Source: Akkermansia muciniphila (GTDB taxonomy: Bacteria; Verrucomicrobiota; Verrucomicrobiia; Verrucomicrobiales; Akkermansiaceae). Taken from it: DNA of 64,000 bases. A program made the position numbers and the translations under genes. How positions within the stretch are numbered: position 1 is the first letter of the stretch; each line of letters starts with the position of its first letter. The stretch is from assembly GCF_002884975.1 (NCBI RefSeq), contig NZ_PJKB01000001.1, positions 1,319,028 through 1,383,027 on the forward strand. The letters are read 5' to 3'. Positions 1-64,000 of this stretch are shown one piece after another. The notes below the pieces were generated by a model. It saw nothing but the letters and a program-made list of their open reading frames with translations. It ran no database searches and had not been told where the DNA came from.

Positions 1-476
1 AAATTCTCAATTACATTTTTTAATTTTCCCGCGCTGTCTTCTGTAAGCATCAAAATATATACTAGCCTTCCTGACTCAATATTTTCTTCATTTTCCAACA
101 AATAGACAGTACCAGAAAAACACCAGTTAGAACTTAACCCATACTGTTTCGGATCAACTTTAATCAAATAAATGGAAAATACTGAGTCAATTGCATATAA
201 TTTCTTGAACTCCTTATCTTTCGCTATTATTTGTTCAAGCCCTTCAAGAAGGGCTTTTTGAACAGGTGAATCTTTACCCAGGATTAGTTGTATTTCAAAT
301 TCCGAACATCCTATTTTGTATCCAAATTTAATACTCATTCCGGGAAGGTAATTCCAATATCTATCTTTTTCCATAATCATGCTAAGGTCTATATTCATAC
401 AGCATGCGTCTGCATACTTATCATAGGAGCTATATTTATCCCCATTCAGATATTCATATACGAGAATCTGGCACGC
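1..476 (-). CDS. Unknown ORF, 3' end beyond the left edge
   Basis: A minus-strand frame is open from just after a TAA at 477-479 to base 1, about 158 codons, with coherent codon use (segments such as IKFGYKIGCSEFEIQLILGK and NWCFSGTVYLL). The first ATG is at 398; no ribosome binding site stands out, so the 5' end may itself be truncated. No family is recognised. It lies directly downstream of a decayed RHS core fragment and is AT-rich like the other tip-associated genes. By position it is a further immunity protein or toxin-tip remnant of the RHS array. That role is inference. Confidence 0.5.
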
Positions 477-560
477 TTATTAAGTTACTTCCATCATATC
501 CCTTTTCCGCACGACAAACAGATAATCATATCTAAATTCCATTCTACACCCAAGATTGGA
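455..560 (-). pseudogene. Decayed RHS core fragment
   Basis: On the minus strand this stretch aligns with the part of the intact RHS gene encoding YDYLGRRVEKVEYDGNTL and TRFVY (about 5676-5737). Shared blocks include a tatgattatct-like run, cgtgcggaaaagg, atatgatggaa and ccagattc, but indels break the frame with stops in all frames. It is seen only as nucleotide similarity. It marks where an older RHS core once ended, next to the partial ORF at the left edge. Confidence 0.6.
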
Positions 561-657
561 ATATTCAATCTCCTCCATTTACTGGTTCTCTAAAAATTTA
601 TTATTACTCAAAAAAATCATAATATTATTAATGAAATTAATTATATTAAAAAATCAA

Positions 658-1512
658 CTACCAGCTTTGTTTGATAAATGGATCGTATTCCAAGCTTCCT
701 ATATCAAAATGAGTTTTGGGATCATTTTCCTGAACGGTTGTATCACAGCCATAATTGATCAGATCATCCATTAGTCCTATCACTTCCCTCGCGGGTGTGC
801 CTGGTACCATATAGTCTCTAAAAGAAACGCCAAATATTCTTGAATTCATTCCATAGTAAGAAAAGTATCCCGACGACATGAAAAATTCACTTAAAAGGAA
901 AAATCCAGTGCTATCAATACCTTTGGAGTGCACTTGTAATTTCCAGAAACTCGTTAGGACCCTATAAATTGAATTTAAAACTCCCGTTGAAATTGGATTT
1001 GAATATTCCTCTATTTCCCATGAAGCTAATTTCAGATTCTTCCACTCTTTCACAAGCTCCATGAGAACCTCGGAATTTTTCTCTTCAAGCAGTTTCTCCT
1101 CCAAACATTTGATTTTCCCTCGGACGGCCAATTCAGAATACCATTTTTCCGATGAACCAGGAACTTTCAAGTAAGGTTTCCAAACAAAAATTCTATTGTT
1201 CTTAATAACTAAAAAAACGTATGATATTTCAGTATGTATGCTCGCATAGAAAACGTCATACTGCCCATCACATTTTCTCAATATTTCTTGATAAATATTT
1301 AAAGGAAGGCTTCCTGTCTCCAAAGCCATATCATCAGAATAGGGTATGTAGGAGTACACTGATTTTTTCAATACACTCATATTATCATTTAATAATTTTG
1401 CCCTGTCTTCAAATACCTGGAGGCATGCTGCTTCAAATTCTGCAGTAGACGCAGCAGAAGCATATTGAAAAAAAACACCAACAATTAATAGATATAGTCT
1501 GTTCACAATCAA
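658..1512 (-). CDS. Secreted protein, candidate immunity protein of the JAMM-tip remnant
   Basis: 284 aa with an N-terminal signal peptide (hydrophobic stretch ending ...QYASA-AS), so probably periplasmic. No family is recognised. It has no further membrane segment and is rich in aromatic residues in the C-terminal third. The chosen start is TTG at 1510-1512, preceded by a good AAAGGA site. It begins one base after the stop of the toxin-like remnant at 1514-1805, which is the spacing expected of a toxin-immunity pair. Its low GC matches the rest of the RHS tip array. The immunity role is inferred from position; an unrelated secreted protein is possible. Confidence 0.6.
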   Translation of the reverse strand: MIVNRLYLLIVGVFFQYASAASTAEFEAACLQVFEDRAKLLNDNMSVLKKSVYSYIPYSDDMALETGSLPLNIYQEILRKCDGQYDVFYASIHTEISYVFLVIKNNRIFVWKPYLKVPGSSEKWYSELAVRGKIKCLEEKLLEEKNSEVLMELVKEWKNLKLASWEIEEYSNPISTGVLNSIYRVLTSFWKLQVHSKGIDSTGFFLLSEFFMSSGYFSYYGMNSRIFGVSFRDYMVPGTPAREVIGLMDDLINYGCDTTVQENDPKTHFDIGSLEYDPFIKQSW

Positions 1513-1513
1513 T

Positions 1514-1805
1514 TTATCCTTTCTTTCTTTTTATATAATTCTCATATGTATCCCTACTGTTACCCCCTGCATTATATTCATATGATAGAATACTGCCATC
1601 GCTCCTTTCAACTGTTACCATAATAATACCGCCAAGCATGACTACTTGAGGATTCGAATGTCTGATTCCCTATCTAGCAGTTCTTTCATCCGGATAACTA
1701 AAATTTGGATCGTGATCCGTATGTATATGAGTATACGCTACCATAGTATCACCCCTATCACACTTGCTATCATTAAGTAATTCATGTATCAGCCAAACAT
1801 CTAAG
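1514..1805 (-). pseudogene. Remnant of an RHS-type JAMM/JAB-like toxin tip, interrupted by TAG
   Basis: One minus-strand frame runs to TAA (1514-1516) with a single in-frame TAG at 1670-1672. Before the TAG it encodes VAYTHIHTDHDPNFSYPDER, which fits the JAMM metal-site pattern HxH-x7-S-x2-D exactly (codons 1688-1729). After the TAG it continues as VVMLGGIIMVTVERSDGSIL and ends NYIKRKKG. RHS tips with JAB-like folds (the DUF4329 type) place this motif in the same context. There is no RHS core in front, so this is an orphan tip. It is followed one base later by the secreted protein at 658-1512. Toxin identity is inferred from the motif and position. Confidence 0.6.
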
Positions 1806-1847
1806 TAAAAATAAGGCCATCTGCACCATAGGATGAAGATGGCCTAG
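1805..1847 (-). terminator. Rho-independent terminator after the 1866-2549 gene
   Basis: Minus-strand RNA forms a 9-bp stem AGGCCATCT/AGATGGCCT (1837-1845 with 1814-1822) with a 14-base loop, followed by a U-rich tail. It lies 20 bases past the stop codon and closes this cassette. Confidence 0.75.
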
Positions 1848-1865
1848 TTTATTTAAATAATATAT

Positions 1866-2549
1866 TTATTCTCCAATTTCTACTTTCACACTATTCTCTT
1901 TACTTCCATATTGAGGCAATAACAAATAAACACGGCTATCGGAATACCTATAGACAGCGCACAACAAATTCCATATTTTTTTCAATGGAATGACCTCTTC
2001 AAATGATACCAAAGCGCAAAACGGCACATGCCTCCTATGTAATTTCTTCAAATCTTTTAAAATATCATCGTAATTTTTCATCTCATCATTAGCTATATAA
2101 TGATCACCATAACAATTCAGTCTATAAATTTCTAATCCGGAATTATCTTTTTCTGTATAAGCTGGTTCGGATAAATAATCCATGGCAGTGTCAACAATCA
2201 GGTTGCTTCCTACAGCATAATTAACAAAATAAATACTCCCTTCGCTTCCTGTGTGTACAAAATCTAATTCCACACATTCGTTATTAAGAGCCGACTGTGC
2301 TACAACATCATAAAAATCTTTTGTTGTCGCATTTTCAGGTAATGTAACCGTTCGGCGTTTCTCGCCATTCCCTAAGGAATGTCTTGCATAAACAACATAC
2401 GCATGGGTAGATCCTCCCCTCTTTTCAAAATTAGTGAAACCTATAAAGGGTGTGGGAACTTCGGAGGGTTCTCTCAATTTTAGAGCTACGAATAATACTC
2501 CTGCCACACTTACTAAAATAAGAATTGCAAAAATCAAAAATCTTTTCAT
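1866..2549 (-). CDS. Membrane-anchored protein, candidate RHS immunity protein
   Basis: 227 aa. One N-terminal transmembrane segment (residues about 4-25) is followed by a soluble extracytoplasmic domain of about 200 residues. No family is recognised. It starts shortly after the remnant of an RHS core and tip tail (2574-3000) and ends before a hairpin terminator, so it occupies the immunity position of an older RHS cassette. AT-rich, as are its neighbours. An N-terminal anchor with a periplasmic domain would suit protection against a toxin acting outside the cytoplasm. That is inference from architecture and position. Confidence 0.6.
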   Translation of the reverse strand: MKRFLIFAILILVSVAGVLFVALKLREPSEVPTPFIGFTNFEKRGGSTHAYVVYARHSLGNGEKRRTVTLPENATTKDFYDVVAQSALNNECVELDFVHTGSEGSIYFVNYAVGSNLIVDTAMDYLSEPAYTEKDNSGLEIYRLNCYGDHYIANDEMKNYDDILKDLKKLHRRHVPFCALVSFEEVIPLKKIWNLLCAVYRYSDSRVYLLLPQYGSKENSVKVEIGE

Positions 2550-2573
2550 ATAAAAATCAGTGAATAATATATT

Positions 2574-3000
2574 TATTCAAAATCTTTAATATAAAGAGCC
2601 CATCCAACATATCTGGTATCATTCCTATTTTCTCAAGGTAATTCTCTATGTAATTCATCATGCGTTGTTGCTAAATAGATTAACCTCATATCTTCGTCAC
2701 AGTATTCGCAGGAATAGCGGAATGGCATTGTCGGAGCCCAAGCTCCCTCTACAGTCAGAGTTTCTCCATAGGGAATATATTCAAACTTCACCTGCCGAGT
2801 TCCCAAAGAGTCAAACAGAGCGCTTACGCTTTTGAGCAGGTCATGCGCCACATACTGGGTAGAGGACACACTTTTGTCCGCATTATGTTGTACACATGGC
2901 CAACACACGCATTGCCTCCGGTTCCACAGGATTCCAGAACCATGTACCCAGCAAGGCAGGGGGGGGAGGTATTTTGCGTGCAGTCCATGTCTGCTCATCC
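2574..3000 (-). pseudogene. Second, frameshifted RHS core copy with residual tip tail
   Basis: About 300 bases (2694-3000) are close to 90% identical by eye to the 3' RHS core of the intact gene (5345-5645), covering VAHDLLKSVSALFDS, FEYIPYGETLTVEGAW and EYCDEDMRLIY. A one-base gain near 2888 and an expanded G run near 2960 break the frame, so the 121-codon frame here starts in shifted sequence and is not a gene. After the RLIY point the sequence leaves the RHS core. A short tail follows, with a TGA and then ENRNDTRYVGWALYIKDFE and TAA. The conserved YNYRHYNPQDGRW part and nearly all of the toxin tip are deleted. Confidence 0.8.
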
Positions 3001-3002
3001 AT

Positions 3003-3040
3003 GAACAAAACCCGAGGCCCGTATGAGCCTCGGGTTACAG
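3003..3040 (-). terminator. Strong hairpin terminator after the 3080-3547 gene
   Basis: A perfect 9-bp stem AACCCGAGG/CCTCGGGTT (3009-3017 with 3028-3036) lies about 45 bases past the stop codon, followed on the minus strand by TTGTTC. It separates this cassette from the RHS core remnant downstream. Confidence 0.75.
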
Positions 3041-3079
3041 TTAATTTTACATTAAAAGTCTAGATAAGGATATAATATT

Positions 3080-3547
3080 TCAATTTCTTTTGTTAACAGT
3101 AATTTTACTTTTATCTTTGTACATATCAAGCACCACATTAATTACTGCATCAATATATTTTTCTGATGATTCAGATTTTGCATAATAGGTGAAACTTTTT
3201 CCTGGAATATGTATTACGACTTCTTTTTTCTCTCGTAAGTCCGCTTCAGAGCATTTTACATTTTTGATCAAGCCATCTAATTTTGAAACAAAATTGTCAG
3301 AATTGCCTTCGACAATATATTCCTGTTTATCCTGTGGAGTATAGGCATAAAAATCAGGGATCTTTTTTGTTATTTTTACTTTATCTCCATCTATTCGGAA
3401 AACATAATAATATTTTGATGATCCTGAATATACACCTCCTTTGCAATGATAAATATCTATTTCTTGTTCGTCAGACCACATACTTGTGCATGATACATTT
3501 GCAATTGTTGCAAAGACACCTAATGCTATGATATTTTTAATTTGCAT
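3080..3547 (-). CDS. Small lipoprotein, candidate orphan immunity protein
   Basis: 155 aa with a lipoprotein signal peptide ending ATIANVSC, where Cys is the likely lipidation site. The mature part is hydrophilic, has several Tyr residues and resembles no family I can name. It sits between the terminator of the metzincin-tip cassette and its own strong hairpin terminator, so it is its own unit. A short frame upstream (3588-3672, ending TAG, reading NDFSENFDTSIREIIF) may be the last trace of the toxin tip that once preceded it. That trace is weak. The immunity role is inferred from the layout of the array. Confidence 0.6.
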   Translation of the reverse strand: MQIKNIIALGVFATIANVSCTSMWSDEQEIDIYHCKGGVYSGSSKYYYVFRIDGDKVKITKKIPDFYAYTPQDKQEYIVEGNSDNFVSKLDGLIKNVKCSEADLREKKEVVIHIPGKSFTYYAKSESSEKYIDAVINVVLDMYKDKSKITVNKRN

Positions 3548-3712
3548 GTTTCTATCTTATTTAATTTTGATAATTCCAATATTCTTTCTAAATGCCGAGG
3601 TTTATATGACTAAAAATAATTTCCCTAATAGAGGTATCAAAGTTCTCAGAAAAATCATTTTTTGTTTGTCCCCCCTATAGCTTTCGGAAGATTCTTCGTT
3701 CACAATAATATA
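3548..3712. other. Intergenic, possible trace of a lost toxin tip
   Basis: AT-rich. A 28-codon minus-strand frame (3588-3672) ends in TAG shortly before the 155-aa lipoprotein gene and looks protein-like, but it is too short to prove coding origin. Confidence 0.25.
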
Positions 3713-3761
3713 AGATTCGCAGCAAGTTGATACCTACCGCGAATCTATAAAATATCAACTT
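3713..3761 (-). terminator. Terminator region with two interlocked stems
   Basis: Downstream of the 3805-4509 gene the minus-strand RNA can form AGATTCGC/GCGAATCT (3739-3746 with 3713-3720, 8 bp) or AAGTTGATA/TATCAACTT (3753-3761 with 3724-3732, 9 bp). The arms alternate (A1-B1-A2-B2), so the stems are either mutually exclusive or form a pseudoknot. The U-tract after the second stem is weak. Confidence 0.5.
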
Positions 3762-3804
3762 TGTCAATCAGACAGAAAAATTATTGAAAAGAATTCGTAA
3801 TTTT

Positions 3805-4509
3805 TTATACACTCCCCTTTGGCATAAAATCTTCATCCTTCTGAGTGGAAGGGTGGAGGTTAATATCATTTTCGTTCTTTGAAACGAGATACCCTGGTCC
3901 TTGAATAGCTCTTAATCTTGGAACACTGGAGGGTTCCCAAGGAGCCCTTTTCAAATATCGGTGCAATACATCGATTTTTTCACCTTTAGCTCCTTCCTGA
4001 GAACTCCATTTATATTTACCATATACGATCTTATGAGTCCACGGTTCTACAAATTCGACAAGTGCCACTACATCATTAGATAATTTCTTTATATCCCCTG
4101 TTTTCTTATTTACGACATATTTATACTGTCCTTGTACGCAATGAATTATAACAGGGCAACCTTTCGGAAGGGATGAGAATCTTCCTTCTACTGCATCCCC
4201 TTTTGTTTCCATTAATCCGTACGAATCCGGATCATATAGAGTCCGGCAATTAAACACAAATAGTTCACGCTGTAAAATAACAGGACGTTTTATATAATCC
4301 TTATATGGGGCAACATCCTTCAGATCACAATATTCAAGATGATTGATGACTTCAAAAGACTCGTTATTATATACAGCATTTTTGTGGCACCAATTTCCAG
4401 GAGTAAGTGGTCCATAGCCTTCAGTTTGCTGAATCCATTGGGAGCAGGAGCTTAAAGCTCCTGCTCCAACCATAGCTAATAAATTTCTTATCTGATATTG
4501 GAGCTTCAT
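3805..4509 (-). CDS. Lipoprotein, predicted immunity protein for the metzincin-tip RHS toxin
   Basis: 234 aa with a lipoprotein signal (charged N-terminus, hydrophobic core, lipobox LSSC at about residues 19-22). No recognised family. Its ATG overlaps the RHS stop codon (ATGA at 4506-4509), so translation is coupled and the two products are made together, as expected of a toxin and its antidote. Lipidation would place it on the periplasmic face of a membrane, where it could bind or block an incoming peptidase. Pairing is inferred from overlap, order and shared low GC. A chaperone or accessory secretion role is the alternative. Confidence 0.7.
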   Translation of the reverse strand: MKLQYQIRNLLAMVGAGALSSCSQWIQQTEGYGPLTPGNWCHKNAVYNNESFEVINHLEYCDLKDVAPYKDYIKRPVILQRELFVFNCRTLYDPDSYGLMETKGDAVEGRFSSLPKGCPVIIHCVQGQYKYVVNKKTGDIKKLSNDVVALVEFVEPWTHKIVYGKYKWSSQEGAKGEKIDVLHRYLKRAPWEPSSVPRLRAIQGPGYLVSKNENDINLHPSTQKDEDFMPKGSV

Positions 4510-7500
4510 GATTGTTTATAATTGCAATTCTTATAAGTTTTATTGAGATATTGATTCCACTTATCAAAGTAGAATGGCCGTAACCCATTTCCTACCCCCA
4601 TCAAATCAGTTTTTCCATCCACCTCATTTCCATATATATCCTTTCCATGGTGCATGTACTCAGGCTTTTCGTTGGGTTTATTTCCCCTTATTCCCTTTCC
4701 TGGATGATTAAGCCCAAGGGCATGTCCAAATTCATGCGCCGCAGGATTCTGATAAATTTTTTCAATTTCACCATTACTATTTTGTTCCCAATAGGACAAA
4801 GAGGTCTCCAACGATTTAGGATACAATTTCCCTCTTCCTCCCATAAATAAACCATTATTGAATCCAACTGTAGATGAAGCTCTCCGGTTTCCTGTGTCAT
4901 CAGCATAAGCTTTAATAAACCAGTCATAGTCACCCGAAAAACGGGAAGGCTCTTTGACAATCTCTAATTCTACCTTAGGCGTAAACCCATTGCAACATGG
5001 ACATTGCTCCTCGTTTTGAACCTCAGGGGCTAATTTATAACTATTATTGTTGAATACATTTTCTATAGACGTTTTCATTCCACTCATATAATCACGCTCA
5101 TCGTCAGCCATCCATTTCTTCGTCTCATTTTTAAACCTCACCTGTACCTTCACTTTGTAAGTTAATATACATGAATCCTTATCTAGATTCCATGAATCCA
5201 ACCCCATCAAGTCAACCATACAGGACACACTATTGTAAACGAAATGATATCCATTCTCTCCGGCAGATTCTCCAATCGGATCTCTGGAAATCCACCTTCC
5301 ATCCTGCGGATTGTAGTGACGGTAGTTATAATAGATTAGCCCCAAATCTTCGTCACAGTATTCGCTAGAATGGCGGAACGGCATTGTCGGAGACCAAGCT
5401 CCCTCTACAGTCAGAATTTCTCCATAGGGCGTGTATTCAAACTTCGCCTGCTGAGTTCCCGAAGAGTCAAACAAAGCACTCACGTTTTTGAGCAGGTCAT
5501 GCGCCACATATCGGGTAGAGGACACACTCTTGTCCGCGTTATGTGTGCACATGGCCAACACACGCGTTGCCTCCGGTTCCACAGGATCCCAGAACCACGT
5601 ACCCAGCAAGGAAGGGGTGGAGGTATTTTGCGTGCAGTCCATGCTTGCTACCATTAAGTATCCCCTATACACGAATCTGGTGCGTTTGGTCAAGGTGTTT
5701 CCATCATATTCCACTTTTTCCACACGCCGTCCAAGATAGTCATACACACATTCCACCTTTTTGATGCCTTGTGTAAAGACCACTGGACGGTTATCCGCGT
5801 TATACTGGACAGCCCAGACTCCTGTGGCTGTCTTCACACTAGTCTGATTGCCGTCGGTGTCATATGTGGGTGTGAAGATGGCACCGGAACGTGCCACGTT
5901 CTTATACGGACTCAGTTTGTTGCTATCATAAGAACTGGAAACTCCACGTCTGACTGCAGTCTGGCGGTTACCGATGTTATCGTAGGCATAGCTGAAGGAA
6001 CCGCCTGTATTCATCATATCTTCTATTAGCTCTCCACGTGCATTATAGCCATATGTATGACGACGCGAAAGCATGGCAGAGGAGTCCACATAGTCCTCCC
6101 GCATAGAAGGCCGCTGCATATTGTCCCAGGTATAGGTATGCTTGAGAAGAAGCTCCGAAGAAGTTCCGTTCGAATAATCCAAAGATGATACCAACGGCAA
6201 AGTGGCATGAAAAACCGTTTTCCTGATCATTCCGTTCGGATATTCCAAATGGTTAAGCCATCCGGAAGTTTCATCATAACCGTATGAGAAAGAGTTCCCA
6301 TTGAGTGATACCGAAGAAATCCGCTCCATTGAATCATACGCCAAGGTTGTCTGCTGTACCTTTGTTCCGTTCAAGGACAGCGTATAGCCTGATGGACGTC
6401 CCAAGGAATCATACGCGTAGGTAAGCACGCTTTCCGTCAATCCGGAGGTAGTTTCCGAACTCACATCGCCAAGACCGTTGTATTCCACGATGCGGGAACC
6501 AGAAGCATCCTGTATCGTGGAAATACGTTCCATAACATCATACGTGATGGAAACGGAAGGAGTCCCGTCACTATGCCTGATGTTGGTTAATTGACCGGTT
6601 ACTACGTCGTATCCATAGGTAGTTACCACTCCTCTGTCCTGTTTACGTGTTAAAGGGCGTCCCCAACTATCATAAGTATAGGAGGTCTTGGAGCCATCCG
6701 CGTAGGTTTTATCCAGTAACACGCCTTTAATTGGATCATAGTTCCAGCGTGTCACATCCGAACCGGAGGAAGGAACCGTATCCAGAATAGAACCAGAGGA
6801 ACGATATGTGTGCAGTGCCACCATTCGATCCATCGTATCATATTCCCATTTCATGGGCTGGACAGCTGTACCGTACCGGCTGGTCAAACGCCCGCGGGAA
6901 TCATAGGAAAACCACGTTTGCTTGCCATCCGGCGTTGTGATACATTTTGGCTTTCCCGTAACAGAATCATATACCGTGGTAGTTGCGTTGCCGTCCTGGT
7001 CTGCACGGGTAATTTCACGTCCAGCAACATCATTGATAATGACCATGTCCCCGCCACGGGCATCCCGGACTGTAAGCGTATCACCATTAACATGATAAAT
7101 ACGTTTGTACCTGGTTACCTTACCATCCTCTCCCGTGTGCCTCACTATATCTCCGTTTAAGCTAACTTCTTCCACTTCAACAGAACAGCCTTCACGGCCT
7201 TTCAGAAAGCGCGTATTCCCTCTTTCATTATAAATCTTTTCCCAAGACCAGCGTCCATACTCATCTTGATGAAGAATCAAAGAAACAAGGTTGGACAAAG
7301 AAGCATTCTTTTTAGAAACAAGTTCATAGGTATATGCATGAATTATATGTTCATCTGATATGTATACCGTAAAATGTTTTTCCCTGTATACCGACGATCC
7401 TGTACCTACAGGTATTCCCGGAATATTTTCTCCTAACCTTTTGTAGGAATTTTCCCATTGTTGAATACCTGCTCTGGTACTTACCTCACTGACTCGATCA

Positions 7501-10286
7501 CGGACCTTGTGTGATAACTCGCCTGACAATAAATCATATCCGTATATCATTTTATTGCTTCCTCCTTCCCGAGCCGTAATGACCCTTTCATGAGTATCAT
7601 AGGCAGCCTCATACACTATTTCCATTGAGAGGGAACTACCATTTGAAGCGGAACGGCGCCTGATACGAGTCACATTTCCATTCCCTTTTTCCAAACGGTC
7701 TTCTACAATTGTTCCCAAAGAAGAGCCCAACCGCGTAGATTTCAATACACCTTCGCTCTCTACACTGTAAGTATAGTACCTGGCCTCACGGGCTGTTCCT
7801 GATTCCTCCCGGATCAACCCTGAAGGAAAATACCGGGAAATTAAAGTCGTTCCCGAAGGAAGAGTTTCCGTCGTCGTTAATCCATCCTCGGAATAGGTGT
7901 AGGAGGTTTTTCTGTCCTGTTCATCCGTACTTAGAATGATACGTCCCACCATGTCATATTGCATGGAAACAGACGTTTTTTTATCCCCAACTAGAGTTTC
8001 AATGGAAGTCGTACGGCCAGTACCGCCATACTTCATTTTTGTAATAGTATTGGGGCAGATTTCTGTCATTTCCGGGCCGTTCCAGTCTGTCACCGGAATG
8101 GCGGCATCCTGTTCCACACACACCACACGCTTGGCACCATCATAGGTATAACGGGTCTGCAAGCCGCGTATATCCGTTTTCCACAAGGGACCGGCACAAC
8201 TCCATTCAGCCATGGAATACAGGCCGTTGGCGTAGTCTGTTCGGATCACCCGATGGGATGCGTCGTATGTCATTTGTTGAAAATCCACAGAGACAAAGCC
8301 TTCTTTCTCCACATGAACCTGATGATCTACAGCTACTTCATCCCCATTTTCCCCATAATAATGCACTAAACGAGCAGATTTACCCGCTACGGGCCCATCG
8401 GAATTTTGAAGAGTCTCCATACATTTCCACACGGCTCCATAATCAGAACAGAGGGCATAGTCATAATTAACCACAACTCCGTCCTCCCGGGATTCCTTTT
8501 TAAGCCGTCCCTTGGCATAACAACAAGTTGCATGATCCCTATACCACGAACGATTCAAATTAAGACCATACCAGTTTCCTAAAAAATAACGTTGCCGTTC
8601 CTCGGAATATACTCCTGAATCTTCAGTATAAGAGTACGATGTTCTCTGTAGGTCATAACTGCTTACAGGACTTACCAACATTACAGTCTCCTGCTTCACG
8701 CGGCGGTCATTAAACTTGTCAGTTATATATTCATACGTAATTTTCTTCTGAATGTCCCCATACCACGGCTCCGTCCGTTGAATCACGTTCCCGTTGGAAT
8801 CATATTCCATCTCCACCACGGCCCCGTCCGGGCGCGTTTCCCTGATGCGTTTGCCATAATTGGGGGAAGAAGGATCGCTGCCGTATCCGTACGTCCATGT
8901 CCTTTCCAGCGGGGTTTCATATCCTTCCGTGCGGGATACAAGGACGTCTCCGTACAAACGGCGCTGGTACACTTCCTTTTCTGCGGAGCACAACACGGCA
9001 TTCTCGGTTCCGGCCACTCCGCTGTATACATACTTGAATTTTTCCTTCTTGTCCGTGTAGTAGCCTCCCGCCACCATGGACTGTCCGTTAACGTCCTTCG
9101 CTATCATGTTTTCATGGCCGTTCGCAGGACGGCATCTGGTGACGATGCTGATGGCGTTTTCCCCCTCTCCTTTCACCAGGGTCAGGTCGTCCGGGTAAAG
9201 GCCTGCGCGCCATTCACTGATAAAACCGCCCGGTTCTTCAATGCGCAATGTCTTCAGCATCATCTGGGTCACCTCCGGATTTTCTTCATCCACGGCACGG
9301 GCGATCATCGTCTCCGTATCCGTGAACGTCCAAGACAGCTTCCACGTCTTGATGGGAACGGCGCCATCGCGGACCGTATACGTGCCGTCGTTACTCCGTT
9401 CCGCCACGTCTGCGGGAGCATACCATTTGATGTTCTGCACATTGCTCAGGTCCAGCAAGCCGTCCGTCTTGTTCCATACTTGCTTCAGCCTGAACAGGGA
9501 AAGGGCATTGAAAGCTTCTATTGTCATATTGGGCTCGTCATAGGCGTCCTGCCTGACCACCTGGAGCTCCGCAGCCAGTTCAGCAAAGGTGATTTTCACG
9601 CCGAGCGGCGTTACGATATGGTCAAATACGGAGGAATTAGGACGGAAACGCATGGTCATGCCGCTTTCCTGAACTTCTTCCAGATAGGAAACGCCATCCA
9701 CCACAACGCGCCGCATCCTGTCCTGGAACATCTGGGTACCGCCAAGCGCCTCTGCCCCGGAAACATTTGGAGAGGCAAAGCTGTAATAGCGCGGAAACCC
9801 TTTTTCCGTCTTCACCACCGCCCGGGAAACATCTTCCGGTTCTTCCGGACGGCTGATGGACGCATGGGCGGATTCAGTCACTTCCAGACGGCGCTGGGAA
9901 ATGTGCTCGTACTGAAATGCGGTCCCCCAGCATAACCCGGCATCCATCATGTTCAGGTTCAGCATCAGGCGGCCGCCACTCAATTCCGGCCATTTGGGAA
10001 AACGGCCGAATTCAATGGAGAAGTCCACGCTGTTGTTGTCCGTACTTCCCGTACCGGAGTCACCTTCGGAACACGGGCACGGGTATTCCGTTTCCGGCCC
10101 TATGGGAGTAACGGGGTACCAGGTATTGGGCCACGGCATCGGAGACGGTTCATCGTTGGAGACAAATGTCACGGGGTGGCTGGGTATTTCTCCGGATTGT
10201 TCCGGAACGGATAACTGATCATTAATTTCTTTCATTGTTTTATTATCATTGACGCATCTGCCGGAAATGAGGGAAAACGCCGCCAT
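4506..10286 (-). CDS. RHS-repeat polymorphic toxin with metzincin-like C-terminal tip
   Basis: 1926 aa. Residues 1 to about 480 form an N-terminal region with no recognised export signal or membrane segment. From about 480 to 1640 there are many YD repeats (YDSNGNVIQRTEP, YDGAKRVVCVEQ, YDSRGRLTSRYG) that build the RHS shell. The conserved RHS core is at about 1620-1697 (YNYRHYNPQDGRWISRDPIGE, then FVYNSVSCMVDLMGLD). The variable tip is the last 229 residues. It carries HEFGHALGLNH at about 1851-1861, the metzincin HExxHxxGxxH zinc site, and a Met-turn-like TDLMG at about 1896. Expected role: a tip delivered to neighbouring cells as a zinc peptidase. The start MAAF (10286) has a GGGG-type site; the later Met at codon 18 lacks one. 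GC falls towards the tip, suggesting tip exchange. Confidence 0.9.
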   Translation of the reverse strand: MAAFSLISGRCVNDNKTMKEINDQLSVPEQSGEIPSHPVTFVSNDEPSPMPWPNTWYPVTPIGPETEYPCPCSEGDSGTGSTDNNSVDFSIEFGRFPKWPELSGGRLMLNLNMMDAGLCWGTAFQYEHISQRRLEVTESAHASISRPEEPEDVSRAVVKTEKGFPRYYSFASPNVSGAEALGGTQMFQDRMRRVVVDGVSYLEEVQESGMTMRFRPNSSVFDHIVTPLGVKITFAELAAELQVVRQDAYDEPNMTIEAFNALSLFRLKQVWNKTDGLLDLSNVQNIKWYAPADVAERSNDGTYTVRDGAVPIKTWKLSWTFTDTETMIARAVDEENPEVTQMMLKTLRIEEPGGFISEWRAGLYPDDLTLVKGEGENAISIVTRCRPANGHENMIAKDVNGQSMVAGGYYTDKKEKFKYVYSGVAGTENAVLCSAEKEVYQRRLYGDVLVSRTEGYETPLERTWTYGYGSDPSSPNYGKRIRETRPDGAVVEMEYDSNGNVIQRTEPWYGDIQKKITYEYITDKFNDRRVKQETVMLVSPVSSYDLQRTSYSYTEDSGVYSEERQRYFLGNWYGLNLNRSWYRDHATCCYAKGRLKKESREDGVVVNYDYALCSDYGAVWKCMETLQNSDGPVAGKSARLVHYYGENGDEVAVDHQVHVEKEGFVSVDFQQMTYDASHRVIRTDYANGLYSMAEWSCAGPLWKTDIRGLQTRYTYDGAKRVVCVEQDAAIPVTDWNGPEMTEICPNTITKMKYGGTGRTTSIETLVGDKKTSVSMQYDMVGRIILSTDEQDRKTSYTYSEDGLTTTETLPSGTTLISRYFPSGLIREESGTAREARYYTYSVESEGVLKSTRLGSSLGTIVEDRLEKGNGNVTRIRRRSASNGSSLSMEIVYEAAYDTHERVITAREGGSNKMIYGYDLLSGELSHKVRDRVSEVSTRAGIQQWENSYKRLGENIPGIPVGTGSSVYREKHFTVYISDEHIIHAYTYELVSKKNASLSNLVSLILHQDEYGRWSWEKIYNERGNTRFLKGREGCSVEVEEVSLNGDIVRHTGEDGKVTRYKRIYHVNGDTLTVRDARGGDMVIINDVAGREITRADQDGNATTTVYDSVTGKPKCITTPDGKQTWFSYDSRGRLTSRYGTAVQPMKWEYDTMDRMVALHTYRSSGSILDTVPSSGSDVTRWNYDPIKGVLLDKTYADGSKTSYTYDSWGRPLTRKQDRGVVTTYGYDVVTGQLTNIRHSDGTPSVSITYDVMERISTIQDASGSRIVEYNGLGDVSSETTSGLTESVLTYAYDSLGRPSGYTLSLNGTKVQQTTLAYDSMERISSVSLNGNSFSYGYDETSGWLNHLEYPNGMIRKTVFHATLPLVSSLDYSNGTSSELLLKHTYTWDNMQRPSMREDYVDSSAMLSRRHTYGYNARGELIEDMMNTGGSFSYAYDNIGNRQTAVRRGVSSSYDSNKLSPYKNVARSGAIFTPTYDTDGNQTSVKTATGVWAVQYNADNRPVVFTQGIKKVECVYDYLGRRVEKVEYDGNTLTKRTRFVYRGYLMVASMDCTQNTSTPSLLGTWFWDPVEPEATRVLAMCTHNADKSVSSTRYVAHDLLKNVSALFDSSGTQQAKFEYTPYGEILTVEGAWSPTMPFRHSSEYCDEDLGLIYYNYRHYNPQDGRWISRDPIGESAGENGYHFVYNSVSCMVDLMGLDSWNLDKDSCILTYKVKVQVRFKNETKKWMADDERDYMSGMKTSIENVFNNNSYKLAPEVQNEEQCPCCNGFTPKVELEIVKEPSRFSGDYDWFIKAYADDTGNRRASSTVGFNNGLFMGGRGKLYPKSLETSLSYWEQNSNGEIEKIYQNPAAHEFGHALGLNHPGKGIRGNKPNEKPEYMHHGKDIYGNEVDGKTDLMGVGNGLRPFYFDKWNQYLNKTYKNCNYKQS

Positions 10287-10330
10287 GGATTTTCCCCGGC
10301 TTCATTCCCGCCAGATGCTTTGGGTTAAGT

Positions 10331-11116
10331 TCAGGCGGCAGGCTGGCAGTCCACGGAGACAGGACGGTTGCAGATGGCGTTCCGCAGGCATCTCATGACG
10401 GAAAGGCGGACGGAACGCGCCACCTTGTCCTGATACCTCCGGCTCATGGATACCATGTCCATGTCCGCCAGGGATTGCGCAGACGGAAAAGACGTCCAGT
10501 TGTAATGTCCCCACAGAGGGCCTCCCGCGCCACGCGTCCAAGCTCTGGCAAGCAGCGGCGCGCCATCCGGAAACAGGGCGGTAAACGCCCCCAGGATAAC
10601 GGCGCCTTCCGGACATTTCATCACGGAGGAAGATTGTTCCAGATGCTGGAGAATGGCCCGCAGCACGGCAGGCTTCAGGGCGTAAAGTTCATTGCACAGC
10701 AGGCCGGACCGCAGACAGGTCCCGCACAGCCCCGCACCGGAACGGGCAAATTCCCTCAGGAAAGCGGCATTCAGAATGAGGTTGTCCGGCTTGGTGCGCA
10801 CCAGCACATCATGTTCATGGCGCACAGCCTGAGCCATCAGCGCCAGAATGGCAGCCGCATGTTCGGAGGACGTGCCGGTCTTTTTCAGTACCTTCCACTC
10901 TACGGACATATTCCGCAGCACTTCCTTCACAGTTTCCGGGCACCGTGCCCGTTCATCGTCCAGAACAATGACGGACGCTTCCGGAACGGCACGGCGGATA
11001 CCCTGCACGGCTTCCACCAGCAGAGGCGCGTTGTTTGCCTTGCAGGGAATGAAAAAAACAATCCCCGGCTGCTCCGCAGGAACAGGCTGCGGAGAATTTA
11101 ATATGGATTCATTCAT
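10331..11116 (-). CDS. Glycosyltransferase-like protein upstream of RHS
   Basis: 261 aa, cytoplasmic, no signal peptide. The N-terminal part resembles a GT-A nucleotide-binding fold: a beta strand GIVFFIPCKAN, a helix, a strand ASVIVLDDE, and further on VLVRTKPDNLILN with an acidic residue where a DxD-like site could sit. Several Cys residues occur in the middle. It lies 44 bases upstream of the RHS gene on the same strand and is probably co-transcribed with it. It could modify a cell-surface polymer or the toxin itself, but no substrate can be read from the sequence. Family assignment is tentative. Confidence 0.5.
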   Translation of the reverse strand: MNESILNSPQPVPAEQPGIVFFIPCKANNAPLLVEAVQGIRRAVPEASVIVLDDERARCPETVKEVLRNMSVEWKVLKKTGTSSEHAAAILALMAQAVRHEHDVLVRTKPDNLILNAAFLREFARSGAGLCGTCLRSGLLCNELYALKPAVLRAILQHLEQSSSVMKCPEGAVILGAFTALFPDGAPLLARAWTRGAGGPLWGHYNWTSFPSAQSLADMDMVSMSRRYQDKVARSVRLSVMRCLRNAICNRPVSVDCQPAA

Positions 11117-11458
11117 ACAGATAATGGTTGAGTTGTAATGAAATGATGCTTTGCATCGGCGCTATTCTTCATTACCGCCCTGAATGAACACACGTTATTT
11201 CAATGGGCCTTGAGCGTTGATTTCAAGATTATTGAGCAATATCCGCGGTGGCAGGAATGCCCCTGTTCTCCCACTCATGAACACCTTCCCGCCATCCATG
11301 TTTTTTCAAATCCTTCCTGCAACAGGAAAGAGGATGATTTCCTCTTCCCCTTTTTCCGGCACCAGCCACCCCTTCATCATGTTAAACAGCCATAAAGCAG
11401 GCATTCCCGCCCCAATGAGCCTCACCCCGGACCGAGTCCCCGCTCCTATTAAAAATAC
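11117..11458. other. Intergenic, no gene seen
   Basis: About 340 bases separate the RHS operon from the next minus-strand gene. Only short frames without convincing starts or protein character occur. It should hold the promoter of the glycosyltransferase-RHS operon, but no clear -35/-10 pair was identified. Confidence 0.4.
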
Positions 11459-11504
11459 AAGGCCGGTTTAAATGACAGTCATCACGCCATTTAAACCGGC
11501 CTGT
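11459..11504 (-). terminator. Long hairpin terminator after the 11573-12124 gene
   Basis: A perfect 14-bp inverted repeat GGCCGGTTTAAATG/CATTTAAACCGGCC with a 13-base loop, followed on the minus strand by TTGTATTTTT. It lies about 70 bases past the stop. Confidence 0.8.
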
Positions 11505-11572
11505 CAGCAGGATGTTCATCCCGGAGGGCGCCGGGCAGTAAATCTTCCAATCCTGCTGTAAGTTTTACCGCT

Positions 11573-12124
11573 TCACTTACCGGAATCCGCCGGAACGGGT
11601 CCCTCCAGCACGGCAGTCGCGCCCCGCCTGGCCGGAGGCGCCACCTCAAGGAATCTCTCCTTCCCCGTCTCGTGCCCGTTCTCCGGATGGTCAATCAAGG
11701 AGATCACACGATCCACCGCCTCACAAGCTTCCGGATGCATTTCTTCCCTGGCCTCTCTCACGGCGCTGCACGCCGTCCACTTGAATTCCTCCGTATGGGC
11801 GTCCGCCTGCTTCATGACGGGAGCCAAAATCATGCCCTGGTAAATGATGGCGCCAATAATAACCACCAGGGCAATGCAACCGCATGCCAGCGCACCCCTG
11901 GCGGAACCGTAGGTTCTGTCATCACTCCGCTTTACTGCCACCGCTCCCAGAATAATCGCCAGGATGGCACAAAGAAGACCGGGAACAATAGCCACCCACC
12001 CCAGACATGGCAAGAAGGCAAGCAACGCTAAAAGCAGTCCCACAATACCCAGAATCAATGCAAGGATGGCTGAAACGGTATCGGGAACGGAACGGCGGGT
12101 ATCCGAATAGTTTATTTTGTTCAT
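11573..12124 (-). CDS. DUF4190-like small membrane protein
   Basis: 183 aa. Two closely spaced hydrophobic hairpin segments (residues about 15-62, with the short turn FLPCLGWVAIVPG) and a third segment near 80-100 are followed by a soluble, acidic C-terminal tail. The helix-Pro-Cys-Leu-Gly-Trp-helix arrangement is typical of DUF4190-type proteins. It is paralogous to the 152-aa gene at 12847-13305, which shares FFPCLGWIALVPA. Function unknown. Followed by a strong terminator. Confidence 0.65.
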   Translation of the reverse strand: MNKINYSDTRRSVPDTVSAILALILGIVGLLLALLAFLPCLGWVAIVPGLLCAILAIILGAVAVKRSDDRTYGSARGALACGCIALVVIIGAIIYQGMILAPVMKQADAHTEEFKWTACSAVREAREEMHPEACEAVDRVISLIDHPENGHETGKERFLEVAPPARRGATAVLEGPVPADSGK

Positions 12125-12409
12125 CTTTCATTTTTTCATTGGATTTCCAGACACGGAAACATTCCAATGTTAAAGAAAGCGCACAAAATCTGTCAAGGCA
12201 CCTCCCTGTTGCCCTCTTTCCCTCCTTTCCGCCAGAACATCTCTTCCATGTGTCACAACGACGGCCTGATATCTTTCAATGTGCTAAAAATAAATACCAT
12301 GATTGCACAGTCCATCATGCCGTTTCCTCACCTGCTCACCTTTCAGTGAATATTGGCTTTATGACAAAAAACGCCATGACACAACTGGCTGTCCCCAGCC
12401 GCCAGAAAG

Positions 12410-12817
12410 TTATTTCCTCTTTTCTTCCTGCGGATTTCCCACTCCGGAATACCGGTTCCTCTTTCTCAAATGCCCGGCCCTTCTCCGCCAGCACCATGCC
12501 AGATAAACTACAGCCGCTCCGCCATTCAGCAGCCCGAAGATGAACCAGAGCGGAGCGCCCCGGTTCCATTCCCATGCGGCACGCACATCTCCGCGGGCCA
12601 TTTCCACATAACCGCGCGTCATGCCGCACAGGGGGCATTCCCGGTGCGGCACGGCAACGGAATGCGCCAAGGAATTCATGCCGCCCGGGCTGACCACCAG
12701 GGCCAGGACGGACGGCACCAGCAACAGGCAGGACAGGATAGCCCACACAGGCAGCCCTACTTTCCTGACTATCCACTTATCACGGAATGAACGCCACGCA
12801 GGCCGCACGTCATTCAT
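12410..12817 (-). CDS. DUF2752 family membrane protein
   Basis: 135 aa from the ATG at 12817; a GTG one codon earlier is possible. Two transmembrane segments flank the motif HRECPLCGMTRGYVEMARGD, the CPxCGxTR signature of DUF2752. The C-terminus is strongly basic. It lies between two DUF4190-like paralogues on the same strand, with 29 bases to the upstream one, so at least that pair is likely co-transcribed. Function unknown. The Cys pair suggests a metal- or disulfide-linked role, which is inference. Confidence 0.75.
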   Translation of the reverse strand: MNDVRPAWRSFRDKWIVRKVGLPVWAILSCLLLVPSVLALVVSPGGMNSLAHSVAVPHRECPLCGMTRGYVEMARGDVRAAWEWNRGAPLWFIFGLLNGGAAVVYLAWCWRRRAGHLRKRNRYSGVGNPQEEKRK

Positions 12818-12846
12818 CACCGTACTTTCTTGAAAGCCTCCCGCTC

Positions 12847-13305
12847 CTACAGATCCTGGGAAACGTTTTCCTCATCCACTGTGGGGGAGTTTTCCGCATC
12901 CCGGAGCCTCTTTAATTGCTCCTGGTTCTGCTGTTCCATCTGCTGAAAATCCTTCTGAATTTCCTGCGCTTTCTTTTCCATATAGTCCTGGTGCTTTTCC
13001 ACATAAACGGCGGCGGTACTGGCCATCCAGGCCTGCACAATACCGGCTCCGGCGGATAACGCCAAAGCAATAATGGCAACGACAAGGGCCCCCTTGGGAG
13101 AGCCTTTGCTCACAGCCACAATACTCATGATCAGCGCAATAATGGCAAGCAGAACCGCAGGAACCAGGGCAATCCAGCCCAGGCAGGGGAAAAATCCGAT
13201 CAACGCCAGTACCAGGGCAATAATGCCAAGGACCAGGGCCGCCGTGCAGGAGGGGGAACCGCTGCAGCAGGGCGGCGGGGAGGAAGAATCAGGAGCATTC
13301 ATCAT
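12847..13305 (-). CDS. DUF4190-like membrane protein with coiled-coil tail
   Basis: 152 aa. A Pro/Ser/Cys-rich N-terminus precedes two hydrophobic segments joined by FFPCLGWIALVPA and a third at about 75-98. A charged helical tail (EIQKDFQQMEQQNQEQLKRL) likely forms a coiled coil. It is a clear paralogue of the gene at 11573-12124. Function unknown. Confidence 0.65.
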   Translation of the reverse strand: MMNAPDSSSPPPCCSGSPSCTAALVLGIIALVLALIGFFPCLGWIALVPAVLLAIIALIMSIVAVSKGSPKGALVVAIIALALSAGAGIVQAWMASTAAVYVEKHQDYMEKKAQEIQKDFQQMEQQNQEQLKRLRDAENSPTVDEENVSQDL

Positions 13306-13433
13306 ATTATTCTTATGGAGTTCACTGAAGATTCCCCTTTGGAACCTTCATCCTTTCCCATTACTGGAAGACAGCTTTCCTGTCAAGGTGCAAGCTCTGC
13401 CATTCCGGACATCCGGCTGTCATTCCACGCGTC

Positions 13434-13970
13434 TTAAAGCATCAGGTACCCCGCCGCCACGGCGGCGGTTCCCAGCGCGGCGCTGAGCAGCATCAGTTTC
13501 CTCTTCCTCCGGTTTCTCCACATCAGCAGGATTCCGGTCACATAAAGCACCACCAGGGTAAGGGCGGCACCATACCCCAGCGCAGTAAACAACCATCCCG
13601 CCTTTCCCTTGTGGGCCAGCATCAGCTTGGGGTAAATGCCGGGCTCCACCACCTCCGCCCGGAGGGAGGCGCCTTTCCTGAGAAATAAAACATGCGTATC
13701 CGTCATGGGCCCCAGAATGTGGTTCCCCTTGAACGGCCTCATCTTCCCTTCCGGCAATACCACTCCACGGCGTTCCAGCTCCCTGCAGGAATCCGCATAG
13801 GGCGCCTGGTCGGAGGCATTCAGCTCATATACCGCTACGCGGGAGGTAAAATGCTGGTCCACGCCGCCCATGTACAACAGGCCAGTCACGGCATACACCA
13901 TGATCATCGGCAGGAAAAACAGGCTCAGGACCAAGTGGAGGGAGTGGGAAGACAGTGTTTTCATCGTCAT
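13434..13970 (-). CDS. PepSY-type membrane protein
   Basis: 178 aa from the ATG at 13970; the frame extends upstream to 14030 but would then overlap bioF. An N-terminal transmembrane helix, an extracytoplasmic domain of about 100 residues, a second helix near 130-155 with GYGAALTLVVLYVTGILLMW, and a short third helix follow one another. The layout (helix, PepSY-like loop, helix followed by basic RNRRKRK) resembles PepSY-associated TM proteins of iron-uptake reductases. It follows bioF by 13 bases and is probably in that operon. The exact role is not clear. Confidence 0.55.
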   Translation of the reverse strand: MTMKTLSSHSLHLVLSLFFLPMIMVYAVTGLLYMGGVDQHFTSRVAVYELNASDQAPYADSCRELERRGVVLPEGKMRPFKGNHILGPMTDTHVLFLRKGASLRAEVVEPGIYPKLMLAHKGKAGWLFTALGYGAALTLVVLYVTGILLMWRNRRKRKLMLLSAALGTAAVAAGYLML

Positions 13971-13983
13971 TTCAGTAATTGTT

Positions 13984-15147
13984 TCATGATCCGTGCAGCA
14001 GTTCCGCCAGCTCGCGGCCCAGCTGCTCAATTTGCCCGGTCCGGTGCGCCGCCGTCACTGTGATGCGCAACCGGGCAGTTCCACGGGGCACCGTGGGGTA
14101 CCGTATGGCAGGAGCCAGAAAACCCCTTTCCAGTAAAGCCGCAGCCGCCTCCAGGGCAGCCCCGTTTTCACCGATCACCACCGGAAAGATGGAAGAAACA
14201 GGCCTGCCGGGCATTCCCAGCGTGGCAGACAGCATATCCGCCAGCACGGAAACATGGCGGCGCAACTCCTTTCCCTCCGCGCTTCGGATCACCTCCACTG
14301 CGGCCAGGGCGGCCGCCGCCAGAGCGGGAGGTGGTGCCGTAGAATAAATCAGGGACCGCGCGGAATTGACCATCACATCCGCCCAGGCGCGGGAACAGGC
14401 CACATAGCCGCCGCTCAATCCGGCAGCCTTGCTGAGAGTTCCCATCTGGAAATCTATCCGGGAGGAAACTCCCAGCTCCTCCCCCAGTCCGGCCCCGTGT
14501 TCCCCCAGTACGCCAAATCCATGCGCTTCATCCACCAGCAGCAGGGCGCCGAATTCATCCTTCAATCTCACCATCTTCCGGAGGGGGGCCCGGTCCCCGT
14601 CCATGCTGAAGACGGATTCCGTCACCACCAGAATTCCGCCGGAAGGGTTCGTTTCTCGCAGGCGCTCCAGCTTCTTCCTCAGTGACTCCATGTCATTATG
14701 CAGGAACGTGGACAGGCGGGCTCCGGACAAGCGCGCGCCGTCAATGAGGCTGGCATGGGACAGCTTGTCCATCAGCACCGTATCCTCCCGGTCCACAATG
14801 GAGGTAATCACCCCCAGGGAGGTGGCATAGCCGGAGGAGAAGCTTAGGGCGGCTTCCGTTCCCTTCAACGCAGCCAGCGCATCCTCCAGCCCGGAATGCG
14901 CCCGGCGCGTCCCCGTCACCAGGCGGGACGCCATGGCCCCCGCACCGCCATCACGCGCCGCGCGTGAAAACGCCTCCACCAGCGCCGGATGACGGGCCAG
15001 ACCCAGATAGTCGTTGCTCGCCAGGTTGACCACCTCGCGCCCATCCTCAATGCGGGCCATGCCGCCGGGCAGGCACTCCACATTCCTCAGAACGCGCAGC
15101 AGCCCCGCGGACTTCAACTCTGATAAAAACTGTTCAGGATTCTTCAT
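13984..15147 (-). CDS. bioF: 8-amino-7-oxononanoate synthase (alpha-oxoamine synthase)
   Basis: 387 aa, normal length for the family. A PLP enzyme condensing an acyl thioester with an amino acid; BioF joins pimeloyl-ACP/CoA and alanine in biotin synthesis. Visible: the N-terminal NLASNDYLGL motif, AMASRLVTGTRRAHSGLEDA, the PLP-contacting LLVDEAHGFGVLG, and the Schiff-base lysine in GTLSKAAGLSGG. Its start overlaps the end of the ketosynthase-like gene upstream by 14 bases, so the two are translationally coupled. Related members (Kbl, serine palmitoyltransferase) share the fold; the SRLVTGT region and length favour BioF. The substrate is inferred. Confidence 0.85.
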   Translation of the reverse strand: MKNPEQFLSELKSAGLLRVLRNVECLPGGMARIEDGREVVNLASNDYLGLARHPALVEAFSRAARDGGAGAMASRLVTGTRRAHSGLEDALAALKGTEAALSFSSGYATSLGVITSIVDREDTVLMDKLSHASLIDGARLSGARLSTFLHNDMESLRKKLERLRETNPSGGILVVTESVFSMDGDRAPLRKMVRLKDEFGALLLVDEAHGFGVLGEHGAGLGEELGVSSRIDFQMGTLSKAAGLSGGYVACSRAWADVMVNSARSLIYSTAPPPALAAAALAAVEVIRSAEGKELRRHVSVLADMLSATLGMPGRPVSSIFPVVIGENGAALEAAAALLERGFLAPAIRYPTVPRGTARLRITVTAAHRTGQIEQLGRELAELLHGS

Positions 15148-16330
15148 AATAGGAATGCCCGTCCACGGCCAGGCTCAGCACCACATTATGGCCGCCCATG
15201 GACGCGGCGGATTTAACCAGCAGCCGTCTTCCCTGCAAAGGCAACTCCTCCGCGGAGGAAACCCCTCCGTCCGGGGAACTAACCCATTCCGGATTGGGTG
15301 GCAAGACGCCCTCCCTGATAAAAGCCAGCATCAGGGCCAGTTCCAGAATACCGCTGCCGCCAATGGCATGGCCCGTCCATGGCTTCATCATCCTCAAATC
15401 CGGTAAACAGCCTCCAAAAACCCGTTTCAGCGCAGCACGTTCGGAAGCGGCATTACCTGCCGTCCCGCTGGCATGGGGACACACGGTCAGGGGTACGCTC
15501 CCATCCCAATTCCGCAGGACGCCCTCCAGCAGGGCGCCCATGCCCTTTCCGTCCTCCGGCATCCCCAAAGGGCTGTAAGCATCGGAATTCACCAGATAAT
15601 CCTTTACGTATATGCCGGGTTCGGCAGACATCTCCAGTGCCACGGCCGCTCCCCCCTCGGAAATGCACATGCCGTCTGCGCCGGGGCCATAAGGATCATT
15701 CACTCCATTGCGGGAAAGCATGCCGGAGGCCCAGTACGTCCCCAGCAATTCCCGGCACAGGGGCAAATCCAGGCCGATCGCCAGAGCCCGGACGGCAAGC
15801 CCCTGCCGCATCAGCATGGCGGCCATGCCCACAGCATCCAGCCCGGCTGCGCATCCGCTCGCCAGCACGTGATAAGGACCGTGAATGCCCATTTCTATGC
15901 TGACGCAGGAAGCAAGCTCGCTGTGCAGGGAATTGGGAACCGCCAGAATCTTCATGGACCGCCGCCCGGGCCACGGGCTCAGCCAGCCGGAGGCATTCCC
16001 GCGGGAGCTCCCCACAATCAGGGCCGCGTCCTTCAGTTCATCCTCACCCCACCCGGCTTCCTCCACAGCCTGCCGCGCCAGCAGCAATGCCAGTTGGGAT
16101 GCAGGACCGTTCCTGCGGCTGCATAAAAGCTTCCTGTCCGGAATCCATCCGCTCAACACCTCCGCCCAGGGATGCCCTTCTCCCCATAATTCCCTCAACG
16201 GTCTCAACACCCTGCGCCCCTTCCTCACCCCGTCCAGATGGGCTGCCGCCCCCATGCCAAACCCGGAAGCCAGCCCCAGGCCGCAAACCCGCGGCTCCGG
16301 ACTCCCGAGACTTTTACCCCCCTCAATCAT
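15134..16330 (-). CDS. Beta-ketoacyl synthase-like condensing enzyme
   Basis: 398 aa from the ATG at 16330; a TTG 13 codons earlier also opens the frame. Thiolase-fold ketosynthase with the C-H-H triad retained: Cys near 158 in LASGCAAGLDAVG, His near 284 in CPHASGTAGNAAS, His near 320 in KPWTGHAIGGSG. The usual HGTGT signature is altered to HASGT, and identity to the housekeeping FabF at 42620-43867 is low, so it is a divergent, specialised enzyme. Overlap with bioF suggests it supplies the acyl chain for that reaction, for example during pimeloyl-thioester synthesis. That link is inference. Confidence 0.75.
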   Translation of the reverse strand: MIEGGKSLGSPEPRVCGLGLASGFGMGAAAHLDGVRKGRRVLRPLRELWGEGHPWAEVLSGWIPDRKLLCSRRNGPASQLALLLARQAVEEAGWGEDELKDAALIVGSSRGNASGWLSPWPGRRSMKILAVPNSLHSELASCVSIEMGIHGPYHVLASGCAAGLDAVGMAAMLMRQGLAVRALAIGLDLPLCRELLGTYWASGMLSRNGVNDPYGPGADGMCISEGGAAVALEMSAEPGIYVKDYLVNSDAYSPLGMPEDGKGMGALLEGVLRNWDGSVPLTVCPHASGTAGNAASERAALKRVFGGCLPDLRMMKPWTGHAIGGSGILELALMLAFIREGVLPPNPEWVSSPDGGVSSAEELPLQGRRLLVKSAASMGGHNVVLSLAVDGHSYYEES

Positions 16331-16453
16331 GTCAGGGGTCAGGCTACGCCTGCACCGGGGCAAACTCAAGCCTGCGGTATGTCAGGAACAGAACGGAAGT
16401 ACGGCACCGCTGGCGCCTTGCCACAAAGCCTCCTTCTGTGGCAATCTGGCTTC

Positions 16454-17731
16454 ATGACCCTTCAGGCTTCCGGACTCTTCTCCCTTCTCTTCCCAGTTCT
16501 TTGCCTCTCCGCTTTCTCCGCCTCCGCCGCGCCGCCGGAATTCCGCGCGGCAGACTGGGCGGTGCTTCACTCTCCCCGGAACGACCAGCGGCACGTCTCC
16601 TCCCGGGGCATTGTGCAAACAATGCTGGAGGACATCCGCCCGGCATGCGGTTTTTCCCCGGAGATGGCCCCGGAAGCTTTCCCCGCCTGGCAGGCCAAAT
16701 TGCGGGAAGCCATGAAAAAACTGATGAAATTTCCCCCTCATGCCCACCTCCCGGCGCCTGTTCTTGTTGAAACCGCACAGAGGGAACACTACCGGGCAGA
16801 AAAATGGGAAGCCTACCCTTTCCCGGGCGCAGCCGTACCGTTTCTGGTACTCATCCCGGACGCAGCTTCAGCAGAAAACCCGGTTCCCGTGGTTTTCTGC
16901 ATCCCCGGTTCCGATCAAACCAAGGAAGAACTGGCCGCGGAAACATCCACAGGCCTCTCTCAGCCTCCCGTGGAGCAGCCGGGAAGCAACGCCATGGCGT
17001 ACCACTATGTGAAGCAGGGCTGGGCGGCCATCGTCGTGGACAATGCCGGGACGGGAGAGGAGGGAGACGCCGAACGCGCCGCAGGCCGTTCCTCCCACGA
17101 TTATGAAAACCTGGCCCGTTTCCTGCTGGAAATGGACTGGAGCTGGCTGGGCTATACCTCCTACACGGACCAATGCATTCTGGACTGGGTAAAAACACGC
17201 CCCTGGGTACAGAAAAACCGCATCATCCTGAGCGGCTTCTCCCTGGGCACGGAACCCATGATGGTGCTTGGCATCCTGAATCCGGACATCTTTGCATTTG
17301 TGTATAATGACTTCCTGTGCCGTACCCTGGAACGAGCCAAAGTCATGACCATGCCGGACAACAGGGGCGTGCGCTCCGCGCCCAACTCCATTCGCCACCT
17401 CATACCGGGCTTCTGGCAGCAATTTGACTTTCCGGACATTGTGGCCGCTCTCGCCCCCCGCCCCGTCATCTGCACGGAAGGAGGGCTGGACAGGGATTTC
17501 AAACTCATCTCCAGCGCCTACCGTATAGCCGGGGCGGCGGAGAATTTCCAATACCGCCACCAGCCCAAATTTGCGGATGCGGCCCAACGCTGGCAGGGCG
17601 CCCGCTTGCCGTCAGGGCTGGACCGGAACGCCTTTTTCCGCCTCGCCAATGTGGATACCCGCAACCACTTCTTTAAAAAAGACCTCGTCATTCCCTGGAT
17701 CAAGAGCCTTTTGAACCAGGAACATAAATAA
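16454..17731 (+). CDS. Secreted alpha/beta hydrolase (esterase-like)
   Basis: 425 aa from the ATG at 16454, which gives a proper signal peptide (GLFSLLFPVLCLSAFSASAA); the longer frame from 16238 has no signal and overlaps the divergent ketosynthase. Alpha/beta-hydrolase features: VVFCIPGSD oxyanion region, VVDNAGTGEEGD, nucleophile elbow GFSLGTEP, and a late acidic strand PRPVICTEGGLD. The shape matches large bacterial acetylesterase/dienelactone-type hydrolases, suited to deacylating glycans in the periplasm or outside. Substrate not readable. Convergent with the acyltransferase gene. Confidence 0.75.
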   Translation: MTLQASGLFSLLFPVLCLSAFSASAAPPEFRAADWAVLHSPRNDQRHVSSRGIVQTMLEDIRPACGFSPEMAPEAFPAWQAKLREAMKKLMKFPPHAHLPAPVLVETAQREHYRAEKWEAYPFPGAAVPFLVLIPDAASAENPVPVVFCIPGSDQTKEELAAETSTGLSQPPVEQPGSNAMAYHYVKQGWAAIVVDNAGTGEEGDAERAAGRSSHDYENLARFLLEMDWSWLGYTSYTDQCILDWVKTRPWVQKNRIILSGFSLGTEPMMVLGILNPDIFAFVYNDFLCRTLERAKVMTMPDNRGVRSAPNSIRHLIPGFWQQFDFPDIVAALAPRPVICTEGGLDRDFKLISSAYRIAGAAENFQYRHQPKFADAAQRWQGARLPSGLDRNAFFRLANVDTRNHFFKKDLVIPWIKSLLNQEHK

Positions 17732-17751
17732 GAGAAAAGCCATTCCGACCT

Positions 17752-17790
17752 GAACGCCGTACGGTCCGGAGCAGCCCGGAAACGGCGTTC
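17752..17790. terminator. Bidirectional hairpin between convergent genes
   Basis: Inverted repeat GAACGCCG/CGGCGTTC (17752-17759 with 17783-17790) lies in the 75-base gap between the convergent hydrolase and acyltransferase genes. No clear T-tract on either side. Confidence 0.45.
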
Positions 17791-17806
17791 CCGGCTTCCC
17801 CTCACG

Positions 17807-18991
17807 TTACGGATGCAGGAACATTCTGCGGCACATTTTCAGGCAGAGCCGGCCCAGTTTCCCGAAAAAGTCCACGACCGCACGGCTCCCCCTGTTGACA
17901 TCCGCGGCCTTAAACAGATAGCGCCGTACGGAATCCACAAGGGAACAGGCCAGATAAACCGCTGCAGCCATCATGAGCACCTTCACAACCATCATCACAG
18001 GGGAGGGAGAGGCGCATTTGCCAAACAGATTCCACAAAAACAACTTGCCCAGCAAGACGTTGCAATGGATCACATAAACACTGAACGAGGCGGCCGCCAG
18101 CCATGAGATGCAGGCAATCACCCTGCGGGATGAAAAGCGCATGCGGGAAAAAATCAGGAGCAGGGAAACCGCCGTGCCTACAATGAATGGAGAATTATAA
18201 GCAATAAACGTTCCGCCTCCCCTCACCTGTCCGATCAGGAAGGGGGATACCAAATCAAGAATCATCTTAAACGACCAGACAAAACAGACGCATCCGGCGT
18301 AAAGCGCCCATAACGTGCCCGTCTTCATCCCCGTAAACAAGCCATACTTCTTGATGTACATACCCAGCATATAGAGAATGCCCAGCCACCAAACGGAATA
18401 TCCTCCGTTCACAGGGAACACATCCCTGTGAACCAGGGTAGGAATCACGGAAAATAAAACCAGTACGGTGACAAGGAGATATTGAAACTGCAATTTGGTA
18501 AGCTGGCGCCCCAGGGCATTAAGGAACGGAATAAAGAAAAACAGCCCCACATACGCCGTCACATACCAGTACTGACCCGTCAAAACAGGGAAAAATGAGT
18601 TCAATATACTTTCAAGATTAACTGCCTGGGGAAGAAAAACCAGCGCCAGCACCAGGCCGCCTACCGTATAAAAAATAACCTGGAACCATAACGTGGCTAC
18701 GCGTTCATACTTGAACGATCCCTCACAGCACACATACCCCGTAATCAGCGCATAGCAATTCACCCCGCAATAAGCCGCGATCTCCAGTAGCCATCCCACT
18801 CTGTAAGAGGCGGAATCATAATTCTCCAGCGGCAAAACATGAGTAGCGATCAAAAGATGAAGAATTAAAACCAGCATCATGGCGGCAATGCGCAAAGCGT
18901 CTATTCCATAATTTCTCGACAGGGGAATATCCAAACCAACATAGGAAGCAGGGGTTTCTTTTCCCTGATTATCAGCCGGAGGCAAGCTCAT
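17807..18991 (-). CDS. Acyltransferase family 3 (OafA/YrhL-type) membrane protein
   Basis: 394 aa with about ten transmembrane helices. It opens with NYGIDALRIAAMMLVLILHL, which carries the family's conserved Arg and the catalytic-type His in the first helix. Later it has TGQYWYVTAYVGLFFFIPFLN and YVIHCNVLLG, typical of OafA-like enzymes that transfer acetyl or other acyl groups to surface sugars. The C-terminus is basic and cytoplasmic. Likely role: O-acylation of a surface or exported glycan. Acceptor unknown. Confidence 0.85.
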   Translation of the reverse strand: MSLPPADNQGKETPASYVGLDIPLSRNYGIDALRIAAMMLVLILHLLIATHVLPLENYDSASYRVGWLLEIAAYCGVNCYALITGYVCCEGSFKYERVATLWFQVIFYTVGGLVLALVFLPQAVNLESILNSFFPVLTGQYWYVTAYVGLFFFIPFLNALGRQLTKLQFQYLLVTVLVLFSVIPTLVHRDVFPVNGGYSVWWLGILYMLGMYIKKYGLFTGMKTGTLWALYAGCVCFVWSFKMILDLVSPFLIGQVRGGGTFIAYNSPFIVGTAVSLLLIFSRMRFSSRRVIACISWLAAASFSVYVIHCNVLLGKLFLWNLFGKCASPSPVMMVVKVLMMAAAVYLACSLVDSVRRYLFKAADVNRGSRAVVDFFGKLGRLCLKMCRRMFLHP

Positions 18992-19442
18992 GGGAGCATT
19001 TCACCGGATTTCTTATCCGAAGAAAAGCTATAAATTTAAGAAAAAACGTTTAATGTAAATTTCCCCTGCTGTTTCTGTATTGCGGTACGTCCGGAAAAGA
19101 GGACCTTTCAGCATTCATGCATGCTCTTCTCCACAGCCAAAAGATAAGATATTGCAAGGGCCGGAAATTGCTTGGCGGCCAGGTGGAATACGCAGCGGGA
19201 TGCCTGAAAGGCGCCCCGTCTGAAAGACAAATGAATTTGCTCCTTATTCCCAGCCCCAGCAGCCATCAAGAGACCACAGGAAGGGCAGTCCGGCAGGAAA
19301 CATCCAGCCTGGAATGAAGACCTCCCGGCCTTCATGGTTAAACGCCCCCTGAAGCGCAGGAGAACATTCACCCTTCTCCGTATCCTGCGGGCATTTTCTC
19401 AGCTTCCGGACATGCGGCGGATAAGAAATCCGCAACTCATTA
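18992..19442. other. Intergenic, no gene seen
   Basis: About 450 bases between two minus-strand genes. Short frames on both strands (for example 19117-19317) have no recognisable protein features. The AT-rich part next to 18992 probably carries the acyltransferase promoter. Confidence 0.4.
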
Positions 19443-20093
19443 TCAGACAATCCGGCTGTCCAGATCAAACACCTGGCCGGAAGCCGCCGTGAGAATCTCC
19501 TGTAAAAACAGCAGGAACGCCGCTGCCTTCTCCGGCGTATTAAACCTGCCCAGCACATGCCTGGATAAAGCCTCCTTCTTCACGCTCTCCCTCAGCCCCG
19601 CCGTCATCTCCGTCAGCATGAAACCCGGCAGCACCAGGTTAACGCGGATTCCTTCCCTTCCCCACTCCTGCGCCAGGCTCTTCACCAACCCTTCCAGGGC
19701 GGACTTGGAAGCGGCATAGGCCGCCTGGGAGGGTGCCGGACGAAGCGCCGCATAGGAACCGATCATCACCACCTGCCCTGCCCGGTTCTCCCGTATCATA
19801 GCCGCGGCGGCACAGCGGGCGCACCAGGCCGCACCCGTCACGTTCACGTTCATCACCCCGTCCCATTCCTTCTCCGTCTGTTTCAGGAATGGCCTGTCCC
19901 TGGTGATTCCGGCGGCACAGACTACCAAATCATAGGCGGGATGCCGGTCAAACCAGCGGTGCACGGCAGAGCGGTCCTCCACGTCCATCTCCGCATGGGA
20001 CGGAGCATCCGCCTCCCAGCCGGCGGCGGTAAAACATTCCACGGCAGCCCGCGCCAAACCGCCGTGACCGCCGCTGATGAACACTCTTCTCAT
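19443..20093 (-). CDS. Short-chain dehydrogenase/reductase, FabG-like
   Basis: 216 aa, slightly short for the family. N-terminal nucleotide site FISGGHGGLARA (GxxGGxG-like), VVCAAGITRD (NAG-like), VNVTGA, catalytic Ser in VVMIGSYAALRP, Tyr and Lys in AAYAASKSALEGLVKSLA, and VLPGFMLTEM after it. The closest functional relatives are 3-oxoacyl-ACP reductases. It lies 29 bases downstream of ispG on the same strand. Substrate uncertain; a role with the ketosynthase at 15134 is possible but not shown. Confidence 0.8.
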   Translation of the reverse strand: MRRVFISGGHGGLARAAVECFTAAGWEADAPSHAEMDVEDRSAVHRWFDRHPAYDLVVCAAGITRDRPFLKQTEKEWDGVMNVNVTGAAWCARCAAAAMIRENRAGQVVMIGSYAALRPAPSQAAYAASKSALEGLVKSLAQEWGREGIRVNLVLPGFMLTEMTAGLRESVKKEALSRHVLGRFNTPEKAAAFLLFLQEILTAASGQVFDLDSRIV

Positions 20094-20122
20094 ACCGGAA
20101 TCTTTCCAGAACCATCAGAGCA

Positions 20123-21883
20123 TCACTTGGGGTCCACCCACCGTCCGTATTCCTTGATCAGGTCCACCAGCTGCTCCACGGCCTCCTCCTGGGGAATGTT
20201 AAACTTGACGGGCGTGTGCTTCACGTACAGGTTAATCTTGTTCGGCGCGCCGCCCACATAACCGAAATCGGCATCCGCCATTTCACCGGGACCGTTCACA
20301 ATGCACCCCATCACGGCAATCTTCACGCCCTTCAAATGCTCCGTGGCCTTCCGGATGCGGGCGGTAGCCTCCTGAATATCGTAAAGGGTGCGCCCGCAGG
20401 ACGGGCAGGAAACATAATCCGCCCGGGTCAGGCGCGTTCCGGTAGCCTGTAAAATATTGAATCCCAGGAAGGAAGCCAGACGCGGATCAGATTCTCCCTG
20501 AATCAGCAACGCATCCCCAACGCCGTCGCTCAGCAGGGAGCCGATATTGCGCGCAGCCACCAGCGGCACATCTTCATCGGAAACGGAACCGGGAACAAGC
20601 GTATCCTTCAGCAGAATCAGATGCCTGTCTTCCATGCGGGACGCCAGCAAGCGGAAGGCATGCACGGGTTCCATATCCAGGCCGTTCTTTACGGTGACAA
20701 TGGACGGCTCCGCCAATTCTTTCAGAGGCTCAAGGTCATCGTCGCACCGGGGGTCCACCTCAATGGCATCCAACTGGCCATAAGCCAGTTCCGGCATCAT
20801 GTCCCCCATCGCCTCCCGTTCCGTCTGGAGGGCGTAAAACCCGGCATCCGGCACAACCACCCGCACGGGCTGGTCCCAGCCCAGGCGCACGCCGTAGCAC
20901 ATCGCCAGTCCCCCCTGCCTTTTGGAAAACTTCAGGGGATCGTACCCCAGTTCAGGTTCAGGAAAAGAAGAAACGGGATCATCGGAACGTTCCGACGGCT
21001 GGAACGGATTGGACAGGCGGTAAGCCACTGGAACTTCCCGCACGGCGTCCTCCGTCAGGGAGACGCGCAGGGTATCCCCAATCCCGTCCATCAGCAGGGA
21101 GCCGATGCCCACCGCACTCTTGATGCGGCCATCTTCCCCACCGCCGGCTTCCGTCACCCCAAGATGAATGGGATAATTCCAGTCCGGGCCCAGCGCATTC
21201 AGGCGCTCCACCAGCAGGCGGTAGGCAGCCACCATCACCTTCACGTTGGAGGCCTTCATGGAAAACACCAGGGAATGGTAATCCAGGTCACGGGCAATCC
21301 GGGCAAACTCAATTGCGCTCTCCACCATCCCCTCCGGGGTATCTCCAAAGCGATTCAAAATGCGGTCGGACAGGGAACCGTGGTTGGACCCGATGCGCAT
21401 GGCCCGCCCATGTTCCCGGCAAAACAGCACCAGGGGAGTAAACTCCTCCCGCAGGCGTTCCAGCTCCTCGTTATATTCCGCGTCCGAATACTCCCGCACT
21501 TCAAACTTCTTCTTGTCGATGAAATTGCCGGGATTAATGCGTATCTTCTCTACCCATTTGGCGGCCTCCATCGCGGCATCCGGCTTGAAATGAATATCAG
21601 CCACCAGCGGCACATGGCACCCCGCGGCGCGCAATTCACGGGAAATATTTTCCAGATTGGCGGCATACGCCTTGGTCTGGGCCGTCAGGCGGATAATCTC
21701 GCACCCGGCGGCGGCCAGTTCCAGAGCCTCCTTCACGCAGGCGTCCGTATCCCGCGTATCAGACGTCAGCATGGACTGGACCCGGATGGGATTGGAACCG
21801 CCCACCCCCACATTCCCCACCATGACCTCCCGGGTCACGCGGCGCGTATATCGATAAGGACTCGGACAATAGGAAGACTGCAT
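20123..21883 (-). CDS. ispG: 4-hydroxy-3-methylbut-2-en-1-yl diphosphate synthase, long form
   Basis: 586 aa, against about 370 for the E. coli form. IspG converts MEcPP to HMBPP in the MEP isoprenoid pathway using a [4Fe-4S] cluster. The N-terminal TIM-barrel is seen in NPIRVQSMLTSDTRD, PLVADIHFKPDAAMEA and IRINPGNF. The C-terminal part holds the cluster cysteines in SCPSCGRTLYD and KIAVMGCIVNGPGE. The extra domain of about 200 residues between them (roughly 310-490) is the insert found in plants, Chlamydiae and Bacteroidetes, consistent with a PVC-group host. Confidence 0.95.
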   Translation of the reverse strand: MQSSYCPSPYRYTRRVTREVMVGNVGVGGSNPIRVQSMLTSDTRDTDACVKEALELAAAGCEIIRLTAQTKAYAANLENISRELRAAGCHVPLVADIHFKPDAAMEAAKWVEKIRINPGNFIDKKKFEVREYSDAEYNEELERLREEFTPLVLFCREHGRAMRIGSNHGSLSDRILNRFGDTPEGMVESAIEFARIARDLDYHSLVFSMKASNVKVMVAAYRLLVERLNALGPDWNYPIHLGVTEAGGGEDGRIKSAVGIGSLLMDGIGDTLRVSLTEDAVREVPVAYRLSNPFQPSERSDDPVSSFPEPELGYDPLKFSKRQGGLAMCYGVRLGWDQPVRVVVPDAGFYALQTEREAMGDMMPELAYGQLDAIEVDPRCDDDLEPLKELAEPSIVTVKNGLDMEPVHAFRLLASRMEDRHLILLKDTLVPGSVSDEDVPLVAARNIGSLLSDGVGDALLIQGESDPRLASFLGFNILQATGTRLTRADYVSCPSCGRTLYDIQEATARIRKATEHLKGVKIAVMGCIVNGPGEMADADFGYVGGAPNKINLYVKHTPVKFNIPQEEAVEQLVDLIKEYGRWVDPK

Positions 21884-22034
21884 GCAAACACTCTACCGCG
21901 CCGCGCCGCGCTGTCAACCATCCTTCAAAACAGAGCGCCTCTTCACCACGCCCGGTAAAAGCGGAAAAACCGGCGGCGCATACGCTGAATACCTTCTTTC
22001 CCGCCCAAGGTATTCCGTCCGGGAAAAGCTTTCC

Positions 22035-24629
22035 TCACATTCCCAGGGACTGCACGATAAACAAAACAACGGACCCTATATACACCGCCCCCAGCACAAG
22101 CGCGGAACAGCACAGGAACAAACGGTATCCGGCGGCTACAGCCAGTTTTCCCAAGAGAGACTCCGGATGCCGCCGCACCCGCCATGCATACAGTAAAAAG
22201 AACACAACCGCCCCCGCAGACACAAGCAGGGCAACCTTTAACAGGGGGGGATAATAATCAAACACCACCCGGTTACGCCCCTCGTCCAGACGCACCGCCA
22301 TCAATTCTCCCACTTTTTCAATGGGCGCTTCCACTCCGTTGCATTCGGCTTTCCATCCCCGGTCATAAACCACTGGAATCATCAAAGCTTCTCCCTTTCC
22401 GGCAGACAGAACCGCTTCCACATGCCCCCCCTGGCCCCGTACCTCCAGGCCGTGCTTATCCTGTTCCCTGCCCAGCACAGGAACTTCCTGCTCCGGCACT
22501 CGCGCAGTAGCCGCCAGAAGAGGAATCTCCACCGGACGGCGCATGGTTCCCTCCACTATAGTTTCCCCGGCTCTGCCCGCCTGCTTCAATTCCAAAACTC
22601 CGTTATAGGTGCGCCCCGTCCAGCCCGGCTTTTTCTGCGCCACCGCCATAATAGGGACGGCCAGCCCATTGACCAGGAAGTCATCTATATCCGTCTGCGG
22701 AAATCCGTACACAGCGCCGGGGCATTCCGGAATCCTCCCCTTATACCCATTCCCATCCTTCTCCGCCCGCACTTCCACGGGGACATACAGGGGACCTTCC
22801 GCAGACGGACAAAGAGCCGCATGCAGGGCATTAAGGTTGGTGAATACATCAGCTTCCGCATCAAGCCGCAGTCCCAGGGCGTTTTGGGGAACCACCATAC
22901 CCCACCGGGCGCCCGGAAGCCTGTATAAGTACATCCCCTGCCCGGAAAGCACATTCTCCATTCCTTCCACGGGGCGGGACGCCAGCACGAATCCATTCCC
23001 CAGCAGCAGATCTGAAAACAGGGTTCCGCCCTGTCCGTACGTCCGCGTGAACTCATCCCGGTACCCCAGGTTTTTCAGAAAACGGAAGTGGGCTATACTC
23101 GTGGTATGCCGGAAATTGCTGATGCTCGGCACCGGACCCAGACAGGCGGAATTGTCCACCAGCAGGCGGTCCCTGTCCTTCACGCGCAGCAGCCCGGCAC
23201 ATCCGTCCATGCGGCGCGCCAGCCATTCCGCATGGAGAGTTTGGACAGCGGCTTTTTCCTCTTCTCCCCGTTTCCAGAATGCGGCAGCCCCCACGGGCAG
23301 GCCCAGCATCATCACGGCGGCGATGGACCATGCCAGCTTCCCGCCTTTCACATGCCGCCAGCATAGCCACGCGCACATAAAAAACAGTAAAGGCAGCAGA
23401 CGCACCGCCAAGTCTATCTCCGTCACAGAAAGGACAAGCAGGGAAACGGCAAAAGCCGCCGCAGGAAGACCCAGACACAGCCCCCACCCCCAACCGCGCC
23501 CCACCGGTTCAGGCAACCTGCCGCCGGACAAAATCCAGGCGCAGAAGGAGACCCCCACCAGATTGGGGATGAACCCGAACCGGACGGGGAAATCCACATA
23601 GCTCCACAAATGGGCGGCCCGGTGAAGGGGTTCAATGAACGCAGGCAGCACGGACGCTCCCAGCAGGAGAAGGAACAACCGCCTCCCCTGGTCCGATGCC
23701 GGGGCATCCTTCCTCCCGTAAGCCAGATAGACGGCCACCAGGGAGGCACACGCCATTCCCGGCAGGCACGCATAAAGGCGTTCCAGGAACTTGGGAGGGT
23801 CAAACGGCCACGTCAGCTCAAAAAACGTGGGCGCAGTCATGAACAGGGAGCGCATGGAATCCCGGCTCATGTCCATCATCGGCAGCCAGTAATAGCAAGT
23901 CGCCAGCGTCACCGCCGCCGTGTACCAGAACACGCGGGCCAGCCGTACGCGGCGTTCCTCCGTCCCCTTCAGGGGCAGCGTGAAGGCCCACGCGAACAGC
24001 CAGCCGAGCACGACGGCCATGAACGCGCTGTACAGGGAGGTAGCCAGCAGAAAAAGCCCCACGGCGTACAGCCATCCCTTTCCTCCGTTTACCAGCCGGT
24101 AAAGGCCCAGGGCAAACAGGGGGAACATGGCCGCATGGTCCAGAAACTGCATGAATCCGTACTTGGTCTGGAAAAATCCCCCAAGCGCATATCCCGCCGT
24201 CAGGAGCACGGTCCAGCACACGGACAGGGAGGGGAACACGCGCCTCAGGAACCAGGAGGCCGTCAGGCAGGCGCACATTACATCCGCAAGCATCACCCAG
24301 ACCATGTCCTTCAACAGGAAGGAATCCCCCAGCGCCACGGCAATCCAGGTGGATGGAACCAGCAGCTGGTGCGGCAGCGTGGGACTTACGCGAATGCCCG
24401 CACCGGAATTGACATCATAAAAAAAGGAGCCGTCGCACACGCCGGACATCAGGGCGGACGCGTAATACTTCAATGTGGGATAGACGAGCTGCCCGTTATC
24501 CATGTACTCCAGAAAATGGCCCCCAAGCGGCCAGATACCCCGCACCGCCAGAAACAGGAACAGCGCCGCCAGGGCGAACGCCATGGATGCCAGGGACGTC
24601 AATACCGGACGGGATGAAGCGGGTTCCAT
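22035..24629 (-). CDS. YfhO-family polytopic membrane protein
   Basis: 864 aa. About twelve transmembrane helices occupy the N-terminal half, opening with GGHFLEYMDNGQLVYPTLKY. A large extracytoplasmic domain and a final helix close to the end follow. The late motif VVYDRGWKAECNG with VRLDEGRNRVVFDYYPP is typical of YfhO proteins, GT-C-like membrane proteins implicated in glycosylating lipids or cell-wall polymers. It starts 8 bases after folP stops, so the two share an operon. The specific donor and acceptor cannot be read. Confidence 0.75.
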   Translation of the reverse strand: MEPASSRPVLTSLASMAFALAALFLFLAVRGIWPLGGHFLEYMDNGQLVYPTLKYYASALMSGVCDGSFFYDVNSGAGIRVSPTLPHQLLVPSTWIAVALGDSFLLKDMVWVMLADVMCACLTASWFLRRVFPSLSVCWTVLLTAGYALGGFFQTKYGFMQFLDHAAMFPLFALGLYRLVNGGKGWLYAVGLFLLATSLYSAFMAVVLGWLFAWAFTLPLKGTEERRVRLARVFWYTAAVTLATCYYWLPMMDMSRDSMRSLFMTAPTFFELTWPFDPPKFLERLYACLPGMACASLVAVYLAYGRKDAPASDQGRRLFLLLLGASVLPAFIEPLHRAAHLWSYVDFPVRFGFIPNLVGVSFCAWILSGGRLPEPVGRGWGWGLCLGLPAAAFAVSLLVLSVTEIDLAVRLLPLLFFMCAWLCWRHVKGGKLAWSIAAVMMLGLPVGAAAFWKRGEEEKAAVQTLHAEWLARRMDGCAGLLRVKDRDRLLVDNSACLGPVPSISNFRHTTSIAHFRFLKNLGYRDEFTRTYGQGGTLFSDLLLGNGFVLASRPVEGMENVLSGQGMYLYRLPGARWGMVVPQNALGLRLDAEADVFTNLNALHAALCPSAEGPLYVPVEVRAEKDGNGYKGRIPECPGAVYGFPQTDIDDFLVNGLAVPIMAVAQKKPGWTGRTYNGVLELKQAGRAGETIVEGTMRRPVEIPLLAATARVPEQEVPVLGREQDKHGLEVRGQGGHVEAVLSAGKGEALMIPVVYDRGWKAECNGVEAPIEKVGELMAVRLDEGRNRVVFDYYPPLLKVALLVSAGAVVFFLLYAWRVRRHPESLLGKLAVAAGYRLFLCCSALVLGAVYIGSVVLFIVQSLGM

Positions 24630-24637
24630 GGGAGCGG

Positions 24638-25477
24638 TCAGCGGACAAACGGTTCAGCGGCCTGCACAAGCCGCAGGGCGCGGGCGCACTCCTCCACGTC
24701 ATGGACACGGTGGATGCCGGCGCCGTGCAAATGGCCCCACACTGTCATCACGGCGGTGCTCAGCGGGGCGCGCCCCTGCTCCGCCCCCCCCAGAATGGAA
24801 CCCAGCATGCGCTTGCGGGAAAGGCCCAGCAGCACCGGACGGTCCGCTACCTGAAGCTTGTCCATATTGGACAGCAGGGCCAGATTGTGTTCCACCGTCT
24901 TGCCGAAGCCAATGCCGGGATCCCAGCAAATCTGTTCCGGAGCAAGCCCGCGCGCCAGCAGAAAATCATAACGCTCCTCAAAATAGCCGCGCACCTCCCG
25001 CACCACGTCCCCATAGGAAGGCGCTTTCTGCATCGTCTCCGGCGTTCCCTGCATGTGCATTACCACTACGCCGCAGCGCGCCGCGGCACACAGTTCCGCC
25101 ATTCCCTCCTCCCGCAATCCGGAAATATCATTGATCACATCCGCTCCGGCTTCCAGCACGGCGTCAGCCACCGCGGCATGGCGCGTATCCACGGAAATCA
25201 CGGCCTCCGTGCACGGGCGCAGTTCCCGCACCACGGGAAGCACCCGGTCCAGCTCCTCCTCCACGGAAACCTCCGCAGCCCCCGGCCTGGTGGATTCCCC
25301 TCCTATATCCAGAATCAGAGCCCCCTGCCGTTCAAGCTCCCGCGCATGGGAGACGGCACGTTCCAGCGTATGGAACCGCCCTCCGTCGGAAAAGGAATCC
25401 GGGGTAACGTTCACTATTCCCATCAGCACGCCTCCGCGCTCCACATTCAATAGGTCTCGCCTTACAAGCCAGTTCAT
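24638..25477 (-). CDS. folP: Dihydropteroate synthase
   Basis: 279 aa, standard length. Joins p-aminobenzoate to hydroxymethyl-dihydropterin diphosphate in folate synthesis and is the sulfonamide target. Signatures: GIVNVTPDSFSDGG near residue 20, LILDIGGESTRPGA, DVINDISG, VVMHMQGTPETMQ, DPGIGFGKTVEHN and LGLSRKRMLG. No unusual substitutions are seen in these loops. First gene of a folP-yfhO-like operon. Confidence 0.95.
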   Translation of the reverse strand: MNWLVRRDLLNVERGGVLMGIVNVTPDSFSDGGRFHTLERAVSHARELERQGALILDIGGESTRPGAAEVSVEEELDRVLPVVRELRPCTEAVISVDTRHAAVADAVLEAGADVINDISGLREEGMAELCAAARCGVVVMHMQGTPETMQKAPSYGDVVREVRGYFEERYDFLLARGLAPEQICWDPGIGFGKTVEHNLALLSNMDKLQVADRPVLLGLSRKRMLGSILGGAEQGRAPLSTAVMTVWGHLHGAGIHRVHDVEECARALRLVQAAEPFVR

Positions 25478-25541
25478 CTAATTACGTTCTTGTCAAAGGC
25501 ACTATACATCACTTTAATAAGTCAGAAACACTTTTTTCATC

Positions 25542-26057
25542 ATGAAAATATCGCCCCTGCTTCTCATCGTTCCCCTGGCCATGACATCTGGAGCCCTGGC
25601 TGCCAGCCAGGACGATTTCAATGTCCAGACTTCCTCCTCCCGCCTGGTCAAGCATGAAGACGGTTCACGCAGCTATTTTGAAAAGACCAACGAAGGCAAG
25701 GGGATGAAAAAGACGACTTACAATACCCATAACGTGCTTGTTTCCGTAACCCTGTACACCCGGGGGAAATACAACCAGCTTCTCTCCTGCCTCATCTTTG
25801 ACGGACAGAAAAATGAGCTGTTCTATGTAAGCTACGGCTACAACCAGAACGCAGAGCTGGTGGAAGAACGGATGTTCGACTCCAAGACCAAGGAACTCGT
25901 GCGCCGCTTCCTTTACAGGTATGACGCCATGGGCAACCGCAGCAAGCCCGTGTGCATCACCCTGGTTAAAGACAACAAAAACGTGGAAAAATACGGCAAG
26001 GAAACCGCTCCGGAAAAAGATCCCTTTGCCGCCGACTTTGAAAAGAAGAACAAGTAG
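25542..26057 (+). CDS. Secreted hypothetical protein
   Basis: 171 aa with a signal peptide cleaved near SGALAA. The mature part is beta-rich with repeated Tyr-containing strands (YFEKTNEGKGMKKTTYNTHN, FYVSYGYNQNAELVEERMF, YRYDAMGNRSKP). The last resembles a single YD repeat, so it may be a small repeat-strand protein, but it is too short to call RHS. The C-terminus is Lys-rich. Function unknown. It is transcribed divergently from folP. Confidence 0.6.
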   Translation: MKISPLLLIVPLAMTSGALAASQDDFNVQTSSSRLVKHEDGSRSYFEKTNEGKGMKKTTYNTHNVLVSVTLYTRGKYNQLLSCLIFDGQKNELFYVSYGYNQNAELVEERMFDSKTKELVRRFLYRYDAMGNRSKPVCITLVKDNKNVEKYGKETAPEKDPFAADFEKKNK

Positions 26058-26288
26058 GCTCCGGAATACCGGGAAGAACCGTTCCTCATTGCCTCCTTTC
26101 CACCAGCCGCCGTCCCCTGTGATGACGGCCAGTTTTATCTTTCATGCCGCGTGAAGCAGACCGGAAGGCTGCGTACCTCTTCCAACAAGAGAGGAATGCG
26201 CACGAATGTCCTGTTCCAGGCAAAACACGCCTCTCCCTCGTCAACTTCCTTTAATCCGCCCTAATACGGGAACGGAGACGGGATTCAG

Positions 26289-26311
26289 TAGCGCCCCATT
26301 AAAAGGGCGCC
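26289..26311. terminator. Short hairpin after pssA
   Basis: A 6-bp GC stem GCGCCC/GGGCGC with an A/T loop lies directly after the pssA stop codon and between convergent genes. No T-tract follows, so it is only a possible terminator. Confidence 0.35.
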
Positions 26312-27136
26312 TTATTCTTCATCGCTGGCTTCCAGTCTGTTCCGCCAGCGGCGGGCCACCCAGGGACGCACCAGCCCGTAAAGCAGGTAAATGGAGAAAA
26401 TAACCGCGGGCATCACCCACGGGAATTTGAAGATGCAGATGACCGCCAGCACAATGAGCACGATCGCGTACATCGTTCCCCGCGTGCGCATGTTGATGTG
26501 CTTGAAGCTGGGATAAACCACCCGGCTCATCATCAGGACGGACACCCCCGCCATCGCCAGGGCAATCACGTACTTGAACACGCCCAGGTCCATGGCCCCG
26601 TCCGGAGCCCTGCCCGCCAAATACATCACCAGGTACATGGTGGAAACCACGGCGCCCGCCGCCATCGGAACGGGCAGCCCCACAAAATCACTGCTCTGCC
26701 CCTCCTTCCGGGGAGCGGCGGCCATGCAGTTGAACCGCGCCAGGCGCAGGGCGGCGCACAGCAGGTACAGGATGCCGATGCCCCAGCCTACCTCCGGCGG
26801 AGAAAGTTGGAACAGGACCGCCTTGGCCACCAGCAGCGCCGGGGCAATGCCGAAGGAGACGATGTCCGCCAGGGAATCAAATTCCCGGCCAAAGGGGCCG
26901 TCCTGCCCGCGCATGCGGGCAATGCGGCCGTCAAACAAATCAAACAGGCACGCCGCAAAAATCAGGAACGTGGCATTCTGGTAATAGGAGAAGGCCGCCA
27001 CGGCGTCGCTGTCCGCCTGGTTGATCCCTTCAAAAATCGTCAGAATGGCGAAAAACCCGCACACCAGGTTCCCTGCCGTAAACAGGTTCGGCAGAATGGG
27101 AATCTCAGGTTCGTCCGGAAAAATCTTCTTGTCCAT
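26312..27136 (-). CDS. pssA: CDP-diacylglycerol-serine O-phosphatidyltransferase
   Basis: 274 aa, with about eight transmembrane helices. Makes phosphatidylserine from CDP-diacylglycerol and serine, the precursor of phosphatidylethanolamine. The CDP-alcohol phosphotransferase motif DGx2ARx8Gx3Dx3D is complete at DGRIARMRGQDGPFGREFD followed by SLAD. The PNLFTAGNLVCGFFAI opening is characteristic of the PssA subtype. It follows alaS by 33 bases on the same strand. Confidence 0.9.
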   Translation of the reverse strand: MDKKIFPDEPEIPILPNLFTAGNLVCGFFAILTIFEGINQADSDAVAAFSYYQNATFLIFAACLFDLFDGRIARMRGQDGPFGREFDSLADIVSFGIAPALLVAKAVLFQLSPPEVGWGIGILYLLCAALRLARFNCMAAAPRKEGQSSDFVGLPVPMAAGAVVSTMYLVMYLAGRAPDGAMDLGVFKYVIALAMAGVSVLMMSRVVYPSFKHINMRTRGTMYAIVLIVLAVICIFKFPWVMPAVIFSIYLLYGLVRPWVARRWRNRLEASDEE

Positions 27137-27169
27137 GATCGGTGTCCAGTAGGGCGCCCCGTGAAGGGC

Positions 27170-29998
27170 TTATCCGTTAATGATGTTGCGGGCCGCCGCA
27201 GCCAGGGCCTGGGGATCGGCATCCTGCGGAGCGGAACCGCGGGCCTGGTCCGGACGGCCGCCCCCCTTGCCTCCGGCAAGAGCGGAAACCTCGCGGACCA
27301 TATCCCCGGCGGACAATCCGTCCGCAATGGCATCTTTGCCACAATAAGCGCCCAGGAGCAAGGAAGAACTGTCCACGCACAGCAGGAAGGCGGCGCCCGC
27401 ATACTGGCGCTTTTTCAGGCCGTTCAGCAATTCCTGGAGCAATTCCCCGGCTCCTTCCGCCACCTGGATCAGGGAAGCGGGGTCATCGGAAAGCCATTCA
27501 TTCAGCAGGGCGTCAGCCCTGGCGGCGGACTGCCCGGCACGGGCCTTCTTAAGCTTCTTTTCCGCATCCAGGGCCGTCTGCTTGAAATGCTCCACGGAGG
27601 CGTCAAAACGCGCCAGGGAATCATTCACCGTCCGGATGTCGGAGGCTCCCAGGGCGGACAGGCCCGGCTTGTCTTCAATCGTGGGAACGGGTACTTGTTC
27701 CAGCCCCATGTCCGCCAGCTCATAATTGACTTCCTTGATCTTTTCCACCGCCCTGGCGATTTCCAAGCTCCTGGCGACGACGTGCTGGCGGATCATTTCC
27801 AGGGCGGCGTCTCCCGTCATGGCCTCAATACGGCGCACGCCGGAGGCGATGGCCCCCTCGCTCTTAATCTTGAACAGGCCTATATCCTTCGTATTGGCAA
27901 TGTGCGTTCCGCCGCAGAACTCCATGGAAACGCCGTCCAGTTCATTCCGGCAGCCGCCCACCTGGACCACGCGCACCACGTCCCCGTACTTGTCGCCGAA
28001 GAACTGGGCAATCGCGGAATTTCCCTTCACGTCCGCATAGGCGCGTTCCGTGCAGTGCACCGGCAGCGCCTCCTCAATCCAGCCGTTCACCTTCTCTTCA
28101 ATCCGGCGGAGCTGGTCCGGCGTGACGGCGCCGCTGTTAAAGTCAAAGCGCAGTCGGTCTTCCGATACAAAGGAACCCTGCTGGGCCGCATCCGGGCTGA
28201 CCACCTGGTGCAGGGCGCAGTGAAGAAGGTGGGTGGCGGTATGGTGCGCCTCCACGCGGCGGCGGCGCTCCGCGTCAATGCCCAGATGCACGCGGTCACC
28301 GGGTTTCACGTCCAGCCCTTCGCGGGCTTCCACCACATGGGCGCGGGCATTCCCGATCTGCTGTACGGCAACCACATGGTAGCTGTCCCCGCCTATTTCA
28401 ATCAACCCGGCATCGGAAACCTGGCCTCCCATCTCCGCGTAAAACGGAGTCTTGTCCGTAATGATGAACAGGGAATCCCCCTGGCGGCTTACTTCCAGCA
28501 CGGTGGCGGCGCATTCGTCCACATCGTACCCCGTGAACTCCGTCACGGCGTCCGTCTTCAAATCCAGGGCACGGACCACCTCGCTCTTGCGGGCGGCGCG
28601 GGCGCGTTCCCGCTGCTCATCCATCAGCCTGTTGAACCCGTCCATGTCAATTTCCAGCCCGCGTTCCTCCGCAAGCAGAGCCGTCAGGTCAATCGGGAAA
28701 CCGTACGTATCATAAAGCCTGAACGCAAACTCGCCGCCCACCTTTCCGGCGGAAGCCGTTTCCGCATCAAACAATTCCAGGCCGCGGTCCAGCGTTTCAT
28801 TAAAGCTGGCCTCTTCACGGTTCAGTACCTCCTTCACGGTGGCGGCGCGGGCGGCCAGCTCAGGGAACACCTGCCCGAAGGATTCCACCAGCGTATCCAC
28901 CAGCTCTGCCAGGAACGGCTGGGTAAAGCCCAGGCGGCGGCCGTAGCGCACGGCACGGCGCAAAATGCGGCGCAGCACGTAATTACGGCCGTTGTTGCCC
29001 GGCAGAATACCGTCCGCTATGGAAAAACTGAGCGTACGCAGATGGTCCGCAATCACGCGGAAGGCAATCGCCTCCTGAAGAGCATCATCCTGCGCGCCCA
29101 CCTTCTTGGAACCGGGCGCCGGATACACGTCCACGTACTTCCGTCCGCTCAGCACCTCCAGGCGGTCGAACAGGGGGCGGAACACGTCCGTGGCGTAATT
29201 GGACGGCTTGCGGGAAAAATCCTTGAACCCGTCCGTGCACTGCATGATGGAGCACGCGCGTTCAAAACCCATGCCCGTATCCACATGGCACGCCGGAAGA
29301 TTGCGCATGGAGCCGTCGCTCTCCGCATTATACTGGATGAACACCAGGTTCCAGATTTCTATGCACTGGTCGGAATCCTTGTTCACCAGGCTGCCCTTCG
29401 TATCCCCTTCCGGGGTCAGGTCCACGTGCAGCTCGGAACAGGGGCCGCAGGGGCCGGTTTCACCCATCATCCAGAAATTATCCTTCACGTTCCCGTGCAC
29501 GATCTGCACGTCCGGGTCCAGCCCGCGGGAACGGAACAGCTCCGCCCAGTAATCCCAGGCCTCCTGGTCAAACTCTCCGGGATCGCCCTTGCTCTTGTCC
29601 GGCGCGTATACGGTGGCGTACAGCCGTTCCGCCGGGAACCCCCACCGTTCCACCACCAGTTCCCAGGCCCAGTGGATGGCTTCTTTCTTGAAATAATCCC
29701 CGAAGGACCAGTTCCCCAGCATTTCAAAAAACGTGTGGTGGTAGGAATCATAACCCACATCCTCCAGGTCGTTGTGCTTGCCGCCGGCGCGGATGCACTT
29801 CTGGGTGTCCGTGGCGCGGGCGGGCGTCCACGGCGGGGTCCATACTCCCAGGAAATACGGAACAAACTGGTTCATGCCGGCATTAGTGAACAACAATCCC
29901 GGGCTCTGGGGCATCAAAGAAGCTGAGGGCACGACCGTGTGCTGTTTCTCGCGGAAAAAGTCCAGGAAGCTTTGGCGTATCTCGGTGGCGGTCATCAT
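27170..29998 (-). CDS. alaS: Alanyl-tRNA synthetase
   Basis: 942 aa. Charges tRNA-Ala and edits mischarged Ser/Gly. Class II catalytic core in the first 250 residues (FLDFFREKQHTVVPSASLMP, NDLEDVGYDSYHHTFFEMLG), then the tRNA-recognition region. The editing-domain zinc site has HHTATHLLHCAL near 583 and CGGTHIANT near 693. The C-Ala domain ends in GGKGGGRPDQARG. Two adjacent Met codons compete for the start; the first is annotated. It lies upstream of pssA. Confidence 0.97.
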   Translation of the reverse strand: MMTATEIRQSFLDFFREKQHTVVPSASLMPQSPGLLFTNAGMNQFVPYFLGVWTPPWTPARATDTQKCIRAGGKHNDLEDVGYDSYHHTFFEMLGNWSFGDYFKKEAIHWAWELVVERWGFPAERLYATVYAPDKSKGDPGEFDQEAWDYWAELFRSRGLDPDVQIVHGNVKDNFWMMGETGPCGPCSELHVDLTPEGDTKGSLVNKDSDQCIEIWNLVFIQYNAESDGSMRNLPACHVDTGMGFERACSIMQCTDGFKDFSRKPSNYATDVFRPLFDRLEVLSGRKYVDVYPAPGSKKVGAQDDALQEAIAFRVIADHLRTLSFSIADGILPGNNGRNYVLRRILRRAVRYGRRLGFTQPFLAELVDTLVESFGQVFPELAARAATVKEVLNREEASFNETLDRGLELFDAETASAGKVGGEFAFRLYDTYGFPIDLTALLAEERGLEIDMDGFNRLMDEQRERARAARKSEVVRALDLKTDAVTEFTGYDVDECAATVLEVSRQGDSLFIITDKTPFYAEMGGQVSDAGLIEIGGDSYHVVAVQQIGNARAHVVEAREGLDVKPGDRVHLGIDAERRRRVEAHHTATHLLHCALHQVVSPDAAQQGSFVSEDRLRFDFNSGAVTPDQLRRIEEKVNGWIEEALPVHCTERAYADVKGNSAIAQFFGDKYGDVVRVVQVGGCRNELDGVSMEFCGGTHIANTKDIGLFKIKSEGAIASGVRRIEAMTGDAALEMIRQHVVARSLEIARAVEKIKEVNYELADMGLEQVPVPTIEDKPGLSALGASDIRTVNDSLARFDASVEHFKQTALDAEKKLKKARAGQSAARADALLNEWLSDDPASLIQVAEGAGELLQELLNGLKKRQYAGAAFLLCVDSSSLLLGAYCGKDAIADGLSAGDMVREVSALAGGKGGGRPDQARGSAPQDADPQALAAAARNIING

Positions 29999-30096
29999 AT
30001 CAATAATAGGAAAAGTAAAAGTCGCCGGATTATGCCTGTTCCGCCCCCGTTAGTAAACCGCTAATTCCTTCTCCGTCATGACGGCTGTATTTTTAC

Positions 30097-30123
30097 TTGT
30101 AAAAAATTATACACATGTATAAA
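30097..30123 (+). promoter_or_regulatory. Promoter with palindromic operator for the exporter operon
   Basis: TTGTAA (30097-30102) and TATAAA (30118-30123) are spaced by 15 bases. They overlap a perfect palindrome TTATACA-CA-TGTATAA (30107-30122), the size of a TetR-family operator. The HlyD gene starts 8 bases later. The regulator is not in this window. Confidence 0.45.
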
Positions 30124-30130
30124 TAAAGAC

Positions 30131-31153
30131 ATGAAAAAGCTGGTGATACTCCTGATTCTTCTTTGTGCGGCAGGAGCGGCAGCCTGGTTCATCTACCGGG
30201 AAGCTCCGTCCGGGCCTGAGGATAAAGCCGTCCTTTACGGCAACGTGGACCTGCGCCAGGTGGACCTGGCCTTCCTGATCTCCGAACGGATTGACTCCGT
30301 GCTGGTGGACGAGGGGGATACCGTGGTCCCCGGGCAGAAACTCGCCACGCTGGAAACGGTGCGCCTGCAGCAGGCTGTGGATGAGGCGCGGCAGACAACG
30401 GAGGCCGCGCGGCAGAACTACCTGCGCGTTAAAAACGGCCCGCGCGCGGAGGAAATAGCCCAGGCACGGTCAAACGTGCAGGCGGCGGAAGCCACGCTGA
30501 ACAACGCCGCGGTGCGCAGCAAGAGGCTGGTAGCGCTGGCCGACACCAAATCCATCTCCCGCCAGGAGGCGGACGACGCCGTAGCCTCCCAGCAAGTGGC
30601 GGCAGCCAATCTGGACGTAGCCAGAAAGCAGCTGGAACTGCTGCTGGCGGGCTCCCGCGTGGAAGACATTGCCCAGTCCCTGGCCCAGTACAACCAGGCG
30701 AAGGCCAATCTGGTCATCAGGGAACAGAACCTGAAGGACGCCGTGCTTTACGCGCCGGGCAACGCCGTGGTGCGCAACCGGATTCTGGAAAAAGGGGACA
30801 TGGCCTCCCCGCAGAAACCCGTTTACAACCTCTCCCTGAACCACACCAAATGGGTGCGGGCCTACCTCACGGAATCCCAGCTGGGAAAGGTAAAACCCGG
30901 CTTCTCCGCCACCGTGCACAACGACAGCTTCCCGGATACGGACTTCAAGGGAACGGTAGGCTTCATCTCCTCCGTGGCGGAATTCACGCCCAAGAACGTG
31001 GAAACGCCGGATCTCCGGACAGCCCTGGTATATGAAGTGCGCATCATCGTGGACGACCCGGACAACCGGCTGCGCCTGGGCGCCCCCGCCACGGTCACCA
31101 TCCCGCTGGACCAGGCCGCCGGGCAGCGGGCTCCGGAACAGCCCAGGCCATGA
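30131..31153 (+). CDS. HlyD-family membrane fusion protein (YbhG-like)
   Basis: 340 aa with one N-terminal transmembrane anchor. The periplasmic adaptor has a biotinyl-lipoyl half (ISERIDSVLVDEGDTVVPGQ), a long alpha-hairpin (about 75-190, EARQTTEAARQNYLRVKNGP and NVQAAEATLNNAAVRSKRL) and a second lipoyl half (AVLYAPGNAVVRNRILEKGD-like), then a beta-barrel with GTVGFISS. It links an inner-membrane pump to an outer-membrane channel. First gene of a four-gene operon; its stop overlaps the next start (ATGA). Confidence 0.9.
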   Translation: MKKLVILLILLCAAGAAAWFIYREAPSGPEDKAVLYGNVDLRQVDLAFLISERIDSVLVDEGDTVVPGQKLATLETVRLQQAVDEARQTTEAARQNYLRVKNGPRAEEIAQARSNVQAAEATLNNAAVRSKRLVALADTKSISRQEADDAVASQQVAAANLDVARKQLELLLAGSRVEDIAQSLAQYNQAKANLVIREQNLKDAVLYAPGNAVVRNRILEKGDMASPQKPVYNLSLNHTKWVRAYLTESQLGKVKPGFSATVHNDSFPDTDFKGTVGFISSVAEFTPKNVETPDLRTALVYEVRIIVDDPDNRLRLGAPATVTIPLDQAAGQRAPEQPRP

Positions 31154-32913
31154 ATACGGACTCCCAGCCCCTGATTGACTGCCGGAACGTCCGCAAAATG
31201 TTTCCGGACCCGGCGGGCGTTCCCTTTGCGGCGGTGGACGGCGTCTCCTTCCGCCTTTCCGCCGGGGAAATCGTGGGGCTGCTGGGGCCGGACGGCGCGG
31301 GGAAAACCACGCTCATCCGCCTGATCACCGGCCTGATGAAGCCGCATGAAGGCTCCATTTCCGTATTAAATCTGGACTCCGTCAAAAAGGCGCGGGCCAT
31401 TCAGGCCTCCATTGGGTACATGCCGCAGAAATTCGGCCTTTACGAAGACCTTACCGTGAGGGAAAACATGGAGCTCTACGCCCGCATGCACGGCGTCTCC
31501 GGCCAGGACCGGGAAAAACGCTTCCGCAGCCTGCTCTCCATGACCAGCCTGGAACGCTTCACCACGCGCCTGGCGGGCAAGCTCTCCGGCGGCATGAAGC
31601 AAAAACTGGGGCTGTGCTGTTCCCTGGTCTCCTCCCCTCCCCTGATTCTGCTGGATGAACCCACCGTGGGGGTGGACCCGCTCTCCCGCCGGGAACTGTG
31701 GAACATCCTGGGACAGTTCTCCCATGAGGAAGGCGTGGGCGTGCTGGTCAGCACCTCCTACATGGATGAATCCGCCTACTGCAACCGTACCCTTATCATG
31801 TACAAAGGGGGCCTGCTGATGGATGCTCCGCCTGCGGACGTCATCGCCCGCGCGGAAGGCATGTGCATCACCGTGCGCACGCCGGAAGGCATTCATGCGC
31901 GCCAGTTCCAGAGCAGGCTGGCCGCCCTGCCGGGAATCATCAACGCCACTCCCCAGGGAGGCACCGTGCGCATCATCCTGCCGCAGGACCACCCCACGCG
32001 GCGGAAGCTGGAGGAATACCACCCGCAGCCGGGGCAGCCGGACTTTTCAGACGGCTTCATGACCCTGCTGGCCGGGCAGGCGGACCTCACCCCGCAGGAC
32101 ATCCCCGTTCCCGCAGAAACGCCTCCCCCCGGCCAGGGAACAAGCGGAGAAACCATCATCCGGGTAACGGACCTTGTACGCAAATTCGGCAGCTTCACCG
32201 CCGTCAACCACGTCAGCTTCTCCGTCAGCAGGGGGCAGGTCTTCGGCCTGCTGGGGCCGAACGGGGCCGGAAAAAGCACTACGTTCCGCATGCTTTGCGG
32301 CCTCCTCCCGGCAACCGGAGGCACCCTTAACGTGGCCGGAGCGGACCTGAGAACCGCCGCCGCCCGCGCACGGAGAAGAGTAGGTTACGTAGCCCAGAAA
32401 TTCTCCATGTACGGCATGCTCACCACGCGGCAGAACCTGGAATTCTTTGCCGGGGCCTACGGCATGGCCGGCAAGGAGCGGCGGGACGCCGTCCGTTCCA
32501 TGGAAGAGGAATTCCACCTCACCCCGTACATGAACGCCCCCGCCGCGCACCTGCCCGGCGGCTACAAGCAGCGCCTGAGCATGGCGTGCGGCCTGCTCCA
32601 CTCCCCGGACATCCTCTTCCTGGACGAACCCACCTCCGGCGCGGACCCCCTGGCCCGGCGCGACTTCTGGCTGCGCATCAACTCCCTGGCGGAAAAAGGC
32701 GTCACCATCATCATCACCACGCATTTTCTGGGAGAAGCGGAATTCTGCGACAATATGCTCATCATGATGGACGGAACCACGCTGGCGGAAGGCTCTCCGG
32801 ATGAAATACGCCAATATGCCCCGTCCCGCGAGGACGGCGCCCCGGCCTCCCTGGAAGACGCCTTCCTGGCCATCACGGAGGAACACATGCGGAAGGGAGG
32901 GGAAGAGTCATGA
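31150..32913 (+). CDS. Tandem ABC ATPase (YbhF-like)
   Basis: 587 aa with two complete nucleotide-binding domains. Domain 1 (about 1-240) has Walker A GPDGAGKTT, signature LSGGMKQKL and Walker B LILLDEPTVGVDP. Domain 2 (about 335-560) has Walker A GPNGAGKST, signature LPGGYKQRL and Walker B ILFLDEPTSGADP. Both sites look catalytic, although the second signature starts LPGG. A tandem ATPase with two ABC-2 permeases and a HlyD adaptor is the YbhGFSR layout, an efflux pump for toxic compounds. Overlaps both neighbours by ATGA. Confidence 0.93.
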   Translation: MNTDSQPLIDCRNVRKMFPDPAGVPFAAVDGVSFRLSAGEIVGLLGPDGAGKTTLIRLITGLMKPHEGSISVLNLDSVKKARAIQASIGYMPQKFGLYEDLTVRENMELYARMHGVSGQDREKRFRSLLSMTSLERFTTRLAGKLSGGMKQKLGLCCSLVSSPPLILLDEPTVGVDPLSRRELWNILGQFSHEEGVGVLVSTSYMDESAYCNRTLIMYKGGLLMDAPPADVIARAEGMCITVRTPEGIHARQFQSRLAALPGIINATPQGGTVRIILPQDHPTRRKLEEYHPQPGQPDFSDGFMTLLAGQADLTPQDIPVPAETPPPGQGTSGETIIRVTDLVRKFGSFTAVNHVSFSVSRGQVFGLLGPNGAGKSTTFRMLCGLLPATGGTLNVAGADLRTAAARARRRVGYVAQKFSMYGMLTTRQNLEFFAGAYGMAGKERRDAVRSMEEEFHLTPYMNAPAAHLPGGYKQRLSMACGLLHSPDILFLDEPTSGADPLARRDFWLRINSLAEKGVTIIITTHFLGEAEFCDNMLIMMDGTTLAEGSPDEIRQYAPSREDGAPASLEDAFLAITEEHMRKGGEES

Positions 32914-34016
32914 AGGCCTCCCTCAAACGCATCGGCGCCCTCATCGTCAAGGAACTCCACCAGGTGGTCCGGGACCCCGGCAACATCGGCATCGCCGTCA
33001 TTCTCCCCGCCGTGCTCCTGCTCCTCTTCGGCTACGGCATGAGCATGGACATCAAAAACGTGCGCATCGCGTACCTGGCCGTTCCGGCCTCCAGCGAATC
33101 CACCAACCTGGAAACGCGCCTCACCCTCTCCAAGTACTTCCAGACCACCCGCGTTTTCTCCTCACGCGAGGCGGAGGAAAAGCTGCGCACCCATCAGGCG
33201 GACGCCTTCATCGCCCTGCAAAGCAACGCGCCGGACACGCTAACCGGCGGCGTCACGAAAGTCCAGATCGTCGTCAACGGAGTCAACGCCAACCAGGCCA
33301 CCCTCATCCGCAACTACCTCCAGGCCGTCGTCGGTTCCTGGGCGGCCTCCCTGAACGGCCAGGCCGCCCCCGTGCTGGACGTGCAGACGCGCACCCGCTT
33401 CAATGAAGCCAACGACAGCCACTACTACCTGGTTCCCGGCGTCATCGTCACCATCATGACCATGATCGGGGCGCTCCTCACCTCCCTGGTCATGGCGCGG
33501 GAATATGAACGGGGCACGCTGGAAAGCCTCTTTGTCACCCCCGTGGGCAGCGGGGAAATCCTCACCGCCAAGGCGGCCACCAACTTCTTGCTGGGCATGG
33601 TCAGCCTGGCCATCTCCATGATCTTCGCCGCCTTCGTCTTTGACATCCCCATCCGCGGCTCCCTCACCCTGCTGCTGGCGGTCTCCGCCCTGTTCCTGAT
33701 CGTGGCCCTGGGGCTGGGGCTCGTCATCTCCACCGCCACGAAAAACCAGTTCCTGGCCTGCCAGTTCGCCATCATGGGCACCTTCATGCCGGCCCTCATG
33801 CTCTCCGGCTTCCTGTACGACATCCTGAACATGCCCCCCGCCGTGCGCGCCCTCACCTACATGATCCCGGCGCGCTACTACGTCACCCTGCTCCAGACCC
33901 TCTTCCTGGCAGGGGACATCCCCTCCGTCATCATCCCGTGCTGCATCACGCTGGGCGTCTTCGCCGTCGTCCTCATGGGCATCGCCCGGCTGAAAGCCCC
34001 CAAATCCCTCGAATAG
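32910..34016 (+). CDS. ABC-2 type permease (YbhS-like)
   Basis: 368 aa. A first helix near residues 28-48 is followed by a periplasmic domain of about 130 residues and five helices in the C-terminal half. The conserved ABC-2 motif MAREYERGTLESLFVTPVGS sits between helices 2 and 3. It forms the membrane channel with the next gene and is energised by the tandem ATPase. ATGA overlap with the ATPase; 4 bases to the next permease. Confidence 0.9.
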   Translation: MKASLKRIGALIVKELHQVVRDPGNIGIAVILPAVLLLLFGYGMSMDIKNVRIAYLAVPASSESTNLETRLTLSKYFQTTRVFSSREAEEKLRTHQADAFIALQSNAPDTLTGGVTKVQIVVNGVNANQATLIRNYLQAVVGSWAASLNGQAAPVLDVQTRTRFNEANDSHYYLVPGVIVTIMTMIGALLTSLVMAREYERGTLESLFVTPVGSGEILTAKAATNFLLGMVSLAISMIFAAFVFDIPIRGSLTLLLAVSALFLIVALGLGLVISTATKNQFLACQFAIMGTFMPALMLSGFLYDILNMPPAVRALTYMIPARYYVTLLQTLFLAGDIPSVIIPCCITLGVFAVVLMGIARLKAPKSLE

Positions 34017-34020
34017 CGCC

Positions 34021-35133
34021 ATGGACTTCTTCGTCAGAATAGCCTCCCTCGTAAAAAAGGAACTGCTGGCCGTGCTCAGGGACAAAAAAAGCCGCATGGC
34101 CCTGATCATTCCGCCCGTCATCCAGATATGCATCTTCGGATACGCGGCCACCATGAACGTCACGCGCGTGCCTTACGCCGTGCTGGACAAGGACGGAGGG
34201 GAAACGGCCGCCCAGTACATCGCGGACCTGGAAGGAACCGGCATCTTCCGGCGGCAGGCCGCGGCAGCCACGGAAAAGGACATCGACCGCATGATCGACA
34301 ACCGGGAAATCGTCGTAGGGCTCACCATTCCGCCGGACTTCTCCCGCAATCTCCAGACGGGCCGCCCCGCCTCCCTCCAGCTCATTGCGGACGGGCGCAA
34401 CGCAAACACGGCAGCCATCGCCCTCGGCTACGCCCAGCAAATCGCCTCCAGCTTCGGCGCGGACCTGACCGCCAGAAACGGCGGCGCCTCCCCGGTGGAA
34501 ATAGAAGCCCGCTCCTGGTTCAACCCCAACCTCATCACCCGCTGGTTCATCGTACCCGGCCTCATTGCCGTCCTGGCCCTGATCAACTCCATCCTCTCCG
34601 GGGCGCTCTCCATCGCCCGGGAACGGGAGGAAGGCACCTTTGACCAGCTCCTGGTGGCCCCGTACAACCCGGGGGAAATCCTGCTGGGCAAAGGCATCGC
34701 CACGGTCATCACCGGCTCCATGCAGGCCGTCTTTGTGGTGCTGGTGGCCATGTTCTGGTTCCGCATCCCCTTCCAGGGCTCCATCTGGCTGCTTGCCGCA
34801 GCCATTCTGCTCTTCATCATCACTGCGGCGGCCATCGGGCTGTGCATCTCATCCTTCGCCCAATCCCTCCAGCAGGCCATTGTGGGAACCTTCCTGCTGC
34901 TGGTTCCCATGGTCATGCTCTCCGGCTTTGCCACACCCATCTCCAGCATGCCGGACATCTTCCAGGACCTTACCCTGCTCAACCCCATGAGATACGGGCT
35001 GGAACTCATCCAGCGCATCTTCCTGGAAGGGGCCGGATTCCTGGACCTCTGGCCGCTCTTCGGGGCCATTCTCATCGTAACGGCGGTCTCCGTATTCGCC
35101 GCCATCTTCTCCTTCCACCACAAGATTTCCTGA
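34021..35133 (+). CDS. ABC-2 type permease (YbhR-like)
   Basis: 370 aa, paralogous to the preceding permease. N-terminal helix after KKELLAVLRDKKSRMALIIP, a periplasmic domain, then five helices. The ABC-2 motif IAREREEGTFDQLLVAPYNP is clear, and LLNPMRYGLELIQRIFL near the end is typical. Last gene of the operon; the two permeases are expected to form a heterodimer. Confidence 0.9.
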   Translation: MDFFVRIASLVKKELLAVLRDKKSRMALIIPPVIQICIFGYAATMNVTRVPYAVLDKDGGETAAQYIADLEGTGIFRRQAAAATEKDIDRMIDNREIVVGLTIPPDFSRNLQTGRPASLQLIADGRNANTAAIALGYAQQIASSFGADLTARNGGASPVEIEARSWFNPNLITRWFIVPGLIAVLALINSILSGALSIAREREEGTFDQLLVAPYNPGEILLGKGIATVITGSMQAVFVVLVAMFWFRIPFQGSIWLLAAAILLFIITAAAIGLCISSFAQSLQQAIVGTFLLLVPMVMLSGFATPISSMPDIFQDLTLLNPMRYGLELIQRIFLEGAGFLDLWPLFGAILIVTAVSVFAAIFSFHHKIS

Positions 35134-35254
35134 CGGAAAACTCCACGGGAAAATCTCCCTTCCCGGCTCCCGGAACATCCCGGCGCCCTTATACCATTAG
35201 CCCTTCCTCTTTAATATTTTCATCACGCCAATCCCGTCACCCGCATAAAAATAC

Positions 35255-35283
35255 TTGCATCCGGCCCGGTTTTTCTATTCTAT
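35255..35283 (+). promoter_or_regulatory. Likely tRNA-Arg promoter
   Basis: TTGCAT (35255-35260) and TTCTAT (35278-35283) with a 17-base spacer lie 25 bases before the tRNA 5' end. Confidence 0.45.
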
Positions 35284-35307
35284 CTCCTTCGTTCTCCTTG
35301 AGAACAT

Positions 35308-35382
35308 GGGCTCGTCGTTCAATGGATAGGACATCGGTTTCCGGTACCGACGATGTAGGTTCGATTCCTACCGGGCCTACCA
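35308..35382 (+). tRNA. tRNA-Arg (anticodon CCG)
   Basis: A full cloverleaf can be drawn. Acceptor GGGCTCG pairs with CGGGCCT (two G-U pairs). The D-stem is GTTC/GGAC. The anticodon stem TCGGT/ACCGA encloses loop TTCCGGT with anticodon CCG. The T-arm is GTAGG-TTCGATT-CCTAC. Discriminator A and CCA are encoded. It reads the CGG arginine codon. Confidence 0.93.
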
Positions 35383-35390
35383 GACCTATC

Positions 35391-35426
35391 ATACCGCAAG
35401 CTACTGTTTATCAGCGCTTGCGGTCT
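35391..35426 (+). terminator. Terminator of tRNA-Arg
   Basis: Stem ACCGCAAGC/GCTTGCGGT begins 9 bases after the tRNA and is followed by CTTTGTTT. Confidence 0.75.
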
Positions 35427-35509
35427 TTGTTTCCTTGAAACTGCAAGAAATCGGAACGGCTTCTGATAGCCTCCAGGAAACATTAACCGCAAGGCATCCT
35501 CCGCCTCCC

Positions 35510-36052
35510 TTAAAGAGCCGTCCCCTTCTTCGGCATGAAAAGGCGGGACATATCCACCCCCTCAAGCTCCAGAAGCCTGATTTTCGCGGCAATTCCGCCG
35601 GCATAGCCCGTCAGGCTCCCGCCTGTGCCCACCACCCGGTGGCACGGGATGATGATGGAAATGGGGTTATGCCCCACCGCTCCCCCGACCGCCTGTGCAG
35701 ACATGCTCCTTCTGTTCCCGCGCGCAGCCATCTTCCGGGCAATCTCTCCGTACGTGGTAACTTCTCCGTAGGGAATGCCGCAGAGAATCTTCCATACGGC
35801 CTGGCGGAACTCTCCCCCCACGGGAGCCAGCGGCAATTCGGCTATCGGAGGCCGGGCGCGTGCAAAATACCTGTCCAGCCAGTCTTTTGCCGCGGCAAAT
35901 ACCGGCAGGCCGTCCCTTTCCTCCATGTCTCCGCTGATAGTATCTCCAAAATACTTCTGGCCCTCCAGCCACAAGCCTGCGAGATGCTCCCCGTCGCTCG
36001 CCAGCGTGAGCGGCCCGAGGGGTGACGAATAGTGTGTTGAATAATACATCAT
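35510..36052 (-). CDS. ogt: Methylated-DNA-protein-cysteine methyltransferase
   Basis: 180 aa. Suicide repair protein that moves the methyl group from O6-methylguanine to its own Cys. The C-terminal domain carries FRQAVWKILCGIPYGEVTTY, the Arg-finger helix region AVGGAVGHNP and the active site IIPCHRVVGTGGSLTGYAGG with Cys in PCHRV. The N-terminal domain is short, as in Ogt. Its start is 4 bases after the stop of the ada-alkA fusion gene, so both direct-reversal and excision repair of alkylation are in one operon. Confidence 0.95.
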   Translation of the reverse strand: MMYYSTHYSSPLGPLTLASDGEHLAGLWLEGQKYFGDTISGDMEERDGLPVFAAAKDWLDRYFARARPPIAELPLAPVGGEFRQAVWKILCGIPYGEVTTYGEIARKMAARGNRRSMSAQAVGGAVGHNPISIIIPCHRVVGTGGSLTGYAGGIAAKIRLLELEGVDMSRLFMPKKGTAL

Positions 36053-36056
36053 CTTT

Positions 36057-37526
36057 CTAGTGTTTCAGTGAATTCCATAAATTGACGGCGGCATACCCGC
36101 GCCACGGCCTCCAGCCTTCCGCCAGGACAAGAATTTCCTTTTGCGTGCGCGGGGCAAGCGCCTCTCTAATGCCGTGGTCGGTTGAAGGAAAGGCATCCGT
36201 CCATCCCAAGGCCCGCATGGCGATATACTGCGCCGTCCATGCTCCAATGCCGGGGAGCCCCGCCAGCTTTTTCATCTCCGCCTCAGAATCAGCCCTGAAA
36301 CTGAAATCAATGCTCCCTTCTTCAAACGCGCGCGCCAGCTCAACAACCGTCCTGCCCTTGGACGCGGTTATTCCGGGAATGCCCTGTCCGGCGCTTCCCG
36401 GACCGCTCAGGGAAAGAATCTTCCCCGGTGCAGGAAACGCATGCGTCAGCCCCTCCATCCCCGTCCGCACGGGCTCGCCATGACTCCGCGCCAGCCTCCC
36501 CGCCAGAGCATTCGCGTCTTTCACGGAAATTTGCCGTCCCAGCGCTGCCCGTACCGCCAGCTCGTAAGGATCAAAGCAGCCGGGCAAACGGGTCCCCGGA
36601 ACATACAGCCCCGGAGACAGGCTGTTCATGGAGGCCAGCGTTTCATCCACCGCGGCCGGGTCACAATACAAGTCAAACAAATGCCGCACCCTTGCAAGCA
36701 CCTGGGACAAGGCGGGAAGCAGGGACCTCGCGATCACCACGGCCAGCGCATTTTTCACAGGGCAATGGCCCACCCGTATCCAGCCATAAACATCTTTCCG
36801 CCTTCTGGTTGCAAGACGCACGGTGCGGCCATACTCCCCGCCGCGTACGGCCTCCACGCCGGGAATGGCCCGCAGCGCGAGGAACTCAAGCAGCCTCTCC
36901 CACTGGTAGGGAGGGCGGTAAGGCAGCGTCAGCGTTATTCCGGAACCGTCCTCCTCTTTTTCCCCCTTCCCCAGCTTCCGCAATGCCGCCGGGGAGAGCC
37001 TGTATTCTTTTTTAAACAATTCATTGAACCGCCGCAAACTGCCGAACCCCGCGCTCATGGCAACGTCAAGAACCGAGAGCCTCGTGCTTGTCAGGAGGTT
37101 CTTCGCCAGCAGCAGACGGAGAGTCTGCAAATACTGGATGGGGGAAACATTGAACTCTGCGGCAAAAGCCCGGCGCAAATGCCGTCCGGTGCAGCCAAGG
37201 TGGGCGGCAAGCTCTTCCAGGCTTTCCATGTCTCCGCAATTCTCCTCCAGGAAACTGGCAGCCCGGCGCGCCAGGGAAGCGGAGGCGTCCACCGGAGCGG
37301 TCCCGGGCGCAAGCTCCGGGCGGCATTGCAGGCAAGGCCGGAATCCGGCCCGTTCCGCTTCCGCCGCCGTGGCATAATAGGTGCAGTTCCCGGCCCTGGG
37401 CAGCTTTGCCCGGCATACGGGGCGGCAATAAATGCCCGTAGACGCAACCCCCACAAAGAAATGGCCGTCAAAACGGGCATCCTTGGATTTAAACGCGGCA
37501 TACCAGGCCTTTTCATTTCCTTTCAT
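36057..37526 (-). CDS. Ada-AlkA fusion: alkylation sensor, AraC regulator and 3-methyladenine glycosylase
   Basis: 489 aa from the ATG at 37526 with GGAG upstream; the frame extends 25 codons further but MKGNEKAW fits the family start. The N-terminal Ada zinc domain (about 5-80) has STGIYCRPVCRAKLP and FRPCLQCRPE, giving the four Cys of the phosphotriester-repair site. An AraC-type HTH domain (about 90-185) has LAAHLGCTGRHLRRAF and DVAMSAGFGSLRRFNELFKK. The AlkA glycosylase (about 205-489) has the HhH motif LAGLPGIGAWTAQYIAMRAL and the catalytic Asp in AFPSTDHGI. One protein thus senses methylation, activates genes and excises damaged bases. Confidence 0.93.
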   Translation of the reverse strand: MKGNEKAWYAAFKSKDARFDGHFFVGVASTGIYCRPVCRAKLPRAGNCTYYATAAEAERAGFRPCLQCRPELAPGTAPVDASASLARRAASFLEENCGDMESLEELAAHLGCTGRHLRRAFAAEFNVSPIQYLQTLRLLLAKNLLTSTRLSVLDVAMSAGFGSLRRFNELFKKEYRLSPAALRKLGKGEKEEDGSGITLTLPYRPPYQWERLLEFLALRAIPGVEAVRGGEYGRTVRLATRRRKDVYGWIRVGHCPVKNALAVVIARSLLPALSQVLARVRHLFDLYCDPAAVDETLASMNSLSPGLYVPGTRLPGCFDPYELAVRAALGRQISVKDANALAGRLARSHGEPVRTGMEGLTHAFPAPGKILSLSGPGSAGQGIPGITASKGRTVVELARAFEEGSIDFSFRADSEAEMKKLAGLPGIGAWTAQYIAMRALGWTDAFPSTDHGIREALAPRTQKEILVLAEGWRPWRGYAAVNLWNSLKH

Positions 37527-37614
37527 GGTTCTGCAAACTCCACGGTTGATGCCCATGATAGCAAACCGCGGAAATGATTCCCGCCATTTTCGGACATGCA
37601 TCCAAAAAATTATT

Positions 37615-37653
37615 TTGACATTGCGGGAACAATTATATAACCAATTACGTAAT
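37615..37653 (+). promoter_or_regulatory. Promoter and palindromic operator of the MarR-GNAT gene
   Basis: TTGACA (37615-37620) and TATAAC (37636-37641) with a 15-base spacer are followed by the 10-bp palindrome ATTACGTAAT (37644-37653) and a further half-site GTTACG. A MarR operator over the start of transcription would give autorepression. AAGGAG precedes the ATG at 37691. The divergent ada-alkA gene shares this 165-base gap. Confidence 0.55.
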
Positions 37654-37690
37654 CAGTTACGTTTTTAACAACACAAAAGGAGCAGGAAAC

Positions 37691-38644
37691 ATGGATTTCT
37701 TCAACCAGACAGGGAAAATGGCCATTGGAAGCAGGCTGCGCATGCTGACGGACAAAATAACGAATGACGCCGCCCTGATCTTCCGGATGTACGGCGTGGA
37801 CATCCGCCCCAAATGGTTTCCCGTATTCTTTGTCCTGTCACGGGGGGAGGCCAAAACCATCACCTCCATTGCCAGGGAAATAGGGCATTCCCACCCGTCC
37901 GTCAGCAACATTGTCAAGGAGATGGGCGCCAGGGGGCTGGTGAAAGAAAAAAAGGACAAAACGGACGGACGGAGAAACCTTATCATGCTGTCCCCCAAGG
38001 GAAAGAAAATGTCCGATATCATGGAGGAACAATATCCCGACGTAGAAGCCGCCGTGGAACAAATTTCCCGCCAAACCCGGAACGACCTGTGGCGCGCCAT
38101 TGAAGAATGGGAAGGGCTGCTGGCGGAAAAAACGCTGCTGGAACGGGTGAAGGAAGCAAAAAGGGAACGGGAAGGCCGGGACGTGGCCATTGTTCCCTAC
38201 GAGCCCCGCTACCGGGACGCCTTCAAGACGCTCAATGAAGAATGGATTACGGCGCACTGGCAGATGGAAGAACCGGACCATCACGCGCTGGACCACCCGC
38301 AGGAGCACATTCTGGACAAGGGCGGCCACATTTTCGTGGCACTTTACAAGGAAAAGCCGGTCGGCGTGTGCGCCCTGTGCAAGAAGGATGACCCCGTTCA
38401 TCAGTACGAGCTGGCCAAGCTAGCCGTCAGCCCCAGCGCGCAGGGCAAAGGCATCGGCATGCTGTTGTGCCGGACCGTCATCGCCAAGGCGAAGGAACTG
38501 GGCTGCAAAAAAATCTTTCTGGAAAGCAATACCCTGCTCCGCCCGGCCATCCAGCTGTACAGGAAGGCGGGATTCAAGGAAGTTGCCATCTATCACCCGT
38601 CCTATGAGCGGGTGGATATACAGATGGAACTGGCGCTCCAGTAA
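37691..38644 (+). CDS. MarR-type regulator fused to GNAT acetyltransferase
   Basis: 317 aa. A MarR winged-helix domain (about 1-145) has the recognition region TSIAREIGHSHPSVSNIVKEM and wing KEKKDKTDGRRNLIML. A linker helix follows, then a GNAT domain (about 165-315) with VGVCALCKKDD, the acetyl-CoA loop VSPSAQGKGIGMLLCRTVI and LESNTLLRPAIQLYRKAGF. Such fusions couple DNA binding to acetylation of a small molecule or protein. It is divergent from the ada-alkA gene. Ligand and acetyl acceptor are unknown. Confidence 0.9.
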   Translation: MDFFNQTGKMAIGSRLRMLTDKITNDAALIFRMYGVDIRPKWFPVFFVLSRGEAKTITSIAREIGHSHPSVSNIVKEMGARGLVKEKKDKTDGRRNLIMLSPKGKKMSDIMEEQYPDVEAAVEQISRQTRNDLWRAIEEWEGLLAEKTLLERVKEAKREREGRDVAIVPYEPRYRDAFKTLNEEWITAHWQMEEPDHHALDHPQEHILDKGGHIFVALYKEKPVGVCALCKKDDPVHQYELAKLAVSPSAQGKGIGMLLCRTVIAKAKELGCKKIFLESNTLLRPAIQLYRKAGFKEVAIYHPSYERVDIQMELALQ

Positions 38645-39022
38645 CGCGCAGCTCCTTGCGCGTCCCGTCCCGGATAATTCCGGAGGAAGGTCACTGTCTT
38701 TTCCTCCGTGCAGAGGGTAAACGGCCTGTTGTTTTTCCGGCAGTCCAGTTCCTTCCTGCACAGCGCAACCGGGAAAGGAACACATCCCTTATATTCGCGC
38801 CCAGCCTGACGGCGCTCCATTTTCCTCTGGAAATTCCGGTGTTCAACCACCTTCCTCCAAACCGTTTCATTCAAAATCGCCGCGTTTCCCAGAAACCTCC
38901 CTTTCTTTCATTTTCAAGCCGTTCTTTACCCCGTCCAACTGGACTTGACGGACAAATTGCGTTATGATGGGGGCGCCCTTTTTCTCATGATTTCCGCTTC
39001 ACCGGGATCATGAAGCGCACCC
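38645..39022. other. Intergenic, no gene seen
   Basis: About 380 bases. A 6-bp hairpin CGCGCA/TGCGCG right after 38645 may end the MarR-GNAT transcript. Short frames on both strands lack protein features. The 3' part should hold the dinB promoter. Confidence 0.4.
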
Positions 39023-40102
39023 ATGAAACAGAGAAAAATCATCCATGTGGATATGGATGCCTTTTACGCATCCATTGAACAGCGCGACCATCCGGAATAC
39101 CGCGGCAAACCCATTGCCGTAGGCAGGCCGGAGATGCGCGGCGTGGTGGCGGCGGCCAGTTATGAGGCGCGCCGCTTCGGCGTGCGTTCCGCCATGCCTT
39201 CCATGAAGGCGATGAAACTCTGCCCCAAGCTGATTTTCACCAGCAACCGCATGGACGTGTACAAATCCGTTTCAGCGCAGATACGCTCCATCTTCCACCG
39301 TTACACGGACCTGGTGGAACCCCTTTCCCTGGATGAGGCTTTTCTGGACGTCACGGAGAACAAGCCGGGCATTCCGCTGGCTGTAGATATTGCACGGCGC
39401 ATCAAAAGGGAAATCCGGCAGGAGCTTCATCTCACGGCCTCCGCAGGCGTTTCCTACAATAAATTCCTGGCAAAGATCGCTTCCGACTACCGCAAGCCGG
39501 ACGGCCTGTTCACCATTCACCCCTCACGCGCAGAGGAATTCATCGCGCGGCTTCCCATTGAGGCTTTCTGGGGGGTAGGCCACGCCACCGCCGAACGCAT
39601 GCGCGCCCTCTCCATCACCAACGGAGCCCAGCTCCGGGAACGGGACATGGAATTCCTGGTCCGCCATTTCGGCAAGATAGGCGGCGTTTTCTATAACTTC
39701 GCCCGCGGCATTGACGAACGCCCCGTGGAACCCTTCCGCATCCGCAAATCCGTAGGGTGCGAGGAGACCTACCGGGAAGACGCCACCAAAGCCCAGGCTC
39801 TGGAAACGCACCTTCCCCTCCTGTCTGAAGAGCTCGCGGGGCGCCTGGCGCGCTCCGGATTCCAGGGCAATACGCTGACGCTGAAAGTCAAATTCCCGGA
39901 CTTCGTCCAAAAGTCCCGGAGCATTACCGTTCCGGATTGCCTGACGGAGATAGAGGACATCCTTCCCCTCGCCCGCACCCTGATGGAAGACCTGGATTCC
40001 GGAGACCGCACCTTCCGCCTGCTGGGCCTGTCCGTTTCCCATCCCAGGGAAGAGCACTCCGGGGGAATCTGGGAACAGTTGTGGCTGGACCTGGAGTACT
40101 AA
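39023..40102 (+). CDS. dinB: DNA polymerase IV
   Basis: 359 aa Y-family translesion polymerase. Palm carboxylates lie in IIHVDMDAFYASIEQRDHPE and LSLDEAFLDVT; the substrate-binding loop is VVAAASYEARRFGVRSAMPS. The HhH thumb region is VGHATAERMRALSITNGAQL, followed by the little-finger domain. The C-terminus EQLWLDLEY resembles the beta-clamp binding peptide that ends E. coli Pol IV. Stands alone, near repair genes. LexA control could not be established from the upstream sequence. Confidence 0.95.
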   Translation: MKQRKIIHVDMDAFYASIEQRDHPEYRGKPIAVGRPEMRGVVAAASYEARRFGVRSAMPSMKAMKLCPKLIFTSNRMDVYKSVSAQIRSIFHRYTDLVEPLSLDEAFLDVTENKPGIPLAVDIARRIKREIRQELHLTASAGVSYNKFLAKIASDYRKPDGLFTIHPSRAEEFIARLPIEAFWGVGHATAERMRALSITNGAQLRERDMEFLVRHFGKIGGVFYNFARGIDERPVEPFRIRKSVGCEETYREDATKAQALETHLPLLSEELAGRLARSGFQGNTLTLKVKFPDFVQKSRSITVPDCLTEIEDILPLARTLMEDLDSGDRTFRLLGLSVSHPREEHSGGIWEQLWLDLEY

Positions 40103-40213
40103 TCCTTCCACAGACTCCCATATTTTTAGGTTTCTTCCCTTAAAATCAACCTTATCCACAAGATATTGGCGTATGAATGAGCAAAATCCGCTCTGACCTG
40201 GTCATAGGTACGT

Positions 40214-40729
40214 ATGAATCAGGAAGAACGGAAACAATGGAGATCATGGATAGGGACGATCGCTGAAGGCGTGGCAGGCGTCATGGCCGTGGACGGGGGG
40301 ATTCCCGCCTCCCAGGACGTGCCTGACCCCGGCCCTTCCCGGACGCGCCGGCCCCTCACGGAAACGGAGAAGCGCATCATCGAACACCAGGGTACGGAAC
40401 CGCCCTTTTCCGGGGAGTTCGTTAATTGCTTTGAGCAGGGGACCTATTCCTGTCGCAAGTGCGGGGAAGCCCTGTTCCGGTCGGAAGATAAATTTGACGC
40501 CGGATGCGGCTGGCCCTGCTTTGACGACTCCCTGCCGGACGCTGTCAGGAGCATCCACTCGGGTTCCGGACGGCGCACGGAGATCACGTGCTCCCATTGC
40601 GGCGCCCATCTGGGCCACATCTTCACCGGGGAACACCTGACGCTGAAGGATACCCGCTACTGCGTCAACTCCCTTTCCCTGGAATTCCAGGCGGAACCGC
40701 AGCCTGCCATGGCAGAGAGCGCCCATTGA
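40214..40729 (+). CDS. msrB: Peptide methionine-(R)-S-oxide reductase
   Basis: 171 aa. Reduces methionine-R-sulfoxide in damaged proteins. The MsrB domain covers about 50-160: GTEPPFSGEF, YSCRKCGEALFRSEDKFDAG, CGWPCFDDSL, CSHCGAHLGHIFTGEHLTLK and the catalytic RYCVNSLSLEF. The two CxxC pairs bind structural zinc. The N-terminal 50 residues are hydrophilic and not part of the domain, and no signal peptide is seen. MsrA is not adjacent. Confidence 0.93.
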   Translation: MNQEERKQWRSWIGTIAEGVAGVMAVDGGIPASQDVPDPGPSRTRRPLTETEKRIIEHQGTEPPFSGEFVNCFEQGTYSCRKCGEALFRSEDKFDAGCGWPCFDDSLPDAVRSIHSGSGRRTEITCSHCGAHLGHIFTGEHLTLKDTRYCVNSLSLEFQAEPQPAMAESAH

Positions 40730-40847
40730 GGAGCGCGGCACGGAAAAGAGCCAGCCGGAAGCAGGGCAAAATCTCCCGGAAAATTCTATTTTCCTGGAAC
40801 AATGCCTTGCTGAAACATTCATTCCCGTGACTGCGTAATGTGGTATC

Positions 40848-42485
40848 ATGAGAATGACCGCCCTGCGCATCATCCCGGTACTGCTGGCCCTGCTTCTGGC
40901 GTATGCCACGGGTGCTGAACCCAGAATTGCCTTTTTGGGGGACAGTATCCCGTATTCGGGCCAGTGGCCTGCCCTGGTGGAATCAGCCCTGCGGCAGACG
41001 CCGGCCTACCGGGACGCGGAAATAGTCAGCATGGCCCTTCCCAGTGAAACAGTCTCCGGCCTGTCGGAACCGGGTCACGCCGGGGGCGCCTTTCCCCGCC
41101 CCTGCCTCCATGACCGCCTGGATTCCATCCTCTCCAAATACAGGCCCACCCTTGTCATTGCCTGCTACGGCATGAATGACGGCATGATGAAGCCTTTTTC
41201 AGAAACCGGCTTCCATGCCTTTAAAAAAGGCATGGAACGGCTGAAGCGGAGGGTGGAAGCCGCCGGGGCCCAATTCATCGCCATCACGCCGCCCCTGTAC
41301 ATGGCGGATGCTCCGGAAAAGGATGCGGCCCGTTACAACCAGGTGCTGGATACCTATGCCGCATGGCTGGTCAGCCGGAAAAAAGACGGCTGGAAGGTGG
41401 TGGACATGCGCCCGGAACTTGCCAGGCAAATCCGGGAGGCGAAGAAAAAGAATCCCAAATTCATTTATGCCGGGGACGGCGTCCACCCCGGCCGGGAAGG
41501 ACACTTCATGATTGCCGGGGCCGTCTGGCCTCCGCTTGCCTCCATCCTCCGCCTGCCCTCCCGCGTCCGTTTTCCGGAAGGGGATGATTTCAAAAAAATC
41601 CTGGACCGGCACAACCTTTATAAACTGGCATGGCTGACGGAAACGGGCCACCAGCGCCCCGGCATCCCGAAGGGGGTTCCCGTTTCCGTGCTTCCCTGCC
41701 TCCGGGAAGGGGTGAGCGTCTCGGAATGGCAGGGCTTCCCCTCCCTGCGGTTCAAAGTAGCGGGCAGAAACGCCACCCTTGTTCTTCCCGGAACCCCGGC
41801 GGAAACCAGGCCGTGGATCTGGCGGCAGGAATTCTTCGGCCATGAGCCCCAGGCGGACGTAGCCCTGCTAAAGGAAGGCTTCCACGTGGCTTATGTGGAT
41901 GTGCAGAACATGTACGGCGCGCCCACGGCCATGAAGATCATGGACCAGTTTTATCACACCCTGGTCAGGGACTACGGGCTTTCCCCGAAAACGGTCCTGG
42001 AAGGGTTCAGCCGTGGGGGGCTCTTTTCCTTTAACTGGGCAGCCCTGCACCCGGACCGGGTAGCAGCCATGTATGTGGACGCCCCCGTCTGCGACGTTGC
42101 AAGCTGGCCCGGCGGCAAAGGCAAGGGCAAAGGCTCCCCGGAGGACTGGCGCCGCCTGCTGGACGCCTATGGCGTAACGGAACAGGAAGCCTTATCCGGA
42201 AAGCTGAGTCCCGTCAACAGGCTGGCTCCGCTGGCTGAAGCGCGCATTCCGGTGCTTGCCGTGGTGGGGGACGCCGACGACGTGGTGCCCGTGGAGGAAA
42301 ACATGGCCGTAGTGGAACGGAAGTACCGCGCCATGGGCGGCAGCATCCGGGTGATCCATAAACCGGGCATGGGCCATCATCCGCACAGCCTCCCGGACCC
42401 GGCGCCGATTGTGGATTTTATCCTGAAATCCGTTCGCAAAACCGGAACCCCCGCGGCGGAACGGGAAACGCAAGTCTCCGGATAG
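40848..42485 (+). CDS. Secreted two-domain esterase: SGNH hydrolase plus alpha/beta hydrolase
   Basis: 545 aa with a signal peptide ending near ATGAEP. The SGNH/GDSL domain (about 24-235) has IAFLGDSI (block I Ser), GMND (block III) and AGDGVHPGREGH (block V Asp/His). The alpha/beta hydrolase domain (about 255-530) has nucleophile elbow GFSRGGLFS, acid VVGDADDVVP and His in GMGHHPHS. Both triads look complete, so one secreted protein carries two hydrolases. In a mucin-degrading host this suits removing O-acyl groups from glycans (inference). Confidence 0.85.
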   Translation: MRMTALRIIPVLLALLLAYATGAEPRIAFLGDSIPYSGQWPALVESALRQTPAYRDAEIVSMALPSETVSGLSEPGHAGGAFPRPCLHDRLDSILSKYRPTLVIACYGMNDGMMKPFSETGFHAFKKGMERLKRRVEAAGAQFIAITPPLYMADAPEKDAARYNQVLDTYAAWLVSRKKDGWKVVDMRPELARQIREAKKKNPKFIYAGDGVHPGREGHFMIAGAVWPPLASILRLPSRVRFPEGDDFKKILDRHNLYKLAWLTETGHQRPGIPKGVPVSVLPCLREGVSVSEWQGFPSLRFKVAGRNATLVLPGTPAETRPWIWRQEFFGHEPQADVALLKEGFHVAYVDVQNMYGAPTAMKIMDQFYHTLVRDYGLSPKTVLEGFSRGGLFSFNWAALHPDRVAAMYVDAPVCDVASWPGGKGKGKGSPEDWRRLLDAYGVTEQEALSGKLSPVNRLAPLAEARIPVLAVVGDADDVVPVEENMAVVERKYRAMGGSIRVIHKPGMGHHPHSLPDPAPIVDFILKSVRKTGTPAAERETQVSG

Positions 42486-42619
42486 CCCTGCTCCGGCGGC
42501 GGAAAGCCTCTTCCCGGCGCCGCGTTCCCGCCGCACCGGGGAACAGGGGGATTAGCTTGACTTTCCTGTAATGACGCCTATTCTGGCTCAAGCATTATTT
42601 GCAACCACTCACACTTATT

Positions 42620-43867
42620 ATGACCGACCGCAGAATTGTTATCACCGGCATCGGAGTGATCAGCCCCCTGGGCAATGATCTTGCATCTACCTGGGAAGCC
42701 ATGAAGGCTGGCCGCAGCGGCATTGACACCATCAAGTCCATGGATGTCACCGACTACTCCACAAAAATCGCCGGTGAAGTCAAGGATTTCGATCCGGCCC
42801 CTTATTTCAAGACGCCCAAGGACGCGCGCCGCGTGGACCGCTTCACGCACTTTGCCATGGGCGCGGCCGGAATGGCTCTCAAGGATTCCGGCATGGACCT
42901 GGACGCGGAAGACAAAACCCGCATCGGCGTCATGGTGGGCAGCGGCATCGGCGGCCTCGGCACGCTGGAAACCCAGCACGCCACGCTTCTCTCCAAGGGA
43001 CCGACCCGCGTGTCTCCCTTCATGATCCCATACATGATCAGCAACATCGCCTCCGGCCTCATCTCCATGGAATACGGCCTCGGCGGACCAAACATGTCCA
43101 TCGTTACGGCCTGCGCCACCTCCAACCACAACATCGGGGAAGCCTGGCGCATCATGAAATTCGGTGATGCGGACGTCATGGTCTGCGGCGGCGCGGAAGC
43201 CACCATCCTGCCCACGGGCGTATCCGGCTTCAGCAACATGAAAGCCCTCAGCTCCCGCAATGACGAACCCCAGCGCGCCTCCCGCCCGTATGATGTGGAC
43301 CGCGACGGCTTCGTCATGGGTGAAGGCGCCGGCGTCGTCATTCTGGAAACGCTGGAACACGCCCAGAAACGCGGCGCAAAAATCTATGCGGAACTTGTGG
43401 GCTACGGCATCTCCGCGGACGCCTACCACCTGACGGCTCCGGATCCGGAAGGCCGCGGCGCCGCCCGCTGCATGCAGATGGCCCTGGAACACGCCGGCAT
43501 GAAGCCGGAAGACATCGACTACATCAACACCCACGGCACCTCCACCCCGCTGGGCGACATCTGTGAAACGAAGGCCATCAAGGCCGTCTTCGGCGATCAC
43601 GCCAAAAACGGTCTGCTCATCAGCTCCACCAAATCCATGACGGGCCACCTTCTGGGCGCCGCCGGCGGCGTGGAACTGGCAGCCTGCCTCATGGCCATGC
43701 AGGACGGCATCATCCCGCCCACCATCAACGTGGACAACCAGGACCCGGAATGCGATCTGGACTGCGTGCCCAACACGGCCCGGAAGGCCAAGGTGGACGC
43801 CGCCCTGAGCAACTCCTTCGGCTTCGGCGGACATAACTCCTCCGTCATCGTCAAGAGATTTTCCTGA
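42620..43867 (+). CDS. fabF: 3-oxoacyl-[acyl-carrier-protein] synthase II
   Basis: 415 aa from the ATG at 42620 ([20 protein letters not shown]); the longer frame begins at a TTG upstream. Elongates acyl-ACP with malonyl-ACP. The catalytic triad is present: Cys 165 in [14 protein letters not shown], His in [12 protein letters not shown], His in [13 protein letters not shown]. The C-terminal [17 protein letters not shown] is typical. It is much closer to canonical FabF than the ketosynthase at 15134-16330 and is the likely housekeeping enzyme. No acpP is adjacent. Confidence 0.95.
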
Positions 43868-43902
43868 TTCCCTCAGGCTCCCTCTTCCCGGCGGAAGCGC
43901 TG

Positions 43903-44394
43903 ATGTTTGTGTCCACCGCAGCCATCACGCTTCCGCCTTCTTCATTTACAGCCATGCATTCTCACAAACATCAGGACATTCTGCTCATGCGCTGGGCCCT
44001 ATTCTCCGTCACGGGGATTATCCTGATCGTGGTGCTGTATTCCGTGGGCGTCACTCCTGCCTGGGCGCAGGGCCTTAAAGAAGCCATGGCTCCCGCACCG
44101 TTCCTGCTGGGCCCGGAAGCTCCGGCCCTTTCTCCCGGCATGGGCTTCCTGCTGTGCATTGCCCTGACTCTGGCCCTGGTTTACGATCTGCTGCTGATCC
44201 GCGGGACCTTCCGTAAAACCGCCGTTCTGGCCGCCTTCCTGCTCCTGCTGGCCTGCTTCACTCCCGTGCTGGGACTGTGGGGCGTCTTCTTCAACCCCGT
44301 TCCGTGCCTGCTCTCCGCAGGGTGCGCGGGAATCCTCGCCATCCTGTGGCCACAGCCGCCCCCTCATTCTGAACCTCCCCCCGCCCATGAATAA
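43903..44394 (+). CDS. Small membrane protein upstream of recR
   Basis: 163 aa; the Met at codon 18 (MHSHKHQD) is an alternative start. Four transmembrane helices with short loops and a Pro-rich C-terminal tail. No family recognised. Its 3' end overlaps the recR start by 8 bases, so the two are translationally coupled. Nothing in the sequence suggests a part in recombination. Confidence 0.6.
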   Translation: MFVSTAAITLPPSSFTAMHSHKHQDILLMRWALFSVTGIILIVVLYSVGVTPAWAQGLKEAMAPAPFLLGPEAPALSPGMGFLLCIALTLALVYDLLLIRGTFRKTAVLAAFLLLLACFTPVLGLWGVFFNPVPCLLSAGCAGILAILWPQPPPHSEPPPAHE

Positions 44395-44995
44395 CCTGGA
44401 CTATCCCCTTCCCGTACTTGAACTGGTAGCCGCCCTGAAACAGCTTCCGGGCATCGGCACCCGGGGCGCGGAACGCATGGCCCTGTGGATGCTTCAGGGG
44501 CACATGGGAGAAGCGGAAGCAATTGCCCGCACCATCGGTCAGGCGGCGGAACACGTCACGCCGTGCCCCGTATGCGGCTTTTTCAGCACCGCCGGCGAAC
44601 CCTGCACCGCCTGCCGGGATGAGGAGCGGGACAGCTCCCTCATCTGCGTGGTGGAACAGGCTACGGACGTCATTCCCATTGAACGCAGCAGCGCTTACCG
44701 CGGACTGTACCACTGCCTGGGCGGGAAGCTCTCCCCTTTGGATGATGTGGAACCGGAAGACCTCAACATCCACGCCCTGGTGGAACGCGTCACCCGTCAG
44801 CCGGGCTGTGAAGTCATCCTGGCGACCGGGTCAGATGTGGAGGGAGAAGCCACGGCCACCTACCTGCACCACCTGCTCAAAGACCTGGACTGCAGGGTTT
44901 CCCGCCCCGCCCAGGGGCTGCCCGCCGGCTCCGGCCTCAGCCATGCGGACACGCTGACGCTGATGAAGGCCCTGGAAGGCCGCACCCGTCTTTGA
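44387..44995 (+). CDS. recR: Recombination mediator protein RecR
   Basis: 202 aa, standard length. Works with RecO/RecF to load RecA on gapped DNA. N-terminal HhH in ALKQLPGIGTRGAERMALWM, C4 zinc finger CPVCGFFSTAGEPCTAC, Toprim domain with ICVVEQATDVIPIE and HALVERV...VILATGSDVEGEATATYL, and the C-terminal Walker-B-like GLPAGSGLSHADTLTL. Overlaps the small membrane protein upstream. Confidence 0.96.
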   Translation: MNNLDYPLPVLELVAALKQLPGIGTRGAERMALWMLQGHMGEAEAIARTIGQAAEHVTPCPVCGFFSTAGEPCTACRDEERDSSLICVVEQATDVIPIERSSAYRGLYHCLGGKLSPLDDVEPEDLNIHALVERVTRQPGCEVILATGSDVEGEATATYLHHLLKDLDCRVSRPAQGLPAGSGLSHADTLTLMKALEGRTRL

Positions 44996-45279
44996 CAAAG
45001 GCTTCGCACAGAAGGAATGTACACAAACCTCTGCGGTTTCTGAATGAACAGGCGGCCAGGAACCGTTTCTTTCTCATCTCTGCTTGGAGATGCTCAAGTA
45101 TTGTCCGGTTGGAGCATAGGATTGCCTGCGCTTCTTGTTCCAGTCCACAGGAAGTATCTTCTGTATCATCCAGGTCATGGAAGATTCCCGTTTTCACAGA
45201 GGCTTTTCCTGCACCGCATGCGAGCCCTTTTATTCCAACAGCGGAGAAAGAGCGGGGGAAAAACTCCCACCCCATTTCC

Positions 45280-45504
45280 TTATTCCGCCAGGCCGTCTAC
45301 ACGGGCTCGGTCAAAATCCGCCGGGCAAATGGTCACGTTTACCCGGTCGCCCGGCTTGAGCAGGTCCCTCAAGGGGGCATTCTTTTTTTCTACAAAAGCC
45401 ACCGTGGTCTTGCCGTTCGGCAGGGTGGCTTGAAAAGCCGTATCCGCGATGCGCTCCACAATCACAGCCACCGCCTGCACCATCTGATAAGGGTAAAGTT
45501 TCAT
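45280..45504 (-). CDS. IF-1-like S1/OB-fold protein
   Basis: 74 aa. The pattern ADTAFQATLPNGKTTVAFVE, LLKPGDRVNVTICPADFDR and ARV matches the OB fold of translation initiation factor IF-1 (LPN-x-F, PGD-x-V-x-V, P-x-D-x-x-R-x-RI), but with a different N-terminus and fewer basic residues. It begins 13 bases after the AsmA-like gene ends and is likely co-transcribed with it. It may be a divergent paralogue or an RNA-binding relative of IF-1. Confidence 0.7.
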   Translation of the reverse strand: MKLYPYQMVQAVAVIVERIADTAFQATLPNGKTTVAFVEKKNAPLRDLLKPGDRVNVTICPADFDRARVDGLAE

Positions 45505-45517
45505 CTGAAAAACCAGG

Positions 45518-47077
45518 TTACAAATTCATCAGTCCATTCATCAGGTCGCTTCCGGTCTTAAGCCCCTTTTCCGCGGCATCCTGAAGATTGGGCACTACCG
45601 GAACAGGAACCTTGTCTGCGGCAGGAATCCTGAACCCGCCGCTATCCTTTTCCGTGCCGTCCTTGCCATTCCCTTCCCCGGCTCCCTTGTTCAGCAGGCG
45701 GGACGCTACGTCCGCCACTTCCGTCACCTTGCCCATTCCAATCTGCGTCAACCGGTCTCCCGCCGCCTTGATGAGCCGGGCGGACAAGTCTTCCGACGGG
45801 TTGTCCAGCGTGCCGCCAATGTTCACATTGGCCCACACCAGATTGCCGCTTACTTCCTGGCGGGAAGCGGAAAACACATCGGAAAAGCCCGGCAGGGCGC
45901 TCCACAGGCCATCCGCCCGCAGCCCCACCTGGAGCCTTCCGTTCAGCTCGCCTCCCTTACCTATTTCCAGCCAGCCTTCCACCCTCACCAGATTTTCACT
46001 TTCCACCAGGATGTCGGAAATGTGCCAGGCGTTCCCGCTGTAACGGAATTGGGCGGACGCCTTGTGCAGGGGCAGCTGGCGGAATCTGGAGGAACCGCAG
46101 AACAGGGCCAGCCTGTCCAGAACGGGAAGCCCGGTCAGCATGCCGTCCTGCAACCTCACCAGGCCCGCCACATGGGTCAGGCCATCCCGGCCGCCGCGCA
46201 GGTCCACCCCGCCGCTCACGCTCCCCAGGACATGCTTTTTCCAGTCATTTTCCAGAATGGCTGAGGCGGGAATGCTGTTGACTACCATGTTCGCCGTCCA
46301 GGAGGAGGAAAGGCCGTCCCAGTCTCCCTTGATGTCCAGATAGCCTCCCGCATCCGTCGTCAGGCGGCAGGAGGGCACGTTCACCCTCCTGCTGGAATGA
46401 TTGAACTGCGCCGTGCCGGACATCAGGGAAAATTCCGGACAGCCCTTGAAGGGGATCAGCAGCCTGCCCCCCTGGATGTCAAACCTGTACTGGCTGGATC
46501 CGGCGTCATGGGTGCTTTCCACGCGGGTTCCATTCAGGGCATACATCCTGCCGGGCACCCCGTAGGACACGGACAGGGAATCAATGTTCCCCTTTTCCAG
46601 GCGGAACGTATCCGGCAGAATATTCTTTTCCACCCAGCTCTTGGGCCCTTCCTCCCTTTCCTTGAAGCGGAAGGGCGCCGGGGCCAGCTGAAGCTTCACT
46701 TCCGCAATGTTCACGGAAGTGATGACAAAAGCGCGTTTCAGCAAATCCCAGCGGTTGAATTCCGTCTCAATGGATTTTGCCTGGAGGGAGGTCAGAAATT
46801 CATGCCCTTCCATCGTCACGCTGTCGCACCGGATGCCGGAACCGTCCCAGTCCAGAGGCGCTATTCTGGCGGTATCCACATTCATGTCATCCACAGCGGA
46901 CTGGCCCAGCATGGTTAAAAAATCATCACTCTTCAAATAGGCGCGCACATACAGGTAGGAGCCGGTTACAGCCGCCACGGCCAGCACAAGCACCCCCAGG
47001 ACGCTCCACAGCAGCAGCTTTTTCCAAACGCCGCCGGGACGGGGCTTTTTACGGCGTATCCTCCTCATTCTGGACAT
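45518..47077 (-). CDS. AsmA-like membrane-anchored protein
   Basis: 519 aa. A basic N-terminus (RRIRRKKPRPGGVWKK) and one transmembrane helix (about 20-42) are followed by a long beta-rich periplasmic domain with amphipathic strands (GYLDIKGDWDGLSSSWTANM, GGVDLRGGRDGLTHVAGLVR, VWANVNIGGTLDNPSEDL). The GTLDNP motif near the C-terminus is typical of AsmA/TamB-type proteins, which bridge the envelope and move phospholipids. The tail is Gly/Lys-rich. Assignment rests on layout and that motif. Confidence 0.65.
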   Translation of the reverse strand: MSRMRRIRRKKPRPGGVWKKLLLWSVLGVLVLAVAAVTGSYLYVRAYLKSDDFLTMLGQSAVDDMNVDTARIAPLDWDGSGIRCDSVTMEGHEFLTSLQAKSIETEFNRWDLLKRAFVITSVNIAEVKLQLAPAPFRFKEREEGPKSWVEKNILPDTFRLEKGNIDSLSVSYGVPGRMYALNGTRVESTHDAGSSQYRFDIQGGRLLIPFKGCPEFSLMSGTAQFNHSSRRVNVPSCRLTTDAGGYLDIKGDWDGLSSSWTANMVVNSIPASAILENDWKKHVLGSVSGGVDLRGGRDGLTHVAGLVRLQDGMLTGLPVLDRLALFCGSSRFRQLPLHKASAQFRYSGNAWHISDILVESENLVRVEGWLEIGKGGELNGRLQVGLRADGLWSALPGFSDVFSASRQEVSGNLVWANVNIGGTLDNPSEDLSARLIKAAGDRLTQIGMGKVTEVADVASRLLNKGAGEGNGKDGTEKDSGGFRIPAADKVPVPVVPNLQDAAEKGLKTGSDLMNGLMNL

Positions 47078-47177
47078 GGTACCAGCCTATATCAAATCCG
47101 CCGGGGGTCAAGCCTCCGGATGAGCCCCCAACTGCCGCAAACCACGGATAAACGGGCATACCGCAGGTTTTCCGCGC

Positions 47178-48896
47178 CTACTGCGGCCCGTGGTACACCT
47201 TGTGCCTTCCGGACGCCATGGTGATGAAGAGCAAAAACAGTGTGTAAGCCACCAGAAAGCCCACCGGAATCACGGCCCCGTGTTCTCCGCGCCCCAGCGC
47301 CTGGATGGGGGCGGCCTGCTTCACCCAGATGTTCTGAGCCAGCCAGGTCAGGAAAATGGTCAGCAGGAGCGTGGGCGTCACAAACTTCATGATGAAACGG
47401 TAAATCCTGGGAATGCGGATCACGGAGCCGTCCTCCAGGTCCGTCAGCCCCTTGTCCACCCCCAGCTTCCAGGAAAACAGAATCATCATGACCATTGCGC
47501 TTACAAAGAAGCACAGGGTGCCCAGAAAGAAATCATACGTATCCATCGCCAGCAGGTTCCCGCTGTACCAGGCGACGATCAGGGTGCCCGTGGCCGTGAA
47601 AAAGCCCTGTACTACCACGGCCATCTTGCGTTTCAGCCCCATGAATTCCTCAATGAAGGACAGCCCCACCTGCATCATGGAAATGGAGCTGGTCACCGCC
47701 GCTACAGTCAGGAGCAGGAAAAACAGGCTGCCGAAGATCACGCTGGACCCCATCTTGGCAAAAGCCTGGGGAAGCACCATGAAGCCCAGCGCAAAGGTTC
47801 CCTGCCCGGCGGCTCCGGCCACCCCCAGGAACGCCACGGCGGCGGGAACCGTCATCATGCCGGCAATGCCCACCTCGCACACCTCGTTGGAGGCGGCCGC
47901 GGAAAGGCCGCTCAGTGCAATATCCTCCTTCTTCCTGACATAGCTGGCATACGTCAGGATCAGCCCCGTTCCCACGGAAAGGCTCAGGAACACCTGTCCG
48001 GCCGCGGCCACCCAGAGTTCAATGTTTTTCAGCCCGTCCCACAAGGTCACCTTGGTAAGCCTCCGGGCCCCTGCGGACATTTCCACCTGCCGCACGGCTT
48101 CATCCATGGCCCCCTCATGGGAAGCGGACACCATGGAGACCGTCTTCCACTCTCCGCTGTGCGGGTCCTGCTCCTCCACCAGCACCTTGCTGGGATTCCA
48201 CATGTACCCCAGCCCCTGCTCAATGCTGCGGTCCGGCTGGGACGGATCCGGCGTTCCAATACATAAAATGCGCACCAGCAGCACCAGGGAAATCAGCAGG
48301 AGCAACGGCATGAACCAGCGTGAAAACATCTCAATCCCCTTGCTGATACCCCGGTAAATGATTCCCAGGTTCAGCAGGATGACCCCTATGACGATCCAGA
48401 GCAGCCCGTTATCTGACAAGAGGGCGCTCCCGTCTCCGTACATGCCTGTAAAACTGAAGAAGGTATGCGCCGTGCCCTCAGCTGTGGAGAACACTTCCGG
48501 CTGCGTCAGCATTTTCCAGAAATAGCCGCAGCACCACGCCTCCACCACCATGTAGTAAAACGCCACGGAGGAAGGCCCCAGCACCGCCAGCACTCCCAGG
48601 AACTTCCACAACCTGGACCCCTTGGTCAGGTACCAGAACACGCCGGGGGCGCAATGGGCGCCCAGCTGGCCGCCGCGGCGCCCGATGGACCATTCCGCCC
48701 AGGCCACGGGGAGGCCCACCAGCACCAGCATGATGCCGTATGCCACCATGAAGGCTCCCCCGCCATATTGGGCCGCCAGCCCCGGAAAGCGCAGAAAATT
48801 ACCCAGCCCCACGGCGCTTCCGGCCACAGCAAGAATCACGCCGATTTTTCCAGACCACTCGTCTTGTTGCGGCTTTGAGGATGACATGCAGGCCAT
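47178..48896 (-). CDS. Sodium-dependent transporter, NSS/SNF family
   Basis: 572 aa with about twelve transmembrane helices; Met 1 or Met 4 may start it. Helix 1 carries the sodium and substrate motif AVAGSAVGLGNFLRFPGLAAQYGGGAF, the hallmark of the LeuT/NSS fold. An extracytoplasmic insert of about 80 residues (about 225-300, ending MSAGARRLTKVTLWDGLKNI) is longer than in LeuT. The family imports amino acids or related compounds with Na+. The substrate cannot be assigned. Confidence 0.9.
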   Translation of the reverse strand: MACMSSSKPQQDEWSGKIGVILAVAGSAVGLGNFLRFPGLAAQYGGGAFMVAYGIMLVLVGLPVAWAEWSIGRRGGQLGAHCAPGVFWYLTKGSRLWKFLGVLAVLGPSSVAFYYMVVEAWCCGYFWKMLTQPEVFSTAEGTAHTFFSFTGMYGDGSALLSDNGLLWIVIGVILLNLGIIYRGISKGIEMFSRWFMPLLLLISLVLLVRILCIGTPDPSQPDRSIEQGLGYMWNPSKVLVEEQDPHSGEWKTVSMVSASHEGAMDEAVRQVEMSAGARRLTKVTLWDGLKNIELWVAAAGQVFLSLSVGTGLILTYASYVRKKEDIALSGLSAAASNEVCEVGIAGMMTVPAAVAFLGVAGAAGQGTFALGFMVLPQAFAKMGSSVIFGSLFFLLLTVAAVTSSISMMQVGLSFIEEFMGLKRKMAVVVQGFFTATGTLIVAWYSGNLLAMDTYDFFLGTLCFFVSAMVMMILFSWKLGVDKGLTDLEDGSVIRIPRIYRFIMKFVTPTLLLTIFLTWLAQNIWVKQAAPIQALGRGEHGAVIPVGFLVAYTLFLLFITMASGRHKVYHGPQ

Positions 48897-49022
48897 ACTG
48901 ACAAAAAAAGCCTTCCTTTCAAGTGAAAACAGGCTCCTTTCTCATGAAGAAGGCATCATTGCCTCTTGACTTCCTCTTGTTTTTTGGAATCATTCTTTTA
49001 GAACTAAACCAAAAAACCGACC

Positions 49023-49646
49023 ATGCTCCTCATTGGAAAACCGGCACCTCATTTTAGTGCAAACGCAGTTGTAAACGGTACCATCGTACCGGATTTCAGT
49101 CTTGACCAGTTCAAGGGCAAAAAGTACGTGATCCTGTTCTTCTACCCGAAGGACTTCACATTCGTATGCCCCACCGAACTGATCGGCTTCCAGGAAGCCC
49201 TGGGCGAATTCGACAAGCGTGACGTGGCCGTCATAGGCTGCTCCACGGACAGCGAGTTCTCCCACTGGGCCTGGGTGAACACCCCCCGCGACCAGGGCGG
49301 CATCCAGGGCGTGACCTATCCCATCGTTTCCGACATCAACAAGACCATTTCCGCCGACTACGGCGTGCTGGCCGGAGACGAGGAAATTGACGAAGACGGC
49401 AACGTGGAAGTCAACGGGGAACTGATCGCCTACCGCGGCCTCTTCCTGATTGACAAGGACGGCATCGTCCGCCACCAGCTCATCAACGACTTCCCGCTGG
49501 GACGCTCCATTGATGAAGCCATCCGCGTGGTAGACGCCCTCCAGCACTTCGAACTGTACGGAGAAGTCTGCCCCCTTGGCTGGCACAAGGGTGACGCAGC
49601 CATGACCCCGTCCCACGAAGGCGTGGCTTCCTACCTCAGCAAGTAA
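49023..49646 (+). CDS. Typical 2-Cys peroxiredoxin (AhpC/Prx1 type)
   Basis: 207 aa. Reduces peroxides and organic hydroperoxides. Peroxidatic Cys near residue 50 in KDFTFVCPTELIGFQ, GGIQGVTYPIVSD (the GGLG-type sensitivity motif reads GGIQ), and the resolving Cys in YGEVCPLGWHKGD. The C-terminal YL-type tail appears as VASYLSK. No AhpF is adjacent, so electrons probably come from thioredoxin. It ends at a strong terminator. Confidence 0.93.
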   Translation: MLLIGKPAPHFSANAVVNGTIVPDFSLDQFKGKKYVILFFYPKDFTFVCPTELIGFQEALGEFDKRDVAVIGCSTDSEFSHWAWVNTPRDQGGIQGVTYPIVSDINKTISADYGVLAGDEEIDEDGNVEVNGELIAYRGLFLIDKDGIVRHQLINDFPLGRSIDEAIRVVDALQHFELYGEVCPLGWHKGDAAMTPSHEGVASYLSK

Positions 49647-49668
49647 GCTGCCCGCCGGCGATATTTCA

Positions 49669-49703
49669 AGGCCGTTTCCCCTTCCGGGGAACGGCCTTTT
49701 TCG
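49669..49703 (+). terminator. Terminator after the peroxiredoxin gene
   Basis: AGGCCGTTTCCCC/GGGGAACGGCCT hairpin with a 4-base loop, then TTTTTCG. Confidence 0.9.
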
Positions 49704-49762
49704 TCGCCTCCACCTAACATATAAATATTGACAACGGGACCGCCCGTTTTAATTTACTCCCA

Positions 49763-50806
49763 ATGAACTATATCATTCCAGCTTTCCTATTGTTTTCTTC
49801 CTTTACAGATTCCGTCTGCGCCACAAATGCCCAAGCTCCAGGAAGCATCAGGGACCTTGAGACGGCCTACCAAAAATTCTGCATCCGGCGCGGAGAAGCC
49901 CTTCTCCCGGCATTCTCAAAAAAACTTCTCTCTCTTCAGCAGCAGGCGGTCAACCAATCCGACTTTGAAAAAGCCAAACAGATCCAGTCCCTTCTTCAAA
50001 ACATCAAAAAAGATGTCCTCTCCCCTCCACCTCCAACCACCATCGACCCGTTTTTCATAGGAAAGGCCTGGAAAAAGAACGGGGACAGCAGTGAATTCAC
50101 GCAGTTCCTGGATTCCGGCCTGAGGCGGTTCGCAAAAGACGTGAAACAACCGGCATTCCAGCCCCAGGACCAATGGGCGGACCCCGGCAAATCCTCCCGG
50201 GAAATAGTTGTCTTCAGGGAGGAACCCCTGCGCATCTGGGTTAAAAGAGACGACTCCACCATCATTCAAATCTATAAGGACGCCAGCATTGACTGGCTCA
50301 CGCTCCAAGACGGCAGGCAAGGCATCACCAAGTCACCGGAAACGGACTTGGAGAACCTGCACCAGGAATTCCGGACGGAATATTCCAAAGCGTGCCAGCC
50401 CTTGACCCAGAAATATCTGGCCGCTGTGGAAAAAAGACAGAAGCAGCTGGCCCAGCAGGGAAACATGGAGGAGGCCATCGCCATCCACAACTACATGAAG
50501 CCATTCAATTCCGAGGGCAGGCCGGTGGACCAGCTTCTAAACGGAATCTGGAAAAACCAGGCGGGAGAGCTGTATGACTTCTCCAGCAAATCAAAAGCGG
50601 CTAAGAAAAGCCCGGACGGTTCCCTGAAATTCTATCTGGTTTACACGTCCGCCAGCCCTGCGGGGGAATGGAAAATGGCTCGTGTGGACCGGGGGACCGA
50701 AAAAGGCATGGAAGTCATTTTCTTTTCCGCCGGGGAAAAAGTATACCTCATTCCGAACAGGCCTTCCCGCTTTTTCTCTATTTTAACGCGCGTATCCGGC
50801 AGCTGA
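49763..50806 (+). CDS. Secreted coiled-coil protein of unknown function
   Basis: 347 aa with a signal peptide cleaved after about residue 20 (SVCATNA). Two copies of a helical hairpin motif are visible: LETAYQKFCIRRGEALLPAF with LQQQAVNQSDFEKAKQIQSL, and FRTEYSKACQPLTQKYLAAV with KQLAQQGNMEEAIAIHNYMK. These are the repeat pairs common in secreted proteins of Planctomycetes and Verrucomicrobia. The final 90 residues form a beta-rich domain (LLNGIWKNQAGELYDF...). Function unknown. Confidence 0.7.
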   Translation: MNYIIPAFLLFSSFTDSVCATNAQAPGSIRDLETAYQKFCIRRGEALLPAFSKKLLSLQQQAVNQSDFEKAKQIQSLLQNIKKDVLSPPPPTTIDPFFIGKAWKKNGDSSEFTQFLDSGLRRFAKDVKQPAFQPQDQWADPGKSSREIVVFREEPLRIWVKRDDSTIIQIYKDASIDWLTLQDGRQGITKSPETDLENLHQEFRTEYSKACQPLTQKYLAAVEKRQKQLAQQGNMEEAIAIHNYMKPFNSEGRPVDQLLNGIWKNQAGELYDFSSKSKAAKKSPDGSLKFYLVYTSASPAGEWKMARVDRGTEKGMEVIFFSAGEKVYLIPNRPSRFFSILTRVSGS

Positions 50807-51034
50807 CACCTCTTCAAAACGCACATTCCCGGCATTAAAAAACCTTCCCGCGCCCGTCAATCCATGGAGCCCGGCGGAAGAAGCCCCGTCTGCACAGCTC
50901 CGCCTTTATTCTCTCCATGGGAGAGCGTCAATACTTTGGCGCCGCCTGCAGGCAAATAGCCGGAACTGTCATAAATCAGGAGGAATACGCGCACGCCCCT
51001 TGAGCCGTACAGGGGTGTTTGCTACATCCTTGGC

Positions 51035-51943
51035 ATGAATATGGATTTCATGGCAGCCGCAGCCTCCAGGGAAGATATCTGGACAAGAACCATGGATTTT
51101 CTGAACATGCCGGACTGGCTCAAACTGGAAATGGTGCAGTCCGTGGGCGCTAAAATCCTTCACGTGGTCATCTGGCTGGTGGTAAGCTGGATCCTTTTGA
51201 AGCTCCTTTGCCAGGTACTGCGGAAAATAACCAGCCTGAAAATGTCACCACAGGCATCGCGCCTGACGGTAAAAATCGTTAAAAACGCAGGGTACATCAT
51301 CATCGGCGTGGAAGCCTTCGCCCTGATGGGGTTTGACATCCTTACCCTGCTGGGCGCGGCCAGCATCATCGGCGTGGCGGTGGGCTTCGCCTCCCAGACC
51401 TCCTTGTCCAACATCATCAGCGGCCTCTTCCTGGTAGGGGAAAAGCAGATCAACCTGGGGGACATGATTGAAGTGGGGGGCATCACCGGCAATGTGGACT
51501 CCATCAACCTCATGTCCGTCCAGCTCCGGCTGGCGAACAACACCATGGTCCGCATTCCCAATGAAATGATCATCAAAAACCCGGTGAGCAATATCACCCG
51601 CTTCTCCACGCGCCGCTGTGACCTGGACCTGGGCGTGGACTACAACTGCGATATTGAGCACGTGGTGACCGTGCTGGAGGAAGTAGTCAAGCAAAACAGG
51701 CTCTGCCTGGATGATCCGGCGCCCGTCATCATGTTCACGGGGTTTCAGGACTCCTCCCTGGGATTCAAGATAGGCGCCTGGTGCCTTAAGGACAACTTCC
51801 TGGACTGCCAGAAAACGCTTGCCCATGACATCAAGCACCGCTTTGCGGCGGAGGGTATTTCCTTCCCCTTCCCCACCCGCAGCCTGGAGAGCAGAACCCC
51901 CATCAAGGTGGAAATATCCGGTACGCCGGAGAAAAATCAGTAG
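51035..51943 (+). CDS. Small-conductance mechanosensitive channel, MscS family
   Basis: 302 aa. Three transmembrane segments precede the pore helix [22 protein letters not shown] (about 108-129). The beta domain opens with [20 protein letters not shown] and continues through [21 protein letters not shown]. The C-terminal mixed domain is complete. The protein opens under hypo-osmotic tension to release solutes. Monocistronic as far as seen. Confidence 0.93.
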
Positions 51944-52008
51944 GGGCTCTCTTTTTGCTTTCTTTTTGCCCCGTGAAATTTCAATCTTGTCTGCGTAAAA
52001 TCCGCACT

Positions 52009-52734
52009 ATGTCTGACACATCCGCACCCGCCTATCAAAGAATCCTCCTGAAACTCAGCGGAGAAGCCCTGCGCAGCCCCGGCAGCATGGACAATATTTC
52101 CCCGGAAATCGTCGCCCGCATTGCTGAAGAAATCGCCCAGGCGCACCGTTCCGGCGTTCAGATCGGCCTCGTCGTGGGCGGCGGCAACTTCTGGCGCGGG
52201 GCAAAAGCCAGCGTGCGCGGCATGGACCGCGCCACGGCGGATTACGTGGGCATGCTCGCCACGGTCATGAACGCCCTGGCCCTCCAAAGCGCACTGGAAC
52301 GCGCGGGAGTCCCCTGCGTGGTCCAGTCCGCCATTGAAATGAAAAACGTTGCGGAACCCTTCATCCGCCTGACGGCCCGTTCCTACCTGGACAACAATAA
52401 AATCGTCATCTTCGCCGCGGGCACGGGCAACCCGTTCTTTTCCACGGACACCACGGCGGCCCTGCGCGCCAGCGAGATCAATGCGGAAGTAGTGATGAAA
52501 GCCACCTCCGTGGACGGCGTGTACGATGCGGACCCCAAGAAAGTTTCCGGCGCCAAACGCTTTGACGCCATCTCCTACCAGGAATGCCTGGAACGCCAGC
52601 TCAAGGTGATGGACTCCACCGCATTCACCCTGTGCATGGACAACAAGAAGCCCATCATCGTATTCGATATGCACGAGCCGGGCAACATCACGCGCGCCCT
52701 GCTCGGGGAGCCCATCGGCACCACTATCAGCTAA
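52009..52734 (+). CDS. pyrH: UMP kinase
   Basis: 241 aa from the ATG at 52009; the frame runs upstream to 51955 without a family match. Phosphorylates UMP to UDP. Amino-acid-kinase fold motifs: [67 protein letters not shown] and [11 protein letters not shown]. It begins a translation/cell-shape cluster pyrH-frr-bactofilin with short gaps. Confidence 0.96.
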
Positions 52735-52788
52735 TCCGCCCGCACACCCTTTTCCAACCTACAAAAACACTTAGCACCCACCATCATC

Positions 52789-53355
52789 ATGGACGCAGAA
52801 ACATTACTATTGGAAACGGAGGAATCCATGCTCAAGGCCGTGGACTTCGCCAAACAGGAATTCTCCGGCGTACGCACGGGAAAAGCCTCCCCCGGCCTCG
52901 TGGAAAACCTGGACGTGCACGTCTCCAGCTACGGCTCCGTCATGAAGCTGAAAGGCTTGGCCGTGATCAGCACGCCTGAACCGCGCCTGATTCTCATCCA
53001 GCCGTTTGACCCCAGCACCGTTCATGACATCGGCCGCGCCATTAATGAAAGCAAGCTGAACCTCAATCCGCTTGTGGAAGGCCGCTCCATCCGCCTGCCC
53101 ATTCCCGCCCTCACGGAAGAACGCCGCAAGGACCTGGTGAAACTGGTCAAATCCCAGGCGGAAGAAGCCCGGGTGCGCGTGCGCGGCGTCCGCAAGGCAG
53201 CCATTGACTCCGCCAAAAAGCTCAAGGCGGACAACCTTGTCACGGAAGACGGCCAGCGCGACCTGGAAACGCAAATCCAGAAGCTCACGGACAAATACGT
53301 CAAGGAAATTGACGAGCTGGTGGCCGCCAAGGAAAAGGACATCATGACCATCTGA
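52789..53355 (+). CDS. frr: Ribosome recycling factor
   Basis: 188 aa, standard length. With EF-G it splits the terminated ribosome. Three-helix bundle and domain II are visible: MLKAVDFAKQEFSGVRTGKA, LKGLAVISTPEPRLILIQPF, RSIRLPIPALTEERRKDLVK and EEARVRVRGVRKAAIDSAKK. The conserved Arg of VRVRGVR is present. Follows pyrH by 54 bases, the common bacterial order. Confidence 0.97.
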   Translation: MDAETLLLETEESMLKAVDFAKQEFSGVRTGKASPGLVENLDVHVSSYGSVMKLKGLAVISTPEPRLILIQPFDPSTVHDIGRAINESKLNLNPLVEGRSIRLPIPALTEERRKDLVKLVKSQAEEARVRVRGVRKAAIDSAKKLKADNLVTEDGQRDLETQIQKLTDKYVKEIDELVAAKEKDIMTI

Positions 53356-53389
53356 GCCAGAACCATCCATCCCCAACCATTTTACGACA

Positions 53390-53710
53390 ATGACAGACAA
53401 CGTAACAAACTTCCTCGCCTCCGGCATTGAAATCAAGGGAACCATCCGTTTCCAGAATGACATGCACATCGACGGCAAGATTGAAGGTGAAATCATTTCC
53501 GACAAGGGAAAGGTCACCATCGGAGAAACCGCCCAGATCAAGGGTGACATCACCGCCGGAGACGTGCGCATTTACGGCAACGTGGAAGGCAAGGTCACCT
53601 CTGACCGCTGCGAGCTCAAGCAGCAGGCCCGCGTCGTCGGAGACATGAAGACCCGCAGTCTTGCCATGGAAGAAGGGGCCCATCTGCTGGGCCGCACGGA
53701 AATCGGTTAA
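53390..53710 (+). CDS. Bactofilin (polymer-forming cytoskeletal protein)
   Basis: 106 aa. The central right-handed beta-helix has short repeats: FLASGIEIKGTIRFQNDMHI, DGKIEGEIISDKGKVTIGET, AQIKGDITAGDVRIYGNVEG. The N- and C-terminal tails are short. Bactofilins self-assemble into filaments that place cell-wall or polar proteins. It follows frr by 34 bases and ends at a terminator. Confidence 0.92.
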   Translation: MTDNVTNFLASGIEIKGTIRFQNDMHIDGKIEGEIISDKGKVTIGETAQIKGDITAGDVRIYGNVEGKVTSDRCELKQQARVVGDMKTRSLAMEEGAHLLGRTEIG

Positions 53711-53734
53711 GAAAAAATACGCTCCATTTTTACC

Positions 53735-53766
53735 AAGCCGTTCCTCAAGAGGGGAACGGCTTTTTT
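53735..53766 (+). terminator. Terminator after the bactofilin gene
   Basis: AAGCCGTTCC/GGGAACGGCTT stem with a 7-base loop and a run of six T. Confidence 0.9.
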
Positions 53767-54015
53767 ACGTCCGCGCACAGCACGGATTCCCCTCCGGAAA
53801 GGCGACCGGGAACACAATACATCCGGCTGGGAGACAAAGTCCCCAGCCTTTCACATCCCTACTCATCCGGAGCGCAGAGGAAGCTCCAGCCTTCTTTCCC
53901 TTCACCATACTTGGTGGGGCCTCCCCGCGTCGCTCCCGGATAGGCCGTTTAACCCCGTTTGTGCGGCACAGGCCCCCGGCAAGCAAGACGGGCCACCACC
54001 GCCCCGCGCGTTTCC

Positions 54016-56535
54016 TCAGGGGAGCGGCGGACGGACGATGGACACGGACCGGGGCTGTGCGGGATCCAGCACCTTTTTAATAAAGGCGTTCACCTGGTCC
54101 AGGGTCATGCCCCTGATGGCGGATGTCTGCCATTCAAACGCATCCAGAGGCAGCCCGAACAGGATATCCAGAGCCAGCATCTGGCACAGCGCCCCATTGG
54201 ACTGCATGGCCAGCAGGCGGGAAGACAGGGCGGAAGCCTTGGTGCGCTCCAGCTCCTCTTCCGTCATGCCGCGTTCATGAATCATTTCCAGCGTCTTTTC
54301 CAGACGCTCCCCGGCCTCATCCAGTTGCTCCGGGGAGGTCCCCAGATAAAAGCAGATGCCCCCGGCGTCCATGCCGATAAACAGGGTGGAGCTGGCATAA
54401 TAGGCCAGCCCCGCCTCCTCCCGGATGTTGGTGAACACGGGACCTGCCATGTCACTGCACCAGGCCTGGAATACCAGCGCCTGGGCCATTTCCGGAGAAG
54501 CTACGTCCACACCGGGCATCCCCACCACCAGAACAGCCTGCTGCTTGTCCAGAACAGCCACTTCCCGCCCGGCTTGCAGTGCGGGAGTAGGAGTCAGAAC
54601 CGGAGGCGTGCCCTCCCTCATTCCTCCCAGACGCTTTTCCAGAAGAGGCAGAACTTCTTCCTTCCTGACGTCTCCGGAGATGCAGATCACGGCATTGGAG
54701 GCGCAAATGATGCGTTCATACTGGTTCTTCACGTCCTGAACCGTTAATGAAGAAAGGCTCTCCGGCGTGCCGGACGGGGAATTCCCGTAGGAAACAGGGC
54801 CATAAGCCACCCTCCGCTCCTGCCTGAACGCCACGGAAAGGGGGTCTTCCATGTCTTCTTCCGCATCCGCCACAAAAGATTCCTTTTCCCGCAGGAAGGC
54901 GTCTTCCGGGAAAGAGGGGTTCATCACCACATCCGCCATCAGTTCCAGCCCGGCGTCCAGGTCTTCCGCCAGAATCTGGCAGCCCACGCTCAGGGAATTA
55001 TTGCCGGTGGAGGTATTGATGGCCCCTCCTATGTCTTCCAGAAAACGGGCGATGTCCGCCGCGGAACGCGTGGCGGTGCCTTTCAGCAGACACTCGGACA
55101 TCAAATCCGTCACCCCGGCGTCCCGTTCATTCTCCGCACGGCAGCCGGCCTTGAAGGCCAGGCAGGCATACGCCAGGGGGAGGCGGTGGTCTTCACGGAT
55201 CACCACCTTCATGCCGTTGCCCAGCACATGCTCGCTCAGGGCCGTTTCCGCTCCGGCGGCGGAGCCGTCTTCATCCGTGGCGTTGCTGCCCAGGGGGTCC
55301 AGGCTGACTTCCGTGACATTCGGGGAAGACAGCCATGTGGAACACACGCGGTGCAGGTCTTCCGTCGTCACCCGTTCAATGGCTTCCTGCCATTCGGAAG
55401 ACAGGTTCAAATTGCGCGCGCCGAACCAATCAGCCCCCATTTCCGAGGCTATCCCGGCAGCGGAACTCCTGCGGCGCAGTCGGCTGACCCGGGTCTGCTT
55501 GCAGACCCTCTTCAGGTCTTCCGTAAAATCCTCCTGCGCCAGATTCCGGAGCTCCTGAAGCACCAGGTCCCGCACCTTGTCACGCTGGGCCCGGTCCACA
55601 TCAATGCTGATGGTGAACGCTCCTTCGTCGGACTCGGACTGGTTGGAATGCACCTCAATGCTATACACCAGGCCCAGCCGGTCATGGAACTTTTCATAAA
55701 AACGAGCGGAACGCCCTCCGCCCAGAATACTGGCCAGGGCGGAAAGGGCCGGCGTATCCGGATGGCCGGAACAGGGGAGCCGCCACGCAAGGTTCAGTTT
55801 GGAATAAGGCACGGCAAACTCCTTCCTCACCCTGCGGGAGCCGAACTGGTGCGGCTCATGGGGAATAAGCTCCCGGTTCAGCGGGCGGGATTTTAAATCC
55901 TCCACCAGCAACTCCAGGTGGGCAAGAATCTCCTCGGCGTCCACATCCCCGGCGATGGAAAGCACCACATTGTTCGGAACATAGCGGCTGCCATGGTAAT
56001 CCAGCACGTCCTGGCGCGTCAGGGCGTCAAAGGAAGCCGGTTCCCCCAGCACGGGCCAGCGGCGCGGGTGCTTCAAGTACAGCGTCTGCATCAGAAGCTG
56101 GTAGGCCACGGAATCCGGATCATCCGCATACATGGCCATCTCCCGGCGCACCACCTCCTTCTCCCGTTCCATATCCTCTTCCGGGAAAGTGGGGGAAAAC
56201 ACCAGCTCCGTCAGGAGGTTCAGGAAAATCTGCCAGGACTCCGCAGGGCCGTCTATATAATAGACGGTGCGGTTCACGCTGGTATACGCATTCCAGTGGC
56301 CCCCGCGCTCCTGCACCTTGCGGGCCAAGTCCTGCCCGGAGTAATTCTCCGTCCCCTTGAACACCAGGTGCTCCAGCAAATGGGAAAGGCCGCTGCCCTG
56401 CCAGTGCCCTTCATTCATGGACCCCGTGCCCACCCAGTACTGGAGGGACACTACGGGATGGGACTTGTCCTCCTTGATCAAAACCGTCAAACCGTTTCCA
56501 AAACGGCGCATCACAGGTTCCTTGGCTGAACTCAT
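54016..56535 (-). CDS. M16-family zinc metallopeptidase with two M16 modules
   Basis: 839 aa, cytoplasmic by lack of a signal peptide. Module 1 (about 1-400) is active-type: inverted zinc motif HLLEH in GSGLSHLLEHLVFKGTENYS and the distal Glu in EKEVVRREMAMYADDPDS. Its C-lobe has NLAWRLPCSGHPDTPALSAL. Module 2 (about 425-839) has the M16 fold (AFKAGCRAENERDAGVTDLM) but MSECLLKGTA in place of HxxEH, so it is the inactive half. Such pairs form a closed chamber that degrades peptides. Confidence 0.9.
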   Translation of the reverse strand: MSSAKEPVMRRFGNGLTVLIKEDKSHPVVSLQYWVGTGSMNEGHWQGSGLSHLLEHLVFKGTENYSGQDLARKVQERGGHWNAYTSVNRTVYYIDGPAESWQIFLNLLTELVFSPTFPEEDMEREKEVVRREMAMYADDPDSVAYQLLMQTLYLKHPRRWPVLGEPASFDALTRQDVLDYHGSRYVPNNVVLSIAGDVDAEEILAHLELLVEDLKSRPLNRELIPHEPHQFGSRRVRKEFAVPYSKLNLAWRLPCSGHPDTPALSALASILGGGRSARFYEKFHDRLGLVYSIEVHSNQSESDEGAFTISIDVDRAQRDKVRDLVLQELRNLAQEDFTEDLKRVCKQTRVSRLRRRSSAAGIASEMGADWFGARNLNLSSEWQEAIERVTTEDLHRVCSTWLSSPNVTEVSLDPLGSNATDEDGSAAGAETALSEHVLGNGMKVVIREDHRLPLAYACLAFKAGCRAENERDAGVTDLMSECLLKGTATRSAADIARFLEDIGGAINTSTGNNSLSVGCQILAEDLDAGLELMADVVMNPSFPEDAFLREKESFVADAEEDMEDPLSVAFRQERRVAYGPVSYGNSPSGTPESLSSLTVQDVKNQYERIICASNAVICISGDVRKEEVLPLLEKRLGGMREGTPPVLTPTPALQAGREVAVLDKQQAVLVVGMPGVDVASPEMAQALVFQAWCSDMAGPVFTNIREEAGLAYYASSTLFIGMDAGGICFYLGTSPEQLDEAGERLEKTLEMIHERGMTEEELERTKASALSSRLLAMQSNGALCQMLALDILFGLPLDAFEWQTSAIRGMTLDQVNAFIKKVLDPAQPRSVSIVRPPLP

Positions 56536-56772
56536 GTTACTTACCGTGCCTCAAGAAGGGAGGCCATGCAAGCCGCCGCTCCGTACGCGCCGCGGCACTG
56601 TCAGACTTACTACGGTTTTCAAAAACGCAACTGAACCAAAAACCTTCCTCAAAAAAACATGATGACTACACATTTTTTTGAACAAATCTTAAACTCTGTT
56701 ACTCTATCAGTCGTAGAACGGCGGATCACATGCCGTTCCTTATCAACACCACCAACCTCATACATCAATAAC

Positions 56773-57015
56773 ATGAAAAAGATCCTCGCTGTAGCAGCCT
56801 TTGCTTTCGCCTTCAGTGTCAACGGCTATGCCCAGGAAGCCGCCGCCCCGGCGGACTCCTCCGCTCCCGCCGCCCAGAAGTGCTGCAAGAAAGACAAAAA
56901 GTGCGACAAGAAATGCGACAAGGAAGGCAAGTGCGGCAAAAAGTGCGACAAGCCCTGCAGCAAGGGTGAAAAGCCCTGCGACTGCTCCAAAAAGGAAGAA
57001 GCTCCCAAGGCCTAA
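56773..57015 (+). CDS. Small secreted Cys/Lys-rich protein
   Basis: 80 aa from the ATG at 56773 (MKKILAVAAFAFAFSVNGYA signal peptide); the longer frame from 56659 lacks a signal. After an Ala/Pro stretch comes a run of repeated Cys-Lys units (CCKKDKKCDKKCDKEGKCGK, then KCDKPC and CDCSKK) with about eleven Cys in 50 residues. This suggests metal binding or dense disulfides in the periplasm or outside. No family recognised. It has its own terminator. Confidence 0.7.
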   Translation: MKKILAVAAFAFAFSVNGYAQEAAAPADSSAPAAQKCCKKDKKCDKKCDKEGKCGKKCDKPCSKGEKPCDCSKKEEAPKA

Positions 57016-57045
57016 CCCCACGGAAACCATTACAATAAACACCAG

Positions 57046-57075
57046 CCCTTGCCGGAACCTTCCGGCAAGGGTTTT
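57046..57075 (+). terminator. Terminator after the Cys-rich protein gene
   Basis: CCCTTGCCGGAA/TCCGGCAAGGG stem with a 3-4 base loop, followed by TTTTC. Confidence 0.9.
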
Positions 57076-57162
57076 CTCCACCGGGAGGAAGTAAAAACAT
57101 CCGTCCCGTTGACCATGAAATTACTTGATCTTAACCTTCAACCCATTTTATAAATTGTCATC

Positions 57163-57642
57163 ATGAAAACGACCTCCATTCTTACCATCGGCTGTGCAGC
57201 CATCGCCCTGTCCATGACCGCCTGCACCAACTTCGGCTCCCCGAACACCTACAACATGAACGAAATCGGCGGCGCCCAGGAAACCTACACCGGTACGGTC
57301 ACCAGCGTGGAAAACGTGAAAATCCAGGCTAATAACGCCAATACCGGCACGGGCATCGGCGCCGTGGCGGGCGGCCTGACCGGCGCCATGTTCGGCGGCG
57401 GCAACGCCAAGTACGCTACCGCAGCAGGCGGCGCCATTCTGGGCGGCATTGCCGGCAACCAGATTGACAAGGCCGTGAACAACACGACGGGCCAGCGCAT
57501 CACCGTGCGCCTGGACCAGAAGAGAAACGGCACCCGCAGCTACACGGTCGTCCAGGTGGCCAGCAAGAACAATCCCATCCAGGTTGGGCAGCGCGTACGC
57601 GTGATCATCGGCAACAACGGTTCCCGCGTCCTGGCCTATTAA
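57163..57642 (+). CDS. Glycine-zipper outer-membrane lipoprotein (SlyB-like)
   Basis: 159 aa with a lipobox at ALSMTAC. A short N-terminal region with YTGTVTSVENVKIQ is followed by a glycine-zipper hairpin (GIGAVAGGLTGAMFGGGN, AAGGAILGGIAGNQIDKAV) and a C-terminal beta domain (RITVRLDQ...YTVVQVASKN and GQRVRVIIGNNGSRVL). This is the SlyB/Pcp layout of envelope-stabilising lipoproteins. Monocistronic; lies just before galM. Confidence 0.88.
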   Translation: MKTTSILTIGCAAIALSMTACTNFGSPNTYNMNEIGGAQETYTGTVTSVENVKIQANNANTGTGIGAVAGGLTGAMFGGGNAKYATAAGGAILGGIAGNQIDKAVNNTTGQRITVRLDQKRNGTRSYTVVQVASKNNPIQVGQRVRVIIGNNGSRVLAY

Positions 57643-57676
57643 CCGGCCGTCATCCCCTGACCAGCTACATACCGGC

Positions 57677-58636
57677 ATGATCTTCGGCACCTTACCCGGC
57701 GGCGCTCCAGTAGAATTGTTTGAACTGTCTTCCGACAAGTTGACGGTACGCATCAGCAACTATGGAGGGCGCATCATTTCCGTCGTCAAGGACGGCATGG
57801 ACATGATCGTAGGGCCCAAGCATTTTGAAGACATGCTGAAAGACACCTGTTATTGCGGTGCGATTTGCGGCCGTGTCGCGAATCGCATCGCAAAAGGCAG
57901 GTTCTCCATTGACGGAGACTCCCACGCCGTGGCCGTCAATAACGGCCCCAACCACCTGCATGGCGGCATCCAGGGCTTTGACAGTAAAATCTGGCAGGTT
58001 CAGGAAGCCACGCGCAGCACCCTGGTGCTTACCCTGCACTCCGCAGACGGGGAGGAAAACTACCCGGGCAGCCTGGAAGTGGTGGCCACCTACACCGTGG
58101 TGGAAGAAACCCTGCACCTGCGCCTGGAAGCGTACGCAGACGCAGCCACCATTGTCAATCTTACCAATCACGCCTACTGGAACCTCTCCAGCAAGCCCAC
58201 CATTGACTCCATGACGCTGGAGGTACGGGCTTCCGCCTACACCCCGGTGGACGCAACCAACATCCCGGACGGGCGCATCCTGCCCGTGGAAGGGACGGAC
58301 TTTGACCTGCGGAAGGCAACCCTGCTGGGCGAGCGCAATTCCGCCGCCCATCCGGACACAGCCGCCGGACTGGACCACAACTATGTGCTGGATTCCGAAC
58401 CCGGCGACAAGATTGCCGCCATCCTTCTTGATCCGGAATCCGGACACCGCCTGATGGTGGCGACGGACGCGCCGGGCCTCCAGGTTTATACCGGGGAATA
58501 CCTGCCCCAGGCACGCCAGGGAATTGCCCTGGAGGCCCAGGGGTTCCCGAATGCCGTCAACACGCCCCATTTCCCCAGCGTCATCCTGCGCCCCGGCCAG
58601 TCCGCCACGCGCAATATCACCTGGACCGTCAGGTAA
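57677..58636 (+). CDS. galM: Aldose 1-epimerase (galactose mutarotase)
   Basis: 319 aa. Interconverts alpha and beta anomers of galactose/glucose. Signatures: CGAICGRVANRIAKGRFSID, NGPNHLHGGIQGFDSKIW with the catalytic-type His, VNLTNHAYWNL with the second His, LDHNYVLD and the catalytic Glu near YTGEYLPQARQGIALEAQGF. It fits a host that releases galactose from mucin glycans (context is inference). Confidence 0.94.
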   Translation: MIFGTLPGGAPVELFELSSDKLTVRISNYGGRIISVVKDGMDMIVGPKHFEDMLKDTCYCGAICGRVANRIAKGRFSIDGDSHAVAVNNGPNHLHGGIQGFDSKIWQVQEATRSTLVLTLHSADGEENYPGSLEVVATYTVVEETLHLRLEAYADAATIVNLTNHAYWNLSSKPTIDSMTLEVRASAYTPVDATNIPDGRILPVEGTDFDLRKATLLGERNSAAHPDTAAGLDHNYVLDSEPGDKIAAILLDPESGHRLMVATDAPGLQVYTGEYLPQARQGIALEAQGFPNAVNTPHFPSVILRPGQSATRNITWTVR

Positions 58637-58671
58637 GGAAGCAGGGAGGACCGCCTGAACGCCCCCTGCCC

Positions 58672-59319
58672 CTATACCGCCGCATACAGGGCTTCCGCCA
58701 CCACCTTTTGCAGGCCTTCCGCCATGCGTTCCATGGAACGGCCCACAAAAATCAGATCCGCCACGGACACCAGATTATCCTGATACTGTTCCGGCAGACG
58801 GGTAAACATGTCGGTAAGGGACGCCGCATGCTCCGCCAGCGTCTCCAGCGCAGGCGCCAGTTCCTCCAGAGCCTTCCCGTTCCAGGTGGAAACGGCCTTG
58901 TTCACGGCCCTGAACTGCTCCGCCATCTCCCGGTACACGGGGTCCGCCTGGGCAGCCTCCCGGATGCGGGGGCGCTTGTTAAGCTTGTTGGCCCTCTTGG
59001 CAACCGTGACAGCCTCATCACCGATCCGCTCATACATGGAAGACATGCGTATGGAAGCCAGAACCACCTTGAGGTCGGAAGCCACCGGGCTGAAAAAAGC
59101 CAGCAGGTGCAGTCCTTCCCGGTCCACCGTCATCTCCAGCTCGTCCAGCTCCTCGTCGTCGGCAATCGCCTGGTTGGCGGCGGACTCATTCTGCTGCAAA
59201 AGTCCTGCGGCGGCCAGGTCCAGGGCGCTCTGCGCCTTGTAGGCCATCTGCATTAAATGCGTATTCAGGGAGGAAAGGGCGGCGTCAAACTCCCTCAGGG
59301 CATGGGCGTCGTGATTCAT
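58672..59319 (-). CDS. phoU: Phosphate-uptake regulator PhoU
   Basis: 215 aa from the ATG at 59319 (MNHDAHALREFD); the frame extends upstream without family similarity. Two PhoU three-helix repeats: ELDELEMTVDREGLHLLAFF with SDLKVVLASIRMSSMYERIG DEAV, and later DNLVSVADLIFVGRSMERMA. PhoU restrains the Pst transporter and PhoR kinase. Downstream of pstB on the same strand (186-base gap); pstS, pstC and pstA are not in this window. Confidence 0.93.
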   Translation of the reverse strand: MNHDAHALREFDAALSSLNTHLMQMAYKAQSALDLAAAGLLQQNESAANQAIADDEELDELEMTVDREGLHLLAFFSPVASDLKVVLASIRMSSMYERIGDEAVTVAKRANKLNKRPRIREAAQADPVYREMAEQFRAVNKAVSTWNGKALEELAPALETLAEHAASLTDMFTRLPEQYQDNLVSVADLIFVGRSMERMAEGLQKVVAEALYAAV

Positions 59320-59505
59320 GATTCGGAATATTGGCTTGATGACGGGCAGTGGTTCTGCCCGCATGGTAAAAAAGATGCTGCCTGCGCCGGCTGTCCTTGT
59401 TGGCGGCGGATGAAGACTTCCTCCGGACAACGCCGGAGGAAGAGGAAAAACGGCCCGCTCCGCCCCTGGGAGTAAACTTTGATAAAACCATAATCAAACT
59501 TTCTA

Positions 59506-60288
59506 TTAACTGAATCTCCCCGTAATGTAATCCTCCGTTTCCTTCATGGAGGGATTGGAAAAAACTTTCTCCGTGGAATCAAACTCCACCAGCCTGCCCA
59601 GCATGAAAAATCCGGTCAGGTCTGAAACGCGCGTAGCCTGCTGCATGTTGTGGGTGACCACGATGATGGTGAAATCCTCCTTGAGCCGGTGCATCAGTTC
59701 CTCCACCCGCACCGTGGCGATGGGGTCCAGGGCGGAACAGGGTTCATCCATCAGCAAAATGCGCGGCTTCACGGCAATGGAGCGGGCAATGCACAGGCGC
59801 TGCTGCTGGCCGCCGGAAAGGCCGTTGGCGGAGGCATGGAGGCGGTCCTTCACTTCATCCCATAAAGCGGCATGGCGCAGGCTTTCCTCCACCGCTTCAT
59901 CCAGAAGGCCGCGGTTTTTCACCCCGGCCAGCTTCAACCCGTAGGAAACGTTCTCATAAATGCTCAACGGGAAGGGATTGGACTTCTGGAACACCATGCC
60001 CACTTCCCGCCGCAGATGAATGGGGTCCAGAGTAGGAGAAGTCACGTCCACCCCGTCAATGCGGATGGAGCCGCCCGTGACGCGGGCCTCCGGAATACGG
60101 TCGTTCATCCGGTTGATGCAGCGCAGCAGCGTGGACTTTCCGCAGCCGGAAGGGCCAATAAACGCCGTCACCCGGTTCCTCGGAATTCTCATGGTGACAT
60201 TGAACAGGGACTGCTTGTCCCCATAACAAAAATCCAGGGAATCCACTTCTACGGCGGTCTGATCGGCTGCTGCTGGGTGCGGGGTCAT
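59506..60288 (-). CDS. pstB: Phosphate ABC transporter ATP-binding protein
   Basis: 260 aa. Energises phosphate import by PstSCA. Walker [22 protein letters not shown]-loop [21 protein letters not shown], signature [17 protein letters not shown], Walker [14 protein letters not shown] and the His switch [15 protein letters not shown]. The SNPFP stretch is typical of PstB. The left arm of the 60.4-61.6 kb invertible segment lies about 125 bases upstream, so transcription leaving that segment leftwards would enter this gene. Confidence 0.96.
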
Positions 60289-60403
60289 CTTCGTTCAAAA
60301 GCGCATCTTGCGCCGTTACCCGCATGGTATCCCAAATTCGCCCCTCCGTGGCTACTACGAGTTTGTGACAATTTCTTAAGGTGGCTTTTTGAGAAAAAGA
60401 AAA

Positions 60404-61372
60404 TCATGCAGCGGATTTAGAATCCGTCAGCAGACTGGAAGAAACCAGGGAAATGTCATGGTAGACTTCCCCCAAGTCTTTTAGCCGGCCGTTTTTACTG
60501 TTGGCCAGGATGGCGTCAAAAGAAATGAGTTTTCTGACGGCGGACATGTCGTTTCCGGAGCCTGAGGCCATCACGGAAGAAAGGTTGAGGGGTTCCAGAT
60601 CGGGGCCGGGCGTGTCCCATGTAGAACGCAGTATCGTCAGGGCATCCGTGCTTTCTTCCGAGGCGTGCGGCATCAGGTTGATGCGCGCCTTCTGGTTTTC
60701 TCCCGTTACCCACCAGGCAATGTACTTGCGCATGTTGGCGTTCTTTTTCAGCCCCATGGCCTTGGAGTAGTCATCCACGCGCACCAGGCGGGCGTAGATT
60801 TCCTTATTGTCCTGGTTCTTGGCGCCTACGGGCGTTCCCACCGTGCCATGATTCACCAGGGGGATACTACGGAGGTTCTGATTGGTCAGAGAACGCTTGC
60901 CCAGCAGGTTCTTTCCGGCTTCCAGGGAACTGAGCCTGCGCAGGTCAGGGTCGGAAATGAGCCAGCGGCGGAACATGGCCTTTCTTCCCGTATCATAGGT
61001 GGAAGCAATGGTGGTGCCCTGGGAGCTGGTTTTGTTGAGCCAGGTATCCCAGCTGTTCCAGACGCCCAGGATGTATGGCGCGCTTCCTTCGCTGGTTCCG
61101 GAGGAAAGGATGCCGGAGTTGGCGGAAACGCGCTGGTCCGGTCCCAGTTCGCACTGGAGCTGGCCCAGGGCCACTTCCAGGGAAAACCTGGCGAGGGATT
61201 TGGCCTCCGCTGCAAAAAGATGTTTTTCAGAGAGTCTGGTCTGGGAGGAGGCAATGGTCAGAAGGCCAACGCTGAGGAGGGCCAGGAGCATCATCAGCGT
61301 GATGGTGGCAATCAGGGCAAAACCCTTGCTCATATGCCTGGGTCCTGGATTTTGTGGAATTGTCCTTTTCAT
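60404..61372 (-). CDS. N-terminal part of a prepilin-like surface protein (Verru_Chthon cassette protein A-like), cut by inversion
   Basis: 322 aa. A prepilin-type leader and helix (SKGFALIATITLMMLLALLS; cleavage would be after Gly) is followed by a pseudopilin-like region and a soluble domain (YIAWWVTGENQKARINLMPH). The ORF reads on through VSSSLLTDSK and then gains only SAA before TGA. The family would continue with a GGLKKDL-type segment, and exactly that is found in frame on the opposite strand after the right inverted repeat (61591 on). So this is a 5' gene portion inside an invertible segment, currently pointing towards pstB. Start at 61372; Met 14 is possible. Confidence 0.85.
   Translation of the reverse strand: MKRTIPQNPGPRHMSKGFALIATITLMMLLALLSVGLLTIASSQTRLSEKHLFAAEAKSLARFSLEVALGQLQCELGPDQRVSANSGILSSGTSEGSAPYILGVWNSWDTWLNKTSSQGTTIASTYDTGRKAMFRRWLISDPDLRRLSSLEAGKNLLGKRSLTNQNLRSIPLVNHGTVGTPVGAKNQDNKEIYARLVRVDDYSKAMGLKKNANMRKYIAWWVTGENQKARINLMPHASEESTDALTILRSTWDTPGPDLEPLNLSSVMASGSGNDMSAVRKLISFDAILANSKNGRLKDLGEVYHDISLVSSSLLTDSKSAA
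60415..60427 (+). repeat. Left arm of the inverted repeat
   Basis: ATTTAGAATCCGT, the exact reverse complement of 61591-61603. With two further outer bases after one mismatch the arms match at 15 of 16 positions (CGRATTTAGAATCCGT). It lies inside the coding frame of the N-terminal ORF. Confidence 0.9.
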
Positions 61373-61590
61373 TGAAATTTTATCTAAAAATTATTGGAAT
61401 TTATTAAAAGTGAGAGATGTAAAGCCGTTGCCAAGAGGTTGTCTGGCATGTCGTACCAACATACAAAATAGTTTTTTCCCGGCAAGAAAAATAGTTCTCA
61501 TTTTGCAAGTAAAAATGTATGTCAAAAAAGAAAAGACCAAGCGTGTTTCCGCGATCACCCGCATTTAATTCAGTAGTCAATTAAAAATTA
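61373..61590. promoter_or_regulatory. Leader/promoter region inside the invertible segment
   Basis: AT-rich, 218 bases, no gene. On the minus strand a TTGACA hexamer lies in a T-rich context about 150 bases before the ATG at 61372, but the -10 partner is poor. In the plus direction the frame of the C-terminal part is closed by TAA at 61582-61584, so the downstream body has no start here. Confidence 0.4.
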
Positions 61591-61603
61591 ACGGATTCTA
61601 AAT
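61591..61603 (+). repeat. Right arm of the inverted repeat
   Basis: ACGGATTCTAAAT, reading T-D-S-K in the frame of the C-terminal part, identical to the codons for TDSK at the end of the N-terminal ORF on the other strand. Confidence 0.9.
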
Positions 61604-64000
61604 TCGGTGGATTGAAGAAGGACTTGAACATCATGTTCTCCCAGGAAAAACTGCCTGAAGACTTCCGGGGAGACAACGCGGATATCGGCCTGCGCCCGTA
61701 CACGTCGGAAGACGGAAGCCCGACCGAGCAGAACCGCCCGATCGGCTCCTGGAACCAGCTCTACCTGTGGGCCAACGTGTGGGATTCCTCCTCCAAGAAA
61801 GATGGGCAGGACGCTTCCGCGGCATTGCAGTGGGACGGCCGCACGCCAAGCACGCTGGTAGCGGCTGACGCCGCGGCAAACATGGAAATGATGGACAACC
61901 GCTACACGTACATGCGCCACCCCATCCTGCTGCGCTTCTATTCCTTCGTAGGGTTGAACTACGTCAAACGCGAGGCCCAGCACGGAGCCCGCGGCGGCCA
62001 TATTGACGTGCGCGTTTCCGTAATCCCGGTATATGTGTGGTGGAACCCGTACAACGTGGACATGAAATTCCAGGGAGCGGAAGGCGGCCCCTGGGGTTCC
62101 TTCTTCGGGGAACACCGGTACATGCCGCTCATGCAGACCAATAATTATGGCCTCATGCAAGGCAACCTGGTTCAAAACTGGGATCCCTCTACGGCCACCT
62201 ATTCAGAATCACCCTTCTCCCCCTACTCCCCCAATGACGGCTATAACAACCGCCAGGTGGCCGACTTCGGGGCCTCCTTCCGGAAAACGTCGCAACTCAC
62301 GTCGGGAGGTGCAGGAAAAGCCGGCGAGGTATCCACGCTCAAGGCAGGCGAAATTGTCATTTACGCCCATCCCGTCGTCTCGAAAATCGAACACGGCAAC
62401 ATGGTCACGCAGTCCAAGGCAAACAAGAATGACGTGCGCGTAGACAACTTTGCTTTCAAGGAAGGCTGGGACCAGAGCCCCGGACAAGTCAGCTCCTACG
62501 CCATCAACCAGGCTGACGGCATTCAGTACCAGTACCTTGCCGGAAGCGGATATGAAGACAGGGGCACGGCCATGATGTCCATCAAATTTGCCGAAACCCT
62601 GAACGACCTTAATTATACTCCCCGCAACGTCGTTCTCTGCACCAAATACACGGACGAATTCAATGCCAGTTCCAACAAACTCGGCTCTATCGTCATGGTT
62701 TCCGGCATCATGGATCCCAAACAAATCGGCAAGGCCGGGGATTTAACCGCCAAGACGGGAGCAGACTTGAATGTTTTCTCCAAAGCCATGCCCTCTATCC
62801 TGAACCTCAACTGGGGCGCGTGGGAAAAGCCCCTGCTTGACCAGGTCAAGCTGCCTGCGGACATGTTCCTGGACAACGAAGGACCGGACGACAACCTGAA
62901 ACGCCGCGGCAAATACGGCAGTGCGGCCCAGGACTCCACATTCGTGGCCTACTACGGCGTATCAATCAAATGGGGCAAGCCGCCCGTGATCGGAGCCTAC
63001 CCGGAGGGCAAGGACTACCGCGCCAAGACTTGGCAGCACTCCAGCCCCCTTTTCTGGGGGAGCCAGATGCCCACCGCCTCCGAGCTCGGCCGCCTCTACA
63101 GCCCCTACCAGTTTGAAGTCAAAAACGCCAACAGCGACTTCTTCCCCATCACCATCTCCAACATCCTCTCCAACGACGGCACCAGGCTCTCCCCCTTCGG
63201 CGGACCGGGCGCTGAGCAGGTCAACAAGATCGTGGCCGCAGAACTCCCCTTCCAGCAGCCCTCCAGCCTCGCGGGCTTTGCCGGATGCCGCCTCACCCCG
63301 GGATGGTACAAGACCGACTCCAAGGCGGCCATCGCCAAGCGCTTCGCCTACCAGTCCGGCGTTCCCGGCGTGGGGATTGGCAACGCCTTTGCCGACCCCA
63401 TGCTCCCCGCCGACAAGGTCTTCTCCCACAATGAAATCATGGGGGACGCCTCCCTGGGCGACTTCTGGGACCACGGCCTGATGATTAACGACGCCCTCTG
63501 GGACTCCTGGTTCGCCTCCTCCCTGGCTTCGCGCCCCTCCAGCATCGGCGGCACGGGCAAGGAGGAACTTAAGACCGTCCTGAAGGAAGCCTTCTCCACG
63601 GACGCTTCCACCAACAAGGCCGCGGGCATCGCCAACAGGCGCTTCGTCCCGGACCTCCAGGGCAAGCCCGCCGAAGCCGTCATCGACGAACTTTCCAAAA
63701 CCGACGAGGGCTACAAGCAGGCCGGCAAGTACCTCACCGTGGCCGGAGGCTTCAACGTCAACTCCACCTCCCAGCGGGCCTGGGAAGCCACGCTTCTCGG
63801 GCTTAAAAAGAGAAAGCTCCTCTACTCCAGGAGCGGGATGCCCTCCGTGCTCAGCAACAGCCAGGCAGCCTTCTCCCGCTTCGGGGTGGCCAGCAGCGAC
63901 AAGTCCCACGTGGACGACTACGGCTCGGTGGGGGTGACCCAGGGCATCCCGGACGGGGAGGCCATGGCGTGGTCCGACCTGAGAACGCTCAGCGACTCGC
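61591..64000 (+). CDS. Headless C-terminal body of the prepilin-like surface protein, running off the right edge
   Basis: The frame is open without a stop from 61585 to base 64000 (over 800 codons) and has strong high-GC codon bias, but no start context: a TAA lies just upstream and the first ATG is internal (61633). It opens TDSKFGGLKKDLNIMFSQEK and continues through VIPVYVWWNPYNVDM, FFPITISNILSNDGTRL and GGFNVNSTSQRAWEATLLGL, the last typical of Verru_Chthon cassette protein A-type proteins. The N-terminal 319 residues lie inverted at 60404-61372. In the present orientation it should be silent. Confidence 0.85.

Follow-up and report, generated by a model that had tools for sequence, protein, structure and literature searches.

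The window analysed here, a stretch of 64,000 nucleotides from Akkermansia muciniphila (C1:1319028-1383027 of a genome, G000, of 2,902,150 bases on 7 contigs), ends in a giant gene that lies in two pieces on opposite strands (Table 1). The piece encoding the amino terminus, here called the N-part, is an ORF of 322 amino acids in which 319 codons run through the tetrapeptide TDSK and are followed by SAA and a stop (SSLLTDSK-SAA-stop). The other piece, the C-part, occupies a frame that is open from 61585 (KLTDSKFGGLKKDLN...), with a stop immediately before it, to base 64000; in the relative G009 it is 986 aa long. A perfect 13-bp inverted repeat (60415-60427 and 61591-61603), which extends to 22 nt at 86% identity (60406-60427 and 61591-61612), forms the cores of two recombination sites that lie 1,180 bp apart and are in frame in both halves. 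A first-pass annotation made from the letters alone had described these coordinates, strands, split ORFs and repeat, and all were confirmed base for base. It had also predicted that inversion would produce a seamless fused frame. Indeed, a scripted inversion of 60418-61600 gives a single frame of 1,124 codons, 1,118 of them counted from the ATG, that has met no stop by base 64000, so that the fused gene would comprise at least 1,118 codons.

Table 1. Features of the split gene and its surroundings, in window coordinates
Feature	Position	Strand	Basis
pstB, marker neighbour of locus A	59506..60288	-	TIGR00972, 386.2 bits (cut-off 343.2); synteny
N-part, prepilin-like start of the giant gene, split orientation	60404..61372	-	ORF and in-silico inversion
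Lone site for recombination at locus A, CGGATT-TAG-AATCCG-T, some 120 bp upstream of pstB	60412..60427	+	motif search
Predicted invertible segment between both 3-nt spacers	60418..61600		in-silico inversion; relatives with opposite orientation
Region upstream of the N-part, moving with it; presumed promoter	61373..61590	-	conserved in locus A of relatives
Partner site CGAATT-TAG-AATCCG-T at the C-part start, in frame (TDSKF)	61591..61606	-	motif search and in-silico inversion
C-part, disconnected here, running beyond the window	61603..64000	+	ORF; dN/dS 0.05 against G009
Variable stretch of the C-part	61903..62938	+	cassette alignment; matching stretch confidently beta-rich in a relative's model
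Beginning of the conserved 3' part, near-identical among C-parts of one genome	63022..64000	+	cassette comparison

Other copies of the repeat had been proposed as worth seeking, and the 13-mer is present 3 times in the genome (0 for a reversed control): two copies are those of the window, and the third sits on contig C6, where a sister gene has its corresponding joint. Alignment of the 6 of 8 genomes with a recognisable lone site at this locus shows that relatives have conserved the stretch upstream of the N-part. A sigma-70-type scan of 60250-61700 returned 0 promoter-like sites (0.8 expected by chance) and so did not confirm the presumed promoter.

Type IV pilin-like proteins are characterised by a short positive leader, a G-F pair and a long hydrophobic N-terminal helix, and the N-terminus KGFALIATITLMMLLALLSVGLL has all of these. 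The comparison with TIGR02600 (Verru_Chthon cassette protein A) that had been suggested yields an N-terminal match, which is weak, at 21.7 bits against a curated cut-off of 332.3, and confined to residues 17-73. The minor pseudopilin model GspK (NF037980) likewise scores the N-part at 13.4 bits (E 0.042), below its cut-off of 130, and the two models align to about residues 16-76 only. In a structure model of the relative P0046 (1,139 aa, 79 sequences; mean pLDDT 68.5), residues 17-76 form a helix, and a region from about 421 to 770, for the most part confidently modelled, is beta-rich and coincides with the variable stretch; fold searches with this model gave no usable match. The protein may be displayed on the surface via the type IV pilus or the type II secretion machinery. 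According to PMC4960237, no outer-membrane protein of A. muciniphila is more abundant than PilQ.

The two sites are members of a family known from this genus. Their motif, CGGATT..AATCCG, was assigned to Akkermansia invertons by Jiang et al. 2019 (cited in PMC13343947) and corresponds to inverton group 138 of PMC11892184. PMC13343947 states that the cps1 inverton of Akkermansia has been shown to flip and to switch the capsule; in PMC11892184, A. muciniphila invertons are about equally intergenic and gene-intersecting, and its inverton tables may already include this locus. Sites of the class CGNATTNNNAATNCG occur at 82 places in this genome, against 2 for the control. Among the 50 of these 82 places that were listed, 22 neighbouring pairs (sites within 2.5 kb) were found, of which 21 have a matching 3-nt spacer and are inverted, none is direct and 1 is unmatched. 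The same holds for five relatives (16 places listed per genome), in which 27 of 28 neighbour pairs are spacer-matched and inverted and 0 are direct. The window pair has two features of Akkermansia CGGATT-NNN-AATCCG invertons, as both ends carry the inverted motif with the same spacer and both orientations exist in nature, seen between genomes. It resembles the other invertons in motif, inverted pairing and matched spacers but differs in its segment, which is 1,180 bp long and carries 319 protein codons; 20 of the 21 matched pairs, among the places listed, are spaced by 148-328 bp. Since the arms of the site are palindromic, the spacer is presumably the strand-exchange region that gives the site its direction. 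The TAG spacer is found at 4 places only in this genome, namely the window pair and a pair on C6, and the five relatives searched have one or two extra pairs or single sites with the same spacer.

Comparison with relatives places the gene at two loci. Locus A, that of the window, adjoins pstB-phoU and has one C-part and a lone site, while locus B adjoins a sodium/solute symporter gene and pyrG and has two C-parts (neighbour genes were named by NCBIfam, the PhoU score being under its cut-off). In G009, which is assembled as one contig of 3,055,113 bases, the loci lie at about 1.71 Mb and 0.24 Mb, respectively. Locus B is represented here by contig C6 (4,160 bp). It bears a homologous N-part, 92% identical in nucleotides to that of the window, which runs on in the same frame into a C-part (807 aa, still open where the contig stops); a second C-part lies on the other side of the N-part and faces away, and each C-part has its own site. 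The named relatives are Akkermansia, and A. muciniphila CSUN-56 has the closest N-part, with 99% identity over residues 1-78.

The orientation of the segment varies among these genomes. At locus A, 2 of 8 genomes are split (G000 and G009) and 6 are in the joining orientation. The joint itself is seen in five of the latter (G004, G010, G001, G012 and G044); G008 has its N-part in the joining direction, on a contig that ends within it. The lone site is at the equivalent place in 6 of the 8 genomes and is not recognisable in G012 and G044. At locus B, all 8 genomes have two C-parts, with the N-part directed to the symporter side in four (G009, G005, G006, G012) and to the other side in two (G004, G001), the direction being undecidable in G000 and G007. 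The first-pass annotation had proposed to seek a fused gene in other isolates, and 5 relatives have one at locus A; at locus B it is present in 8 genomes (C6 here and 7 relatives). The protein database also holds both forms: the split P0001 (362 aa, 94 members) and the joined P0025 (1,305 aa, 220 members) are identical at 311 of 316 N-part residues, and ORFs consisting of the C-part only are represented by P0040, P0043, P0045 and P0049 (205, 328, 40 and 498 members). The joint reads TDYK in the split P0001 and TDCK in P0002, so the spacers there differ from that of the TDSK joint, and strains with these joints may be locked. Because relatives hold the segment in either orientation, a flip likely joins or cuts off the start of the gene. 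The inversion is known here only from comparison between genomes. A 1,000-generation study of strain MucT (PMC13055324) reports high genome stability and, in the passages available, does not mention inversion, which counts against active flipping. For G004, a chromosomal exchange between the two loci was weighed and rejected, as locus B reaches a contig end there and a misjoin is equally likely.

The C-parts behave as exchangeable cassettes. All 23 examined, from 10 genomes, begin with about 100 conserved residues, continue with a variable stretch of about 350-370 and end in a conserved remainder. Within genomes, the variable region is 54-64% identical in nucleotides in 15 of 18 pairs and 100% identical in 3 (both B arms of G001, both B arms of G006, and A with one B arm of G012); the identical B arms of G001 and G006 could be assembly effects. 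The 3' part is 99.0-100% identical within genomes (16 pairs) and on average 89.2% between genomes (174 pairs). When the variable regions of these cassettes are clustered, types 1, 3, 4 and 5 are found at both A and B, whether within a single genome or across genomes. A clustering at a 30% distance cut, with database proteins included if both end motifs were present and 4 of the 23 cassettes dropped for want of one (37 sequences), yields 7 variable types. Moreover, the A and B N-parts of one genome are 92-98% identical (5 genomes), a value at or above, or close to, that for the same locus between species. These patterns suggest gene conversion or crossing-over between the loci via their shared ends. 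As the N-part of locus B lies between two different outward-facing C-parts, a flip there would exchange the beta-rich variable domain.

Substitution patterns point to a C-part that is under purifying selection even where it is disconnected. Between G000 and G009, both split, dN is 0.014 and dS 0.290, and ratios of 0.03-0.09 were obtained in all 8 C-part pairs examined. The ratio of 0.05 for the two split genomes is unlike that of a broken gene, which argues that the silent half is in use.

The joint itself has a history that can be read from its codons. In G057 (three copies) and in one G011 copy, all fused without a switch, the peptide TDSKFGGLKKD is encoded as ACGGACTCCAAGTTCGG and ACCGACTCAAAATTTGG, synonymous changes that break the site arms; SDVK and TDNK stand at this place in two more copies of G011. 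Switch-bearing genomes have the codons ACGGATTCTAAATTCGG, with TCC for Ser in G001 and G012 (spacer TGG). Since G057 and G011 encode the junction peptide in non-site codons, the peptide is most likely older than the site, which most likely arose later, by codon choice within the existing TDSKFGG.

The search for an invertase, also suggested at the outset among tyrosine and serine recombinases, led to a candidate of the first kind and to no serine recombinase (PF00239) match in this genome. Site counts in 65 of 76 genus genomes separate 13 with 36-88 perfect sites from 52 with 0-11. A 365-aa tyrosine recombinase (G000:C1:895107-896195) has orthologues of at least 90% identity in 12 of the 13 site-rich and in 0 of the 52 site-poor genomes, and its best match in the 64 genomes without it is 46%. 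The site-rich exception, G045 (88 sites), is without an orthologue; its homologue is 45% identical and has such sites 32 bp upstream of it. Fourteen chosen regions were inspected for paralogues and orthologues, that of G003 having been picked since its sites were already seen. The motif pair lies within about 220 bp upstream of the gene in 4 of 9 paralogues (G045, G003, G012 and G005, the last with 1 mismatch in one arm); among the remaining paralogues 1 has a variant pair, 1 another repeat and 3 none, and 0 of 5 orthologues have the motif pair in about 19 kb. The 12 recombinase-bearing genomes may form one clade and share the gene by common descent, and XerC/XerD-like proteins, present in 13 of 13 site-rich genomes, may be alternative candidates. 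Profile PF00589 has 9 matches in this genome, none of them within the window. A tyrosine recombinase likely flips the segment, and the chances that the 365-aa protein is that enzyme appear about even. Two other candidates were discarded as the common invertase: a 337-aa tyrosine recombinase (L079), of which only 6 of the 13 site-rich genomes have an orthologue of at least 80%, and the serine recombinases, for which a PF00239 match is absent in 9 of 13, this genome included.

The best explanation of the whole, to which a probability of roughly 0.82 is assigned, is that flipping of the 1.18-kb segment joins and separates the start of the gene (319 codons) and its remaining two thirds. An old inversion could instead have broken the gene in this lineage, leaving locus A a pseudogene or locked OFF and the working gene only in relatives; the split in 2 of 8 locus-A genomes and the different joint spacer of some database split forms are consistent with this. 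Such a history is nevertheless unlikely given that the arms and spacers of the sites are intact and matched, that the disconnected C-part has kept its low dN/dS between two split genomes, and that 220 member sequences contain the joined protein with the same N-part. In the split state the N-part and pstB are co-directional and 115 bp apart, and a terminator-like site was looked for between them and none was found, so that the flip at locus A might chiefly aim a promoter at pstB-phoU, the gene break being a by-product. This is very improbable, as locus B has the same arrangement with a C-part on either side and no pst genes, the disconnected C-part is conserved, and the stretch from the lone site to pstB is conserved in 6 of 6 aligned genomes, as if it were the control region of pstB itself.

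An artefact of assembly, in which the orientation would be a repeat-driven consensus error, draws on the state of the scaffold beyond the window: it is broken at 64001 and at three more places within the next 1.7 kb, all in near-identical 3' ends of C-parts, and it joins locus-A and locus-B flanks. At the joint, however, the sequence is unbroken, gaps beginning only at 64001, and P0001, the split protein, is represented by 94 member sequences, on a contig of up to 422 kb; with G009 equally split in one contig, such an error is hardly credible. The first-pass annotation had held that its reading would fall if all strains showed only this orientation and no relative had the fused gene, or if the junction proved misassembled. 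This is not the case, because the fused gene exists in relatives, G009 is split as well, the database contains both forms and the joint is unbroken; its interpretation is supported.

The finding is real, and a two-locus cassette system describes the locus better than one broken gene. The system is also larger than first reported, in that the second locus would swap endings instead of switching between ON and OFF. A fuller version of the flipping model, held with less assurance than the flip itself and still somewhat favoured, is a surface-protein shuffler of two loci and three cassettes. A pilin-like head with its own control region would flip between tails that stay in place (at A a tail or the stub, at B one tail or the other), and tails would be traded between loci about 1.5 Mb apart via 3' ends held identical by gene conversion; the site would reside in synonymous codons of the pre-existing TDSKF, and the shared 3-nt spacer would be the address of both loci. 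In the best explanation given above, strand exchange would take place within the spacer, which would direct the otherwise palindromic site. The split state would yield only the 322-aa stub, with a silent C-part, and a flip at locus B would swap endings. The joined product would be displayed by one of the two machineries named above, its beta-rich variable domain setting binding, and homologous recombination via the shared 3' ends would shift C-parts between loci. The enzyme would most likely be the 365-aa tyrosine recombinase.

If this is true, isogenic cells of a much-studied dweller of gut mucus carry different variable domains on a very large surface protein, and adhesion assays, comparisons of strains and probiotic batches would be heterogeneous as a result. 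The locus is also a clear example of a recombination site born inside a conserved coding sequence via codon choice, and it offers a candidate invertase for a genus-wide family of invertons as well as a rule, spacer matching, for which sites recombine together, both of them testable. A literature search by titles and abstract openings found no work about this locus; the principle and the site family are already known, and their combination is new.

In the shufflon of IncI plasmids, the Rci recombinase inverts DNA inside an ORF to provide alternative C-terminal parts of PilV, and such regions are hard to assemble. The present system shares with that shufflon (the subject of PMC5430464 and PMC9045228) alternative C-terminal parts beside a site within an ORF, as in the two C-parts of locus B in 8 of 8 genomes. 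It differs in that the sites enclose a moving N-part with its upstream region while the C-parts are stationary, in having a single segment at each of two loci, and in that no tyrosine recombinase gene adjoins. In Moraxella, one inversion selects between two pilin versions, and the invertible segment bears the alternative ends. That inversion, as cited in PMC11868660 and PMC5903667, is similar in that one inversion gives two versions. Here, in contrast, the segment bears the common start. The intragenic or partly intergenic invertons of Chanin et al. 2024 reportedly overlap coding sequence and alter the product, a definition said to be based on reads. The inverton here likewise overlaps coding sequence and changes the predicted product, as judged from in-silico inversion of the sequence and not by that read-based definition, and is set apart from them by its pair of loci, by at least 7 types of ending and by the probable trading of endings between A and B. 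Finally, the phase-variable type I restriction subunit HsdS, listed as inverton group 145 in PMC11892184, is alike in that inversion of coding sequence yields variants with another specificity domain, and unlike it in protein class and site family.

Locus A, where the N-terminal part of the giant prepilin-like gene lies between inverted sites beside pstB, would appear to be seated within a phosphate-transport region, judging by a second pstB-like gene (63-64% identical) in the far flank beyond it (excised regions L052 and L054). Between the lone site upstream of pstB and pstB itself (window 60289-60411), an alignment of 6 genomes reveals the conserved stretch AGGTTAAGAAATTGTCACAA (ACCTTAAG... 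in the host), a putative phosphate-control box by its resemblance to such elements.

In the host assembly, the far flank found at locus A in relatives is on contig C4, and scaffolding has put behind locus A a piece with the symporter gene and pyrG that should adjoin locus B. Five single-N joints occur from window position 64001 onward (L004:6529-11901), and the scaffold order past this position is likely an error arising in the near-identical 3' ends of the C-terminal parts. In the related genome G004, the far flank of locus A (L048) is the one that other genomes have at locus B, reflecting either real recombination between the two loci or a misjoin, the latter because locus B of G004 runs into a contig end. 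At locus B of G006 (L051) and G001 (L053), the variable regions of the two outward-facing C-terminal parts are 100% identical, and a flip there would therefore alter nothing; either gene conversion or an assembly effect would account for this identity.

Paralogues of the 365-aa candidate tyrosine recombinase carry an inverton of the same motif (CGGATT-NNN-AATCCG) just upstream of their own gene (L158, L161, L163 and L165), an arrangement by which each would seem to switch itself. The related genome G045 has no orthologue of this recombinase and contains 88 perfect sites genome-wide, the highest among 244 genomes counted; the 13 site-rich genomes together yielded 11 matches to serine recombinases, and 6 of them lie in G045. 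Recurrent site pairs ~2,005 bp apart with unmatched 3-nt spacers are shared by several genomes, as exemplified below.

Examples of wide site pairs with unmatched spacers in four related genomes
Genome	Contig	Positions of the two sites
G005	C1	890705/892710
G006	C1	906529/908534
G007	C2	83083/85088
G008	C1	108010/110015
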